Below are positions 1-64,000 of a DNA stretch of 64,000 nt, in pieces (the first letter of the stretch is position 1; every line of letters starts with the position of its first letter). The notes under the pieces were generated by a model, which did no database searches, was not told the origin of the DNA, and saw only the letters and a program-made list of their open reading frames with translations. Location of the stretch: positions 1 to 64,000 of the forward strand of contig CAMELV010000002.1 in the NCBI GenBank assembly GCA_945925985.1, in the 5' to 3' direction. The position numbers and the translations under genes are program-made. The DNA comes from Comamonas sp. lk (lineage in GTDB: Bacteria; Pseudomonadota; Gammaproteobacteria; Burkholderiales; Burkholderiaceae_C).

Positions 1-759
1 GATGTCGGCGTAATAAAACTTGCGAATAACTTCGAGCAGTGTCTGCCCGATTCCACCGGCCCCAACAAATCCCAAAACCGCCGCGCCACGAACATTGATC
101 TCAAACCGAAGCAGGGCATAACTGGCAAAATTAGAGGCCACCTGCGGAAGAACAGCAAACCGTACTTTGTGAAGCCAGGTGCCGCCTGTAGAAATCACGC
201 CATCGACCGGTTTCATATCGATGTTTTCCACCACCTCAGCAAACAATTTCCCGAGTGCACCCGTGGTGTGGATGGCAAGTGCCAGAATGCCGGGCAAGGG
301 CCCCAGACTGAACGCCACCACAAAGATCAGCGCGAAAACCATTTCGGGCACGGTACGCGAAAACTCCAAGAAGCGTCTCGTCGCAAACACCACCGTGTTG
401 TTAGGGGTGATGTTCTTACTGGCCAAAAAGCAAAGTGCCAGTGCCGCACCTGCACCCAGCAAGGTGCCCACATAGGCCATCAACAGGGTCTCGCCCATCA
501 GGGCCAGCCATTTCTTCCAACCCCAGAACCATTCAGCAGGATCGCTCAGGACCCATTGGCCATTTTCTAGGTGAGAAATCCGGTAGATATAGCTGGTGAA
601 GTTTCCAATGTGTTGAATAAATTTTGAAAAAGAAATTTCAGCAATCTGTCCTGAAACCAGCACACAAACCAAAAGCACAGCAATTCCCAGCCAAAGCTGG
701 CGGCGTTTCAAGGCCACCGCTTGGGCGTAGGCAGCGCTCTGCAGTTCGAGCGAATTCAA
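1..759 (-). CDS. phnE: Phosphonate ABC transporter permease PhnE (3' end cut by window edge)
   Basis: Inner-membrane permease of the phosphonate/phosphate-ester importer, partner of PhnC (ATPase) and PhnD (binding protein), which lie directly upstream. The visible 253 residues run from a TTG start at 759, seven bases after the phnD stop; a GTG at 717 is an alternative. One hydrophobic segment follows the basic KRRQLW stretch, then more membrane segments. The late region with EINVRGAAVLGFVGAGGIGQ is the cytoplasmic EAA-type loop that contacts the ATPase and is typical of PhnE. The last residues lie outside the window. Tight spacing implies one phnCDE transcript on the minus strand. Confidence 0.9.
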   Translation of the reverse strand, partial: MNSLELQSAAYAQAVALKRRQLWLGIAVLLVCVLVSGQIAEISFSKFIQHIGNFTSYIYRISHLENGQWVLSDPAEWFWGWKKWLALMGETLLMAYVGTLLGAGAALALCFLASKNITPNNTVVFATRRFLEFSRTVPEMVFALIFVVAFSLGPLPGILALAIHTTGALGKLFAEVVENIDMKPVDGVISTGGTWLHKVRFAVLPQVASNFASYALLRFEINVRGAAVLGFVGAGGIGQTLLEVIRKFYYADI

Positions 760-765
760 AATAGC

Positions 766-1665
766 TTACTTTTTACGCAGGTTGTCCACGAACTTGTTGA
801 GTTCGATCACCGGCAAGTAAGCCTCGTGCTTGACAGGCTGGAAGGGGTCGTTTTTACCGTCGGACAATTTGTCGTAAGCCACTTTGTCTTTGGTGGGTGC
901 GTCAAAGAAAGCCTGTTCGATTTTTTTCTTCAAATCCGCAGGCAGGCTGTCCAGGTGGGCGATGGGGGAGTTGACGATCTGATCCGACTTGAAAATCATG
1001 CGAAAGTCTTCTTTCTTGACCATGCCCTTGTCGACCATGCGTTGCAATTCAGAGTCGTTTTCGTTGTTCCACCAGTTGGCCGCCACATCCACGGTGCCTT
1101 GGTTCAATGCCATCACGGCGTTGACGTGGCTGCCTGTGTAAACAACTTTGCCGAAAAATTCATCGGGATTGATTTTCATGCTGTCCAGCGCGAAGCGGGG
1201 CACGTTGTTGCCAGACGTTGAGTTGGGGTCCACCAGGCCGATGTTTTTACCTTTGAGGTCAGCCACGGTTTTGTAAGGCGAGTTGGCCTTAACGTAAAAA
1301 ACAGCGTGGTAGCCCTTGACGCCGCCTTTGTTGACTTCGATGGCGAAAGGCGTTGTCTTGACACCGATCATGCGTGCGCGGGCATACGATGCCGGGCCGT
1401 AGTAAGCGATGTGAATTTGTTCGGCACGCTGACCTTCGATCACAGCAGCGTAGTCACCGGCAATACGCAGTTTCACCGGAACACCGATTTCACGGCTCAA
1501 GTAGGCCGCGAATGGGCCAAAACGCTCGGTCACCTGGGCGGCGTTTTCGCTGGGGATAGCGGCCATGACCAGTTCGGGGTATTTGGCTTTCCAGTCTTGG
1601 GCTTGGGCAGCAGACATCATTGCGCAGGATGCGGCAATGGCCAAGAGGGTACGACGGTTCAACAT
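766..1665 (-). CDS. phnD: Phosphonate ABC transporter substrate-binding protein PhnD
   Basis: Periplasmic binding protein of 299 residues that delivers phosphonate to PhnCE. It begins with a Sec signal peptide (basic MLNRR, hydrophobic core, cleavage near AQAQ about residue 22). The segments YYGPASYARA, STSGNNVPRFAL and VDVAANWWNNE are characteristic of the PhnD/PtxB/phosphite-binding family, in which the Ser-Thr-Ser loop binds the phosphonate group. Length is normal. It sits between phnC and phnE in the same direction. Whether the natural ligand is phosphonate, phosphite or a phosphate ester cannot be decided from sequence. Confidence 0.93.
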   Translation of the reverse strand: MLNRRTLLAIAASCAMMSAAQAQDWKAKYPELVMAAIPSENAAQVTERFGPFAAYLSREIGVPVKLRIAGDYAAVIEGQRAEQIHIAYYGPASYARARMIGVKTTPFAIEVNKGGVKGYHAVFYVKANSPYKTVADLKGKNIGLVDPNSTSGNNVPRFALDSMKINPDEFFGKVVYTGSHVNAVMALNQGTVDVAANWWNNENDSELQRMVDKGMVKKEDFRMIFKSDQIVNSPIAHLDSLPADLKKKIEQAFFDAPTKDKVAYDKLSDGKNDPFQPVKHEAYLPVIELNKFVDNLRKK

Positions 1666-1707
1666 GGAGTTTCCTTAATGAAATGAGCAAAGGGAAGGGA
1701 AGGGAAA

Positions 1708-2535
1708 TCAGTGGACTTGGGCCGCTACAGACAGGGGTAGTGTCTGAGTCGATTGCAGATTGAGCTTGGGTGCTTCTTGCAAGGCTTCGATGGCCTCGAT
1801 GCCATAAAGGCTTCCCACGGCATCCTCGGTCAATTCATCAGGGGCGCCATCAAAGACCACTTTGCCGGAAGACATGCCCACCAGCCGGCCACAGTAATTC
1901 CGCGCGATGTCTAGCGCATGCAAATTGCACAAGATGGTGATGCCCATTTCCTGGTTGATGGTGCGCAAGGCGTCCATCACCATCTGCGTATTGCGAGGGT
2001 CCAAGGACGCTATTGGCTCGTCAGCCAAAATGATTTGGGGGCGCTGCACCAGCGCGCGGCAAATGGCCACCCGCTGTTGTTGGCCGCCAGAGAGTTGATC
2101 ACAACGCTGTGCCGCGAAGTCCGCCATTCCAAACCGGTCCAAGGCCTCCAAGGCCTCGAGTTTGTCGGCAGCACTCCACATGGTAAGCATCGCACGCCAT
2201 GTGGGCACGCTGGTCAAACGGCCCATCAGCACATTGGTCAGCACATCCAGGCGGCCAATCAGATTGAACTGTTGAAACACCATGGCACAGTTACGGCGCC
2301 ACTGATTCAGGTCCATGCCTTGGAGATCGGTGATGACTTGCCCGCCAAATAAAACTTTGCCTTGCGTCGGCTCGTTCAGACGATTGACCATGCGCAGCAG
2401 GGTGGACTTGCCAGCGCCTGAGCGGCCAATAATGCCGACGAAGCTGCCAGGCTGAAAGTCGAGTGACACGCTGTTAACGGCCAGTGTGTTACCAAAGCGT
2501 TTGCTGAGATCGCGGAGTGAGAGGGTGCTCGTCAT
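1708..2535 (-). CDS. phnC: Phosphonate ABC transporter ATP-binding protein PhnC
   Basis: ATPase that powers phosphonate import through PhnE; 275 residues. Walker [10 protein letters not shown] is at residues 37-45, the Q-loop is in FQQFNL, the ABC signature is LSGGQQQR and Walker B is ILADEP, all intact. The phrase [18 protein letters not shown] after Walker B is typical of PhnC. It is the first gene of phnCDE; phnD follows after 42 bases. About 30 residues after the ATPase core form an extra tail of no recognised function. A Pho-box-like repeat lies about 60 bases upstream. Confidence 0.94.
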
Positions 2536-2592
2536 CAGTGGAGTTTGTTGAAGCTAACACTAATAAAACTAGTGCGAGCTTAGGTGACCTGT

Positions 2593-2610
2593 ATGACTTT
2601 AGTGTGACGA
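2593..2610 (-). promoter_or_regulatory. Possible Pho box upstream of phnC
   Basis: On the minus strand two GTCA-containing heptamers (TCGTCAC and AAGTCAT) occur with the 11-base period of a PhoB box (CTGTCAT, 4 bases, CTGTCAT). By eye 9 of the 14 conserved positions match. Control of phosphonate uptake by phosphate starvation is common, so the location fits, but the match is imperfect and no -10 element is clear. Confidence 0.3.
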
Positions 2611-2693
2611 TGCGAGCCGAGGCGGGGCGAGCGGATGCGCAAAAGACCACTCGGCTGGCCGATTAAGCAAGTCTGCCTGAGACCCTGTTCGTT

Positions 2694-3839
2694 TCAGAGT
2701 TTGACGGGCTCCAGCCTGAGCAAAGCCCCTTGAGCATCGTCAGTCAGCATGTAAACAAAGCCGTCTGGCCCCATGCGCACATCACGAATGCGGCCTAGCC
2801 GCCCTTGCAGCAAACGCTCTTCCTTCAGTACTTTCTCACCAGTGAGCGTCAGACGCACCAGCATCTGGCCGCGCAAAGCCCCGACCAGCAAATCGCCCTG
2901 CCATTGTGGAAACTGTGACCCGCTCACAAATGCCATTCCTGATGGCGCAATCGACGGTACCCACACATGCAAGGGCTGCACCATGCCAGGCTTGGCCTGA
3001 CCCTCACCAATTTTGGTGCCCCAGCCGTACTCCACACCGTAGGTGATGACGGGCCAGCCGTAATTAAGACCCGACCGCATCACATTGACCTCGTCGCCGC
3101 CTTGGGGCCCGTGTTCGTGCGTCCACAGTTCACCCGTCATGGGGTGCAGTGCAGCACCCTGCATGTTGCGGTTACCCAGCGTCCATTTTTCTGTCAAGGC
3201 CCCTGCCAGCTTGGCATAGGGATTGTCGGCAGGCACACGCCCGTCGTCGTGCAAGCGTATGACCGAGCCGGCGTGGTCGTTTAGTTTTTGGGCACGACCT
3301 TTTTCACCTCGGTCACCCAAGGTCAAGTACAGCATCCCGGATCGGTCGAACACGATTCGCCCGCCGAAATGGTGGCTTGAACGCGTTTTGGGCTGCATGC
3401 TAAAGAGCACCTGAACCTCGGTCATTCGCTGACCTTGAAGTTTGCCTCGAGCCAGGGCTGTTCCCCAGCCGCCCGGTCCAGGCGCGTTGTAGGCCCAATA
3501 GACCCAGCCATTTTGTGCGTATTGAGGATGGAGGGCCACGTCAAACAAACCGCCCTGCCCTTGCGCCACAATTTCAGGCAATCCTTCAATGGGTCTCGGG
3601 TCCAATTGAAAATCCTGTCCCACAAGCCGCAAACGCCCTTCAAGTTCGGTGACCAGCATTCGCCCATCGGGCAAAAAAGCCACCGACCAGGGATTTGCCA
3701 GGCCAGTCACCAAAGTGGCCACACGGAACGCGTGTTTCTCGGATTTAAAGACCGAAGACCCCTCCTGAGCCCAAGTGGGCAGACAAGATGCCGCGCACAC
3801 CAGCAGAACATAGATTGATCGAACAAGTTGGAGTCTCAT
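2694..3839 (-). CDS. PQQ-dependent aldose sugar dehydrogenase family protein (YliI-like)
   Basis: Soluble periplasmic beta-propeller of the glucose/sorbosone dehydrogenase family, which oxidises aldose sugars with PQQ. The chosen ATG (3839) gives 381 residues beginning with a signal peptide ending near TWAQ. A GTG at 3854 would add five residues, but it lies inside the guaA-derived att core. Family marks are GLANPWSVAFLPDGRML, the HHFGGRIVFD loop holding the catalytic-type His, GNRNMQG and the HEHGPQGGDE motif. No PQQ synthesis genes are seen here. The gene starts 10 bases from the outer att core, so its ribosome binding region (GGAG at 3853-3856) is part of the recombination site. Before the insertion it would have followed guaA directly. 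Confidence 0.85.
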   Translation of the reverse strand: MRLQLVRSIYVLLVCAASCLPTWAQEGSSVFKSEKHAFRVATLVTGLANPWSVAFLPDGRMLVTELEGRLRLVGQDFQLDPRPIEGLPEIVAQGQGGLFDVALHPQYAQNGWVYWAYNAPGPGGWGTALARGKLQGQRMTEVQVLFSMQPKTRSSHHFGGRIVFDRSGMLYLTLGDRGEKGRAQKLNDHAGSVIRLHDDGRVPADNPYAKLAGALTEKWTLGNRNMQGAALHPMTGELWTHEHGPQGGDEVNVMRSGLNYGWPVITYGVEYGWGTKIGEGQAKPGMVQPLHVWVPSIAPSGMAFVSGSQFPQWQGDLLVGALRGQMLVRLTLTGEKVLKEERLLQGRLGRIRDVRMGPDGFVYMLTDDAQGALLRLEPVKL

Positions 3840-3848
3840 GAGACTTAT

Positions 3849-3856
3849 TCCCACTC
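3849..3856. repeat. att core 1 (outer edge, next to sugar dehydrogenase)
   Basis: TCCCACTC. To its right lies the element-type flank CGTAGTTACTCG, identical to that of core 2. To its left lies unique chromosomal sequence running into the dehydrogenase start. This is the pattern of a chromosome-element hybrid site. On the minus strand it reads as a ghost of guaA, Thr-Thr-Glu-Trp-Glu followed by TAA. Confidence 0.75.
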
Positions 3857-3872
3857 CGTAGTTACTCGATCT

Positions 3873-3897
3873 AAAAACCCAGTGTTTATGCGGGTTT
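3873..3897 (-). terminator. Hairpin terminator downstream of methyltransferase gene 1
   Basis: On the minus strand AAACCC and GGGTTT pair around an 11-base loop and are followed by a T run. It lies inside the repeated arm, and the same hairpin is kept in copy 2 (5004-5029), so each unit carries its own stop signal for its gene. The stem is short. Confidence 0.5.
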
Positions 3898-4000
3898 CAA
3901 GCCATCCAAAACCAAGTGTGTAACTTTTGTGTAAGTCACGACAATAAATGCCAACAAGTTTCACACCTTAATTCTTTTCTTAATCAAAAACTTTGGGAAG

Positions 4001-4027
4001 ATTAAGTTACACAATGTGTAACTTAAT
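4001..4027. repeat. Perfect 13-bp inverted repeat in element arm
   Basis: ATTAAGTTACACA and its exact reverse complement are separated by a single A. It lies 20 bases beyond the stop of methyltransferase gene 1. The half site TGTGTAACTTAA recurs elsewhere in both arms. The corresponding site in the second unit (about 5131-5157) is decayed. It may bind a recombinase or accessory protein, or act as a transcript-end hairpin; there is no T run. Confidence 0.6.
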
Positions 4028-4046
4028 ATTTTAATAATTAAGTAAC

Positions 4047-4811
4047 CTAAATCGTTACAAACAAATATAACGAGCCTAAGTAAAAGTCAGCTTGTCTTAA
4101 ATTTCCATATCGCAAATCCCACTTACCACTATCAATATCATTCTTCAAGTTACTTACATATTCGTCAGCCAATCTACTATCAACAAAGCCCCAAGAGGAG
4201 CAACTTTGTCTCGCTTTTTTGTTCAATAACAGCTCTGGTCTTCCGTAATAAGCCTCATTAAATCCGTCACTACAGTTTAATGGAATTGGAACTTGTATTG
4301 AATTTACTTTTTGATTAAGTCCATCCTCTATTTCTTCTTTAGATGGAAAACGTTTAGCTTCAATTTCAAGTATCTGCGGAGCGTAATCGTATAACCAATA
4401 ATCACAAACTTTACTAGGCAAGCAAGACATTAAAATTACTTTACCTCGCGTTACACGACGCATTTCAGCAAGCCCTGTTCTTAAATCTTTCCATTGATGT
4501 ATGGAAAATATAGACATAGACGCATCAAACGTGTTGTCAGCAAATGGTAAATCTTCAGCTACAGCATTGATAGCAGGTTTTAATCCATAAGGACGTTGAG
4601 CCCTCATAGTGCTTGAGGGCTCAACAGCTGTTATGTTTATGTTTGTAGGCTCGTAAGAACCAGTCCCAGCACCAACGTTTAATACTGAATAAGCCTCGCC
4701 TAATTGCGAAACAATAACTTCTAGTATTTTGTATTCTGGTTTGCGAAAGTCACTGTAACTGCTACCAATAATTCCATAGTCAGTATCTCCAGCACTTCCA
4801 TCTTTGTTCAT
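4047..4811 (-). CDS. Class I SAM-dependent methyltransferase, cassette gene 1
   Basis: 254-residue predicted methyltransferase of unknown substrate. SAM motif I VLNVGAGTGSYEP is at about residues 43-55, the acidic residue of motif II is in AVEPS (Glu64), and AEDLPFADNTFDASMS (86-100) is the motif III/IV region. The opening YGIIGSSYSDFRKPEYKI is typical of a small soluble methyltransferase group. A good ribosome binding site (GGAAGTGAG) precedes the ATG. Codon use is strongly AT-biased, unlike guaA and the dehydrogenase on either side. It shares with the second cassette gene a C-terminal pattern of YWL, GRPE and SGK, so the two are distant paralogues. No transmembrane segment or signal peptide is seen. 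Confidence 0.85.
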   Translation of the reverse strand: MNKDGSAGDTDYGIIGSSYSDFRKPEYKILEVIVSQLGEAYSVLNVGAGTGSYEPTNINITAVEPSSTMRAQRPYGLKPAINAVAEDLPFADNTFDASMSIFSIHQWKDLRTGLAEMRRVTRGKVILMSCLPSKVCDYWLYDYAPQILEIEAKRFPSKEEIEDGLNQKVNSIQVPIPLNCSDGFNEAYYGRPELLLNKKARQSCSSWGFVDSRLADEYVSNLKNDIDSGKWDLRYGNLRQADFYLGSLYLFVTI

Positions 4812-4816
4812 TTCTC

Positions 4817-4980
4817 ACTTCCATTACGTAACTATGATTTCGAATAGTGTCGCCAGTGTGTAAGTTTATGTGTAACTTAAAACCTTCACAACTAATAAAA
4901 TCAATGACTTAGTGATTTCTTAGCGTGACACTCAAAAATCAAAAGTCTTTACCAATCAATCACTTAAAAATTCCCGTCAT
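4817..4980. repeat. Element arm B, copy 1 (leader of methyltransferase gene 1)
   Basis: Closely matches 6006-6163. It holds the doublet AGTGTGTAAGTTTATGTGTAA at 4855-4875, related to the doublet of arm A, and the shared CACTCAAAAATCAAAAGTCTTTACC region. On the minus strand TTGATT, 17 bases, TTTAAG is kept in both copies and is a weak promoter candidate for the gene. Its right end runs into att core 2. Confidence 0.8.
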
Positions 4981-4988
4981 TCCCACTC
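4981..4988. repeat. att core 2 (junction between the two units)
   Basis: TCCCACTC with element-type sequence on both sides: arm B ending TTAAAAATTCCCGTCAT on the left, CGTAGTTACTCGG and arm A on the right. This is the site expected on the circular form of the element. On the minus strand it still reads Thr-Thr-Glu-Trp-Glu-stop (TGA), a second ghost of the guaA end. Confidence 0.75.
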
Positions 4989-5000
4989 CGTAGTTACTCG

Positions 5001-5160
5001 GTCAAAAAACCCAGTGTTTATGCGGGTTTCAAGCCGACCAAAACCGAGTGTGTAACTTTTATGTAAGTCGAGGTTGTATTTTCTAACAAGTTTCATACCT
5101 TAATTTTTTTCTTAATCAACGACTTAAGCAAGTTTAAGTTACACACTGTGCAGTTTGATA
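5001..5160. repeat. Element arm A, copy 2
   Basis: Second copy of the arm at 3870-4030, with the doublet at 5047-5067 and the hairpin at 5004-5029. The terminal palindrome has decayed. The 50 bases between this arm and the end of methyltransferase gene 2 (5161-5210) are AT-rich and show nothing recognisable. Confidence 0.8.
5004..5029 (-). terminator. Hairpin terminator downstream of methyltransferase gene 2
   Basis: Same AAACCC/GGGTTT stem and T run as at 3873-3897, inside arm A copy 2. It should stop transcripts from gene 2, and any readthrough from guaA, before gene 1. Confidence 0.5.
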
Positions 5161-5210
5161 TTAATTCAAGAAAAGGCTGTATTGATCGTTAAAAAATTCT
5201 TAAATGCGCT

Positions 5211-5993
5211 TTAATTCTTGCGAGCAACAACATAAGCATAGTCACCAGAAATCGAAGAATATTTCTGTTTAATGCTTAGAAATTTTCCAGTGCTTAAATC
5301 TGCGCTTAGCGAACTAAGTCCATTACCTAGCTCTTCAATGTCGCATATTGAAGCGAAAGAAGAAATATTGGAACGCACATTGGGATCAAAATATATCTCA
5401 GGCCGTTCTTTACCAGAATATAAAAACATATCTTGTAGTTCGTTGGTAACAAAGAACGGGGCAATGTTTTTTACCTCAAAACCGACAGATTGCAGTGAAG
5501 TCACTAATGTTTTTTGATCTGGCATATTGTGAATAGAACGTCGCATCATCTCTGGGAAATAATTACACAGCCAATAGCTCTGCATTTGATCTGGAAACGC
5601 CGTAAAAATAATAAAATTCCCTTTATCAATGACACGATAGATTTCCTTAAATGCAGAAGTCAAATCAGTAAAATGATGTATAGCGAGAGAGCAAACAGCG
5701 CCATTGAAATACTCGTCAGAGTAAGGCAGTGAAGCTACATCACCTAAAGTCCATTTGATATTTGCATATTTGTCAAAAGCTTGTTTAAGCATAACTTCAG
5801 ATATATCAATGCCATACCATTCGCCACCTAAAGTGGCTATTGAAGAAGTATAGTTTCCAGTGCCACAAGCAACATCAAGAAATTTCCCGCCTTTCTCATT
5901 GCAAACAAGGCGGGAAATTTCTTGAGTAATTTCAGTATCAGCTTGTCGAGTAAACGTGTATGTTGAACCAATAGAATCGTATAGTTTTTCCAT
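5211..5993 (-). CDS. Class I SAM-dependent methyltransferase, cassette gene 2
   Basis: 260 residues from the ATG at 5993, which has GGAAGG six bases upstream; a TTG at 6005 would add four residues but leaves no ribosome site. SAM motif I LDVACGTGNY is at about residues 39-48, the ribose-binding acid is Asp63 in GIDIS, and the LPYSDEYFNGAVCSLAIHHF region (89-108) is the usual motif III/IV. The frame is intact and AT-rich. It is clearly diverged from cassette gene 1 but shares layout and the YWL, ERPE and STGK landmarks, so duplication inside the array is unlikely to be recent. Substrate unknown. It lies 167 bases downstream of the guaA stop, with no terminator seen between, so guaA readthrough is possible. 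Confidence 0.85.
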   Translation of the reverse strand: MEKLYDSIGSTYTFTRQADTEITQEISRLVCNEKGGKFLDVACGTGNYTSSIATLGGEWYGIDISEVMLKQAFDKYANIKWTLGDVASLPYSDEYFNGAVCSLAIHHFTDLTSAFKEIYRVIDKGNFIIFTAFPDQMQSYWLCNYFPEMMRRSIHNMPDQKTLVTSLQSVGFEVKNIAPFFVTNELQDMFLYSGKERPEIYFDPNVRSNISSFASICDIEELGNGLSSLSADLSTGKFLSIKQKYSSISGDYAYVVARKN

Positions 5994-6005
5994 ATCGCCT
6001 TCCAA

Positions 6006-6163
6006 AATACGTAACTATGATTTCGAATTGTGTCACCAGTGTGTAAGTTTATGTGTATCTTAAAATTCTCATATTCAATAAAATCAATGACTTAGTGATT
6101 TATCAGATTGACACTCAAAAATCAAAAGTCTTTACCACTCACTCACTTAAAAATTCCCGTCAC
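6006..6163. repeat. Element arm B, copy 2 (between guaA and methyltransferase gene 2)
   Basis: Second copy of 4817-4980, with the TGTGTAA doublet at 6038-6058 slightly altered (TGTGTATCT). It begins right at the guaA stop codon: the new guaA stop (TGA) and its context come from the element rather than the chromosome. Confidence 0.8.
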
Positions 6164-7776
6164 TCCCACTCAATAGTCGCCGGCGGCTTACTGCTCACGT
6201 CATAGGTCACACGGTTGATACCGCGCACTTCATTGATGATGCGGCTGGACACTTTTTTCAGCAGGGCGTAGGGTAGTTCGGCCCAGTCGGCGGTCATGAA
6301 GTCGCTGGTTTGCACGGCGCGCAGGGCCACCACATAGTCGTAAGTGCGGCCGTCGCCCATGACGCCGACGCTTTTCACCGGCAAAAACACGGTGAAGGCC
6401 TGGCTGGTGAGTTCGTACCAAGTCTTGCCGGTGGCCTCGTCCTGAAAATTGTGCAGTTCCTGGATGAAGATGTCGTCGGCGCGGCGAAGCAGGTCGGCAA
6501 ACTCTTGTTTGACCTCACCCAGTATGCGCACGCCCAGGCCTGGGCCGGGAAAGGGGTGGCGGTACACCATGTTGCGGGGCAGGCCCAGGGCCACGCCCAG
6601 CTCGCGCACCTCATCTTTGAACAGCTCGCGCAGCGGCTCCAGCAGCTTCAAACCCAGTTGCTCGGGCAGTCCGCCCACGTTGTGGTGGCTCTTGATGGTG
6701 ACGGCCTTTTTGTTACCCGCGCCGCCTGACTCGATCACATCAGGATAAATGGTGCCTTGCGCCAACCACTTTGCTCCGTTTTTAGTAGCGTCTCCGCGAG
6801 TGATATCAAGGGCTGCAGCCTTAAAACATGCCACAAACTCGCGGCCGATGATCTTGCGCTTGGCTTCTGGATCGCTCACCCCGGCCAAGTGCCCCAGAAA
6901 CTGCTCGGCCGCGTCAACCCGCACCACATTGGCGTGTAGCTGGCCGACAAACATGGCCATCACCTGGTCGCCCTCGTTCAGCCGCAGCAGGCCGTGGTCG
7001 ACAAACACGCAGGTGAGCTGGTCACCGATGGCGCGGTGAATCAGGGCGGCGGCCACTGATGAATCGACCCCGCCCGACAGGCCCAGGATGACTTCCTCGG
7101 TACCGACCTGGGCGCGGATTTTTTCAACCGCCTCAGCAATGTAGTCGCCCATGATCCAGTCGGCCCGCGCGCCGCAGATGCCCAGCACAAAGCGCTCTAA
7201 AATCGCCGCGCCAAGCGGGGTGTGGGTCACCTCGGGGTGAAACTGCACGCCATAAAAGCGCCGATCTTCGTCGGCCATGCCGGCAATCGGGCAGCTGGGC
7301 GTGCTGGCCATGAGCTTGAAGCCGTGGGGCAAGTCGGTGACCTTGTCGCCGTGGCTCATCCAGACCTTGAGGATGCCGTGGCCTTCGCCCGTGGCGTAGT
7401 CCTGGATGCCGCGCAGCAACTCGGTGTGGCCATGGGCGCGCACCTCCGCGTGGCCAAATTCACGCTGCTGGCCACTTTGCACCCGGCCGCCAAGCTGGTG
7501 CGCCATGGTCTGCATGCCGTAGCAGATGCCGAGCACCGGCAAGCCCAGCTCAAACACCGCATTGGGCGCTTTGTCAGTGCTGTCTTCGTAAACACTGGCG
7601 TGGCTGCCGGACAGGATGATGCCCTTGAGCGAGCCATCACGGGCGTAGGCGCGAACCCAGTCGTCGCTGACGTCGCAGGGGTGCACTTCGCAAAACACAT
7701 GGGCCTCGCGGATGCGACGGGCAATTAGCTGGGTGACTTGCGAGCCGAAGTCCAGAATCAGAATTTTTTGATGCAT
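6160..7776 (-). CDS. guaA: GMP synthase (glutamine-hydrolysing)
   Basis: Converts XMP to GMP with glutamine and ATP. 538 residues from ATG 7776, the start that gives the conserved [13 protein letters not shown]; an in-frame extension to 7881 is not protein-like. The N-terminal glutamine amidotransferase domain has the nucleophile motif GICYGMQ and the HPEVTHT histidine. The ATP pyrophosphatase domain has the P-loop GLSGGVDSS. The C-terminal dimerisation domain ends [10 protein letters not shown] segment near residues 318-333 ([15 protein letters not shown]) before WLAQGTIYP looks longer than in many homologues. Its 3' end is the attachment site for the methyltransferase units, and the last codons overlap att core 3. 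Pairs functionally with guaB upstream. Confidence 0.97.
6164..6171. repeat. att core 3 (inside the guaA stop region)
   Basis: TCCCACTC within the last codons of guaA. To its right is native guaA (AATAGTCGCCGG); to its left is element arm B. This is the other chromosome-element hybrid site, complementary to core 1. Joining the left side of core 1 to the right side of core 3 gives an uninterrupted guaA ending Glu-Trp-Glu-TAA. Confidence 0.75.
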
Positions 7777-7789
7777 AAATTGAAGATGG

Positions 7790-7870
7790 AACGGCCGCAG
7801 CGCAGGGCCGCCCCAAGCAAGGCCAGCTCCCTTGGGGGGCAGTGAGCTACACGCAGTGAGCGAGCGTGGG
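7790..7870. repeat. Comamonad-type intergenic repeat between guaB and guaA
   Basis: GC-rich non-coding stretch with GGCCGCCCCAAGCAAGGCC, CTTGGGGGGCAGTGAGC and GCAGTGAGCGAGCGTGGGGG. From memory, closely similar short repeats are frequent between genes in Comamonadaceae genomes. It separates guaB from guaA by about 100 bases and may fold into the mRNA between them. No other copy was found in this window. Confidence 0.4.
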
Positions 7871-7877
7871 GGCGACA

Positions 7878-9383
<1,506 letters not shown>

Positions 9384-9455
9384 TTATCGGCTTTTCGTGT
9401 CGGCTTTGGCATGCCATGCCGTCTCGCTGCAAGGCAAAAAAGCTAAACTGCCTGA

Positions 9456-10007
9456 ATGAAAACGCCCTGGTTCCTGATGCGGCAAAGGCTATACCAAATC
9501 GCCGCATTCGCGCTGAGTGCGGCCAGTCTGCCCGTGTTGGCCCAATGGCAATGGACTGACTCGGCAGGCAAGATGGTGTTCAGCGACCGTGCACCGCCGC
9601 CGGAGGTGCCCGACAAGGCCATCCGCAAGCGCCCGAGTGTGCCGAGCGCAGCCGACCCCGCTGGCGCCGCCTCTGGCCCCAGCATCATGCCGGCCGCAAG
9701 TGCCGCAAGTGCCGCCAGCGCCGGCAGCCCGCCGGTCGTCCGCCGCACCGATTCGGCACTGGCCGCCAAGGCCAAACAAGCGGAGCAAGCAGACCTGGCG
9801 CAGCGTGGCGCCCAGGAGGCCCGGTTGCGCCAGGCCAGGGCCGACAACTGTAGGCGGGCCAAAAGCGCCTTCGCACACCTGGCGTCTGGACAGCGTGTTG
9901 CCCGTAGCAACGACAAGGGTGAGCGCGAGGTACTGGACGATGCGGCCCGGGCCTTGGAGCAGCGGCGCTTGCAGGGCGTGGTGGATACCGAGTGCAAAGG
10001 CCCTTGA
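9456..10007 (+). CDS. DUF4124 domain protein, secreted or periplasmic
   Basis: 183 residues, function unknown. It has a signal peptide ending about residue 30 (LPVLAQ), then the DUF4124 motif WQWTDSAGKMVFSDRAPPPEVPDKAI, common in small beta- and gammaproteobacterial envelope proteins. A low-complexity Ala/Ser/Pro stretch (about residues 65-95) and a charged, probably helical region with a Cys pair (DNCRRAK and VVDTECKGP) follow. Divergent from guaB, convergent with rnfH. Start chosen because the signal peptide fits. Confidence 0.8.
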   Translation: MKTPWFLMRQRLYQIAAFALSAASLPVLAQWQWTDSAGKMVFSDRAPPPEVPDKAIRKRPSVPSAADPAGAASGPSIMPAASAASAASAGSPPVVRRTDSALAAKAKQAEQADLAQRGAQEARLRQARADNCRRAKSAFAHLASGQRVARSNDKGEREVLDDAARALEQRRLQGVVDTECKGP

Positions 10008-10040
10008 GCCAGGCCTTGGCGACCTGCGAGTTCGGTCAAG

Positions 10041-10385
10041 TCAGTAGCCAGCTTTGGCGCCCGGCCGCTTTTTGGTAAACAGCCCGGCAGTACGGGCGCC
10101 CTGGCGCGCAAACCGTTCACGCCGTGCGACCTTCGGGTCAACCTTGAGCGGGCGGTAAATCTCAATCCGGTCCTGATCGCGCAGCACATGGGTCAAGGCG
10201 ACTTTGCGTCCCCAAACGCCCACCGTCATTGCGGCCGGTTCAATCTCGGGCCTTTGAACCAGCAAGCCACTGGTCTGCAGAGCCTGGATAACCGTGCAGT
10301 CAGGACTCACGCGCAGATGCAGCTCCAGCACCTCGCGGGCTTGCGCCGAATAAACCAGGCAGACCTGGATCAGACCATCACTCAC
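10041..10385 (-). CDS. rnfH: RnfH family protein (UPF0125, RatB)
   Basis: About 114 residues with a ubiquitin-like beta-grasp fold, of uncertain function. In other bacteria the gene is adjacent to ratA and smpB, as here. Start taken as GTG 10385, which overlaps the last codons of ratA (GTGAGTGA) and implies translational coupling; longer upstream extensions would read through ratA. Family marks are LIQVCLVYS near the N terminus, GVWGRKV in the middle and DRIEIYRPLKVDPKVARRER near the end. The basic C-terminal tail is typical. Confidence 0.85.
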   Translation of the reverse strand: MSDGLIQVCLVYSAQAREVLELHLRVSPDCTVIQALQTSGLLVQRPEIEPAAMTVGVWGRKVALTHVLRDQDRIEIYRPLKVDPKVARRERFARQGARTAGLFTKKRPGAKAGY

Positions 10386-10821
10386 CGTAGACCTGCCCGG
10401 CGCGTTTGACAAACGCATCCACCAGGCTGCCTGCAATTTTGTCAAACACCGGCCCGATCAGACGGCTGAGTGTGGCATTGTCGAAGCCGTAGTTCAGGGT
10501 CAGCTCCACCCGACAGGCGCGTTGTGAGCCGTCGCCCAGGGGCACAAAATTCCAGGCGCCGTCGAGTCGGGAAAACGGCCCGTTGACCAAGCTGATGACC
10601 ACTTGGCGGTCTGGCAGGTGTCGGTTGCGGGTGGTAAAAGACTGCCGCAAGCCACTGAAGGCAATGCCCACCTCGGCCGTGACGCCGTCAGCGTCAGTGC
10701 TGATGACCCGGGCCCGGTCGCACCAGGGGAGAAACTTGGGGTAGTGCTCAATGCCGGTCACCAAGGCGTACATTTCCTGCGGGCTGTACCAGAGTAAAAC
10801 GGACTTGGCGACGGTTTTCAT
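10378..10821 (-). CDS. ratA: RatA/COQ10-like START-domain protein
   Basis: 147-residue START/polyketide-cyclase fold protein. In E. coli RatA was described as a ribosome-association toxin; relatives (COQ10) bind ubiquinone, so the real role here is open. Start at ATG 10821 gives [18 protein letters not shown], the conserved opening. Other family marks are [11 protein letters not shown] and the [15 protein letters not shown] region. It is divergent from smpB with only 73 bases between, so both promoters must lie there. Confidence 0.9.
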
Positions 10822-10894
10822 ACTTATAGAATGGGGCCTGCCAGGGATTGTAGACAAGCCTTGTACAGACCTTATACAACCCCATCTCCGTTCA

Positions 10895-11368
10895 ATGGCC
10901 AAGAAACCCGATCCCGCTGCCCGCATCGCCGATAACAAAAAGGCGGCGTACAACTATTTTTTTGAAGAGCGTTTTGAAGCGGGCTTGGTGCTGGAGGGCT
11001 GGGAAGTCAAATCCCTGCGTGAGGGCAAGGTACAGCTCACCGACGGCTATGTGGTGATCCGCAACGGTGAGTTGTTCATCATCGGCCTGCAGATCCAACC
11101 GCTCAACACCGCCTCCACCCACATCAGCCCGGACAAGGTCAGGACCAAAAAACTGCTGATGCACAAGGAAGAGATCAAGCGTTTGATCGGCAAGGTGGAG
11201 CAAAAAGGCTACACCCTGGTGCCCCTGAACCTGCATTGGAAAACCGGCAAAGTGAAGTGCGACATCGCGCTGGCCAAGGGCAAGGCCGAGCATGACAAAC
11301 GCGACACCATCAAGGATCGCGAGGGCAAGCGCGAGGTGGAGCGGGCCATGAAGGGCCGAAACCGCTAG
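10895..11368 (+). CDS. smpB: SsrA-binding protein SmpB
   Basis: Binds tmRNA and brings it to stalled ribosomes for trans-translation. 157 residues from ATG 10895; an in-frame extension upstream runs across the ratA start and is rejected. Conserved motifs are [33 protein letters not shown], split over the OB-fold, and the basic C-terminal tail [19 protein letters not shown] that enters the ribosome decoding site. The ssrA gene itself is not in this window. Confidence 0.96.
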
Positions 11369-11392
11369 CCACCCGCCAGTAAGGCCGGTGTG

Positions 11393-12496
11393 TCAGACAA
11401 GGTCGCGCAGGGGATGCATCTGTGCCGGCCAGGGGCTGGCAAAAAACGGGGCCACCATCTCAGGCGTGACGTCTTCAATCCGGTTTGGTTGCCACTTCGG
11501 CTGGTGGTCTTTGTCCACCGCCAGTGCCCGGATGCCTTCCACCGTCTCACTGCTGACGCCCGAGCGGCCCAGGTGCTCGGTGAAAAAGCAATGCCGTACC
11601 AAGTCGCGCTCAAGCCGCAGATCATCCGCCAGGCTCAAGCTGCGGGCTCGCCGGATCTGCTCCAACACCACGTGGAGCATCAGCGGCGATCTCTGGCGCA
11701 GGGTGGCTGCGGTCTGGGTGGCCCAGTCGCCACCGTCGCTCTCCAAGGCCTGCACAATATCGGACACCTTCGGCCGGGAAAAAAATGAGTCAAATTGGCC
11801 CTTAGGCCTTGTCACCGCTGAAGACTTAGCTATTGAATATGTAGCAACCCAAGATTCAAGAGGTTGGGGGCTTGACCAATCAAGGCCAGGCAGGGCGGCC
11901 CAGGCCGCCGGCAGGGCGTCCACAGGCAGACAGGCGTCGGCCAGACCGAGCCCGAGCGCTTGTTGGCCGTCCAGTACTTGCCCGGTCAAGGCGAGCCACT
12001 CGCCGGCGGATCCCGGCAACCGGCTTAAAAAATAGCCGCCTCCCACATCGGGAAACAGCCCAATGCCCGTCTCGGGCATACCCAGCTTGCTGCGCTCGGT
12101 GACGATGCGGGTGCTGGCACCCTGGCTGATGCCCATGCCGCCGCCCATCACAATGCCATCCATGAAAGCAAGATAGGGTTTAGGGTACCGGTGGATCAGG
12201 TGGTTGAGTGTGTATTCTTCGGTAAAGAAGTCTTCCAACCGGGGGCTGCCGGCCAGTGCGGCCTGGTGAAAAAAACGAATGTCGCCACCAGCGCAAAAGC
12301 TGCTAAACGGGCCGTCCCGCCCCATGCCCCGGATCGCCACCGCGGCAATGGCTGGGTCGTCGCGCCAACGCAAAACGGCGCTGGTGAGCGCGCGAACCAT
12401 GGGCAGTGTCAGCGCGTTCAGGGCCTTGGGGCGGTTCAGGGTGAGCAAGCCGACCCGGCCTTCGACCGTTGCGATGATTTCAGGACAGTCCCACAT
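11393..12496 (-). CDS. Enoyl-CoA hydratase/isomerase family, 3-hydroxyisobutyryl-CoA hydrolase-like
   Basis: 367 residues from ATG 12496. The crotonase fold has oxyanion-hole segments FCAGGDIRFFH and DGIVMGGGMGIS, and the hydrolase-type ERSKLGMPETGIGLFPDVGGGYFLSRLPG, where Glu and Asp positions match 3-hydroxyisobutyryl-CoA hydrolase (valine breakdown). Usual length is about 360. An AT-rich in-frame segment at about residues 212-225 (VATYSIAKSSAV) resembles a short repeat also seen in truB and hrpA. Stands alone, convergent with smpB. A plain enoyl-CoA hydratase role is less likely, given the PDVG motif and length. Confidence 0.85.
   Translation of the reverse strand: MWDCPEIIATVEGRVGLLTLNRPKALNALTLPMVRALTSAVLRWRDDPAIAAVAIRGMGRDGPFSSFCAGGDIRFFHQAALAGSPRLEDFFTEEYTLNHLIHRYPKPYLAFMDGIVMGGGMGISQGASTRIVTERSKLGMPETGIGLFPDVGGGYFLSRLPGSAGEWLALTGQVLDGQQALGLGLADACLPVDALPAAWAALPGLDWSSPQPLESWVATYSIAKSSAVTRPKGQFDSFFSRPKVSDIVQALESDGGDWATQTAATLRQRSPLMLHVVLEQIRRARSLSLADDLRLERDLVRHCFFTEHLGRSGVSSETVEGIRALAVDKDHQPKWQPNRIEDVTPEMVAPFFASPWPAQMHPLRDLV
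11821..11860. repeat. Possible in-frame short repeat in the crotonase gene
   Basis: GCTATTGAATATGTAGC is an AT-rich, partly palindromic stretch in a GC-rich gene. It resembles the hairpin part of the element in hrpA and truB, but lacks the downstream half (CTGGCGTGGCCTAG). Weak case. Confidence 0.3.
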
Positions 12497-12684
12497 GACA
12501 CGCTTTCTGTTTTGCCAAAACCCGGCATTGTGCCTTGGCTCTACCTGTAAGCCCGGCGCCAGATCATCGGGCGATGGCCGCCATTGGCGCAGCAACTGTC
12601 GGACGGAAATACCGGCTGGACTACGCCCAAGGTCCCGAGGCGGAGCGCACGACCAGCCCGAGCGTTGACCACTAAGGCCAAGTC

Positions 12685-12698
12685 ATCGCAATTGCGAT
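12685..12698. promoter_or_regulatory. Palindromic operator candidate upstream of soxB
   Basis: ATCGCAATTGCGAT is a perfect 14-bp palindrome, with a further half site TCGCAA at 12707-12712. It lies in the 346-base gap between the hydrolase gene and soxB (12497-12842), 145 bases before the soxB start. The rest of that gap shows no gene or clear hairpin. The binding protein is unknown; sarcosine catabolism is usually substrate-induced. Confidence 0.4.
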
Positions 12699-12842
12699 AT
12701 CCCATGTCGCAAATAAGTGCTCGGCCTGGCCTGACAGCACCTAAAGTCAGGAGCGGATCGTTTGCGTTCCCCGAAGGCCGCCCTCACAATATCATTCAGG
12801 CTTAAGCCGGGCGGCACGCCCGCGACCCTGAGGCAGGAATTC

Positions 12843-14087
12843 ATGCAACATTTTTCAATCTGGTCATTGCTGCGAAATGGCTTGTCTTACCACGAGGGCT
12901 GGCAAAAGCACTGGCGCTCGCCCGCGCCCCAGCGCGAGTACGACGCCGTGGTGGTGGGGGCTGGCGGCCACGGGCTGGCCACCGCCTACTACATGGCCAA
13001 GGAACACGGCATGCGCAACATTGCCGTGGTGGAACGGGGTTGGCTGGGTGGCGGCAACACCGCGCGCAACACCACCATCGTGCGTTCCAATTACCTGTGG
13101 GACGAGTCGACGGCGCTGTATGAAAAAGCCATGAAACTATGGGAAGGCCTGTCGCAGGACATCAACTACAACGTGATGTTCAGCCAGCGCGGCGTGATGA
13201 ACCTGGGCCACAGCCTGCAAGACATGCGCGACATCGAGCGCCGGGTCAGCGCCAACCGGCTGAACGGCGTGGACGCCGAGGTGGTCAGCCCGGCGCAGAT
13301 CAAAGAAATGATTCCTTTCATCAACCTCAATACCCGTTACCCGGTGTTGGGAGCGTCGCTGCAGCGCCGTGGGGGTGTGGCCCGGCACGACGCCGTGGCC
13401 TGGGGCTATGCCCGGGCCGCAGATGCACTGGGCGTGGACATCATCCAAAACTGCGAAGTGACTGGCATACGGCGCGAGAACGGCGCTGTGGTCGGACTAG
13501 ACACGGCGCGCGGCTTCATCAAGACGCCCAAGGTGGCGATCGTGGCTGCTGGCCACTCCAGTGTGGTGGCCAGCCTGGCCGACATTCGGCTGCCGATCGA
13601 GAGCCACCCGCTGCAGGCCCTGGTGTCAGAGCCACTCAAACCGATTTTCCCCAACGTGGTGATGAGCAATGCCATTCACGCCTACATCAGCCAGTCTGAC
13701 AAAGGCGACCTGGTGATCGGCGCCGGCATCGACGCCTACACCGGCTACGGCCAACGTGGCAGCTACCAGACCATCGAACACACATTGCAGGCCATTGTTG
13801 AGATGTTTCCGCTGTTCTCGCGGGTGCGCATGAACCGGCAGTGGGGCGGCATTGTGGACGTGTCGCCCGACGCCTGCCCCATCATCGGCCTGACCCCGGT
13901 CAAGGGGCTGTACATCAATTGCGGCTGGGGTACTGGCGGCTTCAAGGCCACACCGGGTTCGGGCTGGGCCATGGCGCACACGGTGGCACAAGACCGGCCC
14001 CACGCGCTCAACGCGGCGTTCTCACTCGACCGTTTTTACACCGGCCACCTGATTGACGAGCACGGCGCAGCGGCCGTGGCGCACTGA
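12843..14087 (+). CDS. soxB: Sarcosine oxidase beta subunit
   Basis: Catalytic flavoprotein subunit of heterotetrameric sarcosine oxidase, which demethylates sarcosine to glycine, formaldehyde (as methylene-THF) and H2O2. 414 residues from ATG 12843 ([10 protein letters not shown]), preceded by GAGGCAGGAAT. The FAD-binding motif [15 protein letters not shown] is at about residues 37-50, and [21 protein letters not shown] is characteristic of the beta subunit. The C-terminal [16 protein letters not shown] and [13 protein letters not shown] complete the flavin site. First gene of soxBDAG. Confidence 0.95.
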
Positions 14088-14101
14088 ACCGGACGACACC
14101 C

Positions 14102-14407
14102 ATGCTATTGATTGAATGCCCGTATTGCGGCGTGCGCGCCGAAACCGAGTTTGCCTATGGCGGCGAAGGCGGCATTGCCCGCCCGCTGCAGACTGAGACG
14201 CTGAGCGACGAACAGTGGGGTGATTACCTGTTCATGCGCAAAAACCCCAAGGGGATGCACCACGAACAATGGCGCCACGCCAGTGGTTGCGGCCGCTGGT
14301 TCAATGCGCTGCGCGACACCGTGAGTTACCGCTTTGAGGCGGTCTGGAAAATAGGTGAACCCGCGCCTACAGCCCACAGTGCCGGCACGGCCAAGGAGCC
14401 AACATGA
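14102..14407 (+). CDS. soxD: Sarcosine oxidase delta subunit
   Basis: Small 101-residue zinc-binding subunit. Candidate ligands Cys6, Cys9, His59 and Cys63 are all present (CPYCGVR and HASGCGRWF), with the usual EWGDYLF-like stretch. It starts 14 bases after soxB and overlaps the soxA start by four bases (ATGA), which points to coupled translation. Confidence 0.95.
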   Translation: MLLIECPYCGVRAETEFAYGGEGGIARPLQTETLSDEQWGDYLFMRKNPKGMHHEQWRHASGCGRWFNALRDTVSYRFEAVWKIGEPAPTAHSAGTAKEPT

Positions 14408-17406
14408 GCGCCACCAACCGTCGTCTGAGCGCCGGTGGGCGGGTACAGCGCGGAACACCGTTGCGCTTCAGCTTCAATGGCCGCAGTTTTGAAGGGCTGG
14501 CCGGTGACACACTGGCCTCTGCATTGCTGGCCAATGGCGTGTCCCTGGTAGCGCGCAGCTGGAAATACCACCGACCGCGCGGCATTTTGAGCGCCGGCGT
14601 CGAGGAGCCCAATGCCCTGGTGCAGTTGTTTGACGGTGCCCGCACCGTGCCCAATGCGCGCATGACTGAGGTTGAACTGGTTAACGGGCTGAGCGCGGCG
14701 TCTATCCACGCTAAGCCCAGCATCGAGTTTGACCTGCGCAGTGTGAACGGCTGGTTTGCCCGATTTCTGCCAGCCGGTTTCTACTACAAAACCTTCATGG
14801 CCTCCCAAAAGGCGTGGCACTTTTTTGAACACCACATCCGCAAGGCCAGCGGCCTGGGTGAGTCGCCGCGCGAGGTGGACCCTGACCAATACGACAAGCG
14901 CTTTGCTTTTTGCGATGTGCTGATAGCGGGCGGTGGGCTGGCGGGCCTGAGCGCCGCGCTGGCAGCGGGTGCCTCTGGTGCGCGTGTGATTCTTGCTGAC
15001 GAACAGGCCGAACCAGGCGGTTGGCTGCTGTCCAGCGATGCCATGGTGGACGATCTGCCGGCCGCCGAATGGGTCGAAGATGCCCTGCGTCGGCTGCGCG
15101 CCATGCCCGAGGTGAAGATTCTGAGCCGAACCACGGTGTTTGGCTACCAGGACCACAATTTTTTGACGCTGGCTGAGCGCCGTGGCGACCACCTCGAAGG
15201 CGGTGTGGCACCGGTGCGCGAGCGGCTGTGGAAGGTGCGGGCCAAGCAGGTGGTGCTTGCCACTGGCGCCCATGAGCGCCCGCTGGTCTTTGCCAACAAT
15301 GACTTGCCAGGTGTGATGTTGGCCTCTGCCGTCTCCACCTATATCCGGCGTTACGCCGTGCTGTTGGGTCGGCAGGCGGTGGTTTTCACCAACAACGACA
15401 GTGCCTACGATGCGGCACTGGCTTTGCACCAGGCCGGTGCGTCGGTGACGGTGGTGGACGCCAGAGCCGTGGCCGATGGCGCGCTCAGTGAACAGGCGCG
15501 AAACCTGGGCCTGACGATTCTGGCTGGCCAAGTGGTGGTGGAAGCAAGCGGCGGCAAGGCCGTCAGCAGCGTAAAGATTTACCGGATGGATGGGCAGGGC
15601 CAGCTCCAGGGTGAGTCAAGCGCCCTCCCCTGTGACCTGCTGGCGGTCTCGGGTGGCTTCAGCCCGGTCATCCACCTGCATTGCCAGTCCAGCAGCAAAG
15701 TGGTCTGGAATGACACGTTGGCCTGCTTTCTGCCGGGTCCGGCGATGCAGGCCCAGCGCTCCGCCGGCAACTGCCGCCAACCCATGAACTTGTCCGACTG
15801 CGCTCAAGACGGCACAGCGGCCGGCCTGGCCGCCGTGCTTGCCGCAGGCTTGGCTGCGCCCGCCGTGGCGTCACCGCTGACCACAGCTCTGGCACCCGGC
15901 GCCTTGCGCAAACTGTGGGAAGTGCCCCACCCCAAGCCCACCAGCCGGGCGCCGAAGAAATTTGTCGATTTCCAGAACGATGTCGGTGCCAGTGACATTC
16001 ACCTCGCGGTGCGCGAGGGCTTTGAATCCATCGAGCACGTCAAGCGGTACACCGCCATGGGCTTCGGCACCGACCAGGGCAAGACCGGCAACATCAATGG
16101 CATGGGCATAGCGGCCCAGGTGTTGGGGCGCACCATTCCCGAAGTGGGCACCACCACCTTCAGGCCCAATTACACGCCGGTGACCTTTGGGCTGATAGCC
16201 GGCCATGAGCTGGGCGACCTTTTTGACCCCATCCGCACCACCGCCATCCATGACTGGCATGCCAGCCATGGCGCCTTGTTTGAGGATGTCGGGCAGTGGA
16301 AACGGCCCTGGTACTACCCGAAAAGCGGCGAAGACCTGCACGCCGCCGTGGCCCGCGAGGTGCTGGCCGTGCGCCGAAGCGTGGGCACGCTAGACGCCTC
16401 CACCCTGGGCAAGATTGACATTCAGGGGCCTGACGCCGCCGTGTTGCTCAACTGGCTGTACAGCAACGCCTGGTCCAAGCTGGAGGTGGGCAAATGCCGC
16501 TACGGCCTCATGCTCGACGAAAACGGCATGGTGTTTGACGATGGTGTGGCGGTTCGACTGGCCGAGAACCATTTCCTGATGCACACCACCACCGGTGGCG
16601 CAGCGCGGGTGCTGGCCTGGATGGAGCGCTGGCTGCAGACCGAGTGGCCGCACCTGCGGGTCTACCTGACCACGGTGACTGACCACTGGGCCACCACGGC
16701 AGTCGTCGGCAGCAAGGGGCGCGACGTGTTGCGCAAACTGTGCACCGACATTGACTTTGATGACACGGCTTTTCCGTTCATGTCCTGGCGTGAGGGCACC
16801 GTAGCGGGCATCAAGGCCCGTGTCATGCGCATCAGCTTTTCGGGCGAGCGCAGCTACGAGGTGAACGTGCCGGCCGCCGACGGTTTATTGGTTTGGGAAG
16901 CCATTCACACTGCGGGCGCCGAATTTGGCATCACACCCTACGGTACCGAGGCTATGCACGTGCTGCGCGCCGAAAAGGGTTACATCATCGTCGGGCAGGA
17001 CACCGATGGCTCCATGACCCCGATGGACCTGGGCCTGGGCGCCATGGTGGCCAAGACCAAGGATTGCCTGGGCAAGCGTTCGCTAAAGCGCTCCGACACC
17101 GTGCGGCCAGACCGCAAACAACTGGTGGGCCTGTTGACCGACGACCCGCAGTGGGTGCTCAAAGAAGGTGCCCAGATCACCGACAGCACCGATTTGTCGC
17201 AACTGCCGGTGCCCATGATCGGTCACGTGACGTCCAGCTACCTAAGCCCGACGCTCGGTCGCTCCATCGCCATGGCCGTGGTCAAGGGCGGCCATCAACG
17301 CACCGGCGAAACCGTTCAAGTGGCGCTCAGCAACGGCACAACGGTGCGAGCGACGATCGGCTCCACCGTGTTTTACGATCCCCAGTCGGAGCGCCAGAAT
17401 GCCTAA
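14404..17406 (+). CDS. soxA: Sarcosine oxidase alpha subunit
   Basis: 1000-residue large subunit, normal length. The N-terminal region (about 1-100) has the conserved SWKYHRPRGI and AGVEEPNALV. An NAD-binding Rossmann domain starts near residue 176 (VLIAGGGLAGLSAALAAG). The last 400 residues are a GcvT/aminomethyltransferase-type domain (FSGERSYEVNVPA, EKGYIIVGQDTDG) that transfers the one-carbon unit to tetrahydrofolate. Overlaps soxD by four bases and soxG by eight. Frame is intact throughout. Confidence 0.96.
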   Translation: MSATNRRLSAGGRVQRGTPLRFSFNGRSFEGLAGDTLASALLANGVSLVARSWKYHRPRGILSAGVEEPNALVQLFDGARTVPNARMTEVELVNGLSAASIHAKPSIEFDLRSVNGWFARFLPAGFYYKTFMASQKAWHFFEHHIRKASGLGESPREVDPDQYDKRFAFCDVLIAGGGLAGLSAALAAGASGARVILADEQAEPGGWLLSSDAMVDDLPAAEWVEDALRRLRAMPEVKILSRTTVFGYQDHNFLTLAERRGDHLEGGVAPVRERLWKVRAKQVVLATGAHERPLVFANNDLPGVMLASAVSTYIRRYAVLLGRQAVVFTNNDSAYDAALALHQAGASVTVVDARAVADGALSEQARNLGLTILAGQVVVEASGGKAVSSVKIYRMDGQGQLQGESSALPCDLLAVSGGFSPVIHLHCQSSSKVVWNDTLACFLPGPAMQAQRSAGNCRQPMNLSDCAQDGTAAGLAAVLAAGLAAPAVASPLTTALAPGALRKLWEVPHPKPTSRAPKKFVDFQNDVGASDIHLAVREGFESIEHVKRYTAMGFGTDQGKTGNINGMGIAAQVLGRTIPEVGTTTFRPNYTPVTFGLIAGHELGDLFDPIRTTAIHDWHASHGALFEDVGQWKRPWYYPKSGEDLHAAVAREVLAVRRSVGTLDASTLGKIDIQGPDAAVLLNWLYSNAWSKLEVGKCRYGLMLDENGMVFDDGVAVRLAENHFLMHTTTGGAARVLAWMERWLQTEWPHLRVYLTTVTDHWATTAVVGSKGRDVLRKLCTDIDFDDTAFPFMSWREGTVAGIKARVMRISFSGERSYEVNVPAADGLLVWEAIHTAGAEFGITPYGTEAMHVLRAEKGYIIVGQDTDGSMTPMDLGLGAMVAKTKDCLGKRSLKRSDTVRPDRKQLVGLLTDDPQWVLKEGAQITDSTDLSQLPVPMIGHVTSSYLSPTLGRSIAMAVVKGGHQRTGETVQVALSNGTTVRATIGSTVFYDPQSERQNA

Positions 17407-17980
17407 GGTTCATCAACTCCCCGCCTTAGCGCCAAGTGCCAATCCGCAATCCTTGCGGGTGGGCCAGCAGAGCTTAGCGATCGTCAATTTACGCGGGAAT
17501 GCGCAGGATCCTGCGTTTTCAGATGCGGTACAGCAGGCGCTGGACATTACCCTGCCGGTGCAGTCCTGTACCACGGTGGCCAATCAGCGGCTGCGTCTGG
17601 TCTGGGTAGGGCCAGACGATTGGTTTGTGTTTGGCCCGCAGGGCGAGCAGGCCGCGCTGGTCGAGGCGCTGCGCGGAGCGCTGGTCCAGCAACACGCCGC
17701 TGTGACCGACGTGAGCAGCGGCTACTTCGTTGTCAGCCTATCAGGGCCATCAGCGCAGGACTTGCTTGCTCAAGGCTGCCCGATGGATTTCCACCCCAGC
17801 GTCTTTCATGTTGCTCAAGCCGCTACCACCCATTTCCACAAGGTGGGCATCACCCTCTGGAGAGCGGCCGATGCACCCGGTTTCGAATTGCTCGTCCGAC
17901 GCAGCTTTATCGACCATTTTTGGCAACTGGTTGTGGCAGGCTCGCGCGAATTCGGTATCACTGCTCAAGTTGCGGCCTAG
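17399..17980 (+). CDS. soxG: Sarcosine oxidase gamma subunit
   Basis: 193-residue subunit structurally related to the GcvT domain. Marks are RLVWVGPDDWFVFG, the VTDVSSGYFVVSLSGPSAQDLLAQGCPMD stretch read in parts, and the terminal RSFIDHFWQLV. Its start overlaps the soxA stop. Last gene of the operon, convergent with typA. No glyA, purU or folD gene follows as it does in some other sox operons. Confidence 0.93.
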   Translation: MPKVHQLPALAPSANPQSLRVGQQSLAIVNLRGNAQDPAFSDAVQQALDITLPVQSCTTVANQRLRLVWVGPDDWFVFGPQGEQAALVEALRGALVQQHAAVTDVSSGYFVVSLSGPSAQDLLAQGCPMDFHPSVFHVAQAATTHFHKVGITLWRAADAPGFELLVRRSFIDHFWQLVVAGSREFGITAQVAA

Positions 17981-18054
17981 CTCATTCATCAGTCGCAGCC
18001 TGACGGGGTAGTCGGTCGCTTGTGGCCCCGTCGGCCCCGCGCAGTGCTGACTGG

Positions 18055-18075
18055 ATTCCCGGTCAAGCCGGGAAT
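18055..18075. repeat. Short inverted repeat between soxG and typA
   Basis: ATTCCCGG, five bases, CCGGGAAT: an 8-bp perfect stem in the intergenic space between two convergent genes. The wording (GGATTCCCGGTCAAGCCGGGAATGACA family, read in halves) is typical of dispersed proteobacterial palindromes. It may serve as a two-way transcript end, but no T run follows. Confidence 0.5.
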
Positions 18076-18091
18076 GACACTTTCGGCTCTT

Positions 18092-19924
18092 TTAAAGCGA
18101 CTCGCGTCCTGCCTTCTTGCGCTCGTGCTCTTTCAGGTGGCGCTTGCGCAGACGAACCGACTTAGGCGTGATCTCGACCAACTCATCGTCGGCAATAAAC
18201 TCTACGCCGTACTCCAGTGTCAGCATGATCGGCGGTGTGATCTTGATGGCGTCTTCCTTGCCGCTAACTCGGAAGTTGGTCAGCTGCTTGGTGCGTGTGG
18301 CGTTGACCACCAGATCATTGTCACGGTTGTGGATGCCGACAATCATGCCCTCATACACTGGGTCATTGGGCCTTACAAACATGCGGCCCCGGTCATCGAG
18401 CTTACCCAGAGCGTAGGTGAAGATCTCGCCCTCGTCCATGGAAATCAGCACGCCGTTCTTACGGCTGCCAATCTCGCCCTTAAAGGCTTCATAGCGGTCA
18501 AAAATATTGGCAATCAGCCCAGAACCGCGTGTCAGGTTCAGGAATTCATTGGTAAACCCGATCAATCCGCGTGCCGGAATGCGGTATTCCAGGCGAACAC
18601 GACCCCGACCGTCCGGCTCCATATTCACCAGATCGCCCTTGCGCTCACCGAGCGCCTGCATCACACCACCCTGGTGCTGGTCTTCGATATCAACTGTGAC
18701 CATCTCGATAGGCTCATGCTTTTCGCCACCGACCAGTTTGAAGACCACACGGGGTTTGGACACCGCCAGTTCATAGCCTTCTCGCCGCATGTTTTCCAGC
18801 AAAATCGTCAAGTGGAGTTCGCCGCGCCCCATCACTTCAAAAATGCCTTCCTCGTCGGTTTCTTTAACCCGCAAGGCTACGTTGTGCTGCAGCTCTTTTT
18901 GCAGGCGGTCCCAGATTTGACGGCTGGTCACGTATTTGCCTTCGCGCCCGGCCAGCGGCGAGGTGTTGACGCAAAAATTCATGGTCAGGGTCGGCTCATC
19001 CACCTTGAGCATCGGCAAGGGCGCCGGGTTCAGTGGGTCAGTGATGGTCACACCAATGCCGATGTCAGACAGGCCGTTGACCAGCACGATTTCACCGGGA
19101 CCGGCCTCCAGAGTCTGCACCCGCTCGAGGCCTTGGAAGGTCAGCACCTGGTTGATCCGCCCCTTGACCGTGCGGCCATCTGGGCCTTCCATGACCAGTA
19201 CGTCCATAGACGGCCTGATGGTGCCCGCGCTGATGCGGCCGACACCAATCCGGCCCACAAATGTTGAGAAATCAAGCGCAGAAATTTGCAACTGCAGCGG
19301 GGCATCGGGGTCACCCTTCTGCGCCGGCACGTGACTCAGTACCGTGTTGAACAGGGCTGACATGTCTGGGCCCCACTGCTCGCCGGGTTTGCCCTCTTCC
19401 ATAGACGACCAGCCGTTGATGCCCGAGGCATAGACCACCGGGAAATCGAGTTGCTCATCGGTAGCGCCAAGCTTGTCAAACAGGTCGAATGCCGCATTAA
19501 CGACGTAGTCCGGTCGGGCACCGGGCTTGTCGACCTTGTTGACGACCAAGATGGGCTTGAGGCCAAGGGCCAGCGCCTTCTTGGTGACAAAACGGGTTTG
19601 CGGCATTGGGCCTTCCTGCGCGTCGATCAACAGCACCACGCCGTCGACCATGCTCAGCGCACGCTCCACCTCGCCGCCAAAGTCGGCGTGGCCGGGGGTG
19701 TCGACGATGTTGATGTGCGTACCCTCCCAGGTCACAGCACAGTTTTTGGCCAGAATCGTGATGCCGCGTTCTTTTTCGATGGCGTTGTTGTCCATCACGG
19801 TATCGACGATTTTCTCGTGCTCGGCAAAGGTACCTGACTGCCGTAACAGTTGGTCCACCATGGTGGTCTTGCCATGGTCCACGTGGGCAATGATGGCGAT
19901 ATTTCGAATTTGCTTGTTACTCAT
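18092..19924 (-). CDS. typA: Ribosome-associated GTPase TypA/BipA
   Basis: 610-residue translational GTPase of the EF-G/LepA group, acting in ribosome assembly and stress translation. G1 is [10 protein letters not shown] (about residues 13-22), G2 KERGITI, G3 [15 protein letters not shown]4 NKVDKP. The C-terminal domain ([14 protein letters not shown] [28 protein letters not shown]) is specific to BipA. The start overlaps the truB stop by eight bases, making typA the last gene of the rimP operon here. Confidence 0.97.
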
Positions 19925-20948
19925 GGTTCACTTTCTCGTTAATCTCAATCGTTTTTTTGGATGCGGGTTCCGCGCCTTGGAAAGCTTCAGCGCCGTCTAA
20001 GGCAAATTGCTCGGCAATTTGCTTGATTTCAATCGGGCTCAGTAGCCGGCCAGGTATCAGTTCTTCGGCCCGGATGTGGCCGGTGCCCAAAAGGGCTTGT
20101 GGTGCCTCGGCGTAGACCGCCACCTGAGGCTGGTCTGCCCAAGTGCCGCGACGGCGCATGCCACTCAAGAAACGCCCCGCATTGTCACTTTGCAATGTGA
20201 CGACCGTGTGTTGCCGCAACAAATCATCTACGAGATGCAAACAGGCCAGGCGCTGCCTCAAGGTCATCGCCTCAAGGGCCTCAAGACTCACGCACTGTAG
20301 GGCATGAAAACCACCGGTTTCTATGCGTCGCAGTGCAGTCAGGTGAGCGCCGCAGCCGAGCGCCTCGCCGATGTCCTCAGCCAATGTACGGATGTAGGTG
20401 CCTTTGCTGCATTTTACTACTATTTTAATAGCAAAGTATTCAGTATTGACGTGGCTTAGCGCCATATTAAGCTCATAAATAGTGACAGCGCGGGCGGCCC
20501 GCTCGACCTCGATTCCAGCACGGGCATATTCATACAAAGCTCGGCCATCTTTTTTCAGCGCACTGTACATCGGGGGCGTCTGCAGGATAGCGCCGCTAAA
20601 ACGAGCCTGTATGGCGGCAACGTCGTCCACGGTCACGTTCACAGGACGGCTTTGAATCACATCGCCTTCAGCGTCACCGGTGCTGGTTTTGACGCCCAGG
20701 CGAGCAACAGCCTCGTAGGTCTTGTCGGCGTCGAGTTGCAACTGGCTGAACTTGGTGGCGGCGCCAAAACACAGCGGCAAAACGCCTGTGGCCAGCGGAT
20801 CCAGCGTGCCGGTATGACCGGCTTTTTCAGCCTGCAGCAACCACTTGGCTTTTTGCAGGGCATTGTTGCTCGATAAGCCCAGGGGCTTGTCGAGCAAAAG
20901 CACCCCGTGCACGGGGCGCCTGGCAATCCGTGCTTGCGGCGCGTTCAC
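19917..20948 (-). CDS. truB: tRNA pseudouridine-55 synthase TruB
   Basis: Makes pseudouridine 55 in the T-loop of tRNAs. 343 residues. The catalytic Asp50 is in [31 protein letters not shown] and [15 protein letters not shown] are conserved. The C-terminal PUA-like domain carries [12 protein letters not shown]. Residues about 162-178 ([17 protein letters not shown]) are coded by an AT-rich stretch matching a repeat also found inside hrpA, replacing the usual variable beta-strand region without breaking the frame. Four bases after rbfA; overlaps typA. Confidence 0.95.
20411..20470. repeat. In-frame short AT-rich repeat inside truB
   Basis: On the plus strand CTATTTTAATAGC is a small hairpin followed by CAGTATTGACGTGGCTTAGCG. 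This parallels GCTACTTTTTTAGTAGC and CAATACTGGCGTGGCCTAG in hrpA (48928-48970). The local drop in GC and shared order of motifs suggest one repeat family inserted or converted into coding DNA. Confidence 0.5.
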
Positions 20949-20952
20949 GGCG

Positions 20953-21321
20953 TCAGTCTTCCTTAGCCCGAGACGACACCGCCCGCGCGATCAGCGCATT
21001 CATGTCTGCGGCATGTTCGGTGGTGCGGTCAAACAAAAAATGCAAGGTTGGCACCGTGTGGATGTGCAACCGCTTGAACAGGCCCGCCCGCAAAAAGCCG
21101 GCAGCCTGGTTCAGGCCTTCCGCGCAGGCTTTGGTGTCGCCTTGCAACAGGCTGAAAAACACTTTGGCGTGGGCATAATCAGGCGTGACTTCAACCCCCT
21201 GAATGGTCACCATGCCCACGCGCGGGTCTTTCAACTCGCGCGCAATCAACTCGGTCAGATCCCGTTGGATCTGATCAGCGACCTTGAAGCTGCGGTTGGG
21301 TGTGCTCGACTTTTTGCGCAC
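20953..21321 (-). CDS. rbfA: Ribosome-binding factor A
   Basis: KH-type 30S maturation factor, 122 residues. Conserved [42 protein letters not shown], read in pieces over residues 15-57, and [21 protein letters not shown]. Starts [12 protein letters not shown], with the usual basic N terminus. Lies 17 bases after infB and 4 before truB. Confidence 0.95.
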
Positions 21322-21338
21322 GGCTCAGTTTGCCCGCA

Positions 21339-24293
21339 TTACAGGGTTCGGGCGACTTCGCGGATTTCAAAGAACTCCAGCACGTCGCCTTCCTGGATGT
21401 CGTTGTAGTTTTTGATGTTCAAACCGCACTCAAAACCTTCTTTGACTTCCCGGGCATCGTCCTTGAATCGCTTGAGCGACTCGAGTTCCCCAGTGAATAC
21501 GACCATGTTGTTGCGCAACAGCCGCAAACGCGCAGCCCGCCGTACCAGACCAGCGGTGACCATACAGCCCGCAATCGAGCCGATCTTGGACACCTTGAAC
21601 ACCTGGCGAATTTCGGCGGTACCAATGACCTCCTCCTTCTTCTCTGGTGTCAACATCCCCGACATAGCGGCCTTCAATTCATCCACAGCGTCGTAGATGA
21701 TGTTGTAGTAACGAATGTCGACACCGTTGTTTTCAGCCAGCTTGCGCGCGCCAGCGTCTGCACGGGTGTTGAAGCCAATGATGACCGCCTTCGAGGCAAT
21801 GGCCAAGTTCACGTCGGATTCACTGATACCACCGACCGCCGTGTACACCAACTGCACCTTGACCTCTTCGGTAGAGAGTTTGAGCAAGGACTGCGCGAGC
21901 GCCTCCTGCGAACCCTGCACGTCGGCCTTGATGATGATGGGGACGAGTTTGACCTCGCCCGCCGTCATATCGGTGAACATATTCTCCAGCTTGGCCGCTT
22001 GTTGCTTGGCGAGCTTGGTATTACGGAACTTGCCGGCACGGTAGGTCGCGATTTCTCGGGCGCGCCGCTCGTCAGACATCACCATGAACTCGTCACCAGC
22101 CTGCGGTACTTCGGTCAGACCCTGAATCTCGACAGGAATAGACGGCCCGGCCGACTTGATGGTCTTGCCATTTTCGTCCAGCATGGCGCGAACGCGGCCA
22201 TAGGTAGACCCAGCCAGCACGATGTCACCGGTTTTGAGCGTGCCGGACTGCACCAGCACCGTAGCCACGGGGCCACGGCCTTTGTCGAGCTCAGCCTCGA
22301 TCACCAGGCCCTTTGCCATGGCATCTACGGGGGCCCGCAGTTCCAGCACCTCCGCCTGCAACAGCACTTGTTCGAGCAGGTTGTCAATGCCCTGTCCGGT
22401 TTTCGCCGACACAGACACAAAGGGCGACTCACCGCCAAACTCTTCTGGCACGACTTCTTCAACCACCAACTCGTTCTTGACGCGCTCCATGTTCGCGTCG
22501 GGCTTGTCGATCTTGTTGATCGCCACCACGATGGGCACGCCAGCGGCTTTGGCGTGCTTAATGGCCTCGCGGGTCTGCGGCATGACCCCGTCGTCGGCGG
22601 CCACCACCAAAATGACAATGTCGGTTGCCTTGGCACCGCGCGCACGCATGGCCGTGAAGGCCTCGTGACCAGGAGTGTCCAGGAAGGAGATCATGCCGCG
22701 CGGCGTTTCCACGTGGTAGGCACCAATGTGCTGGGTGATACCACCAGCCTCACCCGATGCCACTTTGGCCCGGCGGATGTAGTCCAGCAAGGAGGTTTTG
22801 CCATGGTCAACGTGGCCCATCACGGTCACAACAGGCGCCCTTGGCAGTGATTCGGACTGCTGCTGCAGCACCTCATCGGCAGTGAATGCTTCGGGGTCAT
22901 CCAGTGCGGCAACGATGGCCTTATGGCCCATTTCCTCCACCAAAATCATGGCTGTGTCCTGGTCCAGCGGCTGGTTGATGGTCACCATCTGGCCGAGCTT
23001 CATCAGGTGTTTGATCACCTCCGAGGCCTTCACGGCCATCTTGTGCGCCAATTCGGCCACCGTGATGGTCTCAGGCACGTGCACTTCAATAACTCTTAAT
23101 TCCGCGGGCGCCGACTGCATCGCGTGATCATCACGATCGCGGTCATTGCCGGAACGCCGACCACGCGGGCCACCTCGCCAGTTGCCGCCACGACCGGCGC
23201 CAGCGCCCGTGTCGCCGCGGGTCGGGATGGCCTTCTTCTTGGCCGGGTCGCCGGCCCAGCTGCTTGAGAGCTTGGCCGATTTAACTTCTTTGCCGGGTCC
23301 TGCCGGCGCGCTGGTGCCAGGCGCACCAGGCGCGCCGGGGCGTGCTGGCTTAGCCACAGTTGCACCCGCGGCGGGTTTGTGCAGGGTGCCTTTTAGACCG
23401 ACTTTGGTGGCATCGACTGCGCCCGCATTGGCCACGGGTTTAACTTCTTCAACCTTCTTGGGCGGCGGTGCTGGTTTTTTGGCTGGGGCCGACATCATCA
23501 GCCGAATGGCTGCGGCCTCGGCCTCGGCCTTGCGCCGGCGGTCGCCTAGATCAGCTGCACGGGCGACATCTTCATCGGCTCGGGCCTTGGCCGCCGCCGC
23601 TGCGCTCGCGCGCTCGCCTTCCTGCGACTTGGCCACGGCAAGCGCCCTGGTAGCAGCCTCCTGGGCCCGTGCTGCAGCACTTTCCAAGGCCTCTTTGGCG
23701 AGGGACTCAGGCGCAACCGGCCTGGCTTTTTCAGCAGCCGCTTCAGCGGCTTTGAGCTCAGCGGCCTTTTGGATCGCCGCTTGTTCAGCCGCTTCGCGAG
23801 CTCGGGCTTCCAAGGCCTCTCGCTGACGCCGCCGCTCGACCAGCTCTTCCTCCTGGCGGCGGATCAGCTCGGCCTGCCGGCTAGCCTCTTCTTCACGCCG
23901 CGCCAGTTCGACCGTGTCAATCATCGGCTGGACGTCGTCGACCTCGGCCTCCGCCGGGGCGGCGGCGCTATCCTGAGAGACTTCCACGCCATCTTCACGG
24001 CGCACAAAAGTGCGCTTTTTACGGACCTCAACCTGGATCGTGCGGGCCTTACCCGTCGAATCCGCCTGCTTGATTTCACTGGTTGACTTTTTAACCAGCG
24101 TGATTTTCTTGCGCTCAGGACTGGCCGTGCCATGGCTCGCCTGGAGATAACCCAACAATCGTTGCTTATCCGCCTCAGACAGGTTATCGGAGGCTGCCGA
24201 TTTGGCAACCCCGGCCGATCTCAGCTGCTCAAGCAGCGTTTCGGTTGACTTTTTGAGTTCTGTTGCAAACTCGGCGACGGTCGTACTGGACAT
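21339..24293 (-). CDS. infB: Translation initiation factor IF-2
   Basis: Delivers initiator fMet-tRNA to the 30S subunit. 984 residues from ATG 24293 ([10 protein letters not shown]); an upstream in-frame extension of 17 residues is rejected. The N-terminal IF2_N motif is followed by a long charged, Ala/Glu/Lys/Arg-rich helical region (about 90-290) and a Pro/Gly-rich linker (about 290-400). GTPase motifs are [20 protein letters not shown] and NKIDKP, followed by domains C1 and C2. The long linker is normal for betaproteobacteria. A shorter internal form (IF2-beta) could start at an internal codon; none is obvious. Confidence 0.96.
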
Positions 24294-24378
24294 TTCTTGT
24301 GTAACCTTTAGTTCGGCTGACCAAGCCCTGCGGGCTCTGTGCAACCATCACTGAAAATGGGTTTTCATGACGTTGACT

Positions 24379-25875
24379 TCATGCTGCTGACGCGGCTTCA
24401 TTGGCAAACCAATGCTCGCGCGCCTTCATGATCATGGCCTTGGCTTCGTCATCAGACTGGCCGGTGATTTCGGTGAGTTCGTCAATTGCCAGGTCGGCCA
24501 GGTCGTCACGTGTGTGCACGCCGCTGTCTGCGAGCTTGGCAATCAGTTCCGGCGTCGAGCCTTCGAGGTCACGCAGGTCTTGCGAGACCTCGCCAACGCT
24601 CTCTTCATGAGCGATTTCCATGGTCAGGAGAGCATCCTTGGCCCGGGTCCGCAGTTCGTTGACCGTGTCTTCATCAAAGCTTTCGATCTCCAGCATTTCT
24701 TCCAGCGGCACGTAGGCGACCTGTTCCAGGCTGGTGAAGCCTTCGGCGATCAGCAGGTCGGCGATTTCTTCGTCAACGTCAAGCTTTTCCATGAACAGCT
24801 TGCGGCCAGAATCCATCTCGGTGGCTTGCTTTTGCGCCGACTCTGCCGCGTCAAGAATATTGATTTTCCAGCCGGTGAGCTCAGAGGCCAGGCGCACGTT
24901 TTGGCCACCCCGGCCAATCGCAATCGCCAGGTTTTCCTCATCCACCACCACATCCATGGCATGCCGCTCTTCATCCACCACAATGGAAGACACGTTGGCA
25001 GGTGCCAGCGCACCAATCACAAATTGCGCCGGGTCTTCGCTCCACAACACAATGTCAACCCGCTCACCGGCCAACTCGTTGGTGACCCCATTGACGCGGG
25101 TGCCACGAACACCAACACAGGTGCCAATAGGGTCCACCCGCTTGTCATGCGACAGCACGGCGATCTTGGCGCGTGAGCCTGCGTCCCGGGCGCAAGATTT
25201 GATCTCCAGCAAGCCCTGCTCGATCTCGGGCACCTCCTGACGGAACAACTCCATCATGAACTCAGGGGCCGACCGCGACAGAATGATAGGTGCGCCGCGC
25301 AAGGTCAGGTCCACCTCCATGATCATGGCCCGCACCCGGTCACCGGTGCGAAGGTTTTCCTTCGGGATCATGTCGCTGCGGCGCAGGCGCCCTTCAACGC
25401 GACCACTCTCCACAATGATGTCGCCTTTGTCCATACGCTTGACGGTGCCGACAAAAATCTTGTCGCCACGAGACATAAAATCATTGAGAAGCATTTCGCG
25501 CTCGGCGTCGCGAATCTTTTGCAGAATGACTTGCTTGGCCGCCATGGCGCCAATACGGCCAATGGGCACCGAGGCAACCGTTTCTTCGATGTATTCGTCA
25601 ACCTCAACATCCTCGATCTGCTCTTTGGCTTCAAAAAGCAATATTTCTTGGTCGGGCAATTGCAGGCCAGCCTCGTCGGGAACGACGTGCCAGCGTCGGA
25701 ATGTCTCGTAGTTGCCGTTGTCACGGTCAACAGCCACCCGAATATCGACATCGCCTTGGTACAGCTTTTTTGTGGCCTGCGCCAGCGCTGCTTCGACAGC
25801 GCCAAACACCACATCACGCTCCACGTTTTTTTCACGTGAGATGGCTTCTACCAGCATTAACATTTCGCGATTCAT
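24379..25875 (-). CDS. nusA: Transcription termination/antitermination factor NusA
   Basis: RNA polymerase-associated elongation, pausing and termination factor. 498 residues from ATG 25875, with CAGGAGAG eight bases upstream. N-terminal RNAP-binding domain, S1 domain (about 135-200, [18 protein letters not shown]), KH domains ([27 protein letters not shown]) and two C-terminal acidic repeats (about 365-490) as in E. coli NusA. Between rimP and infB. Confidence 0.96.
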
Positions 25876-25892
25876 GCCAAGACTCTCCTGTT

Positions 25893-26510
25893 TCAACTCA
25901 AACCAAATTCATCTGTACTGCCGTCAGCACCTGCTGGTGCACCCCGGCCCTTGAAACTGACAATAGGCGCCAAACGCGCCTCCCGCAACTCATCTTGCGT
26001 GAACCCCAGCACCTGCATCGGGGCCGGTACGCGCTTGCGGCTCACCTTCTGCCCTGGCTTCACGGCAGGTTCATCGCGCCAGACGATTTGCCAGCCGGTT
26101 AGGCCACCGTCGCCATCTCGCCGCTCCAACGTGCCGCGAAACTTTTTACGGTTGGCATTGACCTGGCCCTGTGCCGCGGCACCCATTGGGGCTTTGAGAG
26201 TGATGTCAATCACCGAACCCACAAAGCGCTCGAAATCCTTGTCATGTCGCAGCGGACGGTCAATGCCAGGGGACGACACCTCAAGGCGCTTGTACTCAAC
26301 GCCATCGACTTCCAAAGCAAATTGCAACTGCCGATTGACTTTTTCACAGTCTTCCACGTTGATAAACTGCTCGACGCCTGACGCACTGCTGGCCTGTGGC
26401 CAGGGCAAATCAATCGTGATCCGCAGCAAACCACCGGCAGAACGCTCGGTGTCCACCAGGTCGTAGCCCAGACCGGCTACGGTTTGTTCAACGATGTCCT
26501 TCAGTGCCAC
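25893..26510 (-). CDS. rimP: Ribosome maturation factor RimP
   Basis: Needed for 30S assembly. 205 residues, longer than the common 150-ish because of an inserted basic loop ([27 protein letters not shown]) and a C-terminal tail ending STDEFGLS. Conserved [31 protein letters not shown] and RLEV. First gene of the operon; its promoter must lie in 26511-26560, just past the terminator of the yej operon. Confidence 0.93.
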
Positions 26511-26559
26511 AGGTATCAGGGTTCAATCAACAAAAACAACAGACCAAAAACAATAGACC

Positions 26560-26588
26560 AAAAAAAACGGGCGGTATTTACCCGCCCG
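26560..26588 (-). terminator. Rho-independent terminator of the yejABEF operon
   Basis: On the minus strand a 7-bp stem CGGGCGG/CCGCCCG with a 7-base loop is followed by eight Ts. It lies 75 bases past the yejF stop and 50 before rimP, separating the two same-direction operons. The stretch 26589-26662 holds nothing else recognisable. Confidence 0.9.
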
Positions 26589-26662
26589 CTTGGTCGTGAG
26601 CTTCGGATTGTACTCTGAAAGTCCCGGGAAGACCCTTGATTTTCAAGGCAATTTGCAACAAG

Positions 26663-28255
26663 CTAGCCAGCTGCGGCCAGCAATTGGCGGGTGTAGGCCT
26701 GCACGGGTCTTTGCAATACTTCAGTGACGGGGCCGGACTCGACCATCAAGCCATCTTTCATGACCAGCACATGGTGGGCCATGGCGCGAATCACCGCAAC
26801 GTCGTGGGTAATCAGCAAGTAGCTCAGGCCGCGCTCTCGCTGCAAACGTTGCAACAGGGTCAACACCTGTTTTTGAATCGTCACATCCAGCGCACTGGTG
26901 GGCTCGTCCAACACCAGGATGTCGGGTTTGATGATCAGCGCTCGCGCAATCGCCAATCGCTGCCGTTGCCCGCCGGAAAACTCATGCGGGTAGCGCCGCA
27001 GCAAGGCCAGCGCATCGCCATCGGTCCCCAACCCTACCTCACGCAGACCCGCTAAAACCCGCTCCCGCCGACCGGCAGGCGACAAGGCTGGCTCATGCAC
27101 CAGCAGGCCCTCGCCCACGATCTCTTCGACGGTCAGGCGCGGTGAGAGCGATGAGAATGGATCTTGAAACACCACCTGCATGGTCCGGCGCATGCGTTGG
27201 TTCTGGGGGACGCTGGCGCCCCAGCTCAGTTCGCCCAGCCGCAGTTCCCCAGTGCTCGGCAGCAAACCCAGTGTAGCCAGCGCCAAGCTTGACTTGCCCG
27301 AGCCCGACTCACCCATGATGCCCAGGGTGCGGCCAGCCTCAATCTGGAAATCAGCGCCCTGCACCGCAACAAACTCACCACGCCGGAACCAGCCCGCCAC
27401 GCCCCGCCGAGGCACCGAATAGCCAACCCTTAACCCTCGCGCCTGTGCCACGATGGTCAACTCAGAGGGCGCCACCTCGGCCAGGTCCCGTTCTGGCTTG
27501 CTATCGATCAAGCGCTGGGTGTAGTTGTGACGTGGGTGCGCAAAGACGTCGGCCACCAGGCCTTGCTCCACGATCCGACCGCTTTCCATCACAATCACGC
27601 GATCGGCAAACCGGCGGACCAGGTTGAGATCGTGGGTGATCAGCAGGACTGCCATGCCGTTCCTTTGCTGAAGGCTGCCAATCAGGTCAAGGATCTGACC
27701 ACGCAGGCTCACGTCCAGCGCGGTAGTAGGCTCATCGGCCAATAACAGCCTGGGTTGGCAGGCCAGCGCCATGGCAATCATGGCGCGCTGGCGCTGGCCG
27801 CCGCTGAGCTGATGCGGGTAGGCATTGGCACGGGTGGCCGCGTCTGCAATACCGGTATCAGCGATCAGTTGAATGGCCTTGGGCCAAGCCTGCGGGCGGG
27901 GCAGCCCCATTTTCAATTGCAGAACCTCAACAATCTGCTCGCCCACTGTCAACAAAGGGTTCAAGGCCGACATAGGCTCTTGAAAGATCATGGCGATGTC
28001 CTGCCCACGCAGGCCGCGCAGAGCGCGTTCTGGCATGGACAACAGGTCTTGCCCGTTGAATCGCGCGGTTCCCCCCAGGCTGGCGTTCTGCACCAGGCGC
28101 AGCAAGCTTAAAGCGGTTACGGTCTTGCCTGAGCCCGACTCACCCACCAGCGCAAGTTTTTCGCCGGGCTCGATTGAGAAATCAATACCATGCACCACGT
28201 CTCGGCCGGCGAAGCCAACGCGAAGGCCGTTCACGGTCAAGAGCGGCTCGGTCAT
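26663..28255 (-). CDS. yejF: Peptide/microcin C ABC transporter, fused double ATPase YejF
   Basis: 530-residue protein with two ABC ATPase modules in one chain, as in YejF. Module 1 has [19 protein letters not shown] and [11 protein letters not shown]. Module 2 has [24 protein letters not shown] and [11 protein letters not shown]. It energises YejB/YejE for import of oligopeptides (microcin C in E. coli). Its start overlaps the yejE stop by four bases (ATGA). Confidence 0.94.
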
Positions 28256-29337
28256 TTCTCTGCCTTACGAGGGTCCAATGCGTCCCTGAGTGCATCGCCC
28301 ATAAAGGTCAGCAGCAGCAGGGTCAGCACCAGCACGGCAAAGGTCGCCAGGGAAATCCACCAGGCGTCAATATTATTTTTGCCCTGTGACAGCAGCTCAC
28401 CCAGCGACGGGGTCCCTGGCGGCACACCCAGGCCCAAAAAATCGAGCGAGGTCAAGGCAAGGATGGCGCCGCTCATTCGAAACGGCAGAAAGGTCACCAC
28501 CGGCGTCAGGCTGTTGGGCAACACATGGCGCCGAATAATTTGCCAATTGCCCACCCCAAGGGCTCGCGCTGCACGCACATAGTCCAACTGCCGGTTACGC
28601 AGAAATTCAGCACGCACATAGTCCGACAGTCCCATCCAGCCGAACAGGCTCAGCAACACCAGAAGCAGGGCAAGACTTGGCGCAAAGACCGCGCTAAAAA
28701 TAATCAGCAGGTAAAGCTCTGGCATGGCGCTCCAGATTTCAATAAATCGCTGGAAGGCCAGATCGGTCTTTCCACCAAAATAACCTTGAACTGCCCCGGT
28801 CAGCACGCCCAACAGCACCCCCGTGAAAGTGAGTGCCAGCGCAAACAAGACACTGACCCGAAAGCCATAAATCAACTGAGCCAGCAGGTCACGCCCGCGG
28901 TCGTCGGTACCCAGCCAGTTGTCGCGGCTGGGCGGCGAGGGGTTGGGCGACCTGGCAAAGTAGTTCAGGGTTTTAGGCCCGTAGGGGTTGGGTGCGTAAA
29001 CCGCCCAATTGCCAGGTCGGTCGAGCTGCTCCCGAATAAAAGGGTCCAGGTAATCGGTCGGGGTCAGAAAGTCGCCGCCAAAGGTGGTCTCCGGGTACTC
29101 CTGCACCACGGGTACATAAAACTGCCCCTGATAGCGCACCAGAAGTGGTCGGTCATTGGAGATCAGCTCTGCGGCCAAACTGAGGAGCACCACCACACAA
29201 AAAACAAGCAGGCTCCAATAACCTAGGCGGTTGCGCCGAAAGCGCGCCCACGCCCGCCGAGTCGGCGAATTGCCGCCGGCGGCGAGTGCCTTGGGTGAGT
29301 GATCAGTCGAACTTAACACGGGGGTCCACCCAAACAT
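28252..29337 (-). CDS. yejE: Peptide ABC transporter permease YejE
   Basis: Second permease of the Yej importer, 361 residues. Conserved N-terminal ARFRRNRLGYWSL, LISNDRPLLVRY and NWLGTDDRGRDLLAQLIYGFR are typical of YejE/DppC proteins, and the EAA loop (RAARALGVGNWQIIRRHVLPNSL) contacts YejF. Start uncertain: ATG 29337 overlaps yejB by 35 bases, while GTG 29319 gives an N terminus closer to the E. coli length. Confidence 0.92.
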   Translation of the reverse strand: MFGWTPVLSSTDHSPKALAAGGNSPTRRAWARFRRNRLGYWSLLVFCVVVLLSLAAELISNDRPLLVRYQGQFYVPVVQEYPETTFGGDFLTPTDYLDPFIREQLDRPGNWAVYAPNPYGPKTLNYFARSPNPSPPSRDNWLGTDDRGRDLLAQLIYGFRVSVLFALALTFTGVLLGVLTGAVQGYFGGKTDLAFQRFIEIWSAMPELYLLIIFSAVFAPSLALLLVLLSLFGWMGLSDYVRAEFLRNRQLDYVRAARALGVGNWQIIRRHVLPNSLTPVVTFLPFRMSGAILALTSLDFLGLGVPPGTPSLGELLSQGKNNIDAWWISLATFAVLVLTLLLLTFMGDALRDALDPRKAEK

Positions 29338-30331
29338 AGGATAAATCCGAGATCAGCTTGGTCACCAGTCCGATCAGGGTGAAAAAGTACAAGGTGCCCA
29401 GCACCACCGGGTAGTCGCGCCGGATCACACTCTCATAGCTGAGCAGCCCTAGTCCGTCGAGCGAAAACAGGGTCTCGATTAACAACGAACCGGTAAAAAA
29501 AGCGCCAATAAATGCCGCAGGGAAGCCAGTAATGATGGGAATCAAGGCGTTGCGAAACACGTGCTTCCAAAGCACCTGTCGCTCGTCCAGACCTTTGGCC
29601 CGCGCCGTCACAACATACTGTTTACGGATTTCCTCAAGGAACGCGTTCTTTGTCAGCATCGTCGTGACAGCGAAGCTCCCCAGCACCATGGCGGTCACCG
29701 GCAGGGCAATGTGCCAAAGGTAATCCACAACACGACCGCCCCAGCTCAGTTCATCCCAGTTGCTGGAAGTGAGGCCGCGCAGGGGGAACCACTGCAACTG
29801 GCCACCAAACACGACCAACAGCGCCACACCCAGCACGAAACCGGGAATCGCGTAGCCGAGCAGCACCAGCAGGGTCGTGACCAAGTCGAACCGCGACCCG
29901 GCGCGTACGGCCTTGGCCACTCCCAGCGGGACGGCGATCAAGTAACTGATGAAAAACGTCCACAAACCGAGGCTTATCGACACAGGCAGCTTTTCCCAGA
30001 TCAGCTGGGCCACGTCTTTGTTTTGAAAGAAGCTCTTGCCGAGGTCAAAGCGCGCGAATTGGCCCAGCATCTGGATAAAGCGCTCGTCCGCCGGTTTGTC
30101 AAAACCATACAGTGCTTTGATTTGCTGGATGCGCTTAGGGTCGACACCCTGTGACCCCCGGTATGCGGAGCCAGCCCCTTCGGCGCCCGGCCCGGCACCC
30201 GCGCGGGCCTCTGCCAGGTACTGCTCGACGGGCCCGCCAGGCACAAACTGAATGACCACAAAGGTGATCAGCAGCACCCCCAGCAGTGTGGGCACCATCA
30301 GCAACAAACGCTTCAAAATATAGGTCAGCAT
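29303..30331 (-). CDS. yejB: Peptide ABC transporter permease YejB
   Basis: 342 residues from ATG 30331, two bases after the yejA stop; a GTG at 30346 inside yejA is less likely. Membrane permease of the DppB type with the N-terminal MLTYILKRLLLMVPTLLG. The YejB-type insertion (Ala/Gly-rich, EARAGAGPGAEGAG) precedes IQQIKALYGFDKP. The EAA loop is RAKGLDERQVLWKHVFRNALIP. Pairs with YejE. Confidence 0.94.
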   Translation of the reverse strand: MLTYILKRLLLMVPTLLGVLLITFVVIQFVPGGPVEQYLAEARAGAGPGAEGAGSAYRGSQGVDPKRIQQIKALYGFDKPADERFIQMLGQFARFDLGKSFFQNKDVAQLIWEKLPVSISLGLWTFFISYLIAVPLGVAKAVRAGSRFDLVTTLLVLLGYAIPGFVLGVALLVVFGGQLQWFPLRGLTSSNWDELSWGGRVVDYLWHIALPVTAMVLGSFAVTTMLTKNAFLEEIRKQYVVTARAKGLDERQVLWKHVFRNALIPIITGFPAAFIGAFFTGSLLIETLFSLDGLGLLSYESVIRRDYPVVLGTLYFFTLIGLVTKLISDLSYVWVDPRVKFD

Positions 30332-30333
30332 GC

Positions 30334-32130
30334 TTATTTGGCCCACCAGGTGTCGATTGCCCAGCCCTCACCCGTCGCATAAGGCGGCATGCTTGCAGGG
30401 CCCTGCAGGCGCCAGGCGTTGTAAGCCATGCGGTGCGTGCCGGCCGCCCACTGCGGGATCAGGACGTGGTTGTGACTGATGGTACGGTCCAGCGCCCGAC
30501 AGGCCGGCAGCAGATCGTCCCGGCTACGAGCGGCGGTCATTTGCCGGATGAGGTCGTCCACCGCGGCGCTTTTGATACCCGACATATTTCCGGAGTCCTC
30601 GACGTCAGCCGCTTTGGCGCCAAAAAGGTCGGCATATTCCTGCCCAGGGTTATGTGTACCGCCATAAGCGAGCGAGGTCATGTCAAACTCGAACTTCTGC
30701 AAGCGCTGCTGGTACAGCGCGAAGTCGACCGGCCGAAAGTTCAGCTGAATGCCCAGCTTCTCAAGGTTTCTGGCCCAGGGCGTCACCACCCGCGCGCCGC
30801 CTTCATTGCTGTCCAGGTATTCGATCACCATGGCTTCGCCGCGGCCGTTGCGCAGGCCGCCGTCACGCACCTCCCAGCCCGCCGCTTTAAGCAGTGCCTG
30901 CGCCTGGCGCAAATTGCCCCGCAGCGTCGACAACCCGTCTGTACGCGGTGGCGCAGTCATTGGTCCAAAAACCGCAGCCGGTAACTCGGCCCGCCAGGGT
31001 TCGAGCAAGGCCAGCTCCTGTGGCGGCGGCAAGCCGCTAGCCTGGCAATCGGTATTTCCGAACAGACCGTTGACACGCTGGTAGGCGTTGTAGAACATTT
31101 GCCGATTCATCCACTCGTAGTCCAGCGCCAAGCCCAGCGCTTGGCGCACCCGAACGTCTTTAAAACGCTCCCGCCGGGTGTTAAGGACATAGCTCTGAAA
31201 ACCGGACGGCAGGCGATGTCGAAACTCAACCTTCACCAACTCGCCGCTGTCAAAACGTCGCCCGTTAACGCGGCGCGCCCAGTCACCGGCAGAGAAAAAG
31301 CGCATCAGATCGAACTCTCCAGCCTTAAGGGCCTCCAGCCTTGCGGTGTTGTCCTTGTAAATTTTGACTGTGATGCGTTCAAAATTGTGGCTGCCACGCT
31401 TGACATTGAGGTCACGAGCCCAGTAAGCGGCATCGCGCACATAGGTGATGTCCTTGCCGAAGCGCACGGGGCCCACCCGGTAGGGGCCGCTGCCAATGGG
31501 CACGTCCATCACCACCTTGTCAAACGACTTGGGCTTGCCGTTTTCCATCCCCCACTGGCGGCTGAACACGGGCAAACCCCCGACACGCAACGGCAACTCA
31601 CGGTTGGCCTTGCGAAAACGAAAGCGAACCGTGCGATCGTCCACCACCTCGGCGGCCGCGACGTCTTCGAGCAGCGTCTTGTACGACGGCGAGGTGTATG
31701 GGCCCATCAAAGTGTCAAAACTGTGGGTGACATCTGCCGCCAGAACGGCATCGCCGTTGTGAAACCGGGCTTCGGGACGCAGCCGGAAGGTTGCACTCAA
31801 GCCGTCTGGCGAAACTGCCACATCGCTGGCCAAGAGCCCGTAGCCGGCCGCGGTTTCATCAAGGGAGCCCGCCAGCAAGGTGTCGAACAGCATGTTTGAC
31901 AGATACGCCGGCGCCGACCCTTTGATGGTGAAAGGGTTGTACTTGTCGAAAGTCGATACACGCAGATTACTGACCAAGCGCAATTCACCACGCTTGGGTG
32001 CCTGCCCATTCACATAATCGAACTGAGTGAAGTTCTCTGGATACTTCAAATCGCCCCACAAGGCATACCCGTGCGCGGCCCATGACGAGCTGCACAACGC
32101 AGTGAGGCAAAAAAGCAGTAAATCGCGCAT
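30334..32130 (-). CDS. yejA: Extracellular solute-binding protein YejA
   Basis: 598-residue periplasmic peptide-binding protein (family 5). ATG 32130 starts a clean signal peptide (MRDLLLFCLTALCSSSWAAHG). GTG 32145 is the alternative. Marks are ALWGDLKYPENFTQFDYVNGQAPKRGE (read in parts), PFTIKGSAPA and the SYVLNTRRERFKDVRVRQAL segment. First gene of yejABEF, divergent from fabI with 44 bases between. Confidence 0.92.
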   Translation of the reverse strand: MRDLLLFCLTALCSSSWAAHGYALWGDLKYPENFTQFDYVNGQAPKRGELRLVSNLRVSTFDKYNPFTIKGSAPAYLSNMLFDTLLAGSLDETAAGYGLLASDVAVSPDGLSATFRLRPEARFHNGDAVLAADVTHSFDTLMGPYTSPSYKTLLEDVAAAEVVDDRTVRFRFRKANRELPLRVGGLPVFSRQWGMENGKPKSFDKVVMDVPIGSGPYRVGPVRFGKDITYVRDAAYWARDLNVKRGSHNFERITVKIYKDNTARLEALKAGEFDLMRFFSAGDWARRVNGRRFDSGELVKVEFRHRLPSGFQSYVLNTRRERFKDVRVRQALGLALDYEWMNRQMFYNAYQRVNGLFGNTDCQASGLPPPQELALLEPWRAELPAAVFGPMTAPPRTDGLSTLRGNLRQAQALLKAAGWEVRDGGLRNGRGEAMVIEYLDSNEGGARVVTPWARNLEKLGIQLNFRPVDFALYQQRLQKFEFDMTSLAYGGTHNPGQEYADLFGAKAADVEDSGNMSGIKSAAVDDLIRQMTAARSRDDLLPACRALDRTISHNHVLIPQWAAGTHRMAYNAWRLQGPASMPPYATGEGWAIDTWWAK

Positions 32131-32174
32131 GAGACAATTCTGCACTAAATACCTGCTGACATTTTGAGGATGAT

Positions 32175-32969
32175 ATGGGTTTTCTGACTGGAAAAAAACT
32201 GCTGATCACGGGCGTTCTGTCCAACCGCTCCATTGCCTATGGGATTGCCCGAGCCTGCCACCAACAGGGCGCTGAGCTGGCCTTTAGCTACGTGGGTGAA
32301 CGATTCAAGGAACGTATCACTGAATTTGCGGCCGACTTCGACTCCAAACTGATCTTTGACTGCGACGTAGGTGACGATACCCAGATCGACAATCTGTTCA
32401 CCGACCTGGCCAGCCACTGGCCCACCTTTGACGGCTTTGTCCACAGCATCGGCTACGCACCGCGCGAGGCCATTGCGGGTAATTTTCTGGATGGCCTGAC
32501 CCGCGAGAACTTCCGGATTGCACACGACATTAGCGCTTACAGTTTCCCCGCTATGGCTAAGGCTGCGCTGCCCTACCTAAGCCCAAAAGCCTCGCTGCTG
32601 ACCCTAACCTACCTGGGGGGCGTGCGAGTGGTACCCAGCTACAACACCATGGGGCTGGCCAAGGCTTCGCTAGAGTCTGCAGTTCGCTACCTGGCTGAGG
32701 CAGTCGGCTCTCGCGGCATCCGGGTCAACGGCCTCAGCGCTGGCGCCATCAAGACCTTAGCCGCCAGTGGCATCAAGGATTTTGGACGGCTGTTGGCGAT
32801 TTCGGCCAATGCCTCGCCCCTGCGGCGCAACGTCACCATCGATGAGGTCGGCAACGTGGCCGCCTTCCTGCTTAGCGACTTGGCCTCGGGCATGACCGGG
32901 CAGATTTCCTATGTTGACTGCGGCGTCAGTCAGACCGCGGTGGCGGTCGTCGAATCTCCGGCGATTTAA
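32175..32969 (+). CDS. fabI: Enoyl-[acyl-carrier-protein] reductase (NADH) FabI
   Basis: Last reduction step of fatty acid elongation and the triclosan target. 264 residues. N-terminal KKLLITGVLSNRSIAYGIARA is the FabI cofactor loop; catalytic Tyr-X6-Lys is in SYNTMGLAKASLE, with the upstream Tyr in LTYLGG. VHSIGYAPREAI is diagnostic. The C terminus (SQTAVAVVESPAI) is longer and different from the usual GFNT ending, but the fold region is complete. Good ribosome site (GAGGATGAT) before the ATG. Confidence 0.96.
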   Translation: MGFLTGKKLLITGVLSNRSIAYGIARACHQQGAELAFSYVGERFKERITEFAADFDSKLIFDCDVGDDTQIDNLFTDLASHWPTFDGFVHSIGYAPREAIAGNFLDGLTRENFRIAHDISAYSFPAMAKAALPYLSPKASLLTLTYLGGVRVVPSYNTMGLAKASLESAVRYLAEAVGSRGIRVNGLSAGAIKTLAASGIKDFGRLLAISANASPLRRNVTIDEVGNVAAFLLSDLASGMTGQISYVDCGVSQTAVAVVESPAI

Positions 32970-33874
32970 GGCGCGCCGAAGGTCTGAACCCAATAGATAC
33001 CACCCTCGCTGCCAGCGTTCACAGCGGCGGCGATCCCCATCTCACGGTAGCGCGGGTTCATTAAATTAGCACAATGTCCCGGGCTCTTGATCCATCCCGC
33101 CACGGCCTCCTGCACCGACTCCTGGCCTGACGCAATGTTTTCACCAGCGGCGGTCCAGCGGTAACCCGCTGCTGTGACCCGGTCAGCAGGTTTTCTCCCG
33201 TCCCTACCATCGTGGCTGAAGTAGCTGTGCTCGGCCATGTCTTTCGCGTGTGCCAGGGCAGCCCGATCCAGGCCCTCACTGGCAGTAAGTGCCCCGACCG
33301 GGGCAAACGGTTTACCTCCGCAAATGGCGCCTTGCGAACGCGCCTCGTTGGTCAAGGCGAGGGCCTGCCCGCGCAACTGCTCAGGATTGCTGACGAGGGG
33401 CCTAAAGGGAGCCGCAAAAATGAGCGCGTATTGCCTGCCCCGGACATCCACCCCAAGCTCTGACAGCGCGCTGTCCATCAACACATCACAGTAGGTCTCA
33501 GCCACCGCCTTAAGAACAGCCGCAGACGACGGGTGTCCGCCCAGCCGGACGTTGCTGGCCTTGCTGGCGCGGTAGTGCGAGGCCTTGAGCGCATCGCCCA
33601 ACGGATTTCCATTCGCCACTGATTTGGCAGCGCCGTTCAGGGCTTGCACCGCGACAAACGCCGGCTTGCCGGTCTGCCCCTGGCAGCCTGCTTGTCGCAA
33701 CTTGGTCAACCCGTGCGCAATCTCCTGCTGCAACTTGGCCGCTCTTTGATCGGTGCCCTGTGCCTGCACCATATTGGCACTGGCTAATGTGACAATGGCA
33801 AACAGAATGTTGGGCCACAGCTGAGCCCATTCACCCAAACTTAGCAGGCCGAAACCCAACTCAGGGCGCCACAC
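32966..33874 (-). CDS. CAP-domain (SCP/PR-1) secreted protein
   Basis: About 302 residues if GTG 33874 is used; the exact start is uncertain because no good ribosome site is seen, and the frame continues through the decarboxylase gene. A hydrophobic segment ending NMVQAQ is a signal peptide or anchor. The C-terminal 130 residues form a CAP domain: AALAHAKDMAEHSYFSHDG, RVTAAGYRWTAAGENIASG, AVAGWIKSPGHCANLMNP and YWVQTFG, with the conserved His and Glu. The middle region (about 45-170) is unassigned. Role in bacteria generally unknown. Starts within the end of the decarboxylase gene, so possibly coupled to it. Confidence 0.8.
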   Translation of the reverse strand: MWRPELGFGLLSLGEWAQLWPNILFAIVTLASANMVQAQGTDQRAAKLQQEIAHGLTKLRQAGCQGQTGKPAFVAVQALNGAAKSVANGNPLGDALKASHYRASKASNVRLGGHPSSAAVLKAVAETYCDVLMDSALSELGVDVRGRQYALIFAAPFRPLVSNPEQLRGQALALTNEARSQGAICGGKPFAPVGALTASEGLDRAALAHAKDMAEHSYFSHDGRDGRKPADRVTAAGYRWTAAGENIASGQESVQEAVAGWIKSPGHCANLMNPRYREMGIAAAVNAGSEGGIYWVQTFGAP

Positions 33875-36149
33875 AGTCGGCAAAGTAGTGGGGTTTACCG
33901 TCGGCGCCCTCCTCTTCGACCAACCCGTGTATGTCGGTCTCGAAACCCGGACACTGCGCGTTGAATTCGCGCGAGAACTTGAGGTAGTCGACGATCTTTC
34001 GGTTAAAAACCTCGCCGGGGATGAGCAGCGGAATTCCGGGTGGGTAAGGCGTGACCAAACCGACCGTGACGCGGCCTTCCAGGGCATCGATCTCAACCCG
34101 CTCGGTCTTGCGCAGCGCAATGTGGGCGTAGGCATCGCTCGGTTTCATGGCAGGCGCCAAATCACTCAGGTACATCTCGGTGGTCAGGCGGGCGATGTCG
34201 TACTTGGCGTAGAGCCCATGAATATGCTGGCAAAGGTCTCGCAGGCCCATGCGCTCATAGCGAGGGTACTTCTGGCAAAACTCGGGCAAGATGCGCCACA
34301 TTGGCTGATTCTTGGCGTAATCATCCTTAAACTGCTGTAACGCGGTCAGCATGCTGTTCCAGCGGCCCTTGGTAATCCCGATAGTAAACATGATGAAAAA
34401 GCTGTACAGGCCGGTCTTTTCCACGACCACGCCATGCTCGGCCAGAAACTTAGTCACCACGCTCGCCGGGATGCCGGTCTTCGCGAATTTGCCGTTGAGG
34501 TCCATGCCCGGCGTCACGATGGTCGACTTGATCGGGTCCAGCATGTTGAAACCCGCCGCCATTTTGCCAAAGCCATGCCAGTTCACGCCAGCCTTGGCAT
34601 TGCGAGATTCACCTTTGATGATCCAGTTGTCAGCCCGGCCAATGCCCTCGTCCACAAGCTTGTCTGGTCCCCAGACCTTGAACCACCAGTCGTCGCCGTA
34701 TTCCTCGTCTACCTTGCGCATGGCGCGGCGGAAATCCAGGGCCTCAGCGATGCTTTCCTCGACCAGTGCGGTGCCTCCGGGCGGCTCCATCATGGCGGCC
34801 GCTACATCGCAACTGGCGATGATGCTGTACTGTGGCGAGGTGCTGGTGTGCATCAGGTAAGCCTCGTTGAACAGATGTTTGTCCAACTTGACGGTTTGCG
34901 AATCCTGCACCAGCACGTGACTAGCCTGGCTGATGCCGGCCAGCAGTTTGTGAATCGATTGGGTGGCGTAGACCATCGCTTGCTTGGGACGTGGGCGATT
35001 CTTGCCCATGGCGTGGTAAGTGCCGTAAAAAGGGTGAAATGCGGCATGAGGCAGCCAAGCCTCGTCGAAATGAATATTCTCCACATACCCATCGAGCATG
35101 TTTTTGACGGTTTCAGTGTTGTACAGCACGCCGTCATAGGTGGACTGTGTCAATGTCAAAACGCGCGGTTTGATCGCGCTGATGTCGACATGGGGCAGAT
35201 GCTCCCGCACAAGGGGATTGGCCTTGATCTTGGCCCGGATGGCCGCTGGCTCAAACTCGCTTTTAGGAATCGGCCCGATGATGCCAAAGTGGTTACGCGT
35301 GGGCTTTAGAAACACCGGTATCGCCCCGGTCATGATGATGGCGTGCAGGATCGACTTGTGGCAATTGCGGTCTACCACCACCACATCGTTCGGCGCCACG
35401 GTGTGGTGCCAGACCATCTTGTTGCTCGTGCTGGTACCGTTGGTCACAAAAAAGCAGTGGTCCGCATTGAAGATACGGGCAGCATTGCGTTCGGACGCCG
35501 CCACCGGCCCGGTATGGTCAAGCAACTGCCCCAACTCCTCGACTGCATTGCAAACGTCGGCACGCAGCATGTTCTCGCCAAAAAACTGGTGGAACATCTG
35601 CCCAACCGGGCTTTTTAGAAACGCGACGCCCCCCGAGTGGCCGGGGCAGTGCCACGAGTAGGAACCGTCTTCGGCGTAATCGAGCAGGGCCTTGAAGAAG
35701 GGCGGTTGCACGCTCTCCAGATAGCTCTTGGCTTCACGGATGATGTGACGTGACACAAACTCGGGCGTATCCTCAAACATGTGGATGAAGCCATGCAATT
35801 CGCGTAGGATGTCGTTTGGGATGTGCCGCGAGGTCTTGGTCTCGCCATAGACGTAAATCGGCACATCCAGGTTCTTGCGACGAACCTCGGTAATGAAGTG
35901 GCGCAGATTCAATACAGCCGGGTCAAGGTCGGGTCCAGGTGTGAATTCCTCGTCATCGATCGACAAAATGAAGGTGCTGGCACGGCTTTGTTGCTGGGCG
36001 AATTGACTCAGATCACCGTAGCTGGTGACACCCAACACCTCGAAGCCCTCGGATTCAATCGCCTGCGCCAGGGCGCGGATGCCAAGGCCCGAGGTGTTTT
36101 CGGACCGAAAATCTTCATCAATGATGACTATTGGAAAACGGAACTTCAT
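33861..36149 (-). CDS. Pyridoxal-phosphate arginine/lysine/ornithine decarboxylase
   Basis: 762 residues from ATG 36149 (MKFRFPIVIIDEDF); the in-frame upstream 52 residues are rejected. N-terminal receiver-like wing domain (about 1-125), then a fold-type I PLP core with SWHCPGHSGG, the cofactor Asp in HFDEAWLPHAAFHPFY and the Schiff-base Lys in ATQSIHKLLAGISQASHV. C-terminal domain with TPYPPGIPLLIPGE. Matches the inducible/biosynthetic basic amino acid decarboxylases; which amino acid is used cannot be read from sequence. Stand-alone apart from the CAP gene. Confidence 0.92.
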   Translation of the reverse strand: MKFRFPIVIIDEDFRSENTSGLGIRALAQAIESEGFEVLGVTSYGDLSQFAQQQSRASTFILSIDDEEFTPGPDLDPAVLNLRHFITEVRRKNLDVPIYVYGETKTSRHIPNDILRELHGFIHMFEDTPEFVSRHIIREAKSYLESVQPPFFKALLDYAEDGSYSWHCPGHSGGVAFLKSPVGQMFHQFFGENMLRADVCNAVEELGQLLDHTGPVAASERNAARIFNADHCFFVTNGTSTSNKMVWHHTVAPNDVVVVDRNCHKSILHAIIMTGAIPVFLKPTRNHFGIIGPIPKSEFEPAAIRAKIKANPLVREHLPHVDISAIKPRVLTLTQSTYDGVLYNTETVKNMLDGYVENIHFDEAWLPHAAFHPFYGTYHAMGKNRPRPKQAMVYATQSIHKLLAGISQASHVLVQDSQTVKLDKHLFNEAYLMHTSTSPQYSIIASCDVAAAMMEPPGGTALVEESIAEALDFRRAMRKVDEEYGDDWWFKVWGPDKLVDEGIGRADNWIIKGESRNAKAGVNWHGFGKMAAGFNMLDPIKSTIVTPGMDLNGKFAKTGIPASVVTKFLAEHGVVVEKTGLYSFFIMFTIGITKGRWNSMLTALQQFKDDYAKNQPMWRILPEFCQKYPRYERMGLRDLCQHIHGLYAKYDIARLTTEMYLSDLAPAMKPSDAYAHIALRKTERVEIDALEGRVTVGLVTPYPPGIPLLIPGEVFNRKIVDYLKFSREFNAQCPGFETDIHGLVEEEGADGKPHYFADCVAP

Positions 36150-36276
36150 GGAGCACTCCAAAGCGCAGGAAAAACATCGGTACGGGGCGAAGTGTAAGGA
36201 CATATCGTGACCAGTCCACGGCGCAGTCGTCCTTTTGACTGAGAATACGGAGATTGGCATACACCGGAGGATCAAT

Positions 36277-36702
36277 ATGGCGGAATCAACGGTCTGGTGG
36301 GTCATGGCAGGCGTACTGATCGCGGTCGAATTGCTCTCAGGTACGTTTTACCTGCTGATGATCGCTATTGGGCTCGCGGCTGCTGCCGTGGCTGCCAACT
36401 TGGGTGCCAGCCTGAGCACCCAAATCGTGGTGGCGGCGGTGGTGGGGGGGGGCGCTGTGATCGCCTGGCGTGCCTATAAACAAGGCCAACCCTCGTCTGC
36501 ACGCGCATCAGCCAACCCGGACGGCAATCTGGACGTGGGGGAAATCGTACACATCGAGGCTTGGGACGACCAGGGCCATGCCAGCGTCAAATACCGTGGC
36601 GCCAACTGGCAGGTCATGATTACGCCGGGGATCACCGCAGTGCCGGGCGCCTGTATGATCGTTGAAGTATTGGGCAACCGCCTGATTGTCAAACCGGCCT
36701 AA
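36277..36702 (+). CDS. NfeD-like membrane protein
   Basis: 141 residues from ATG 36277, preceded by CCGGAGGATCA. Two or three hydrophobic segments occupy residues 5-65, then an OB-fold (about 85-140: GEIVHIEAWDDQGHASVKYRGANWQV). The short NfeD form is the regular partner of slipin/stomatin proteins, whose gene follows after 27 bases. The pair is thought to organise membrane microdomains. Confidence 0.9.
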   Translation: MAESTVWWVMAGVLIAVELLSGTFYLLMIAIGLAAAAVAANLGASLSTQIVVAAVVGGGAVIAWRAYKQGQPSSARASANPDGNLDVGEIVHIEAWDDQGHASVKYRGANWQVMITPGITAVPGACMIVEVLGNRLIVKPA

Positions 36703-36729
36703 GCCGTTTTAGGTGTAACTGGAGAACTC

Positions 36730-37644
36730 ATGGAAATTGCCCTCATTTTGCTGATCATCGCGGTCATCTTTGTCACTCAATCGGTCAAGGTCGTACCCCA
36801 GCAGCACGCCTGGGTTGTGGAGCGTTTGGGCAAGTACAACGGCACACTCACGCCGGGACTCAGCTTTTTGATGCCCTTTATCGACAAAGTGGCCTACAAG
36901 CATGTGCTCAAGGAAATCCCGCTCGACATCCCTAGCCAGGTCTGCATCACTCGGGACAATACGCAGTTGCAGGTTGACGGAATTTTGTATTTTCAAGTGA
37001 CTGATGCGATGCGCGCCAGTTATGGCTCCAGCAACTACATCATGGCCATTTCTCAGCTGGCGCAAACTTCGCTGCGATCGGTGATCGGTAAACTTGAGCT
37101 GGACAAGACGTTTGAAGAACGGGACATCATCAACGCGCAGGTGGTGCAGGCCATTGACGAAGCGGCCTTGAACTGGGGCGTCAAAGTACTTCGCTACGAG
37201 ATCAAGGACCTGACACCGCCCAAGGAAATCCTGCATGCCATGCAGCAACAGATCACTGCCGAACGCGAGAAGCGCGCACTGATCGCAGCCTCAGAGGGCC
37301 GGCGGCAAGAGCAGATCAATATTGCTACTGGCGAGCGTGAAGCCTTTATCGCCAGGTCTGAGGGCGAAAAGCAGGCAGTCATCAACAAGGCCCAAGGTGA
37401 TGCCGAGTCTATTCTGGCAGTGGCCGAGGCGACCGGGCAAGCGATTGAGCGAATCGCCGCTGCGATTCGCCAGCCCGGTGGCGCCAATGCGGTGCAGCTT
37501 AAAGTGGCAGAAAAAGCGCTTGAAGCCTACTCACGCGTTGCGGCCGACGCCAAAACAACACTGGTCGTTCCGAGCAACATGAGCGAGGTATCGGCGCTGA
37601 TCACGTCCGCGATGAAAATGGTGCAGTCGCAGCAAGGAACTTGA
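36730..37644 (+). CDS. SPFH/band-7 slipin (QmcA-like)
   Basis: 304-residue membrane-anchored SPFH protein. One N-terminal transmembrane segment (residues 3-20), then the band-7 domain (VPQQHAWVVERLGKYNGTLTPGL, read in parts) and a long Ala/Glu-rich coiled coil (EREKRALIAASEGRRQEQINIA, about 175-250, read in parts). Ribosome site GGAGAACTC. Coexpressed with the NfeD-like gene. Stop touches the stop of the convergent EAL gene with no spacing. Confidence 0.92.
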   Translation: MEIALILLIIAVIFVTQSVKVVPQQHAWVVERLGKYNGTLTPGLSFLMPFIDKVAYKHVLKEIPLDIPSQVCITRDNTQLQVDGILYFQVTDAMRASYGSSNYIMAISQLAQTSLRSVIGKLELDKTFEERDIINAQVVQAIDEAALNWGVKVLRYEIKDLTPPKEILHAMQQQITAEREKRALIAASEGRRQEQINIATGEREAFIARSEGEKQAVINKAQGDAESILAVAEATGQAIERIAAAIRQPGGANAVQLKVAEKALEAYSRVAADAKTTLVVPSNMSEVSALITSAMKMVQSQQGT

Positions 37645-38880
37645 TCAAGCCGCTACCGGGCCGCCGTTGAAATTCGTCAGCCAGGCCGCAATAGCTGACT
37701 TCGGCATGGGGAGGCCGAAGTGATAGCCTTGGGCATAAGTGCAGCCCATGGCCCTGAGTTGATCCGCTATGCCCTGATCTTCAATGCCTTCAGCCACGGT
37801 TGTCATGTCAAGACCGCGCGCCAACTCCAGTGCGATCTTGACGATATGCAAACTGCGTTCCGAGGTGTTGATTTGCTGAACAAATGACTTGTCGATCTTG
37901 ATGCAGGAGAAAGGCAGGGTTTGCAGGTAATCCAGGCCCGCGTAACCAGTGCCGAAATCATCCAGGGCAATGCCAACACCAACAGCCCGCAATTGCCCCA
38001 GCGCCCGCGACACCTGATCGATGCTGCGGATGACGATAGTTTCTGTCAACTCAACCCTCAGCTCATGGGCAGGGATGCCTCGGCCGCTTAAGCAGCTGGT
38101 GATGGCATCCACAATGTGTTCGCCTCCTAGTTCAGGTGCCGACAGGTTGATGCTCATCTGGCAAGCTTTCCCAACAGCGCATAGTCCACGCAGGGTTAGC
38201 CAGTCGGTCGTCGCACGCTCCAGCACCCATTGCCCAACGCGGTGAATCAGTCCGGTTTTCTCGGCCAGCGGGATGAACTCCATTGGACTGATCAGGCCCA
38301 ACCTAGGGTGGTGCCAACGCAGCAGCGCCTCGAAGCCAGCCAAAGATCGGTCGCCGAAAGCGATGATGGGTTGGTAGAACAGCTCTAGTTGATCCGCTTC
38401 CAGCGCGTGAGAGAGGTCGCGCGCCAGTGACAAGGTCCGCACGGCAGAAGCCTGTAAGTCTCGGTCTTGCTGCTCGCCATAGGCCGCGTCACCGACTTGA
38501 CCATATCCTTGTGCCTGGTTTTGTCCCGGCGCAGTGCCGGCTCCGAAGGGATTGCGAAATCTAGCCAACAGCAGCCGCAACAGATGCTGGATCACTGGAT
38601 CTGACCGCAGGAGGAGTTCGTCGACGTGGTCGCGCTCGATACGAACCAACTTTGTCAGCACCAAAGCCCGGATGGTTGCGGTGCGTGGTTGTCTGTCTAG
38701 CAACGCCACCTCGCCGAACATGGCACCCTCCGAAAGCACGGCCACCAGCCGTTGGTCTTCCCCTTCGCCGCGCAAGACCTCTACGCAACCCTCTTCGATC
38801 ACGTAAGCGCAGTCCCCTGGATCCCCCGCTCGGCAAATGATGCCGAGCGGCGCGAAGATTTCTCTCGTCAACCCATCCAT
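37645..38880 (-). CDS. EAL-domain cyclic-di-GMP phosphodiesterase with N-terminal cyclic-nucleotide-binding domain
   Basis: 411 residues. Residues about 1-115 are a cNMP-binding/CAP-like domain (GDCAYVIEEGCVEVLRGE, GEVALLDRQPRTATIRAL, whose Arg-Thr-Ala pattern is the phosphate cassette). Residues about 155-400 are an EAL domain with FEALLRWHHP, ELTETIVI, DDFGTGYAGLDYL, KIDKSFV and AEGIEDQ, all catalytic positions present, so an active phosphodiesterase is likely. No GGDEF domain. Linking cNMP or other ligand sensing to c-di-GMP breakdown is inference. Confidence 0.9.
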   Translation of the reverse strand: MDGLTREIFAPLGIICRAGDPGDCAYVIEEGCVEVLRGEGEDQRLVAVLSEGAMFGEVALLDRQPRTATIRALVLTKLVRIERDHVDELLLRSDPVIQHLLRLLLARFRNPFGAGTAPGQNQAQGYGQVGDAAYGEQQDRDLQASAVRTLSLARDLSHALEADQLELFYQPIIAFGDRSLAGFEALLRWHHPRLGLISPMEFIPLAEKTGLIHRVGQWVLERATTDWLTLRGLCAVGKACQMSINLSAPELGGEHIVDAITSCLSGRGIPAHELRVELTETIVIRSIDQVSRALGQLRAVGVGIALDDFGTGYAGLDYLQTLPFSCIKIDKSFVQQINTSERSLHIVKIALELARGLDMTTVAEGIEDQGIADQLRAMGCTYAQGYHFGLPMPKSAIAAWLTNFNGGPVAA

Positions 38881-39031
38881 GGCGAACCCGACCCTTACGC
38901 TTTTTCCACAGCAGCAGGAGTGCTACTGTGTCGCCACTATAGCGCTATCCAGACGACACAGACCGTTCCCCTGGTCCACGCTCGCGGCACAGGTCATTCC
39001 CTGGATTTTCTTGAACCACTGGGCGCGCGAA

Positions 39032-39505
39032 TTAACGCGCCTTTTTGGCCTTGGCTGCCGGAGCCACCGCTGCAGCGCCTTTGTCCATGGCAGTCTCGAT
39101 CGCGCTCTCAGCCGAGTCAGCCGCTGCCTTCATGTTCTTGGCAACTGAGGCAAACGCTTCAGGGGCTGGATGCGCCTTTTCGATGGCATCGACAGCGCTG
39201 TGGAACTGGCCGAAACTTAAGGAAGCGACGTCTTTCAGATTTTTGGAGAACATGGCTATGCCAGCTTCGGCCGACGCTTTCATGATGTCAAAGGCGGCCT
39301 GCGGGTCCTTGATGTCCTTGATGGACGCCATGGTTTCAGCTATGGCTGCCTGAGCTTCCATGGCCTGGTTTTGGGCCAAGTCAGCCCAGACCTTCAGGTT
39401 GTCCTGAACGGGCTTGATGGCATCTTGCATGGCGTCAGCGTTGAATTTAGGCGCAGCGTCCGTTAGGGTCTTTGCGATGGATTCGAAGGGGGTATTCTTG
39501 AACAT
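39032..39505 (-). CDS. Phasin family protein
   Basis: 157-residue Ala-rich, all-helical phasin that coats polyhydroxyalkanoate granules. ATG 39505 gives MFKNTPFESIAKTLTDAAP; helix region NQAMEAQAAIAETMASIKDI; basic C-terminal tail AKAKKAR. Presence implies PHB storage. Upstream (39506-39752) is non-coding except for the tRNA-associated hairpin. The EAL gene lies 151 bases downstream; that gap holds no gene. Confidence 0.88.
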   Translation of the reverse strand: MFKNTPFESIAKTLTDAAPKFNADAMQDAIKPVQDNLKVWADLAQNQAMEAQAAIAETMASIKDIKDPQAAFDIMKASAEAGIAMFSKNLKDVASLSFGQFHSAVDAIEKAHPAPEAFASVAKNMKAAADSAESAIETAMDKGAAAVAPAAKAKKAR

Positions 39506-39705
39506 GAGGGGTCTTTCTTGAAAATTGATGCAGTGCAGCAATTATGATTCAAGTCGTCCTAGCATGCCAAGCAAAACAGTCTGAATGCATCAATTAGTGG
39601 TCCCCACCTACTACCGGCGGCACTGCCACCCGGAGAGACCATCAGTGGCGCGCTTTGCAAGGGCACAGTAGACCGAGCTAACGACCATTAGGAACCCGGA
39701 AGAAC

Positions 39706-39742
39706 AAAAACCTTGAAGGGTATTGGTCTGCAAGGTTTTTTT
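39706..39742 (-). terminator. Terminator hairpin after tRNA-Ser
   Basis: AAAACCTTG and CAAGGTTTT pair around a 15-base loop, with T runs on both strands. It begins 10 bases past the tRNA 3' end, so on the minus strand it ends the tRNA transcript. Confidence 0.75.
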
Positions 39743-39752
39743 CGTATTAATT

Positions 39753-39842
39753 TGGCGGAGCAGGCGGGATTCGAACCCGCGGTGGGTTTAACCCCACGCA
39801 CGCTTTCCAGGCGTGTGACTTAAACCGCTCATCCACCGCTCC
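39753..39842 (-). tRNA. tRNA-Ser (anticodon GGA)
   Basis: 90-nt class II tRNA. Acceptor stem GGAGCGG pairs with CTGCTCC (one G-U), followed by discriminator G and encoded CCA. The anticodon loop reads CTGGAAA, giving GGA for UCC/UCU codons. Long variable arm (CGTGGGGTTAAACCCACC) and T-arm GGGTTCGAATCCC are clear. Confidence 0.97.
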
Positions 39843-39900
39843 GTTGATGTGATTTTAACTGAGGCAGACACCTGGTCTGCCAGTGTCTGCCCCGCCTGCG

Positions 39901-39926
39901 AAAAAAAAGCCACCCGAGGTGGCTTT
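39901..39926 (-). terminator. Rho-independent terminator of the amino acid binding protein gene
   Basis: On the minus strand AAAGCCACC, a 4-base loop and GGTGGCTTT, then a T run, 19 bases after the stop codon of the gene at 39945. Strong stem. Confidence 0.9.
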
Positions 39927-39944
39927 TCTCAGTTCGGAACTGAA

Positions 39945-41075
39945 TCAGTTCAGCGCAATTTTCTTGTCACCTTTGTAGGTGTAGAGCGTCATAGCGGGGT
40001 TCTTCAGCTCGCCATTGGTCTCAAACATCACGTTGGTGGTGATGCCCTTGTAATTGGTCTCGCCAATTTTGGATGCGTAGACCTTGGGGTCTGCGCTGCC
40101 AGCGCGCTTCATAGCGTCAACCAACACATGGACAGCGTCGTACACGTAGGGGCTGTAAACCTGGAACTGGCCAGGGTACTTGGTGTCATAACGCTTTTTC
40201 CAGGCGGCGCCACCAGGCATTTTCTCAAGCGAAGCACCGCCTTCGGCACAGATCACGTTGTCCAATGTCTTGGCGCCGGCGGACTGTTTGATCAGGTCCA
40301 TGGTGCAGATGCCATCACCGCCAAAGTACTTGACGTTGGTCAGGCCGAGTTGCTCCATCTGGCGCAGCATGGGGCCAGCTTGGGGGTCCATGCCACCGAA
40401 GAACACGCCATCGGGGTTTTTGGCTTTGATGGCAGTCAGGATTGACATGAAGTCGACCGATTTGTCGGTGGTGAACTGCTCATCCACGATGGTGATGCCC
40501 TTCGTGGCAGCCGTGCGTTTGAACACTTCAGCCACGCCTTGGCCATAAGCAGTGCGGTCGTCAATCACGGCAATGCGCTTGAGCTTGAGGGCGTCAGCCG
40601 CATAAAAGGCCAGTCCAGCGCCAAGCGCATTGTCATTGGCCAGCAAACGCCAGGTGGTCTTGTAGCCGGGCTTGGTCAGGTTGGGGTTGGTAGCCGAAGG
40701 TGTGATGTGGGGAATGCCGCAATCGTTGTAAATTTTGGATGCGGGGATAGTGGTACCCGAATTCAAGTGACCGGCCACACCTGCGACCTTGGCATCGCAC
40801 AGTTTTTGTGCGACAGCTGCGCCTTGCTTGGGATCGGCTGCATCATCTTCAGCCACGAGTTCAAACTTAACCTTCCTGCCACCGATGGTGACGCCGGCAG
40901 CGTTCAGGTCTTCAATGGCCATACGGGCACCGTTCTCGTTGTCCTTGCCATAGGCCGCTTGGGCACCGGAAATCGGTGCCACGTGACCAATCTTGACAAC
41001 CATGTCTTGTGCCAGGGCGACGCCTGCGGCTGCGGCAATAGCGGCGGCAACTGTAACTTTCAACTTCATTTGCAT
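39945..41075 (-). CDS. Branched-chain amino acid ABC transporter substrate-binding protein
   Basis: 376-residue periplasmic binding protein of the LivK/LivJ type (Peripla_BP_6). Start at ATG 41075, which has GGAG at a suitable distance; an ATG at 41087 overlaps that site. Signal peptide ends near ALAQD. Marks are VVKIGHVAPISGAQAAYGKDNENGARMAIEDLNA (read in parts), HLNSGTTIPAS and DDRTAYGQGVAEVFK. The permease and ATPase genes are not adjacent, so it is an orphan binding protein or serves a distant liv operon. Ligand not certain. Confidence 0.9.
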   Translation of the reverse strand: MQMKLKVTVAAAIAAAAGVALAQDMVVKIGHVAPISGAQAAYGKDNENGARMAIEDLNAAGVTIGGRKVKFELVAEDDAADPKQGAAVAQKLCDAKVAGVAGHLNSGTTIPASKIYNDCGIPHITPSATNPNLTKPGYKTTWRLLANDNALGAGLAFYAADALKLKRIAVIDDRTAYGQGVAEVFKRTAATKGITIVDEQFTTDKSVDFMSILTAIKAKNPDGVFFGGMDPQAGPMLRQMEQLGLTNVKYFGGDGICTMDLIKQSAGAKTLDNVICAEGGASLEKMPGGAAWKKRYDTKYPGQFQVYSPYVYDAVHVLVDAMKRAGSADPKVYASKIGETNYKGITTNVMFETNGELKNPAMTLYTYKGDKKIALN

Positions 41076-41257
41076 AGACAACTCCATGAATATTAAAAAA
41101 TTGTGAATAAATTCTCCACACCCTCAACGATACAGCAATTTCCAGACCATCCACCTAGGGAAGACCCCGCCCCTCGACGTGCTAACCCGGCCATTCGGCT
41201 CTGAACTCAACGATCCGGCGAAAGTTTGACCCAAGGCATAGAACCAATGAAGGCCCA

Positions 41258-41692
41258 TTAAGGACTGTTTTTGAGTTTCAGATCGTGTCTTGTCATGGTG
41301 TAACCGCGGTCGGCGTAGTGGCGCCAACGGGTGCGGGCCAACTGCCGGTCAGAATCGTTCAGCCCAACCACCTCGATCACCCGCTCAAAGCGCTCAAATC
41401 CTGCTGGCACTTCGTCCCCCAGATTCACCAGAACCTGCCTGTGTGCCAGGCCATCGGTGTCATTGGCCAGTACCACGGGGGAAGTGGCAAGAAGTTCGGG
41501 TTCAGACTGTGCTCGACAGTGCGGCACAAAGTCTGAAGCCGAAAACGTCCAGAGGTCCGAATCCAGCCGGTCCAGTTGCTCAGGCGGGCCTGTCACGACC
41601 AGTTGGGCGTCGGCAGCCACCGCCTTACGAAGCAGACGGCAGACGTAGGCCAGCCGATCGGGCGCGTTGAAATGGAAGGCGATTTCAGTCAC
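41258..41692 (-). CDS. holC: DNA polymerase III chi subunit
   Basis: 144 residues. HolC links the clamp loader to SSB. Marks are EIAFHFNAPDRLAYVCRLLRKA (read in parts), DLWTFSASDFVPH and the LVNLGDEVPAGFERFERVIEVV region. Start overlaps the pepA stop by four bases, the usual pepA-holC pairing. Downstream 41076-41257 contains no gene. Confidence 0.92.
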   Translation of the reverse strand: MTEIAFHFNAPDRLAYVCRLLRKAVAADAQLVVTGPPEQLDRLDSDLWTFSASDFVPHCRAQSEPELLATSPVVLANDTDGLAHRQVLVNLGDEVPAGFERFERVIEVVGLNDSDRQLARTRWRHYADRGYTMTRHDLKLKNSP

Positions 41693-43140
41693 AGCGACTT
41701 TTCGGCAGCCGGGTTAAGTAAATACTCCAGCAACAGTGCCACCGGGCGACCCGTGGCGCCCTTGGCCGCACCACCTTTCCACGCTGTGCCCGCAATATCC
41801 AGGTGCGCCCAAGGGAACTTGACCGCAAAGCGTTGCAGAAACTTGGCCGCTGTAACAGCACCGCCGGGGCGCCCCGCCACATTGGCCACGTCGGCAAAGT
41901 TGGTCTTCAGACCCTCAGCGTAATCTTCGTCAAGGGGCATGCGCCAGCACAAATCTTGTGCTGATTCGCCCGCAGCAAGCAGCGCGGCGGCCATGTCGTC
42001 ATTGGGAGAGAACATGCCGCTGCGCACGGCGCCCAGTGCGATCACGCAAGCACCGGTCAAGGTCGCGATGTCGACCACGGCGCGCGGCTTGAAGCGCTCC
42101 GCGTAGGTCAAGGCGTCACATAGCACCAACCGGCCCTCGGCGTCGGTATTCAAAATTTCGATGGTCTGGCCACTCATGCTGGTCACCACATCGCCAGGCT
42201 TGACGGCCCGGCCGTTGATCAGATTTTCGCAGGCGGGAATCAGGCCCACCACATTGATTGCCGGCTTGAGGTCGGCCAGAGCCCTGAACACCCCCAGCAC
42301 ACTGGCAGCACCCGACATGTCGAACTTCATCTCGTCCATTTCGGGCGCAGGCTTGATCGAGATGCCACCACTGTCGAATGTGATGCCTTTGCCAACTAAA
42401 ACGGTGGGCGCTTTGGTCTTGGCGGCGCCGTCGTAGCGCAGCACAATAAAACGCAGGGGTTGCTCGGACCCCTGTGCCACCGCCATGAAGGAGCCCATAC
42501 CCAGCTTAGCCACCTGAGTCGGACCAAGAACCTCACATTTGATGCCAGACAGCTTGCCCAGAGCTCGCGCCGCCCCAGCCAGCAGCATTGGCGTCGCGTG
42601 ATTAGCCGGCCGGTTAGCCCACTCCTTGGCCAGCTCAACCCCGGTGACAGTGGCAACTGCACGCTGGAAGCCGGCTTGCAAGCCGGCAACGGCTGGCACG
42701 CCAATCACCACGCGCTGAACAGTCCGGCCCTCAGGCTTGGATTTGGTACTGGTGTAAACATAGGTGGTATCTGCCACCGCGTTGATGGCGGCACGCAGGG
42801 CGTCAGGCTGCGGCGTGGCCCCGAAGCAAATGTCGATTTTTTTGAGCTTTGCCCCTTTGAGCTGACCTATCGCAGCGCCCAGCGCCTGGCGCACCTCGCG
42901 GGCCGAGCCCTCGCCCACACCGGCCAACACCAAGCGGTTGGCCTGAACACCAGCGGGACGATACGCCAGCAGCGCTTTCCCCGCTTTGGCGTCAATATCA
43001 CCCGCCTTCAAAGCCACAGACAGCAGCGTAGAGACTGCATCCTTGCCCGGCTTGAAGTCGGCGCCAAACAGCAGCACCATGGCCTCGCATTTTTCCAGTG
43101 CTACGGCGCTCAAGTCGATGGCTTTAAGTTCAAAGTTCAT
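41689..43140 (-). CDS. pepA: Leucyl aminopeptidase PepA
   Basis: Cytosolic M17 zinc/manganese aminopeptidase; in E. coli PepA also binds DNA in Xer recombination and carAB control. 483 residues. Metal and catalytic motifs VGKGITFDSGGISIKP, MKFDMSGAASVLG and NTDAEGRLVLCDALTYAE intact; MSGQTIEILNTDAEGR as usual. C-terminal AHLDIAGTAWKGGAAKGATGRPV. Divergent from lptF with 79 bases between. Confidence 0.96.
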   Translation of the reverse strand: MNFELKAIDLSAVALEKCEAMVLLFGADFKPGKDAVSTLLSVALKAGDIDAKAGKALLAYRPAGVQANRLVLAGVGEGSAREVRQALGAAIGQLKGAKLKKIDICFGATPQPDALRAAINAVADTTYVYTSTKSKPEGRTVQRVVIGVPAVAGLQAGFQRAVATVTGVELAKEWANRPANHATPMLLAGAARALGKLSGIKCEVLGPTQVAKLGMGSFMAVAQGSEQPLRFIVLRYDGAAKTKAPTVLVGKGITFDSGGISIKPAPEMDEMKFDMSGAASVLGVFRALADLKPAINVVGLIPACENLINGRAVKPGDVVTSMSGQTIEILNTDAEGRLVLCDALTYAERFKPRAVVDIATLTGACVIALGAVRSGMFSPNDDMAAALLAAGESAQDLCWRMPLDEDYAEGLKTNFADVANVAGRPGGAVTAAKFLQRFAVKFPWAHLDIAGTAWKGGAAKGATGRPVALLLEYLLNPAAEKSL

Positions 43141-43219
43141 AATTCAGGTCTTTCAATTGTTAAGATTTCGGGTTTGTTTCCTGACTCTGTGCTGGACTGG
43201 TCCCGAGAATTAACTGTCC

Positions 43220-44332
43220 ATGTTATTCCATTCTTCCATTCGCAAAGAGCTGGCGCGCAGTTTTGGCGCAACACTGATCGTGCTCGCCACGGTGGTCATG
43301 ACCATGACCTTGATACGCACGTTAGGACAGGCCACCCGTGGTAATTTCGCGCCGGAAGATGTGACGCTGGCGATGGGCTATGCCGTGCTGTCAGACATGC
43401 CCACCATTTTGGCCCTGAGCCTGTTCATTGCGATCATCGCCACCCTTTCGCGCATGTACCGGGACAGCGAAATGGTGATCTGGTTTGCCAGTGGCTTAGG
43501 CCTGCTCGTGCTGCTGCGACCGCTGCTGCGGTTTGCCTCGCCAGTGCTGCTGGTGGTCATGGTGCTGGCGCTGTGGGTGTTGCCATGGTCAAAGCAGCGG
43601 CTCGACGACATGCAACAACAGTATGAAAAGCGCGGTGACATTGAACGGTTGGAGCCTGGGCAGTTTCAGGAGTCGGCCAATGGGCAGCGTGTTTTTTTTA
43701 TAGAAAAAGATGCAAGCGGCAAAGTCGCTGGCAGCAACGTGTTTATCGCCACCTCGGAGGAAGGCAAAGACACCATCACGTCCGCCCGCAGCGGCCGCAT
43801 CGAAACCGTAGGGACAGACCGCTTTCTGGTTCTTGAGAACGGGCAAAGACTGGACCGAATGACTGAACAATCTGGCCTGAAGGTCAGTGAATTTGCGGAA
43901 TACCGTGTCAGGGTAGGTGAAGATATCCTGGGCAGTGATGCGTCGACCTCGGTGCACGCTCGGCCGACCTTGGGTCTGATTCAGGGCGGCACAGCATCAG
44001 ACCTGGCCGAACTGTCCTGGCGTATTGGTCTGATTCTGGCGGCCTTCAACTTCACGGTGATTGGGCTGGCTGTGTCAAGTGCTAACCCCCGCGTGGGGCG
44101 CAGTGCTAACGTGGTGTTCGCCTTGTTTGCCTTCGTCGTTTACTTTAATTTGCTGAACTTGGGACAGAACTGGATTTCATCAAAGCAGGTCTCTTTTGGT
44201 GGACTGATGCTGGGCTTGCATGGCGGAGTACTAACTTTCTCTCTGATTTGGCTGCTCAGGAGTCATCACAACTGGCAGTGGTGGGGCGTCCTAAAACGTG
44301 GCTTGAACCGGCAGACGAAAGCGCGAACGTGA
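43220..44332 (+). CDS. lptF: LPS export ABC transporter permease LptF
   Basis: 370 residues with six predicted membrane segments, three at each end, flanking a periplasmic jellyroll (about 125-275). N-terminal LFHSSIRKELARSFGATLIVL is the LptF opening. Together with LptG and LptB2 extracts LPS from the inner membrane. Overlaps lptG by four bases. Confidence 0.94.
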   Translation: MLFHSSIRKELARSFGATLIVLATVVMTMTLIRTLGQATRGNFAPEDVTLAMGYAVLSDMPTILALSLFIAIIATLSRMYRDSEMVIWFASGLGLLVLLRPLLRFASPVLLVVMVLALWVLPWSKQRLDDMQQQYEKRGDIERLEPGQFQESANGQRVFFIEKDASGKVAGSNVFIATSEEGKDTITSARSGRIETVGTDRFLVLENGQRLDRMTEQSGLKVSEFAEYRVRVGEDILGSDASTSVHARPTLGLIQGGTASDLAELSWRIGLILAAFNFTVIGLAVSSANPRVGRSANVVFALFAFVVYFNLLNLGQNWISSKQVSFGGLMLGLHGGVLTFSLIWLLRSHHNWQWWGVLKRGLNRQTKART

Positions 44333-45435
44333 ACACTGTCCGTCGGCTTGTTTTTTTCGAGGTGCTGTGGGCAGTTGGCTTTGTCATCCTCGGCTTTGTC
44401 AGTCTGTTCTTCTTTTTTGATTTTGTCGAAGAGTTGCAATCGGTCGGACGAACCACGAATGCAAGCTACCAGTTAGTTCACGCGCTGACCTACGTTGTGC
44501 TCATGGTACCCAGCCACTTGTACGAACTGCTGCCTATCGCTGTGCTGATTGGCACTATTTTCGTCATGGCGCGGTTTGCCAGAAGTTCGGAGTACACCAT
44601 CCTTCGTACCAGCGGCCTTGGCCCCGGGCGTGCCCTGCGCATGCTGTTGCAGCTTGGGCTGGTGTTTGTCGTTCTGACCGTTGCGATTGGCGACTACCTG
44701 GCACCGATGGCAGATCGGACTGCGCAATTGTTAAAGGCCCGTTACCAAGGGCAGATCACCACCGGGCAAACCGGTGCCTGGTTAAAGGAGCGACAGCCCA
44801 ATTCACAGTATTCGGTCAACGTCCGTGCCCTGGAATCAGACGGCAGCCTGCGTGGAGTGCGCATGTTTGAGTTTGACAACCAGGGTTTCTTGATGTCCAT
44901 GACGCAGGCCGAACAAGCCACGATAAATGCTGACAACGCTTGGAACCTAAGCGGAGTGGTGCGCAACATATTCCCGGCCAGAGATCAGCCGAATGCCCAG
45001 ATCCAGCTCCTGACAATGGAAAGCTTTCTTTGGAAAAACCAGATCAGCGCGCAAATGCTGTCCGCTGCTCTACTCAAACCCGAGCGCATGAGCACCATCG
45101 ATTTGTTTCGATACATTCAGCATCTGGAGGCCAATCAGCAGTCTGCGCAGCGCTATGAAATCGAGTTTTGGCGCAAAGTTTTTTATCCGTTGAGCTGCCT
45201 GGTGATGGTGGTTCTTGCGTTGCCCTTTGCCTACCTGCATTTTCGCAGCGGCGGCATTTCGGCTTATGTCTTTGTCGGCGTCATGGCAGGCATCAGCTTT
45301 TTTCTATTGAACAATCTTTTTGGGCACATGGGCAATTTGCAAAACTGGCAACCCTGGCTCAGTGCTGCACTGCCCGGCCTGATTTACTCTGCGTTGTCGC
45401 TAGCGGCTTTCGGCTGGCTGGTATTGCGACGCTAG
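44329..45435 (+). CDS. lptG: LPS export ABC transporter permease LptG
   Basis: 368 residues from GTG 44329, overlapping the lptF stop (GTGA). The in-frame extension back to 44248 lies within lptF and is rejected. Same architecture as LptF: membrane helices, periplasmic domain, three terminal helices (FRSGGISAYVFVGVMAGISFFLLNNLFGHMG, read in parts). Partner of LptF in the LptB2FG exporter. Confidence 0.93.
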   Translation: MNTVRRLVFFEVLWAVGFVILGFVSLFFFFDFVEELQSVGRTTNASYQLVHALTYVVLMVPSHLYELLPIAVLIGTIFVMARFARSSEYTILRTSGLGPGRALRMLLQLGLVFVVLTVAIGDYLAPMADRTAQLLKARYQGQITTGQTGAWLKERQPNSQYSVNVRALESDGSLRGVRMFEFDNQGFLMSMTQAEQATINADNAWNLSGVVRNIFPARDQPNAQIQLLTMESFLWKNQISAQMLSAALLKPERMSTIDLFRYIQHLEANQQSAQRYEIEFWRKVFYPLSCLVMVVLALPFAYLHFRSGGISAYVFVGVMAGISFFLLNNLFGHMGNLQNWQPWLSAALPGLIYSALSLAAFGWLVLRR

Positions 45436-45438
45436 GAA

Positions 45439-45843
45439 ATGAATCTTGTTATGAGTGACACGCTACATATGTCGACCCAGCGCGGGGTCATCCTCTTCGC
45501 CCATGGATCACGGGACCCGCTTTGGCGCCAACCCATTGAGGCAGTGGCGCGCCGCATGGCGGACAGCGCCCCACAAGTGCAAGTGCGCTGCGCTTATCTG
45601 GAGCTTTGCGCGCCGGACCTCGACAGCATGGTGCACGAACTGCTGGCCTTGGGTGTGCAGTCAATGACCGTGGTGCCGATGTTCCTTGGCGTTGGTAAAC
45701 ATGCCCGGGAAGACCTGCCGCAATTGATGCAAGCCTTGCAGGCGCAGCACCCCAGCATCCAGTTGACGCTGCGGTCGGCCATTGGCGAAGACCCGGCGAT
45801 GATCGAATTGATGGCAAAAATCGCACTTTCCTCGGATAAATAG
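45439..45843 (+). CDS. cbiX: CbiX/SirB-type sirohydrochlorin chelatase domain protein
   Basis: 134 residues. Single-domain CbiX-like protein with ILFAHGSRDPLWRQPIE (catalytic His), AYLELCAPDL and TVVPMFLGVGKHAREDLP (second His). The small form is proposed to insert iron (siroheme) or cobalt into sirohydrochlorin; siroheme fits the neighbouring CysB-like sulfur regulator. Start uncertain between 45439, 45451 and 45469; the listed one is the longest. Confidence 0.88.
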   Translation: MNLVMSDTLHMSTQRGVILFAHGSRDPLWRQPIEAVARRMADSAPQVQVRCAYLELCAPDLDSMVHELLALGVQSMTVVPMFLGVGKHAREDLPQLMQALQAQHPSIQLTLRSAIGEDPAMIELMAKIALSSDK

Positions 45844-45886
45844 ATCCCTGCGACATAATAAATATCATTCTTAGTTGATATTTGAT

Positions 45887-46840
45887 ATGAATCTGCACCA
45901 ATTTCGCTTTGTTCAGGAAGCAGTCCGCCGCAACCTGAACCTGACTGAAGCCGCAAAGGCCCTGCACACCTCGCAGCCGGGGGTGTCCAAGGCCATCATC
46001 GAGTTGGAAGAAGAGCTGGGCATTGAAATTTTTGCCCGCCACGGCAAACGGCTCAAACGCATCACCGAGCCCGGCCAGCATGTGCTTAAGAGCATCGAGT
46101 TGATCCTGAGAGAGGTTGGCAACCTCAAGCGAATTGGCGAGCAGTACAGCGCCGAAGACAGCGGCACGCTGTCGATTGCCACCACCCACACCCAGGCCCG
46201 CTATGTGCTGCCCGAGCCGGTGGCACGTTTGCGCGAGGCCTACCCCAAGGTCAATGTCAGCCTGCACCAGGGGTCGCCAGAGCAGGTGGCGCGCATGCTG
46301 ATCGATGAGGTGGCCGAGATCGGTATTGCTACTGAGTCCCTGGCCACCTACGCCGAACTGGTCACCCTGCCCTGCTATGAGTGGCAACACGTGCTGGTGC
46401 TGCCGATGGGCCACCCGCTGGGGCAAAAAGAGCACCTCACACTCGAAGACATCGCCCAAGAACCACTCATCACCTACCACCCGGCCTACACTGGGCGCAC
46501 CCGCATCGACCAGGCCTTTGCCACGCGCAAACTCGCCCCCCGGATTGCGCTTGAAGCCATCGACTCGGATGTGATCAAGACCTACGTGCGCTTAGGTCTA
46601 GGGGTGGGCATTGCCGCTGAAATGGCGGTGCGCGACGTGGTGGCCGACGGCGCCAAAAGTGACTTGATGGTGCGCCCGGCCGGCCACCTGTTCGGGCAAA
46701 ATGTGACCCGGGTCGCGTTCAAGCGCGGCGCCTATCTGCGCAATTTCGTCTATAAGTTTGCCGAACTGCTCAGCCCCCGGCTCGGCCGCGACTTGGTCGC
46801 CCGCGCCATGACCGGCCATGTGAACGATTACGAACTCTAA
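45887..46840 (+). CDS. cysB: CysB-like LysR-family transcriptional regulator
   Basis: 317 residues from ATG 45887. N-terminal winged helix (LNLTEAAKALHTSQPGVSKAIIELEEELGIEIFARHGKRL, read in parts) nearly identical in style to CysB/Cbl, which control sulfate assimilation and respond to N-acetylserine or sulfate. Effector domain with TTHTQARYVLPEPVARLR, also diagnostic. The AT-rich 43-base upstream region (ATAATAAATATCATTCTTAG) may contain autoregulatory sites. The genes it controls are not in this window. Confidence 0.9.
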   Translation: MNLHQFRFVQEAVRRNLNLTEAAKALHTSQPGVSKAIIELEEELGIEIFARHGKRLKRITEPGQHVLKSIELILREVGNLKRIGEQYSAEDSGTLSIATTHTQARYVLPEPVARLREAYPKVNVSLHQGSPEQVARMLIDEVAEIGIATESLATYAELVTLPCYEWQHVLVLPMGHPLGQKEHLTLEDIAQEPLITYHPAYTGRTRIDQAFATRKLAPRIALEAIDSDVIKTYVRLGLGVGIAAEMAVRDVVADGAKSDLMVRPAGHLFGQNVTRVAFKRGAYLRNFVYKFAELLSPRLGRDLVARAMTGHVNDYEL

Positions 46841-46846
46841 CCCACC

Positions 46847-48004
46847 ATGATGACGTCCACCCCCACCCTGCTTACCAAGTTGCCCAAGGTCGGCACCACC
46901 ATTTTTACCGTGATGTCGGCGCTGGCCACGGAACACAAGGCGGTCAACCTCGGCCAGGGGTTTCCTGATTTCAACTGCGACCCTCGTCTGGTGGAGGGCG
47001 TGACCTCGGCCATGACCCAGGGCCTGAACCAGTACCCGCCCATGACCGGCGTGCCAGCCCTGCGCGAAGCGGTAGCCGCCAAGGTACAGGCCGTGTATGG
47101 CCGACACTATGACCCGGCGACAGAGATCACCATCACGGCCGGTGCCACGCAGGCCATCATCACCGCCATTCTGGCCGTGGTGCACCCGGGCGACGAGGTG
47201 ATCGTGCTCGAACCCTGCTATGACAGCTATATCCCCAACATCGAGCTGGCGGGTGGCGTCACGGTGCCAGTGCCTCTGACACCGGGCAGCTTCAGGCCAG
47301 ATTTCGACAAAATAGCCGCCGCCATCACCCCCAAAACGCGCGCCCTCCTGATCAACTCGCCGCACAACCCCAGTGGCATGGTCTGGACCGCGCAGGAAAT
47401 GCTGCAACTGCAAAACTTGCTGGCACCGACCGACATCTTGCTGATCAGCGACGAGGTCTACGAGCACATGGTGTTTGACGGTGTGCCCCATGAGAGTGCG
47501 GCGCGCTACCCCGGCTTGGCGGCACGTGCCTTCATCGTGTCCAGCTTTGGCAAAACCTACCACGTGACCGGCTGGAAAGTAGGCTATGTGGCCGCGCCAG
47601 CGTCCCTGAGCGCCGAGTTCCGCAAGGTGCACCAGTTCAATGTGTTCACCGTTAACACCCCGGTGCAGCATGGGCTGGCTGCCTACATGGCTGATCCCGA
47701 GCCTTATTTGGGGCTACCGGCGTTCTACCAGCGCAAGCGAGACCTGTTTCGCGCCGGCCTGGCCCACACCCGCTTCAAGCTGCTGCCCGGTGAAGGCACG
47801 TATTTTCAGTGTGTGGACATTTCCGACGTCAGCGACCTGAGCGAAGCCGAGTTCTGCCAATGGCTCACCCGAGACATCGGCGTCGCCGCCATCCCGTTGT
47901 CGGCCTTTTACGGCGACAGTTTTGACCAGCGTGTGGTTCGGTTTTGTTTTGCAAAGAAAGACGAGACACTGAACGCTGCGCTGGAGAGGTTGGCTCGCTT
48001 GTAA
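46847..48004 (+). CDS. PLP-dependent aminotransferase, methionine/kynurenine type (YbdL-like)
   Basis: 385-residue class I/II aminotransferase. Conserved VNLGQGFPDFNCDPRLVEGV (read in parts), NQYPPMTGVPALREAVA, NSPHNPSGMVWT, SDEVYEHMVFDG and the cofactor lysine in SSFGKTYHVTGWKVGY. This set matches E. coli YbdL (methionine aminotransferase) and kynurenine aminotransferases. It starts six bases after the CysB-like stop, so cotranscription is likely and a sulfur amino acid role fits. Confidence 0.9.
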   Translation: MMTSTPTLLTKLPKVGTTIFTVMSALATEHKAVNLGQGFPDFNCDPRLVEGVTSAMTQGLNQYPPMTGVPALREAVAAKVQAVYGRHYDPATEITITAGATQAIITAILAVVHPGDEVIVLEPCYDSYIPNIELAGGVTVPVPLTPGSFRPDFDKIAAAITPKTRALLINSPHNPSGMVWTAQEMLQLQNLLAPTDILLISDEVYEHMVFDGVPHESAARYPGLAARAFIVSSFGKTYHVTGWKVGYVAAPASLSAEFRKVHQFNVFTVNTPVQHGLAAYMADPEPYLGLPAFYQRKRDLFRAGLAHTRFKLLPGEGTYFQCVDISDVSDLSEAEFCQWLTRDIGVAAIPLSAFYGDSFDQRVVRFCFAKKDETLNAALERLARL

Positions 48005-48026
48005 CCTAGGGTCCGGATCATAAACC

Positions 48027-51000
48027 TCAGCTACCCAACTGCGCCCAAGCCTTGTCCAGCCGCTTCACACTGACCGGCTGCGGAGTGCGCAATTCTTGGG
48101 CAAAAAAGCTCACGCGGAGTTCTTCCAGCAGCCAGCGGAACTCCAGCATGCGCTCATCGGTCACGCCCTTGCGCTCAGCGACCAGCCGCCAGTAACGCTG
48201 CTCCAGTGGCCGAAGTTCGGCCAGACGGGCGGTGTCTCGCGCCGGGTCGGCACGCAGCTTGTCCAGCCTCAGCGTAATGGCCTTGAGGTAACGCACTACG
48301 TGCTGTAACGCCCCCCAGGGGGTTTGCACCAAGAAGCGTTTGGGTAACAGGCGGGCCAATTGCTGCGCGGCGTCGGCACTGGCCTCAGCCGCCTGCTTGC
48401 TGTCGCGGATCTTGCGCGCCGCCACCGCGTACTCGGCCAGAATCAATGCCGTCAACCGCGCCACCTCGGTCGCGATCAGGGTCAGGCGGCCGCGACCTTC
48501 GTCCAGCCGACGCTTGAAATCAGCTTCTTGGGTCGGCAACGGCTCCAGCAGAAAAGCCCGATCCAGCGCCACGGCGACGATTTGCTCGCGCAGCTCCTCC
48601 AGCGTGCCGCCGCCCGAGCCGTCCGCGGCCTTGCCCAGCTGCATGAAGGCGGCTGCCATTTTTTGCAACTCGGGGATATTTTTCTCCAGATACTTGAGCG
48701 CATCCTTGATCTGCAGCGCAAACAGACGCCGCAGACCAGCACGGTGGCGGGCCGCGGCGGCCTCGGGCTCGTCAAACACCTCCACCGTCACCGCATCGCC
48801 AGCGTCAATCAGGGCCGGGTAGCCGATCAGCGTCTGTGCGCCCTTGCGGATCTCCAGCAGTTCGGGCAATTCGCCAAAGGTCCAGCTGGTGTAGCGCTGG
48901 CTAGCCAGATCAAGCACCGCTGAGTTTGCTACTTTTTTAGTAGCTACTAAGCCAATACTGGCGTGGCCTAGAGCCACTTTTGGTTCTAAACTTTCCGAAC
49001 CGGCCCGCTGGCTGGCCACCTTCAGCGCGGCCAGCGCCTGAAATGCGCCGCGGGCTTGGGCGCCGAGTTCAGCCTTGAGCGCACCCAGGTTGCGCCCGGT
49101 GCCCAGCAAGCGGCCATGCTCGTCCACCACTCGGAAATTCATGAAGGCGTGGGGGCTTAGCATGTCGACCTTGAAGTCATTGCGCGCAATGTCCACCGCA
49201 GTGGCCTTGCGCGCAAGCTTGAGCACCGCATCGGTCAAGGAACCCTGGCCAAACAGCTCGGGCGCATTCAGGGCCTCGGCCATCTGGTTGGCGGTTTCGG
49301 GCAAAGGCACCAATCGCGAACGGGGGCGCTGGTGCAGGGTTTTTAACAGCGCCAGCACCTTGTCGCGCAGCATGCCGGGCACCAGCCACTCGCAACGCTC
49401 CTCGTTCACCTGGTTCAGCACGAACAGCGGCACGGTCACGGTCAGGCCGTCGCGCGCGTCGCCGGGCTCGTGCAGATAGGCGGCGGCGCAATCCACGCCG
49501 CCCAGGCGCAGGGCCTTGGGGAAGGTGCTGGTGGTGATGCCGGCAGCCTCGTGGCGCATCAGCTCTTCGCGTGTCAGCAGCAGCAATTGCGGCTGTTTTT
49601 TGGCCTCCTGCCGGTACCACCCCTCCAAGGTGTGGCCACTGCACACCTCGGCTGGCAATTGCTGGTCGTAAAAGGCGTAGATCAGTTCCTCGTCCACCAG
49701 CACGTCCTGCCGGCGCGCCTTGTGTTCCAGCTCTTCCACCTGCCGGATCAGCTTCTGGTTGGCGGCCAGAAATGACAGTGGCGTCTCCCACTCGCCGGCC
49801 ACCAGCGCCTGGCGGATGAAAATCTCGCGGGCGCCGGCCAGGTCAATCCGGCTGTAATTGACGCGCCGTCCGCTGTAAATCACCAGCCCGTACAGCGTGG
49901 CACGCTCCAGCGCCACCACTTCGCCGGCCTTTTTCTCCCAGTGCGGGTCCAGCAACTGCTTCTTTAGCAAATGGGCGCCGACCTGCTCCAGCCACTGAGG
50001 CTCGATGTTCGCCAGGCCGCGCCCAAACAGGCGGGTGGTTTCCACCAGTTCCGCCGCGACCAGCCAGCGCCCCGGTTTTTTAGCAAGGTGCGCGCCCGGA
50101 TGGGCAAAAAACTTGATGCCACGTGCACCCAGGTACTCGCCCTGGGGGCCCTCGCCTTCAGTTTTGAAGCCAATGTTGCCCAGCAGGCCGGCCAGCATGG
50201 CCAGGTGCAGCTGCTCGTAGCTGGCCGGGCTGGTGTTCAGCCGCCACTTGTGTTCGGCCACCACGGTGTGCAACTGGCTGTAAATATCGCGCCACTCGCG
50301 CACTCGGCGTATGCTGACAAAGTTTTGCCGTAGCAGCTGCTCATACTGGCGGTTGCTGATCTTGTGCTCATTGGCGGCACCGGCGTGTTGTTTGCCGCCT
50401 CGGCTGTCGCCCAGCCACTTCCAGAGCTTGAGGTAGCCGCTGAACTCGCTTTTCTCATCGTCAAATTTAGCATGCGCCTGGTCGGCCTGGGCCTGCAGCT
50501 CCATGGGCCGGTCGCGCACGTCCTGCACGCTCAGGGCCGAGGCGATCACCAGCACCTCGTCGAGTGCCTCGCGCGAGCGCGCCTCCAGAATCATGCGGCC
50601 AACCCGTGGGTCCAGCGGAAGCCGGGCCAGCTCCTGACCGGTAGCAGTCAGCTCATTGGCATCGTCTACTGCGCCCAGCTCGGCCAACAATTGATAGCCG
50701 TCGGCAATGGCGCGACCTGAGGGGTGCTCCAGAAACGGAAAATCTTCCACCACGCCCAAGCGCAGGGATTTCATGCGCAAAATCACCCCAGCCAGCGAAC
50801 TGCGCAAAATCTCCGGGTCGGTAAATCGTGGCCGCCCGTCAAAGTCTTTCTGGTCGTACAGCCGGATGCAGATACCGTTGGCCACCCGGCCACAACGGCC
50901 GGCACGCTGGTTGGCCGACGACTGGCTGACCGGCTCCACCAGCAGTTGCTCGACCTTGCTTCTAAAACTGTAGCGCTTCATGCGCGCCGTGCCGGCATCA

Positions 51001-51947
51001 ATCACGTAACGGATGCCGGGCACGGTGAGCGAGGTCTCAGCCACATTGGTCGCCAGCACAATGCGGCGCCCGCCATGGCTGTCAAAAATGCGGTCCTGCT
51101 CGACCTGGCTCAGGCGCGCAAACAGCGGCAGTACCTCGGCGTGGCGCAGCAGCGGCTGGTGGCTCAGGTGCCGGCGCAGGTGGTCGGTAGCCTCGCGAAT
51201 TTCACGCTCACCGGGCAAAAACACCAGGATGTCGCCCTGGTTGTGAGCGTCGCGCCAGAGTTCGTCCACGCCATCGGCAATGGCGTTGTTCAAGTCGTAA
51301 TCACGCGCCTCTTCAAACGGTCGGTAGCGCTGCTCCACCGGGAACATGCGGCCCGACACCATGATGATGGGCGCCGGACCGGTTTTGCTTTTGAAGTGGT
51401 CGGCAAAGCGCTGTGCATCGATGGTGGCTGAGGTCACCACCACCTTCAGATCGGGCCGGCGCGGCAGGACTTGGCGCAGGTAGCCCAGCAAAAAGTCGAT
51501 GTTGAGGCTGCGCTCGTGCGCCTCGTCGATGATGATGGTGTCGTAAGCTTTGAGCAGCGGGTCGGTCTGTGTCTCGGCGAGCAAGATGCCGTCCGTCATG
51601 AGCTTGACCGAGGCGTCGCGGCTGAGCCGGTCCTGAAAACGCACCTTGAAGCCCACCACATCGCCCAGTGGCGTCGCCAACTCCTCGGCGATGCGTTTAG
51701 CCACACTGCTGGCGGCAATACGGCGCGGCTGGGTGTGGCCGATCAACTTGCCCTGCCCGGCCGGATAGTTGCACTTGCCGCGCCCCATGGCTAGTGCAAT
51801 CTTGGGCAGTTGCGTGGTCTTGCCAGAGCCGGTTTCGCCGCAAACGATGATCACCTGGTGCTGCGCCATCGCCGCCATGATCTCGTCGCGCCGGGCTGAG
51901 ACCGGCAGGGATTCGGGGAACTCGATTTTCAAAGAGGGGGCAGTCAA
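48027..51947 (-). CDS. hrpA: ATP-dependent RNA helicase HrpA
   Basis: 1306-residue DEAH-box helicase; acts on stalled ribosomes and mRNA. Walker A GETGSGKTTQLPK (about 37-49), DEAHERSLNIDFLLGYL, SATIDAQRFADHF and QRAGRCGR motif VI. HA2/OB domain and the long DUF3418 C-terminal region (VARLTALILAEYA, ending VKRLDKAWAQLGS). Around residues 987-1007 (ALGHASIGLVATKKVANSAV) the DNA is an AT-rich repeat in frame. ATG 51947 chosen; divergent from argA. Confidence 0.95.
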   Translation of the reverse strand: MTAPSLKIEFPESLPVSARRDEIMAAMAQHQVIIVCGETGSGKTTQLPKIALAMGRGKCNYPAGQGKLIGHTQPRRIAASSVAKRIAEELATPLGDVVGFKVRFQDRLSRDASVKLMTDGILLAETQTDPLLKAYDTIIIDEAHERSLNIDFLLGYLRQVLPRRPDLKVVVTSATIDAQRFADHFKSKTGPAPIIMVSGRMFPVEQRYRPFEEARDYDLNNAIADGVDELWRDAHNQGDILVFLPGEREIREATDHLRRHLSHQPLLRHAEVLPLFARLSQVEQDRIFDSHGGRRIVLATNVAETSLTVPGIRYVIDAGTARMKRYSFRSKVEQLLVEPVSQSSANQRAGRCGRVANGICIRLYDQKDFDGRPRFTDPEILRSSLAGVILRMKSLRLGVVEDFPFLEHPSGRAIADGYQLLAELGAVDDANELTATGQELARLPLDPRVGRMILEARSREALDEVLVIASALSVQDVRDRPMELQAQADQAHAKFDDEKSEFSGYLKLWKWLGDSRGGKQHAGAANEHKISNRQYEQLLRQNFVSIRRVREWRDIYSQLHTVVAEHKWRLNTSPASYEQLHLAMLAGLLGNIGFKTEGEGPQGEYLGARGIKFFAHPGAHLAKKPGRWLVAAELVETTRLFGRGLANIEPQWLEQVGAHLLKKQLLDPHWEKKAGEVVALERATLYGLVIYSGRRVNYSRIDLAGAREIFIRQALVAGEWETPLSFLAANQKLIRQVEELEHKARRQDVLVDEELIYAFYDQQLPAEVCSGHTLEGWYRQEAKKQPQLLLLTREELMRHEAAGITTSTFPKALRLGGVDCAAAYLHEPGDARDGLTVTVPLFVLNQVNEERCEWLVPGMLRDKVLALLKTLHQRPRSRLVPLPETANQMAEALNAPELFGQGSLTDAVLKLARKATAVDIARNDFKVDMLSPHAFMNFRVVDEHGRLLGTGRNLGALKAELGAQARGAFQALAALKVASQRAGSESLEPKVALGHASIGLVATKKVANSAVLDLASQRYTSWTFGELPELLEIRKGAQTLIGYPALIDAGDAVTVEVFDEPEAAAARHRAGLRRLFALQIKDALKYLEKNIPELQKMAAAFMQLGKAADGSGGGTLEELREQIVAVALDRAFLLEPLPTQEADFKRRLDEGRGRLTLIATEVARLTALILAEYAVAARKIRDSKQAAEASADAAQQLARLLPKRFLVQTPWGALQHVVRYLKAITLRLDKLRADPARDTARLAELRPLEQRYWRLVAERKGVTDERMLEFRWLLEELRVSFFAQELRTPQPVSVKRLDKAWAQLGS
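48924..48990. repeat. In-frame short AT-rich repeat inside hrpA
   Basis: GCTACTTTTTTAGTAGC forms a 6-bp stem, followed by TACTAAGCCAATACTGGCGTGG and CCTAGAGCCAC (read in halves). The same order of motifs occurs in truB (20411-20470). It resembles dispersed repeats I recall from Comamonadaceae intergenic DNA. It keeps the hrpA frame open and adds about 20 residues in the variable C-terminal region. Confidence 0.55.
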
Positions 51948-52014
51948 GGGGACAACTTGGTAGAGAATGGACGATTATCCCTGCCCGCGAACGCCATCAC
52001 CCCGCTCTTGTCGC

Positions 52015-53364
52015 ATGACCTCCGTCTTCAACTTCACCTTTGTCCCCTGGTTCCGATCGGTCGCGCCCTACATTCACAAGTTCAGAAACCAGACCTTTGT
52101 GGTGGGCATTGCTGGAGAAGCCATCGCCGCCGGCAAACTTCAGCATCTAGCGCAAGACCTGGCCATGATCCAGAGCATGGGCGTCAAGATCGTGTTGGTG
52201 CATGGATTTCGGCCTCAGGTCAATGAGCAGCTCAAGGCCAAGGGCCACACGCCGCGCTACTCTCACGGGCTGCGCATCACCGACGAGGTGTCTCTCGACT
52301 GCGCCCAGGAGGCCGCCGGGCAATTGCGCTATGAGATCGAGGCGGCTTTCAGCCAGGGACTGCCCAATACGCCCATGGCCGGCTCAACGGTAAGGGTCAT
52401 CTCAGGTAACTTTCTCACCGCACGCCCGGTCGGCATTGTGGATGGGGTGGATTTCCAGCACTCGGGGCTGGTGCGCAAGGTCGACACCGCCGGCATCATG
52501 CGCACGTTGGACATGGGCGCCTTGGTGCTGCTGTCGCCATTTGGCTTTTCGCCCACGGGCGAAGCCTTCAACCTGACCATGGAAGAGGTGGCCACCTCAG
52601 TCGCCACCGCTCTGCAGGCTGACAAGCTGATCTTTTTGACCGAGGTGCCCGGCATCCGTATGCGCCCGACCGAACCCGAGGGTGAAGACAACCCGATCGA
52701 CACCGAACTGCCACTGGCTCAGGCCGAGCAATTGTTGGTGGCCCTGCCTGCCGCCAACCAGCCCACGGATACGGCGTTTTACCTGCAGCACTGCGTCAAG
52801 GCTTGCAAGAGCGGCGTGGAGCGCAGTCACATCATCCCGTTTGCAGTGGACGGCGCTATTTTGCTGGAGGTCTATGTGCACGATGGCATAGGCACCATGG
52901 TTGTCGATGAAAAGCTGGAAAGCCTTCGCGAGGCCACGGTCGACGACGTAGGCGGCATCTTGCAACTGATCGAACCCTTTGAGAAAGATGGCACCTTGGT
53001 CAAACGGGGCCGCACCGAGATCGAGCGTGACGTGGGCAACTACACGGTCATCGAGCACGACGGCGTGATCTTCGCCTGCGCCGCGCTGTACACCTACCCC
53101 GAGGGACGCACAGCGGAAATGGCCGCATTGACCGTATCGCCGCAGGTGCAGGGCCAGGGCGACGGCGAGCGCATTCTCAAGCGCATCGAGCAGCGCGCCC
53201 GTGGCGCTGGTCTGGACAGCATCTTCGTGCTGACCACCCGCACCACTCACTGGTTTCTCAAACGCGGTTTCGTGCTGGTAGACCCCGACTGGCTGCCCGA
53301 CGCCCGCAAGCGCAAGTACAACTGGGACCGTAAGAGCCAGGTACTGGTTAAGAAATTAGGCTAA
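52015..53364 (+). CDS. argA: N-acetylglutamate synthase
   Basis: First enzyme of arginine synthesis. 449 residues from ATG 52015 (MTSVFNFTFVPWFRSVAPYIHKF, read in parts); an upstream start at 51967 is not conserved-looking. Amino acid kinase domain (about 20-290: FVVGIAGEA, KIVLVHGFRPQVNEQL) that binds arginine, then GNAT acetyltransferase domain (about 305-449: LTVSPQVQGQGDGERILKRIE, RGFVLVDPDWLPDARKRKYNWDRKS, read in parts). The GNAT acetyl-CoA motif reads QGQGDG. Confidence 0.95.
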   Translation: MTSVFNFTFVPWFRSVAPYIHKFRNQTFVVGIAGEAIAAGKLQHLAQDLAMIQSMGVKIVLVHGFRPQVNEQLKAKGHTPRYSHGLRITDEVSLDCAQEAAGQLRYEIEAAFSQGLPNTPMAGSTVRVISGNFLTARPVGIVDGVDFQHSGLVRKVDTAGIMRTLDMGALVLLSPFGFSPTGEAFNLTMEEVATSVATALQADKLIFLTEVPGIRMRPTEPEGEDNPIDTELPLAQAEQLLVALPAANQPTDTAFYLQHCVKACKSGVERSHIIPFAVDGAILLEVYVHDGIGTMVVDEKLESLREATVDDVGGILQLIEPFEKDGTLVKRGRTEIERDVGNYTVIEHDGVIFACAALYTYPEGRTAEMAALTVSPQVQGQGDGERILKRIEQRARGAGLDSIFVLTTRTTHWFLKRGFVLVDPDWLPDARKRKYNWDRKSQVLVKKLG

Positions 53365-53392
53365 GTCCCGCACATATTCACAGGAAACAGGC

Positions 53393-54097
53393 ATGAGCTC
53401 TCTCAATTTCATTGGTGGCGAAAAAGGCGGCGTCGGTAAATCGGTGGCCGCCCGTGCTCTGGCGCAGTATTTCATCGATCGCGAAAAGCCCTTCACCGGC
53501 TTTGACACCGACCGCTCACACACCTCGTTCGCGCGCTTTTATGCCGACTACGCGGCACCGGTGGTGGTGGACAGCTACGAAGGGCTGGACCGGATTTTCA
53601 ATGCGCTGGAATCGGGAGATGCCGATGCACCGGTGCCGAGCGTGATCGTAGACCTGGCTGCCCAAACGGCGGCGCCCCTGGCACGCTGGGTGCAGGACTC
53701 GGACTTGCTGGCGCTGCTGGCCGAGATGGGCGTCACCGTGAATTTTTGGCACGTGGCCGATGTTGGGCATGATTCGGTGGAACTGCTGGGACGGCTGCTG
53801 ACCACCTACGGCGCCGGGCCAGGCTATGTGGTGCTCAAAAACCAGGGACGGGGCTCGGACTTCTCGCAGCTGGACCGATCTCCCGCGCTGGCAAAAGCAA
53901 GGTCACTGGGCGCCTACTGCATCGATCTGCCTATGCTGCACGAAGCCAGTATGCGCAAGATCGACCGACAAAACGCGAGTTTTTGGGCTGCGATCAACGA
54001 CCGCAGCAGCCCGGACTGCCTGGGCATGCTTGAGCGACAGCGGGTAAAAACCTGGCTACGCAATACCTACGCCAACTTTGACACCCTCCCTTTGTAG
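53393..54097 (+). CDS. ParA/MinD-like P-loop ATPase, orphan
   Basis: 234 residues. Deviant Walker A GEKGGVGKSVAARAL at residues 9-23, with the switch I-like FTGFDTDRSHTSFARFY (36-52) and VIVDLAAQTAAPLARWV as a Walker B region. No ParB, replication or chemotaxis gene is adjacent; it follows argA by 28 bases and may be cotranscribed. It resembles proteins often annotated as mobilisation or CobQ/ParA-like ATPases. Cargo unknown. Confidence 0.75.
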   Translation: MSSLNFIGGEKGGVGKSVAARALAQYFIDREKPFTGFDTDRSHTSFARFYADYAAPVVVDSYEGLDRIFNALESGDADAPVPSVIVDLAAQTAAPLARWVQDSDLLALLAEMGVTVNFWHVADVGHDSVELLGRLLTTYGAGPGYVVLKNQGRGSDFSQLDRSPALAKARSLGAYCIDLPMLHEASMRKIDRQNASFWAAINDRSSPDCLGMLERQRVKTWLRNTYANFDTLPL

Positions 54098-54098
54098 G

Positions 54099-54614
54099 TT
54101 AGCGGCGGCTGCCGATCCGCCAGAGTTGAGCAATAGACAGCGCTGCAATGCCGCAAAAGCACAGAAATGACCAGTTGGCGATCGAGCCGCCCAGAAAAGT
54201 CCAGTCCACCTTGCTGCAGTCGCCACCGCCTTTGAAGATCATGGGAATGGCGCGCTGCAGTGGAAACGTTTCGATCATGCCGTAGAAATCTCGTCCACAG
54301 CTCACGACCTCAGGCGGGTACCACTGCAACCAGCTTTGCCTCGCCGCGACGTAGGCGCCAAACGCTGCTGTCAAAACCAGGGTGACGCTAGCCCCGAGAT
54401 GGAAGCCTTTCCGGCCTGTAGCCCCCGCCAGTGCTGCAATCAATGCTATTAAAACTAGAGCGTACCGTTGGACAATGCACATTGGGCATGGCACTAAGCC
54501 TACCCCGTGTTGCAGGTACAGGCCAAAAGCCAGCATCGCCACGCACGCTGCGCTGAGCACACCAGAGACCTGGCGCGGCGCCCGGTCAAGCCAAACGGCC
54601 AGCCATGACAACAT
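54099..54614 (-). CDS. dsbB: Disulfide bond formation protein DsbB
   Basis: 171 residues, four membrane helices. Reoxidises DsbA using ubiquinone. First cysteine pair Cys43/Cys46 in VPCPMCIVQRYAL; second pair in VVSCGRDF and GGGDCSKVDW (about residues 106 and 132). Length normal. Its stop is one base from the ParA-like stop (convergent). dsbA not in the window. Confidence 0.94.
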   Translation of the reverse strand: MLSWLAVWLDRAPRQVSGVLSAACVAMLAFGLYLQHGVGLVPCPMCIVQRYALVLIALIAALAGATGRKGFHLGASVTLVLTAAFGAYVAARQSWLQWYPPEVVSCGRDFYGMIETFPLQRAIPMIFKGGGDCSKVDWTFLGGSIANWSFLCFCGIAALSIAQLWRIGSRR

Positions 54615-54620
54615 GGCGCG

Positions 54621-54851
54621 TCAGCTGTTGGATTCGTCCAGCGCCTTGCAGGACGGCGCACACACGGCCTGGGACTTGCCTAGGATTTTGCGTGAGCTTA
54701 ATTGGGAACGGGGCCGATGTTTGCCGCACAAAAAGCACGACATGGTTGCCGCACCAAATGAGGTTGCCGCAGTGAACGGGGAACCCGATACTTTGGACTT
54801 GTAACGCAGCCCGTCGGCCACCATCGTCGTTTTCGTGTCAACTTTTGCCAT
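54621..54851 (-). CDS. Small cysteine-rich protein, unrecognised
   Basis: 76 residues ending six bases before the dsbB start, same strand. [22 protein letters not shown] and QAVCAPSC contain a CxxC plus a CxxxC arrangement, consistent with a small zinc ribbon. [16 protein letters not shown] looks conserved in style. Possibly cotranscribed with dsbB. Function unknown; frame continuous and free of the skew of shadow frames, but a chance ORF is not excluded. Confidence 0.6.
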
Positions 54852-54981
54852 ATCTTCGATCTTACTTCTAATGGAGCCGGCGCGGGCAAAAAAATCAAGC
54901 TACAACCAACCCTGCCGCAGTAACTGCCACTTAAAGCTTGCTAAAGTCCATCCCTCACCCGATATTGTTCAAAGGTCACCC

Positions 54982-55254
54982 ATGGCACGCACCGTCAACT
55001 GCATCAAGCTCGGCAAGGAAGCCGACGGACTTGATTTCCCACCCTACCCTGGCGAGCTGGGCAAACGCATTTGGGAGGGCGTCAGCAAAGAGGCCTGGGC
55101 TGCCTGGCTCAAGCACCAGACCATGTTGGTCAATGAAAACCGTCTGAATCTCGCCGACGCGCGCGCCCGTCAGTACCTGGCCCGCCAAATGGAAAACCAC
55201 TTTTTTGGCGATGGCGCTGACGCTGCCCAGGGTTACGTACCGCCGACAGCCTGA
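54982..55254 (+). CDS. yggX: Probable Fe(2+)-trafficking protein YggX
   Basis: 90 residues from ATG 54982 ([32 protein letters not shown], read in parts). Protects Fe-S clusters from oxidation; Cys7 conserved. [23 protein letters not shown] and the terminal EMENHFFG-like [10 protein letters not shown] are diagnostic. Divergent from the small cysteine gene; 14 bases before mnmC. Confidence 0.95.
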
Positions 55255-55268
55255 AGGTATCCGGGCGC

Positions 55269-57026
55269 ATGGCTAAACCAGAGCCCAGCGCTTTTTTACC
55301 GGCGGCCGGGCTGCCTATTGTGTGGGCCGGCCAAAACGCTTGGCGCTGCCTGGACACCGCGTACGGCAGTGGCCATGCGTTTGTAAAGGTCTGGGATGCT
55401 TGGCGTCGAGACGACCACAGACCCCGTCTCCTGCACTATGTCGGCCTGTGTGCTGAAGCCCCCCAGTCTGACGCCCTGCTTGAGGCGGCAAAGGCCGAGC
55501 CACACCTGAGCGGGTTGGTCGCCTCACTCGCGCATCTGAGCCAGACGATTACCGCCGGCTTTCACCGATACAGCTTCGAGGGTGGACAACTGCTGCTGAC
55601 GCTTTGCATGGGCGATTTATCCAAGCTGCTTCGCCAGCAACGCTTTCAAGCGGACACACTGCTGCTTGACCCCGACCCAAAGCTAGACAGATCCGACGGA
55701 CGGTGGGACCTTTGGCGGGTCAAGGCTCTCGCACGACTGTCGCGCCGTGGCGCCGGGTTGGCCTTGCGTGGCCACACTGCCATGCTGTTGAGACCTGTGC
55801 TGCAACAGTGCGGCTTTGTCGTGCCAGACAAGAATTCGTCCGAACCTGCCGGGGTGGTCCGGGCAGAGTTTCAGCCGGCGTGGGTGCTCAAAAACAGCCG
55901 TCATGACGCTATTGAGCCGGCGGTGCCGGTCACTCGCTGCGTGGTGGTGGGTGCCGGTCTGGCCGGCGCCAGCGTTGCGGCGGCTTTGGCCCGACGCGGT
56001 TGGCAAGTGGTGGTGCTGGATGCCGCCGCCACGCCGGCACAGGGTGCGTCTGGTTTACCGGCCGGGTTGGTGGTGCCGCATGTATCTGCCGACGACTGCA
56101 GCCTGTCGCGCCTGTCGCGCAGCGGCGTGCGAATGGTGCTGCAGCAGGCGCAGGCCCTGCTACAGCAAGGCCAGGACTGGGAGAACACCGGCGTGTTGCA
56201 GCGCTTTCCAAGCGGCAATGACGACTCGCCAAGGCCACCGCCTATTTGGCACACCCAGGCTGGCTGGGTCAAACCGGCGGCATTGGTACATGCCTGGCTG
56301 GCGCAGCCTGGCGTGCGTTTTCTTGGGGACTGCGCGGTCGCTGGCCTGCAGCGGCAGGGCGGACTGTGGCGGGTACTTGGCACTGCTGGACAAGTCATGA
56401 CCGTCGCGGAGCGGGTGGTCCTGGCGAATGCGCATGGCGTGTTGCCCCTGCTTGACGCCTGCAGCAACGCGGAAACCAGTTGGACCTCGGAGCTGACTTG
56501 GCCCGTCCTGCGAACCGTCCATGGGCAAGTGTCTTGGGCCCGGCACGCCGACTCGCCGCTGGAGGCGCTGGCCGCCCTGCCTGCTTCTCCGGTTAACGGC
56601 GCGGGCAGCCTGTTGCCGCGGGTGCCATTGACAGCCGGTCTGGCCTGGCTGGCTGGCGCTACTTATCAGCCCGCTGACGAGGCGGACCCTGGCGAACAGT
56701 CGCAACATGCGGCCAACCTCAGTCGATTGACACGGTTGCTGCCAGACCTGGCCGCGCCACTGGCGACGATGGTTGCCACCGGTGAAGTGCAGGCCTGGCG
56801 CGGCAGTCGCTGCGTCAGTGCCGACCGCCTGCCGCTGCTCGGACCCGTGACTGCCGGAGCCGACCAGGGTCTGTGGCTGTGCGCCGCGATGGGCTCGCGC
56901 GGCCTCACCCTGGCGGTGCTGTGCGCCGAGTTGCTGGCCGCCCGCTGGGGGGCGGAGCCGCTACCGGTAGAAGCTTCGCTGGCCCGCGCCCTGGAGGCCA
57001 CAAGGGGCCGGTCTAACGCTCTTTGA
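55269..57026 (+). CDS. mnmC: tRNA mnm5s2U biosynthesis protein MnmC-like, with eroded N-terminal methyltransferase domain
   Basis: 585 residues. In E. coli MnmC converts cmnm5s2U34 to mnm5s2U34 in two steps: C-terminal FAD oxidoreductase, then N-terminal SAM methyltransferase. Here the FAD domain is intact: CVVVGAGLAGASVAAALARRGW (about 222-243, read in parts), ASGLPAGLVVPHVSADD, and WRGSRCVSADRLPLLGPV. The N-terminal part keeps LDTAYGSGHAFVKVWDAWR but not the GFGTGLN SAM motif, and the DGFAPxxNPxxW catalytic motif is replaced by LLDPDPKLDRSDGRWDLW. So the methyltransferase half may be inactive or altered. Confidence 0.85.
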   Translation: MAKPEPSAFLPAAGLPIVWAGQNAWRCLDTAYGSGHAFVKVWDAWRRDDHRPRLLHYVGLCAEAPQSDALLEAAKAEPHLSGLVASLAHLSQTITAGFHRYSFEGGQLLLTLCMGDLSKLLRQQRFQADTLLLDPDPKLDRSDGRWDLWRVKALARLSRRGAGLALRGHTAMLLRPVLQQCGFVVPDKNSSEPAGVVRAEFQPAWVLKNSRHDAIEPAVPVTRCVVVGAGLAGASVAAALARRGWQVVVLDAAATPAQGASGLPAGLVVPHVSADDCSLSRLSRSGVRMVLQQAQALLQQGQDWENTGVLQRFPSGNDDSPRPPPIWHTQAGWVKPAALVHAWLAQPGVRFLGDCAVAGLQRQGGLWRVLGTAGQVMTVAERVVLANAHGVLPLLDACSNAETSWTSELTWPVLRTVHGQVSWARHADSPLEALAALPASPVNGAGSLLPRVPLTAGLAWLAGATYQPADEADPGEQSQHAANLSRLTRLLPDLAAPLATMVATGEVQAWRGSRCVSADRLPLLGPVTAGADQGLWLCAAMGSRGLTLAVLCAELLAARWGAEPLPVEASLARALEATRGRSNAL

Positions 57027-57981
57027 GGTAGGGCTTGCCCAGCGCCTTCGGCGCCACGGCAGAACCGATAAAACCCGCCAGTAGCACCACCGTCATCACA
57101 TAGGGCAGAGCCTGGATCAATTGCACCGGCACCTCGCCCACCCCAGCCAACCGCACCCCTTGAAGGCGAATCGCCAGCGCATCCATAAAGCCGAACAACA
57201 GGCACGCCCACAAGGCCTTAACCGGGTGCCAGCGACCAAAAATCAGGGCAGCTAGCGCCATAAAGCCGCGCCCGGCGGTCATGTTTTGGGAAAAAGAAGC
57301 GTTTTGCGCCAGCACCAGGTAGCTGCCAGCCAGTCCGCACAGCACGCCGTTCAGGGTCAGCGCCGCGTAGCGCAACCGCTGGACCGATACCCCGGCAGCG
57401 TCCACCATGTGCGGGTTCTCGCCAACGGCACGCAGACGCAAACCAAACCGCGTGCGAAACAACAGCCACCAGACCACTGGCACCAGGGTAAAGGCCAGGT
57501 AGACCAGCGGGTTATGGCCGAGCAGGCCGGGCCCGATCACCGCACCGATAACGCCAAGGCCCTGGACCGACTCGGCGAAGTGCGGCATCAGCGGCCCAAT
57601 GCGCACCGCAGCCGTCACAGGTGGCGTCTGGCCGCCTTGAGCGAACCAGGCCGCGCCCAGTACGACCGTCAGGCCCGCAGCAATGATGTTGGTCGCCACT
57701 CCTGACACCACCTGATCGCCACGGTGACTCACGCAGGCCAGGCCGTGTAGCCATGACATGGCTGTGGCCACCAGAATCGCCAGCAACAGCGCCAACGCAG
57801 TGGACCCGTAAACCGCGCCCCCAGCCCCGGCGGCAAAGGCAGCAAACAGCATTTTTCCTTCCAGACCCAGGTCAACCACACCGGACCGCTCGGCCAACAG
57901 GCCCGCCAAAGCGCACAACACAAGGGGCGTAGCCATGCGCAAGGTGGACGCCAACATGGCACCCCAGAGCGCCTCATCCAT
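57013..57981 (-). CDS. Nucleoside ABC transporter permease (NupQ/YufQ type)
   Basis: 322 residues from ATG 57981, overlapping the upstream permease stop by eight bases. Multi-helix BPD_transp_2 permease: VVDLGLEGKMLFAAFAAG, GLRLRAVGENPHMVDAAGVSVQRLRYAAL, NMTAGRGFMALAALIFGRWHP and GFMDALAIRLQG (read in parts). With its partner at 57974-59092 it forms the channel for nucleoside import. Last gene of the operon; overlaps the mnmC end by 14 bases on the opposite strand. Confidence 0.92.
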   Translation of the reverse strand: MDEALWGAMLASTLRMATPLVLCALAGLLAERSGVVDLGLEGKMLFAAFAAGAGGAVYGSTALALLLAILVATAMSWLHGLACVSHRGDQVVSGVATNIIAAGLTVVLGAAWFAQGGQTPPVTAAVRIGPLMPHFAESVQGLGVIGAVIGPGLLGHNPLVYLAFTLVPVVWWLLFRTRFGLRLRAVGENPHMVDAAGVSVQRLRYAALTLNGVLCGLAGSYLVLAQNASFSQNMTAGRGFMALAALIFGRWHPVKALWACLLFGFMDALAIRLQGVRLAGVGEVPVQLIQALPYVMTVVLLAGFIGSAVAPKALGKPYLKER

Positions 57982-59092
57982 GTTGGCCCCCCGGTTTTCT
58001 TGTGCCAAGCGACAGCACCCAGACCACGCCGGGCGCGATCACATAAACCATGGCGCCCGAAAACAGCACAATAAAACCCTGCAGCATCACCACCATGTCG
58101 CGGCTAAAGCCACGGACCTCAAACGCCACCTCGGCCCCGCCCTGAAACAGCGCGCCAAACAACAGGCTGGCGACCACAATCCCCAGCGGGTGGTTGCGGC
58201 CCATCAGGGCTACCGCAATGCCGGTGAAACCGGCACCACTGACAAACTCCAGCAAAAGACGCCCGCTGACGCCCGCAATTTCATTCATGCCGACCAGCCC
58301 TGCCAGTGCGCCCGATATCGCCATCGCCACCATCACCTGGCGCTGCGACCGGATGCCGGCATACTCCGCCGCGGCCGGGCTGGCGCCCACTGCCCGCAAA
58401 TGGTAGCCCGCGCGGGTCCACCACAATAAAAGGTACACCAGCAGCGCCGCCAAAAGGGCCAGCAGCAAACTCAGGTTCAGGGGTGAGGCCGGCCAGTCAA
58501 GACCCAGCCAGGCCAAGGCATCTTTCATGCTGGGCAAGCGCGCTGACTGCGCGAAGGCCTTGCTCTCCACGGCCATAGTGCCCGTCGGCCGGAGGTGATT
58601 CACCAGCAGGTACACCAGCAGACTGCTGGCTATAAAGTTGAACATGATGGTGGTAATCACCACGTGGCTGCCCCGGTAGGCTTGCAGATAAGCCGGTACG
58701 GCCGCCCACAGCATGCCAAACAGGGCGCCCGCCAGCACCATCAAGGGCAGCATCAGCCAGGCCGGTAAGCTGGGCGACAGCCAAAGCGCTACCAAACCGG
58801 TCCCCAGACCGCCCAGAATAGCCTGGCCTTCGCCACCGATATTGAACAGGCCGCCATGGTGCGCCACCGACACTGCGAGGCCAGTGAAAATGAAGGTCGT
58901 GGCGTAGTACAGGGTATAGCTGATGCCACGCGGCGTACCCAGCGCGCCCTGAACCAGCACCACCAGCACCGCCTGCGGGTCTTGCCCCACCAGCGCCACC
59001 ACGCCGCCTGCTGCCAGCAGGGCTACCGCCAGACACACCGCTGGCAACAGCAGCAGATCGGCCCAGCGGGGTAGTGTGTGTGAAGTGCTCAT
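57974..59092 (-). CDS. Nucleoside ABC transporter permease (NupP/YufP type)
   Basis: 372 residues, first-half permease of the BMP/nucleoside importer. FNIGGEGQAILGGLGTGL, YLQAYRGSHVVITTIMFNFIASSLLVYL and GMNEIAGVSGRLLLEFVSGAGFTGIAVALMGRNHP (read in parts) are typical. Start ATG overlaps the ATPase stop (ATGA). Partner of the permease downstream. Confidence 0.92.
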   Translation of the reverse strand: MSTSHTLPRWADLLLLPAVCLAVALLAAGGVVALVGQDPQAVLVVLVQGALGTPRGISYTLYYATTFIFTGLAVSVAHHGGLFNIGGEGQAILGGLGTGLVALWLSPSLPAWLMLPLMVLAGALFGMLWAAVPAYLQAYRGSHVVITTIMFNFIASSLLVYLLVNHLRPTGTMAVESKAFAQSARLPSMKDALAWLGLDWPASPLNLSLLLALLAALLVYLLLWWTRAGYHLRAVGASPAAAEYAGIRSQRQVMVAMAISGALAGLVGMNEIAGVSGRLLLEFVSGAGFTGIAVALMGRNHPLGIVVASLLFGALFQGGAEVAFEVRGFSRDMVVMLQGFIVLFSGAMVYVIAPGVVWVLSLGTRKPGGQHG

Positions 59093-60657
59093 CCGCCAGC
59101 CCCGGTCATCAGCAATCCCAGCTTGGACTCAGAGCACTCGGCGATCGGCAGCTCGCCCATGACCCGGCCCTGGTTCATGACGATTACCCTGTCCGACAGC
59201 GCCAAAATTTCATCCAACTCGCTGGAGACCAACAGCACGGTACAGCCAGCATCACGCAAGGCACGCAGCCGCTCGTAAATGAATTCAATAGCACCAATGT
59301 CCACGCCACGGGTCGGCTGCCCGACCAAGAGGACGCGCGGCGCTTGCCCAAGTTCCCGCGCCAGCACCAGTTTTTGTTGGTTACCGCCTGAGAATTTGCT
59401 GCTGAGCAGCTCAACATCGGCCGGTCGCACATCAAAGCGGGTCATCATCGCCAGCGTGGCCTCACGCATGCGGCCATGGGCCATCCAGCCGTGACGGCCG
59501 TAGTCGGCCAAGCCGTCATAACCCAGCACGGCCGACTCCCAAGCCACAAACGCCATCACCAGCGCGCGGGCATGGCGGTCTTCTGGAACATGGGCCACGC
59601 CCAGCGCTCGTGCAGCGTGGGGTTCCAGCCAGCCGCCGGCGGCAAAGTTCTGCCCGCCGACTCGCAGACTGCCGTTGTCGGGCCCGATCAGACCTGAAAG
59701 TACGTCGAGCAACTCACTTTGACCATTGCCAGCCACACCTGCCACACCAACGATCTCACCGGCATGCAGCGTCAGGTTCAGGTCGGCCAGGCGCTGCACG
59801 CCCAAACCATCGCGCACCGAGATGCCGGCGGCAGTCAAGAGCGCCTCACCCGGCGCTGCCCGCTGCTGCCCTTCCAAGCGGCCCATGTGCACCTTGCGTC
59901 CCACCATGGCCAGCGCCAGCGCCTCCACCGAGGCCTGAGCGATCGGCAACTGTTGCACGACTCGGCCACTCCGCATCACAGTCACGCTGTCGCACACGCG
60001 CATCACCTCCTTGAGCTTGTGGGTGATGAGCAGAATGGTGCTGCCCTGGTCGCGTAGCACCCGCAGCACATCGAACAATTGCTCGGTTTCCTGGGGCGTG
60101 AGCACGGCGGTGGGCTCATCCAGGATCAGAATACGAGCGCCGCGGTACAGCGCTTTCAGGATCTCAAGCCGCTGGCGGTCCCCGACCGACAAATCTTGCA
60201 CCAGCGCGTCGAGTTCAACTTTGAGCCCGGTGCTGAGCATCAGGGCGTCCAACCGCACCCGCACCTGCCTCTGGGCCCGGGTAAGCCGCCAATGCGGCTC
60301 GGCCCCAAGCATGACGTTGTCCAGCGCGCTCAGGGTGTCGACCAGCATGAAATGCTGGTGAACCATGCCAATGCCCAGCGCGATCGCGTCATCGGCCTGG
60401 CGAATGACGGCCGGCTGCCCAAATACGGCAATCTGCCCGCTGTCGGCCGTGTAAAAACCGAAAAGCACCGACATCAGCGTACTTTTGCCGGCGCCGTTTT
60501 CACCCACGATGCCGTGGACCGTGCCAGTGCGCACGGAAAGGCTCACGTCATCATTGGCCAGCACAGCGCCGAAGCGCTTGCTGATGCCCGTCATCTGAAC
60601 CGCGGGTTCCAGCACCATGGCGCGTTCAGGCAGACTGGCGCTGGTGCTGGCAGTCAA
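59089..60657 (-). CDS. Nucleoside ABC transporter ATPase, duplicated domains (NupO/YufO type)
   Basis: 522 residues with two ABC modules. The first has intact [28 protein letters not shown] and [14 protein letters not shown]. The second has [18 protein letters not shown], a degenerate Walker A, and [35 protein letters not shown] (read in parts), the layout of sugar/nucleoside importers such as RbsA. Start at ATG 60657 gives about 20 residues before the first module; other Met or Val starts within it are possible. 13 bases after the binding protein gene. Confidence 0.92.
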
Positions 60658-60670
60658 GCCCTGCGCGGTA

Positions 60671-61651
60671 TCAGTACTTGCAGGCGCTGGCAGACATATA
60701 GTCCACCACCTTGATCTTGCCGCTCAAAATGTCAGCCTTGGCGCCGTCGACCTTTTTCTTCATGTCGGCCGTCACCAGCTTCTCGTTGTTCTTGTCCATG
60801 GCGTAGCCAACGCCGTCTTCTTTCAGGCCGAACACCGACAGGCCAGGCTTATGCCCCTTTGCCACGTTGTACACCGCCACGTCCACGCGCTTGAGCATGG
60901 ACGTCAGCATGGTGCCGGGCTGGATGTGGTTTTGGTTGCTGTCTACGCCAATGGCCAGTTTGCCGCCGTCCTTGGCCGCCTGGTAGACACCGATGCCGGT
61001 GCCGCCAGCAGCCGCAAACACCACATCGGCGCCCTTGGCAAACTGCGCCTTGGCCAGTTCACCGCCTCGGGCCGGGTCGTTCCAGGCTGCGCCGGTGGTA
61101 CCGGTCATGTTGGCAAACACTTCAGCCTTGGGGTTGGCCCATTTGGCACCCTGCTCGTAGCCGCACTGGAAACGGCGAATCAGGGGGATGTCCATGCCAC
61201 CCACAAAGCCGACCTTGCCGGTCTTGCTGGCCATGGCTGCCATCGCGCCTACCAGAAAACTGCCTTCATGCTCTTTAAAGACCAGTGACTGCACATTGGG
61301 CAGCTTGACCTCATCATCGATGATGGCGAAATTGAGCTTGGGGAATTCTTTAGCGACTTTTTCTACGCTGGATGCCATGCTGAAGGACATGGCGATGATG
61401 GGGCTGGCGCCCTTCTCGGCCATGCGGCGCAGGGCCTGCTCACGCTGAGATTCGTTGGCAATCTCAAACTCGAGGTATTGTTTGCCGGTCTCCTTCTTCC
61501 ACTTTTCCATGCCGTTGTAAGCGGCTTCGTTGAAGGACTTGTCAAACTTGCCACCCATGTCGAACACGATCGCTGGTTCGGCCGCTGCAGAAAAGCTGGC
61601 AGCCAGGGCTGCGGCCAAGATTCCCAAACGGGCAGTCATCATCAGTTTCAT
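60671..61651 (-). CDS. BMP family nucleoside-binding protein
   Basis: 326-residue periplasmic or lipid-free binding protein of the Bmp/PnrA family (purine nucleoside binding). Signal peptide ends about residue 23 (FSAAAEP); there is no lipobox Cys there. IVFDMGGKFDKSFNEAAYNGMEKW, GVDSNQNHIQPGTMLTSMLKRVDVAVY (read in parts) match the family. First gene of a binding protein-ATPase-permease-permease operon. Purine nucleoside as ligand fits the adjacent kinase and hydrolase. Confidence 0.9.
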   Translation of the reverse strand: MKLMMTARLGILAAALAASFSAAAEPAIVFDMGGKFDKSFNEAAYNGMEKWKKETGKQYLEFEIANESQREQALRRMAEKGASPIIAMSFSMASSVEKVAKEFPKLNFAIIDDEVKLPNVQSLVFKEHEGSFLVGAMAAMASKTGKVGFVGGMDIPLIRRFQCGYEQGAKWANPKAEVFANMTGTTGAAWNDPARGGELAKAQFAKGADVVFAAAGGTGIGVYQAAKDGGKLAIGVDSNQNHIQPGTMLTSMLKRVDVAVYNVAKGHKPGLSVFGLKEDGVGYAMDKNNEKLVTADMKKKVDGAKADILSGKIKVVDYMSASACKY

Positions 61652-61813
61652 GGTGGTTCTCTTTCAGAGTTGGGTGGACATCATCAGGACAAAAAATCAG
61701 GCGCAGGGTGATTGAATCTCAATATCAACAAGCGCTGGATAGCATAACAAATTCAATGGCAACTCTCCAAGCTGACAGGTACTGCTCGCAGGGTTGCGAT
61801 GCCGGCCGGCATT

Positions 61814-61819
61814 TATACA
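61814..61819 (+). promoter_or_regulatory. Possible -10 box for the kinase-hydrolase genes
   Basis: TATACA followed by AT, in the 245-base divergent gap 61652-61896. It would start a transcript about 16 bases before the hairpin at 61842. A convincing -35 hexamer is not seen (TTGCGA lies only 14 bases upstream), so the call is weak. The rest of the gap shows no ORF. Confidence 0.25.
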
Positions 61820-61841
61820 ATGGACTCAACAACAGGCTAGC

Positions 61842-61876
61842 GGGAGCAGCGTTTGCGAGGCAACGTCTTCGCTCCC
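61842..61876 (+). promoter_or_regulatory. Leader hairpin upstream of the kinase gene
   Basis: GGGAGC pairs with GCTCCC, and inside it CGTTTGC pairs with GCAACG (one bulged base) around a GAG loop. The stem ends 20 bases before the start codon and has no T run, so it is not a simple terminator. A translation-control structure is possible; no known riboswitch class was recognised. Confidence 0.4.
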
Positions 61877-61896
61877 AGGCCTCGAAAGGCACATCA

Positions 61897-62796
61897 ATGG
61901 TCGTAGTGGCGGGTTCTGCCAACCTGGATTTTGTGGTGCGGGCACCGCACATTCCTGGCCCGGGCGAGACAGTACTGGGTGGCGAGTTCAAGACCTACCC
62001 TGGTGGCAAGGGCGCCAACCAGGCCGCCGCCTGTGCCCGCGCCGGCGGTGTGGTGACGCACATGCTGGCGGCACTGGGAAACGACGCCTATGCCGTGCCG
62101 ATCGAAGCCTCTCTGGCAGATGCTGGCGTGGTGCTGCATGCGGTGAGAGTGCAGAACCAGGCGACCGGCACTGCGTTCATCTGTGTGTCAGACGATGCTG
62201 AAAACGCCATCACTGTGGCACCTGGTGCCAACCAGGGACTGGCGCCGGCGCACCTGGAATCCACCGGTCTGCCGCCGCTAGCCGGCTTCAGCCACCTACT
62301 GATGCAGCTCGAAACCCCCTTGGCCACGGTAGCAGCCTTTGCCCATGCAGCCCATGCCCAGGGCGTGACCGTGGTGCTGAACGCCGCGCCAGCGCAAGCA
62401 CTGCCCGCGGCCCTTCTGGCGGACGTCGATATCCTGATCGTGAACGAGGGTGAATTGGCGGCCTTGGCCGGTGGTGACGCGGACCTGGACGCCCAACTGG
62501 CCCGCATCGCCGTTCCCACGGTGGTGGTGACTCTGGGTGGGCGCGGCTGCTTGGCGCGCAGCGGCCAGCAACGTTTGGTGCAACCGGCCTTTCGTATTCA
62601 GCCGGTGGACACCACCGGGGCTGGCGACACCTTTTGTGGCGCTCTGGTGGCGGCCCTGAGCCAAAGCCTGACCTTGGCCGAAGCCCTTCGCCAGGCCAGC
62701 GCCGCGGCAGCACTGGCCTGCACCAAAATGGGTGCGCAATCCTCGATTCCGACACAGGTCGAAGTCACCGATTTTCTGACCCAGCAAACCACCTGA
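61897..62796 (+). CDS. rbsK: Ribokinase family carbohydrate/nucleoside kinase
   Basis: 299 residues from ATG 61897 (MVVVAGSANLDFVV); a 63-residue in-frame extension is rejected. PfkB fold with the substrate-side GGKGANQAAACARAGG (about 35-50) and the catalytic DTTGAGDTFCGAL (about 237-249) with its Asp base. Ribokinase is the best guess: it would phosphorylate ribose released by the nucleoside hydrolase encoded 15 bases downstream. Other PfkB sugars cannot be excluded. Confidence 0.9.
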   Translation: MVVVAGSANLDFVVRAPHIPGPGETVLGGEFKTYPGGKGANQAAACARAGGVVTHMLAALGNDAYAVPIEASLADAGVVLHAVRVQNQATGTAFICVSDDAENAITVAPGANQGLAPAHLESTGLPPLAGFSHLLMQLETPLATVAAFAHAAHAQGVTVVLNAAPAQALPAALLADVDILIVNEGELAALAGGDADLDAQLARIAVPTVVVTLGGRGCLARSGQQRLVQPAFRIQPVDTTGAGDTFCGALVAALSQSLTLAEALRQASAAAALACTKMGAQSSIPTQVEVTDFLTQQTT

Positions 62797-62811
62797 ACCC
62801 GCGAATCCCCC

Positions 62812-63807
62812 ATGAGCCCTGACCTGCCGCATCAAGTGATTTTTGACACCGATCCCGGTGTGGACGACGCCATGGCCTTGTACTTTGCCCTGGCCCACCC
62901 GGACATTGAGGTCGTCGGCATCACCACCACCTTTGGCAATGTGACGGTTCAGCAGGGAGCCACCAACGCGCTCTACCTGTGCGCTCTCGCAGGGCGGCAG
63001 ATCCCCGTCACGCAGGGCGTGGCCCGGCCCTGGGTCAAGCCAGGCGAAGCACCGCCTGCCTACATCCACGGCGCTGATGGCCTGGGCAACCTGGCCGAGC
63101 GCATGGCGGTCAAGGCGCAGCTTGACCCACGCTCTTCAGCCCAGTTCATCGTGGACACGGCGCGCGCCAACCCCGGCCAGATCACCCTGGTGGCAGTTGG
63201 GCCCCTAGGCAACCTGAGCCTGGCGCTGCGACTGGAGCCAGAGCTGCCGCGCCTGCTCAAGGAGGTGATCTTGATGGGCGGCACGGTGCTGGAGCCGGGC
63301 AATGTCTCGCCGGTGGCAGAGGCCAACATCTGGAATGACCCGCACGCGGCTGACCAGGTGTTCACCGCGGGTTGGCCGCTGACCATGGTGGGCCTGGATG
63401 TAACGCACCGTCTGGTGTTGCCAGTGACGCTGTTCGAGCGCATCGCCCAGCATCACCGTCATCGCGCTACCGACACGCTGCACCATGCCGTCGCCTTTTA
63501 CGCCAATTTTTACGGCAGTCGTTTTGAGCACGTGGCCGCCGTGCACGGCTGCTTTGGCCACGATGTGCTGGCCTTTATCTATCTGGTAGCACCCCATCTG
63601 TTTCAAACCAAGTCCGGGCAGATTCGTGTAGCCACCGATGGTGTGGCTCAGGGTCAAACCATTCTGAAGCGCCAAGCTGGCATTGAGTACCCGCAAGCCG
63701 GCTGGGAAGCGGCCTTACCCAGCAGCACGGCGTGTATGGGCGTCGATGCCGAGGCCTGCAGCGCACTGTTCGAGTCAACCATGATGCGCCCCTGGCTGAG
63801 CGCCTGA
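62812..63807 (+). CDS. Inosine-uridine preferring nucleoside hydrolase family protein
   Basis: 331 residues. Splits nucleosides to base plus ribose. Calcium-binding DTDPGVDDA at residues 12-20 (Asp cluster intact), VGITTTFGNVTVQQ, VGPLGNLSLALRLEP, EVILMGGTVLEPGNVSPVAEANIWNDPHAA (read in parts) and the late MVGLDVTH. Completes a salvage path with the nucleoside ABC transporter and the ribokinase-like enzyme. Confidence 0.93.
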   Translation: MSPDLPHQVIFDTDPGVDDAMALYFALAHPDIEVVGITTTFGNVTVQQGATNALYLCALAGRQIPVTQGVARPWVKPGEAPPAYIHGADGLGNLAERMAVKAQLDPRSSAQFIVDTARANPGQITLVAVGPLGNLSLALRLEPELPRLLKEVILMGGTVLEPGNVSPVAEANIWNDPHAADQVFTAGWPLTMVGLDVTHRLVLPVTLFERIAQHHRHRATDTLHHAVAFYANFYGSRFEHVAAVHGCFGHDVLAFIYLVAPHLFQTKSGQIRVATDGVAQGQTILKRQAGIEYPQAGWEAALPSSTACMGVDAEACSALFESTMMRPWLSA

Positions 63808-63843
63808 GGGCCACAGACTGCCAGCCAAACACAAGGCTATGCC

Positions 63844-64000
63844 ATGCAACTGCCCGTGATCGACTTCCAAAGCCCGGGCGCCGCCCAGGCGTTTTGCCAC
63901 AGCCTGCACAGCACCGGTTTTGCGGTGCTGACGCGCCACCCCTTGCAGCAAACGCTGGTGGAAGGCATTTACGACGAGTGGCTGCAGTTTTTTCAAAGTG
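63844..64000 (+). CDS. Isopenicillin N synthase-like 2-oxoglutarate/Fe(II) oxygenase, 5' part only
   Basis: 52 residues seen from ATG 63844 to the window edge. MQLPVIDFQSPGAAQAFCHSL and STGFAVLTRHPLQQTLVEGIYDEW match the N-terminal DIOX_N region of non-haem iron dioxygenases. The iron-binding motif lies beyond the window, so substrate and activity cannot be judged. Confidence 0.7.
   Translation, partial: MQLPVIDFQSPGAAQAFCHSLHSTGFAVLTRHPLQQTLVEGIYDEWLQFFQS

Follow-up and report, generated by a model that had tools for sequence, protein, structure and literature searches.

Integrase-less single-gene cassettes arrayed at the guaA 3' end of Comamonas sp. lk and their likely mobilisation in trans by guaA-island integrases

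Integron gene cassettes hold one gene per unit, form arrays, have attC sites, and depend on a recombinase encoded outside the unit; mobile insertion cassettes are transposase-less insertion sequence (IS) units with a passenger gene. Other described systems are tied to the 3' end of a gene. CIMEs, as described for Streptococcus, derive from deletion, move in cis, and stand in tandem with an ICE or IME (PMC7563491), and 15 ssrA islands without an integration module are described for Dehalococcoides (PMC3146451). The cited account of GIsul2 reports that its integrase moves an integrase-less CR2-sul2 unit between att sites at guaA in recA-deficient E. coli, and that 3 of 31 GIsul2 copies lie on plasmids (PMC9376610). 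In freshwater Methylopumilus, additive flexible islands at tRNA-Lys are given as 330 bp–42 kb long with 1–63 CDS (PMC10872708).

The window analysed here is the whole 64,000-nucleotide stretch of Comamonas sp. lk (contig CAMELV010000002.1). In its sequence, the core TCCCACTC occurs at 3849, 4981, and 6164, and therefore bounds two units of 1132 and 1183 bp, cassette 1 (3849..4980) and cassette 2 (4981..6163, delimited by cores and repeats). Core 1 (3849..3856) forms the outer junction to the chromosome, core 2 (4981..4988) is the junction between the cassettes, and core 3 (6164..6171) lies within the 3' end of the target gene guaA (GMP synthase; 6160..7881, minus strand). The chromosomal gene beyond the far side of the array (2694..3854, minus strand) is presumably that of a PQQ-dependent sugar dehydrogenase-like protein. 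A repeat search of the window returned a left arm repeated at 3847 and 4979 (184 nt, 84% identical) and a right arm repeated at 4825 and 6008 (170 nt, 89% identical). Using models of the two arms (see below), arm A was placed 3' of cores 1 and 2 (3849..4030, with GTGTAAC/G repeats, and 4981..5162; plus strand) and arm B 5' of cores 2 and 3 (4822..4980 and 6005..6163, the latter the source of the guaA stop codon; plus strand), and the sole further window match at E ≤ 1 was a weak arm-A one (4852–4966, E 0.12). BLAST of the left arm against its own genome gave the two copies (the second at E 1.2e-52) and one short palindromic stretch, and the arm-B model found only the two array copies there (E ≤ 1e-5); chance therefore does not explain the repeats.

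The GC content is 36% in the units versus 62% in guaA, and each unit has a single long ORF, on the minus strand like guaA. Both ORFs encode class I SAM-dependent methyltransferases (Methyltransf_11), one of 254 aa in cassette 1 (4047..4811) and one of 264 aa from a TTG in cassette 2 (5211..6005), for which the ATG at 5993, preceded by GGAAGG, is by eye the likelier start. Near-identical relatives of both genes exist in the protein set (98%-identity clusters of 68 and 189 members). The two methyltransferases are only 23% identical to each other, which rules out a tandem duplication as the origin of the array. Core to core, between putative att sites, neither unit holds an integrase or transfer gene, and therefore they are not islands with their own integrase (MGI/IME). 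The two head-to-tail, one-methyltransferase units between three cores are thus confirmed: the coordinates, arms, and ORFs given in a preliminary description were borne out, as was its sorting of the flanks.

As far as the cited accounts describe them, CIMEs and ssrA islands resemble the guaA units in being integrase-less, in occupying the 3' end of a single gene with att sites (putative ones in the guaA units) on either side, and in occurring in tandem. The one-gene units at guaA differ from CIMEs in their private arm-B lineage, varied cargo, and position adjoining guaA, and, unlike the CIME case, no matching integrase was found in the window's genome. The CR2-sul2 unit, as reported, shares with the window units the target gene end (the core of the window units lies at the guaA 3' end, as in GIsul2-type elements), the lack of an integrase, and an island integrase as actual or proposed mover, but it is described as one resistance unit within one island and not as a cassette family. 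Methylopumilus islands, in the account available, also carry recurring copies of a gene 3' end, can be as small as one CDS, and share the freshwater setting; their target is a tRNA gene. Integron cassettes are similar to the window type in having one gene each, arrays, uniform orientation, and a recombinase outside the unit; the window type differs in its long arms (~340 bp in total) with repeated sites, as seen by eye, instead of attC, in its guaA target, and in a presumably different recombinase, and we use integron-likeness as an analogy only. Mobile insertion cassettes are likewise non-autonomous, carry one gene, and keep their ends, but they transpose, whereas site-specific recombination is proposed for the window units. 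Because CIMEs, the CR2-sul2 unit, and additive islands precede them, the guaA cassettes are a variation on a known theme, and the initial statement that no named system has such a layout has to be withdrawn: these three come close. What is new, as far as our searches show, is the guaA cassette family itself, with its private arm-B lineage and its varying one-gene cargo, and how widely guaA loci with arm B are spread; no account of this family was found among open-licence PMC papers.

Sequence models were built for arm B (R1) and arm A (R2) from 11 sequences each. At E ≤ 1e-6, R1 had matches in 10 of the 399 genomes sampled from the family and in 21 of the 399 from the order. At E ≤ 1e-5, it matched 18 of 151 genomes in the genus of G429 and 6 of 89 in that of the window, four of the latter reaching the core. 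In the genus of G260, 27 of 84 genomes matched at E ≤ 1e-3; 13 of these matches extend to the core, and the remaining weak ones probably represent another repeat. These family, order, and genus samples overlap. Arm-B matches of all kinds were present in 14 of the 159 genera in the order sample, and arm B was found in none of 12 other relatives (four of the same genus) at their guaA ends. Window-like arm A is rarer: an exact search allowing ≤2 mismatches found it in 3 of 399 family genomes, the window's own included, and a search with a gapped pattern in 2 of 399 genomes of the order. An exact scan for TCCCACTCNNTAGTTACTCG in genome_contigs (one genome per species, 84,980 species) returned 15 stretches in 14 genomes, mostly Burkholderiales MAGs and many close to contig ends, with guaA within reach at four of the 15 loci (L015, L018, L020, and L022). 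Arm A/B-like sequences at other guaA loci, whose absence would have spoken against the first reading, do exist. Six loci with arm A alone before a contig end (L008, L010, L012, L013, L014, and L017) were excluded from the cassette count, three with arm B and no visible arm A (L168, L169, and L186) were treated as decayed, and a Nitrospirae MAG locus (L019) was set aside because just ~70 arm-A positions match.

Other single genes lie between such arms, which is the pattern that the preliminary description had suggested looking for. The unit of L015 and L020 is 882 bp long, and the product of its only gene is FosX-like: it reaches 164 bits against the NCBIfam FosX model, for which the cut-off is 170, and has no Pfam match. 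At L055, the unit measures 1001 bp and its one gene is of the SGNH type (a weak match in NCBIfam and none in Pfam), and a further arm-B-like stretch left of its core indicates that this locus is an array as well. The 744-bp unit of L126 carries a DUF2306 gene and an arm A that is short of ~30 nt beside the core, and the 1812-bp unit of L170, in a single-contig genome, carries one FkbM methyltransferase. Together with the two window methyltransferases, these genes show that the cargo between like arms varies. Window-type cassettes or arms are distributed over at least three genera in two families, i.e., the window's genus, that of G260 (L055 and L126), and that of G429 (L170, L168, L169, and G788). 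In addition, the unit at L061 is degenerate and encodes what by eye is a membrane protein of 176 aa. Three further single-gene units without an integrase have arms of another kind: L181 (1709 bp) encodes a 458-aa protein that looks metallo-hydrolase-like by eye, L185 (2404 bp) an acyltransferase (Pfam Acyl_transf_3), and L231 (1396 bp) a protein judged FkbM-like by eye. The units at L218, L228, and L230 are larger, likewise lack an integrase, and contain multiple or disrupted genes. No copies of arms or cassettes were found in the plasmid, phage, and viral sequences searched.

Near-identical units occur in distant hosts. In ungapped comparisons, the FosX-like cassettes of G793 and G788 are 99.6% identical over 890 bp, whereas their left flanks are 25% identical over 72 bp, their right flanks (guaA) 67–71%, and their whole guaA genes 69%. 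Cassette 1 of the window is 99.3% identical over its first 944 bp to a unit in the MAG G789 (L058), whose contig ends inside the cassette; the left flanks are 28–40% identical, and the guaA gene, which this bin has on a separate contig, is 69% identical. Identity breaks at the core, on both sides for the FosX unit and on the left side for cassette 1. Identity bounded in this way is expected from site-specific recombination between cores but not from homologous exchange. Spread by DNA uptake and homologous recombination in guaA or its flanks, with no site-specific step, is accordingly very improbable for hosts that share a unit while their left flanks are unrelated (25–40%), their guaA genes are ~69% identical, and identity ends at an 8-nt core, even though guaA-anchored exchange itself seems to occur, because L126 has a second, different guaA 3' end beside a VapBC-like pair.

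Among the 62 arm-B rows that include the core, 61 provide guaA with a GAG or GAA codon (GAR) followed by a stop; four of the 66 rows lack the core and were left out. In the arm-B tree (rows <100 nt omitted), the window-type arms form one clade (support 0.97) that includes both window cassettes (winC1 and winC2), the FosX unit (two copies), the SGNH, DUF2306, and L170 FkbM units, two solo arms, and the left neighbour in L055, and that contains no integrase-bearing unit. By eye, window-type arm B is without the inner TTTTGTGTAAC/G present in most integrase-type arms. These results bear on the idea that the units are decayed islands (CIMEs), that is, independent deletion remnants that kept their att arms and one gene and move, if at all, in cis with an excising neighbour. 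CIMEs of 1.2–13 kb are on record in the cited source (PMC7563491), L018 and L022 resemble intermediates with integrase fragments present, and L181, L185, and L231, with integrase-type arm B, look independently derived. We nevertheless consider this origin unlikely, given six different cargos in a single arm-B clade with no integrase-bearing member. Remnants moving in cis are also hard to reconcile with two units that are >99% identical across distant hosts and break at the core, and the S. salivarius CIMEs described are always farthest from the target gene (PMC7563491), whereas the guaA units adjoin theirs.

A tyrosine recombinase beside related arms, as postulated at the outset, is present in other genomes. 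At 37 of 57 arm-B loci, an integrase match (any of three queries) starts ≤400 bp from guaA, behind arm B, and 20 have none; the 37 include some that are broken or cut by contig ends and one (L233) of just ~26–29% identity, and the fraction is not a prevalence because the loci were picked by R1. The intact integrases measured are 429–448 aa (L068, L059, L127, and L131), and that of L135 has 367 aa. Islands with both cores seen span ~5–16 kb. L131, of 16.1 kb, has the integrase, a short second tyrosine recombinase, and apparent type I restriction-modification genes (by eye). At E ≤ 0.001, 1499 of 4936 candidates matched the integrase; no match was found in the plasmid and phage sets, and a sequence profile gave no related solved structure at E ≤ 0.01. 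A tblastn search of 72,556 plasmid records with the L068 integrase gave no match, and since 3 of 31 GIsul2 copies lie on plasmids, this indirect test suggests that it is probably a different integrase from that of GIsul2.

The integrase is not evenly distributed over arm types: it was found at 0 of 8 loci with window-type arm B at the guaA junction versus 37 of 49 other loci (hypergeometric 7.6e-5, ignoring kinship among loci). These eight are the window, L015, L167, L055, L126 (window type over the last 60 bp only), L170, L168, and L169. The window's own genome (94.8% complete), where the preliminary description had proposed to look for a recombinase near similar arms, returned 0 matches to the integrase of its relatives, so its copies may be stranded, and the array is probably immobile at present. 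The arms might be moved by another enzyme than the long integrase beside guaA, either the short second tyrosine recombinase (191–221 aa; L016 by Pfam, L127, L131, and L138 by eye) or a related integrase. The occurrence of the short enzyme at these four loci and the lack of any long integrase with the window arm type at the eight loci would fit, but the long integrase holds the usual cognate position at the 37 loci given above, which makes a different mover quite improbable.

Arm A links some cassettes to an integrase island more closely than others. It falls into two types, the FosX-cassette type and the window type, and the former is 93% identical to the arm A of G798, in which the integrase C-terminus and arm A are on one contig with no core or arm B between them, and 87% identical to that of G794, where integrase and arm are on different contigs. 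The L170 FkbM cassette has an arm A that is 84% identical to that of G798, whereas window arm A is ≤59% identical to any of the five integrase-island arms compared. By sequence similarity, the FosX and FkbM cassettes are directly linked to an integrase island via arm A; the window's two cassettes are linked to it only by shared architecture and a shared arm-B type. In G798, ~8.5 kb separate the integrase end from arm A, so this unit holds more than the integrase. GTGTAA[CG] is found 29 times in the 2130 bp of arms of the six window-type cassettes and twice in their 4624 bp of cargo, an enrichment consistent with arm-type binding sites of a lambda-like integrase.

We think it likely, judging from these sequence patterns, that the units are non-autonomous cassettes mobilised in trans by the integrases of guaA islands, which is also the most economical reading. 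Direct experimental precedent comes from the recA-deficient E. coli assays of GIsul2 and its integrase-less unit (PMC9376610). Each cassette would consist of one cargo gene between a ~180 bp arm A and a ~160 bp arm B, which jointly would serve a guaA-targeting tyrosine integrase as attP arms. If a helper, i.e., a guaA island with its integrase, were present in the same cell, this enzyme would bind the GTGTAAC-type sites within the arms and recombine the TCCCACTC of the cassette with a core located at the 3' end of guaA. The cassette would thereby exit as a circle or enter, repeated entry producing an array. Arm B restores the final guaA codon and stop, and the target gene thus stays intact after insertion. 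We infer the excision of circles, the action of an integrase on the window arms, and the passage of DNA between cells. The original interpretation, in which circular units of cargo and att arms insert one after another using a recombinase supplied in trans, is partly supported. A further step, which we put forward tentatively and rate at somewhat below an even chance, is that the cassettes are a dedicated non-autonomous family and not scattered remnants: one arm-B lineage would take up new genes, cross Burkholderiales genera on borrowed guaA-island integrases, and build arrays beside guaA, amounting to an integron-like capture system whose arms are long and double-stranded and which encodes no recombinase itself.

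If mobilisation in trans is correct, individual genes, among them several methyltransferases and a relative of the FosX family, would circulate between distant bacteria in a site-specific manner without an integrase of their own. Such units are easily missed because assemblies often break at them, as in the data seen here, and the arm A and B models offer an inexpensive guaA marker with which to test how non-autonomous integrative elements originate and acquire their cargo. The cargo gene has the orientation of guaA in all six window-type cassettes, and among the one-gene units with other arms one of three runs with guaA and two against it. A sigma-70 scan gave no promoter site in arm B, and Rfam gave no structured RNA at E ≤ 0.1. 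In three cassettes (both of the window and L126), the cargo gene starts ~12 nt past the arm-B homology, and arm B may therefore carry the 5' signals of the cargo.

Read on the opposite strand, the end of arm B of the second cassette, where it meets guaA (window 6150-6171), contains GGGAGTGACGGG, identical to the opening 12 bases of the terIS that PMC9376610 gives for CR2, from the integrase-less CR2-sul2 unit of GIsul2 at guaA. This 12-base match may be coincidental, as part of the stretch is guaA sequence. A repeat search found a perfect 19-bp inverted repeat with a 13-nt loop (window 5875-5925) within the second methyltransferase gene's coding region, and the corresponding RNA folds 6.4 standard deviations better than shuffled sequences.

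Additional guaA 3' ends occur at two other guaA loci with integrase-less one-gene units. At the DUF2306 locus (L126), a unit at 1062-2276 includes about 270 bp from another guaA 3' end that differs from the first, together with a VapBC-like pair (identified by eye); of arm B it has only the last 60 bp. At the FkbM methyltransferase locus (L170 14741-15889), a decayed second copy lies behind a two-gene unit that, by eye, resembles an AzlCD transporter.

Several autonomous guaA islands have a short second tyrosine recombinase (191-221 aa), at L131 15241-15867, L127 2411-3076 (reverse complement), L138 2414-3079, and L016 1-612; the L016 one was tested against Pfam, and the other three were recognised by eye. 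A 174-aa protein resembling, by eye, a replication initiator is a further product of L127 and L138. The L016 MAG is titled Bordetella parapertussis, a label that is possibly wrong. The att pattern also has a match in a Nitrospirae MAG (L019/L057), where the similarity to arm A covers about 70 positions and adjoins GC-rich DNA.
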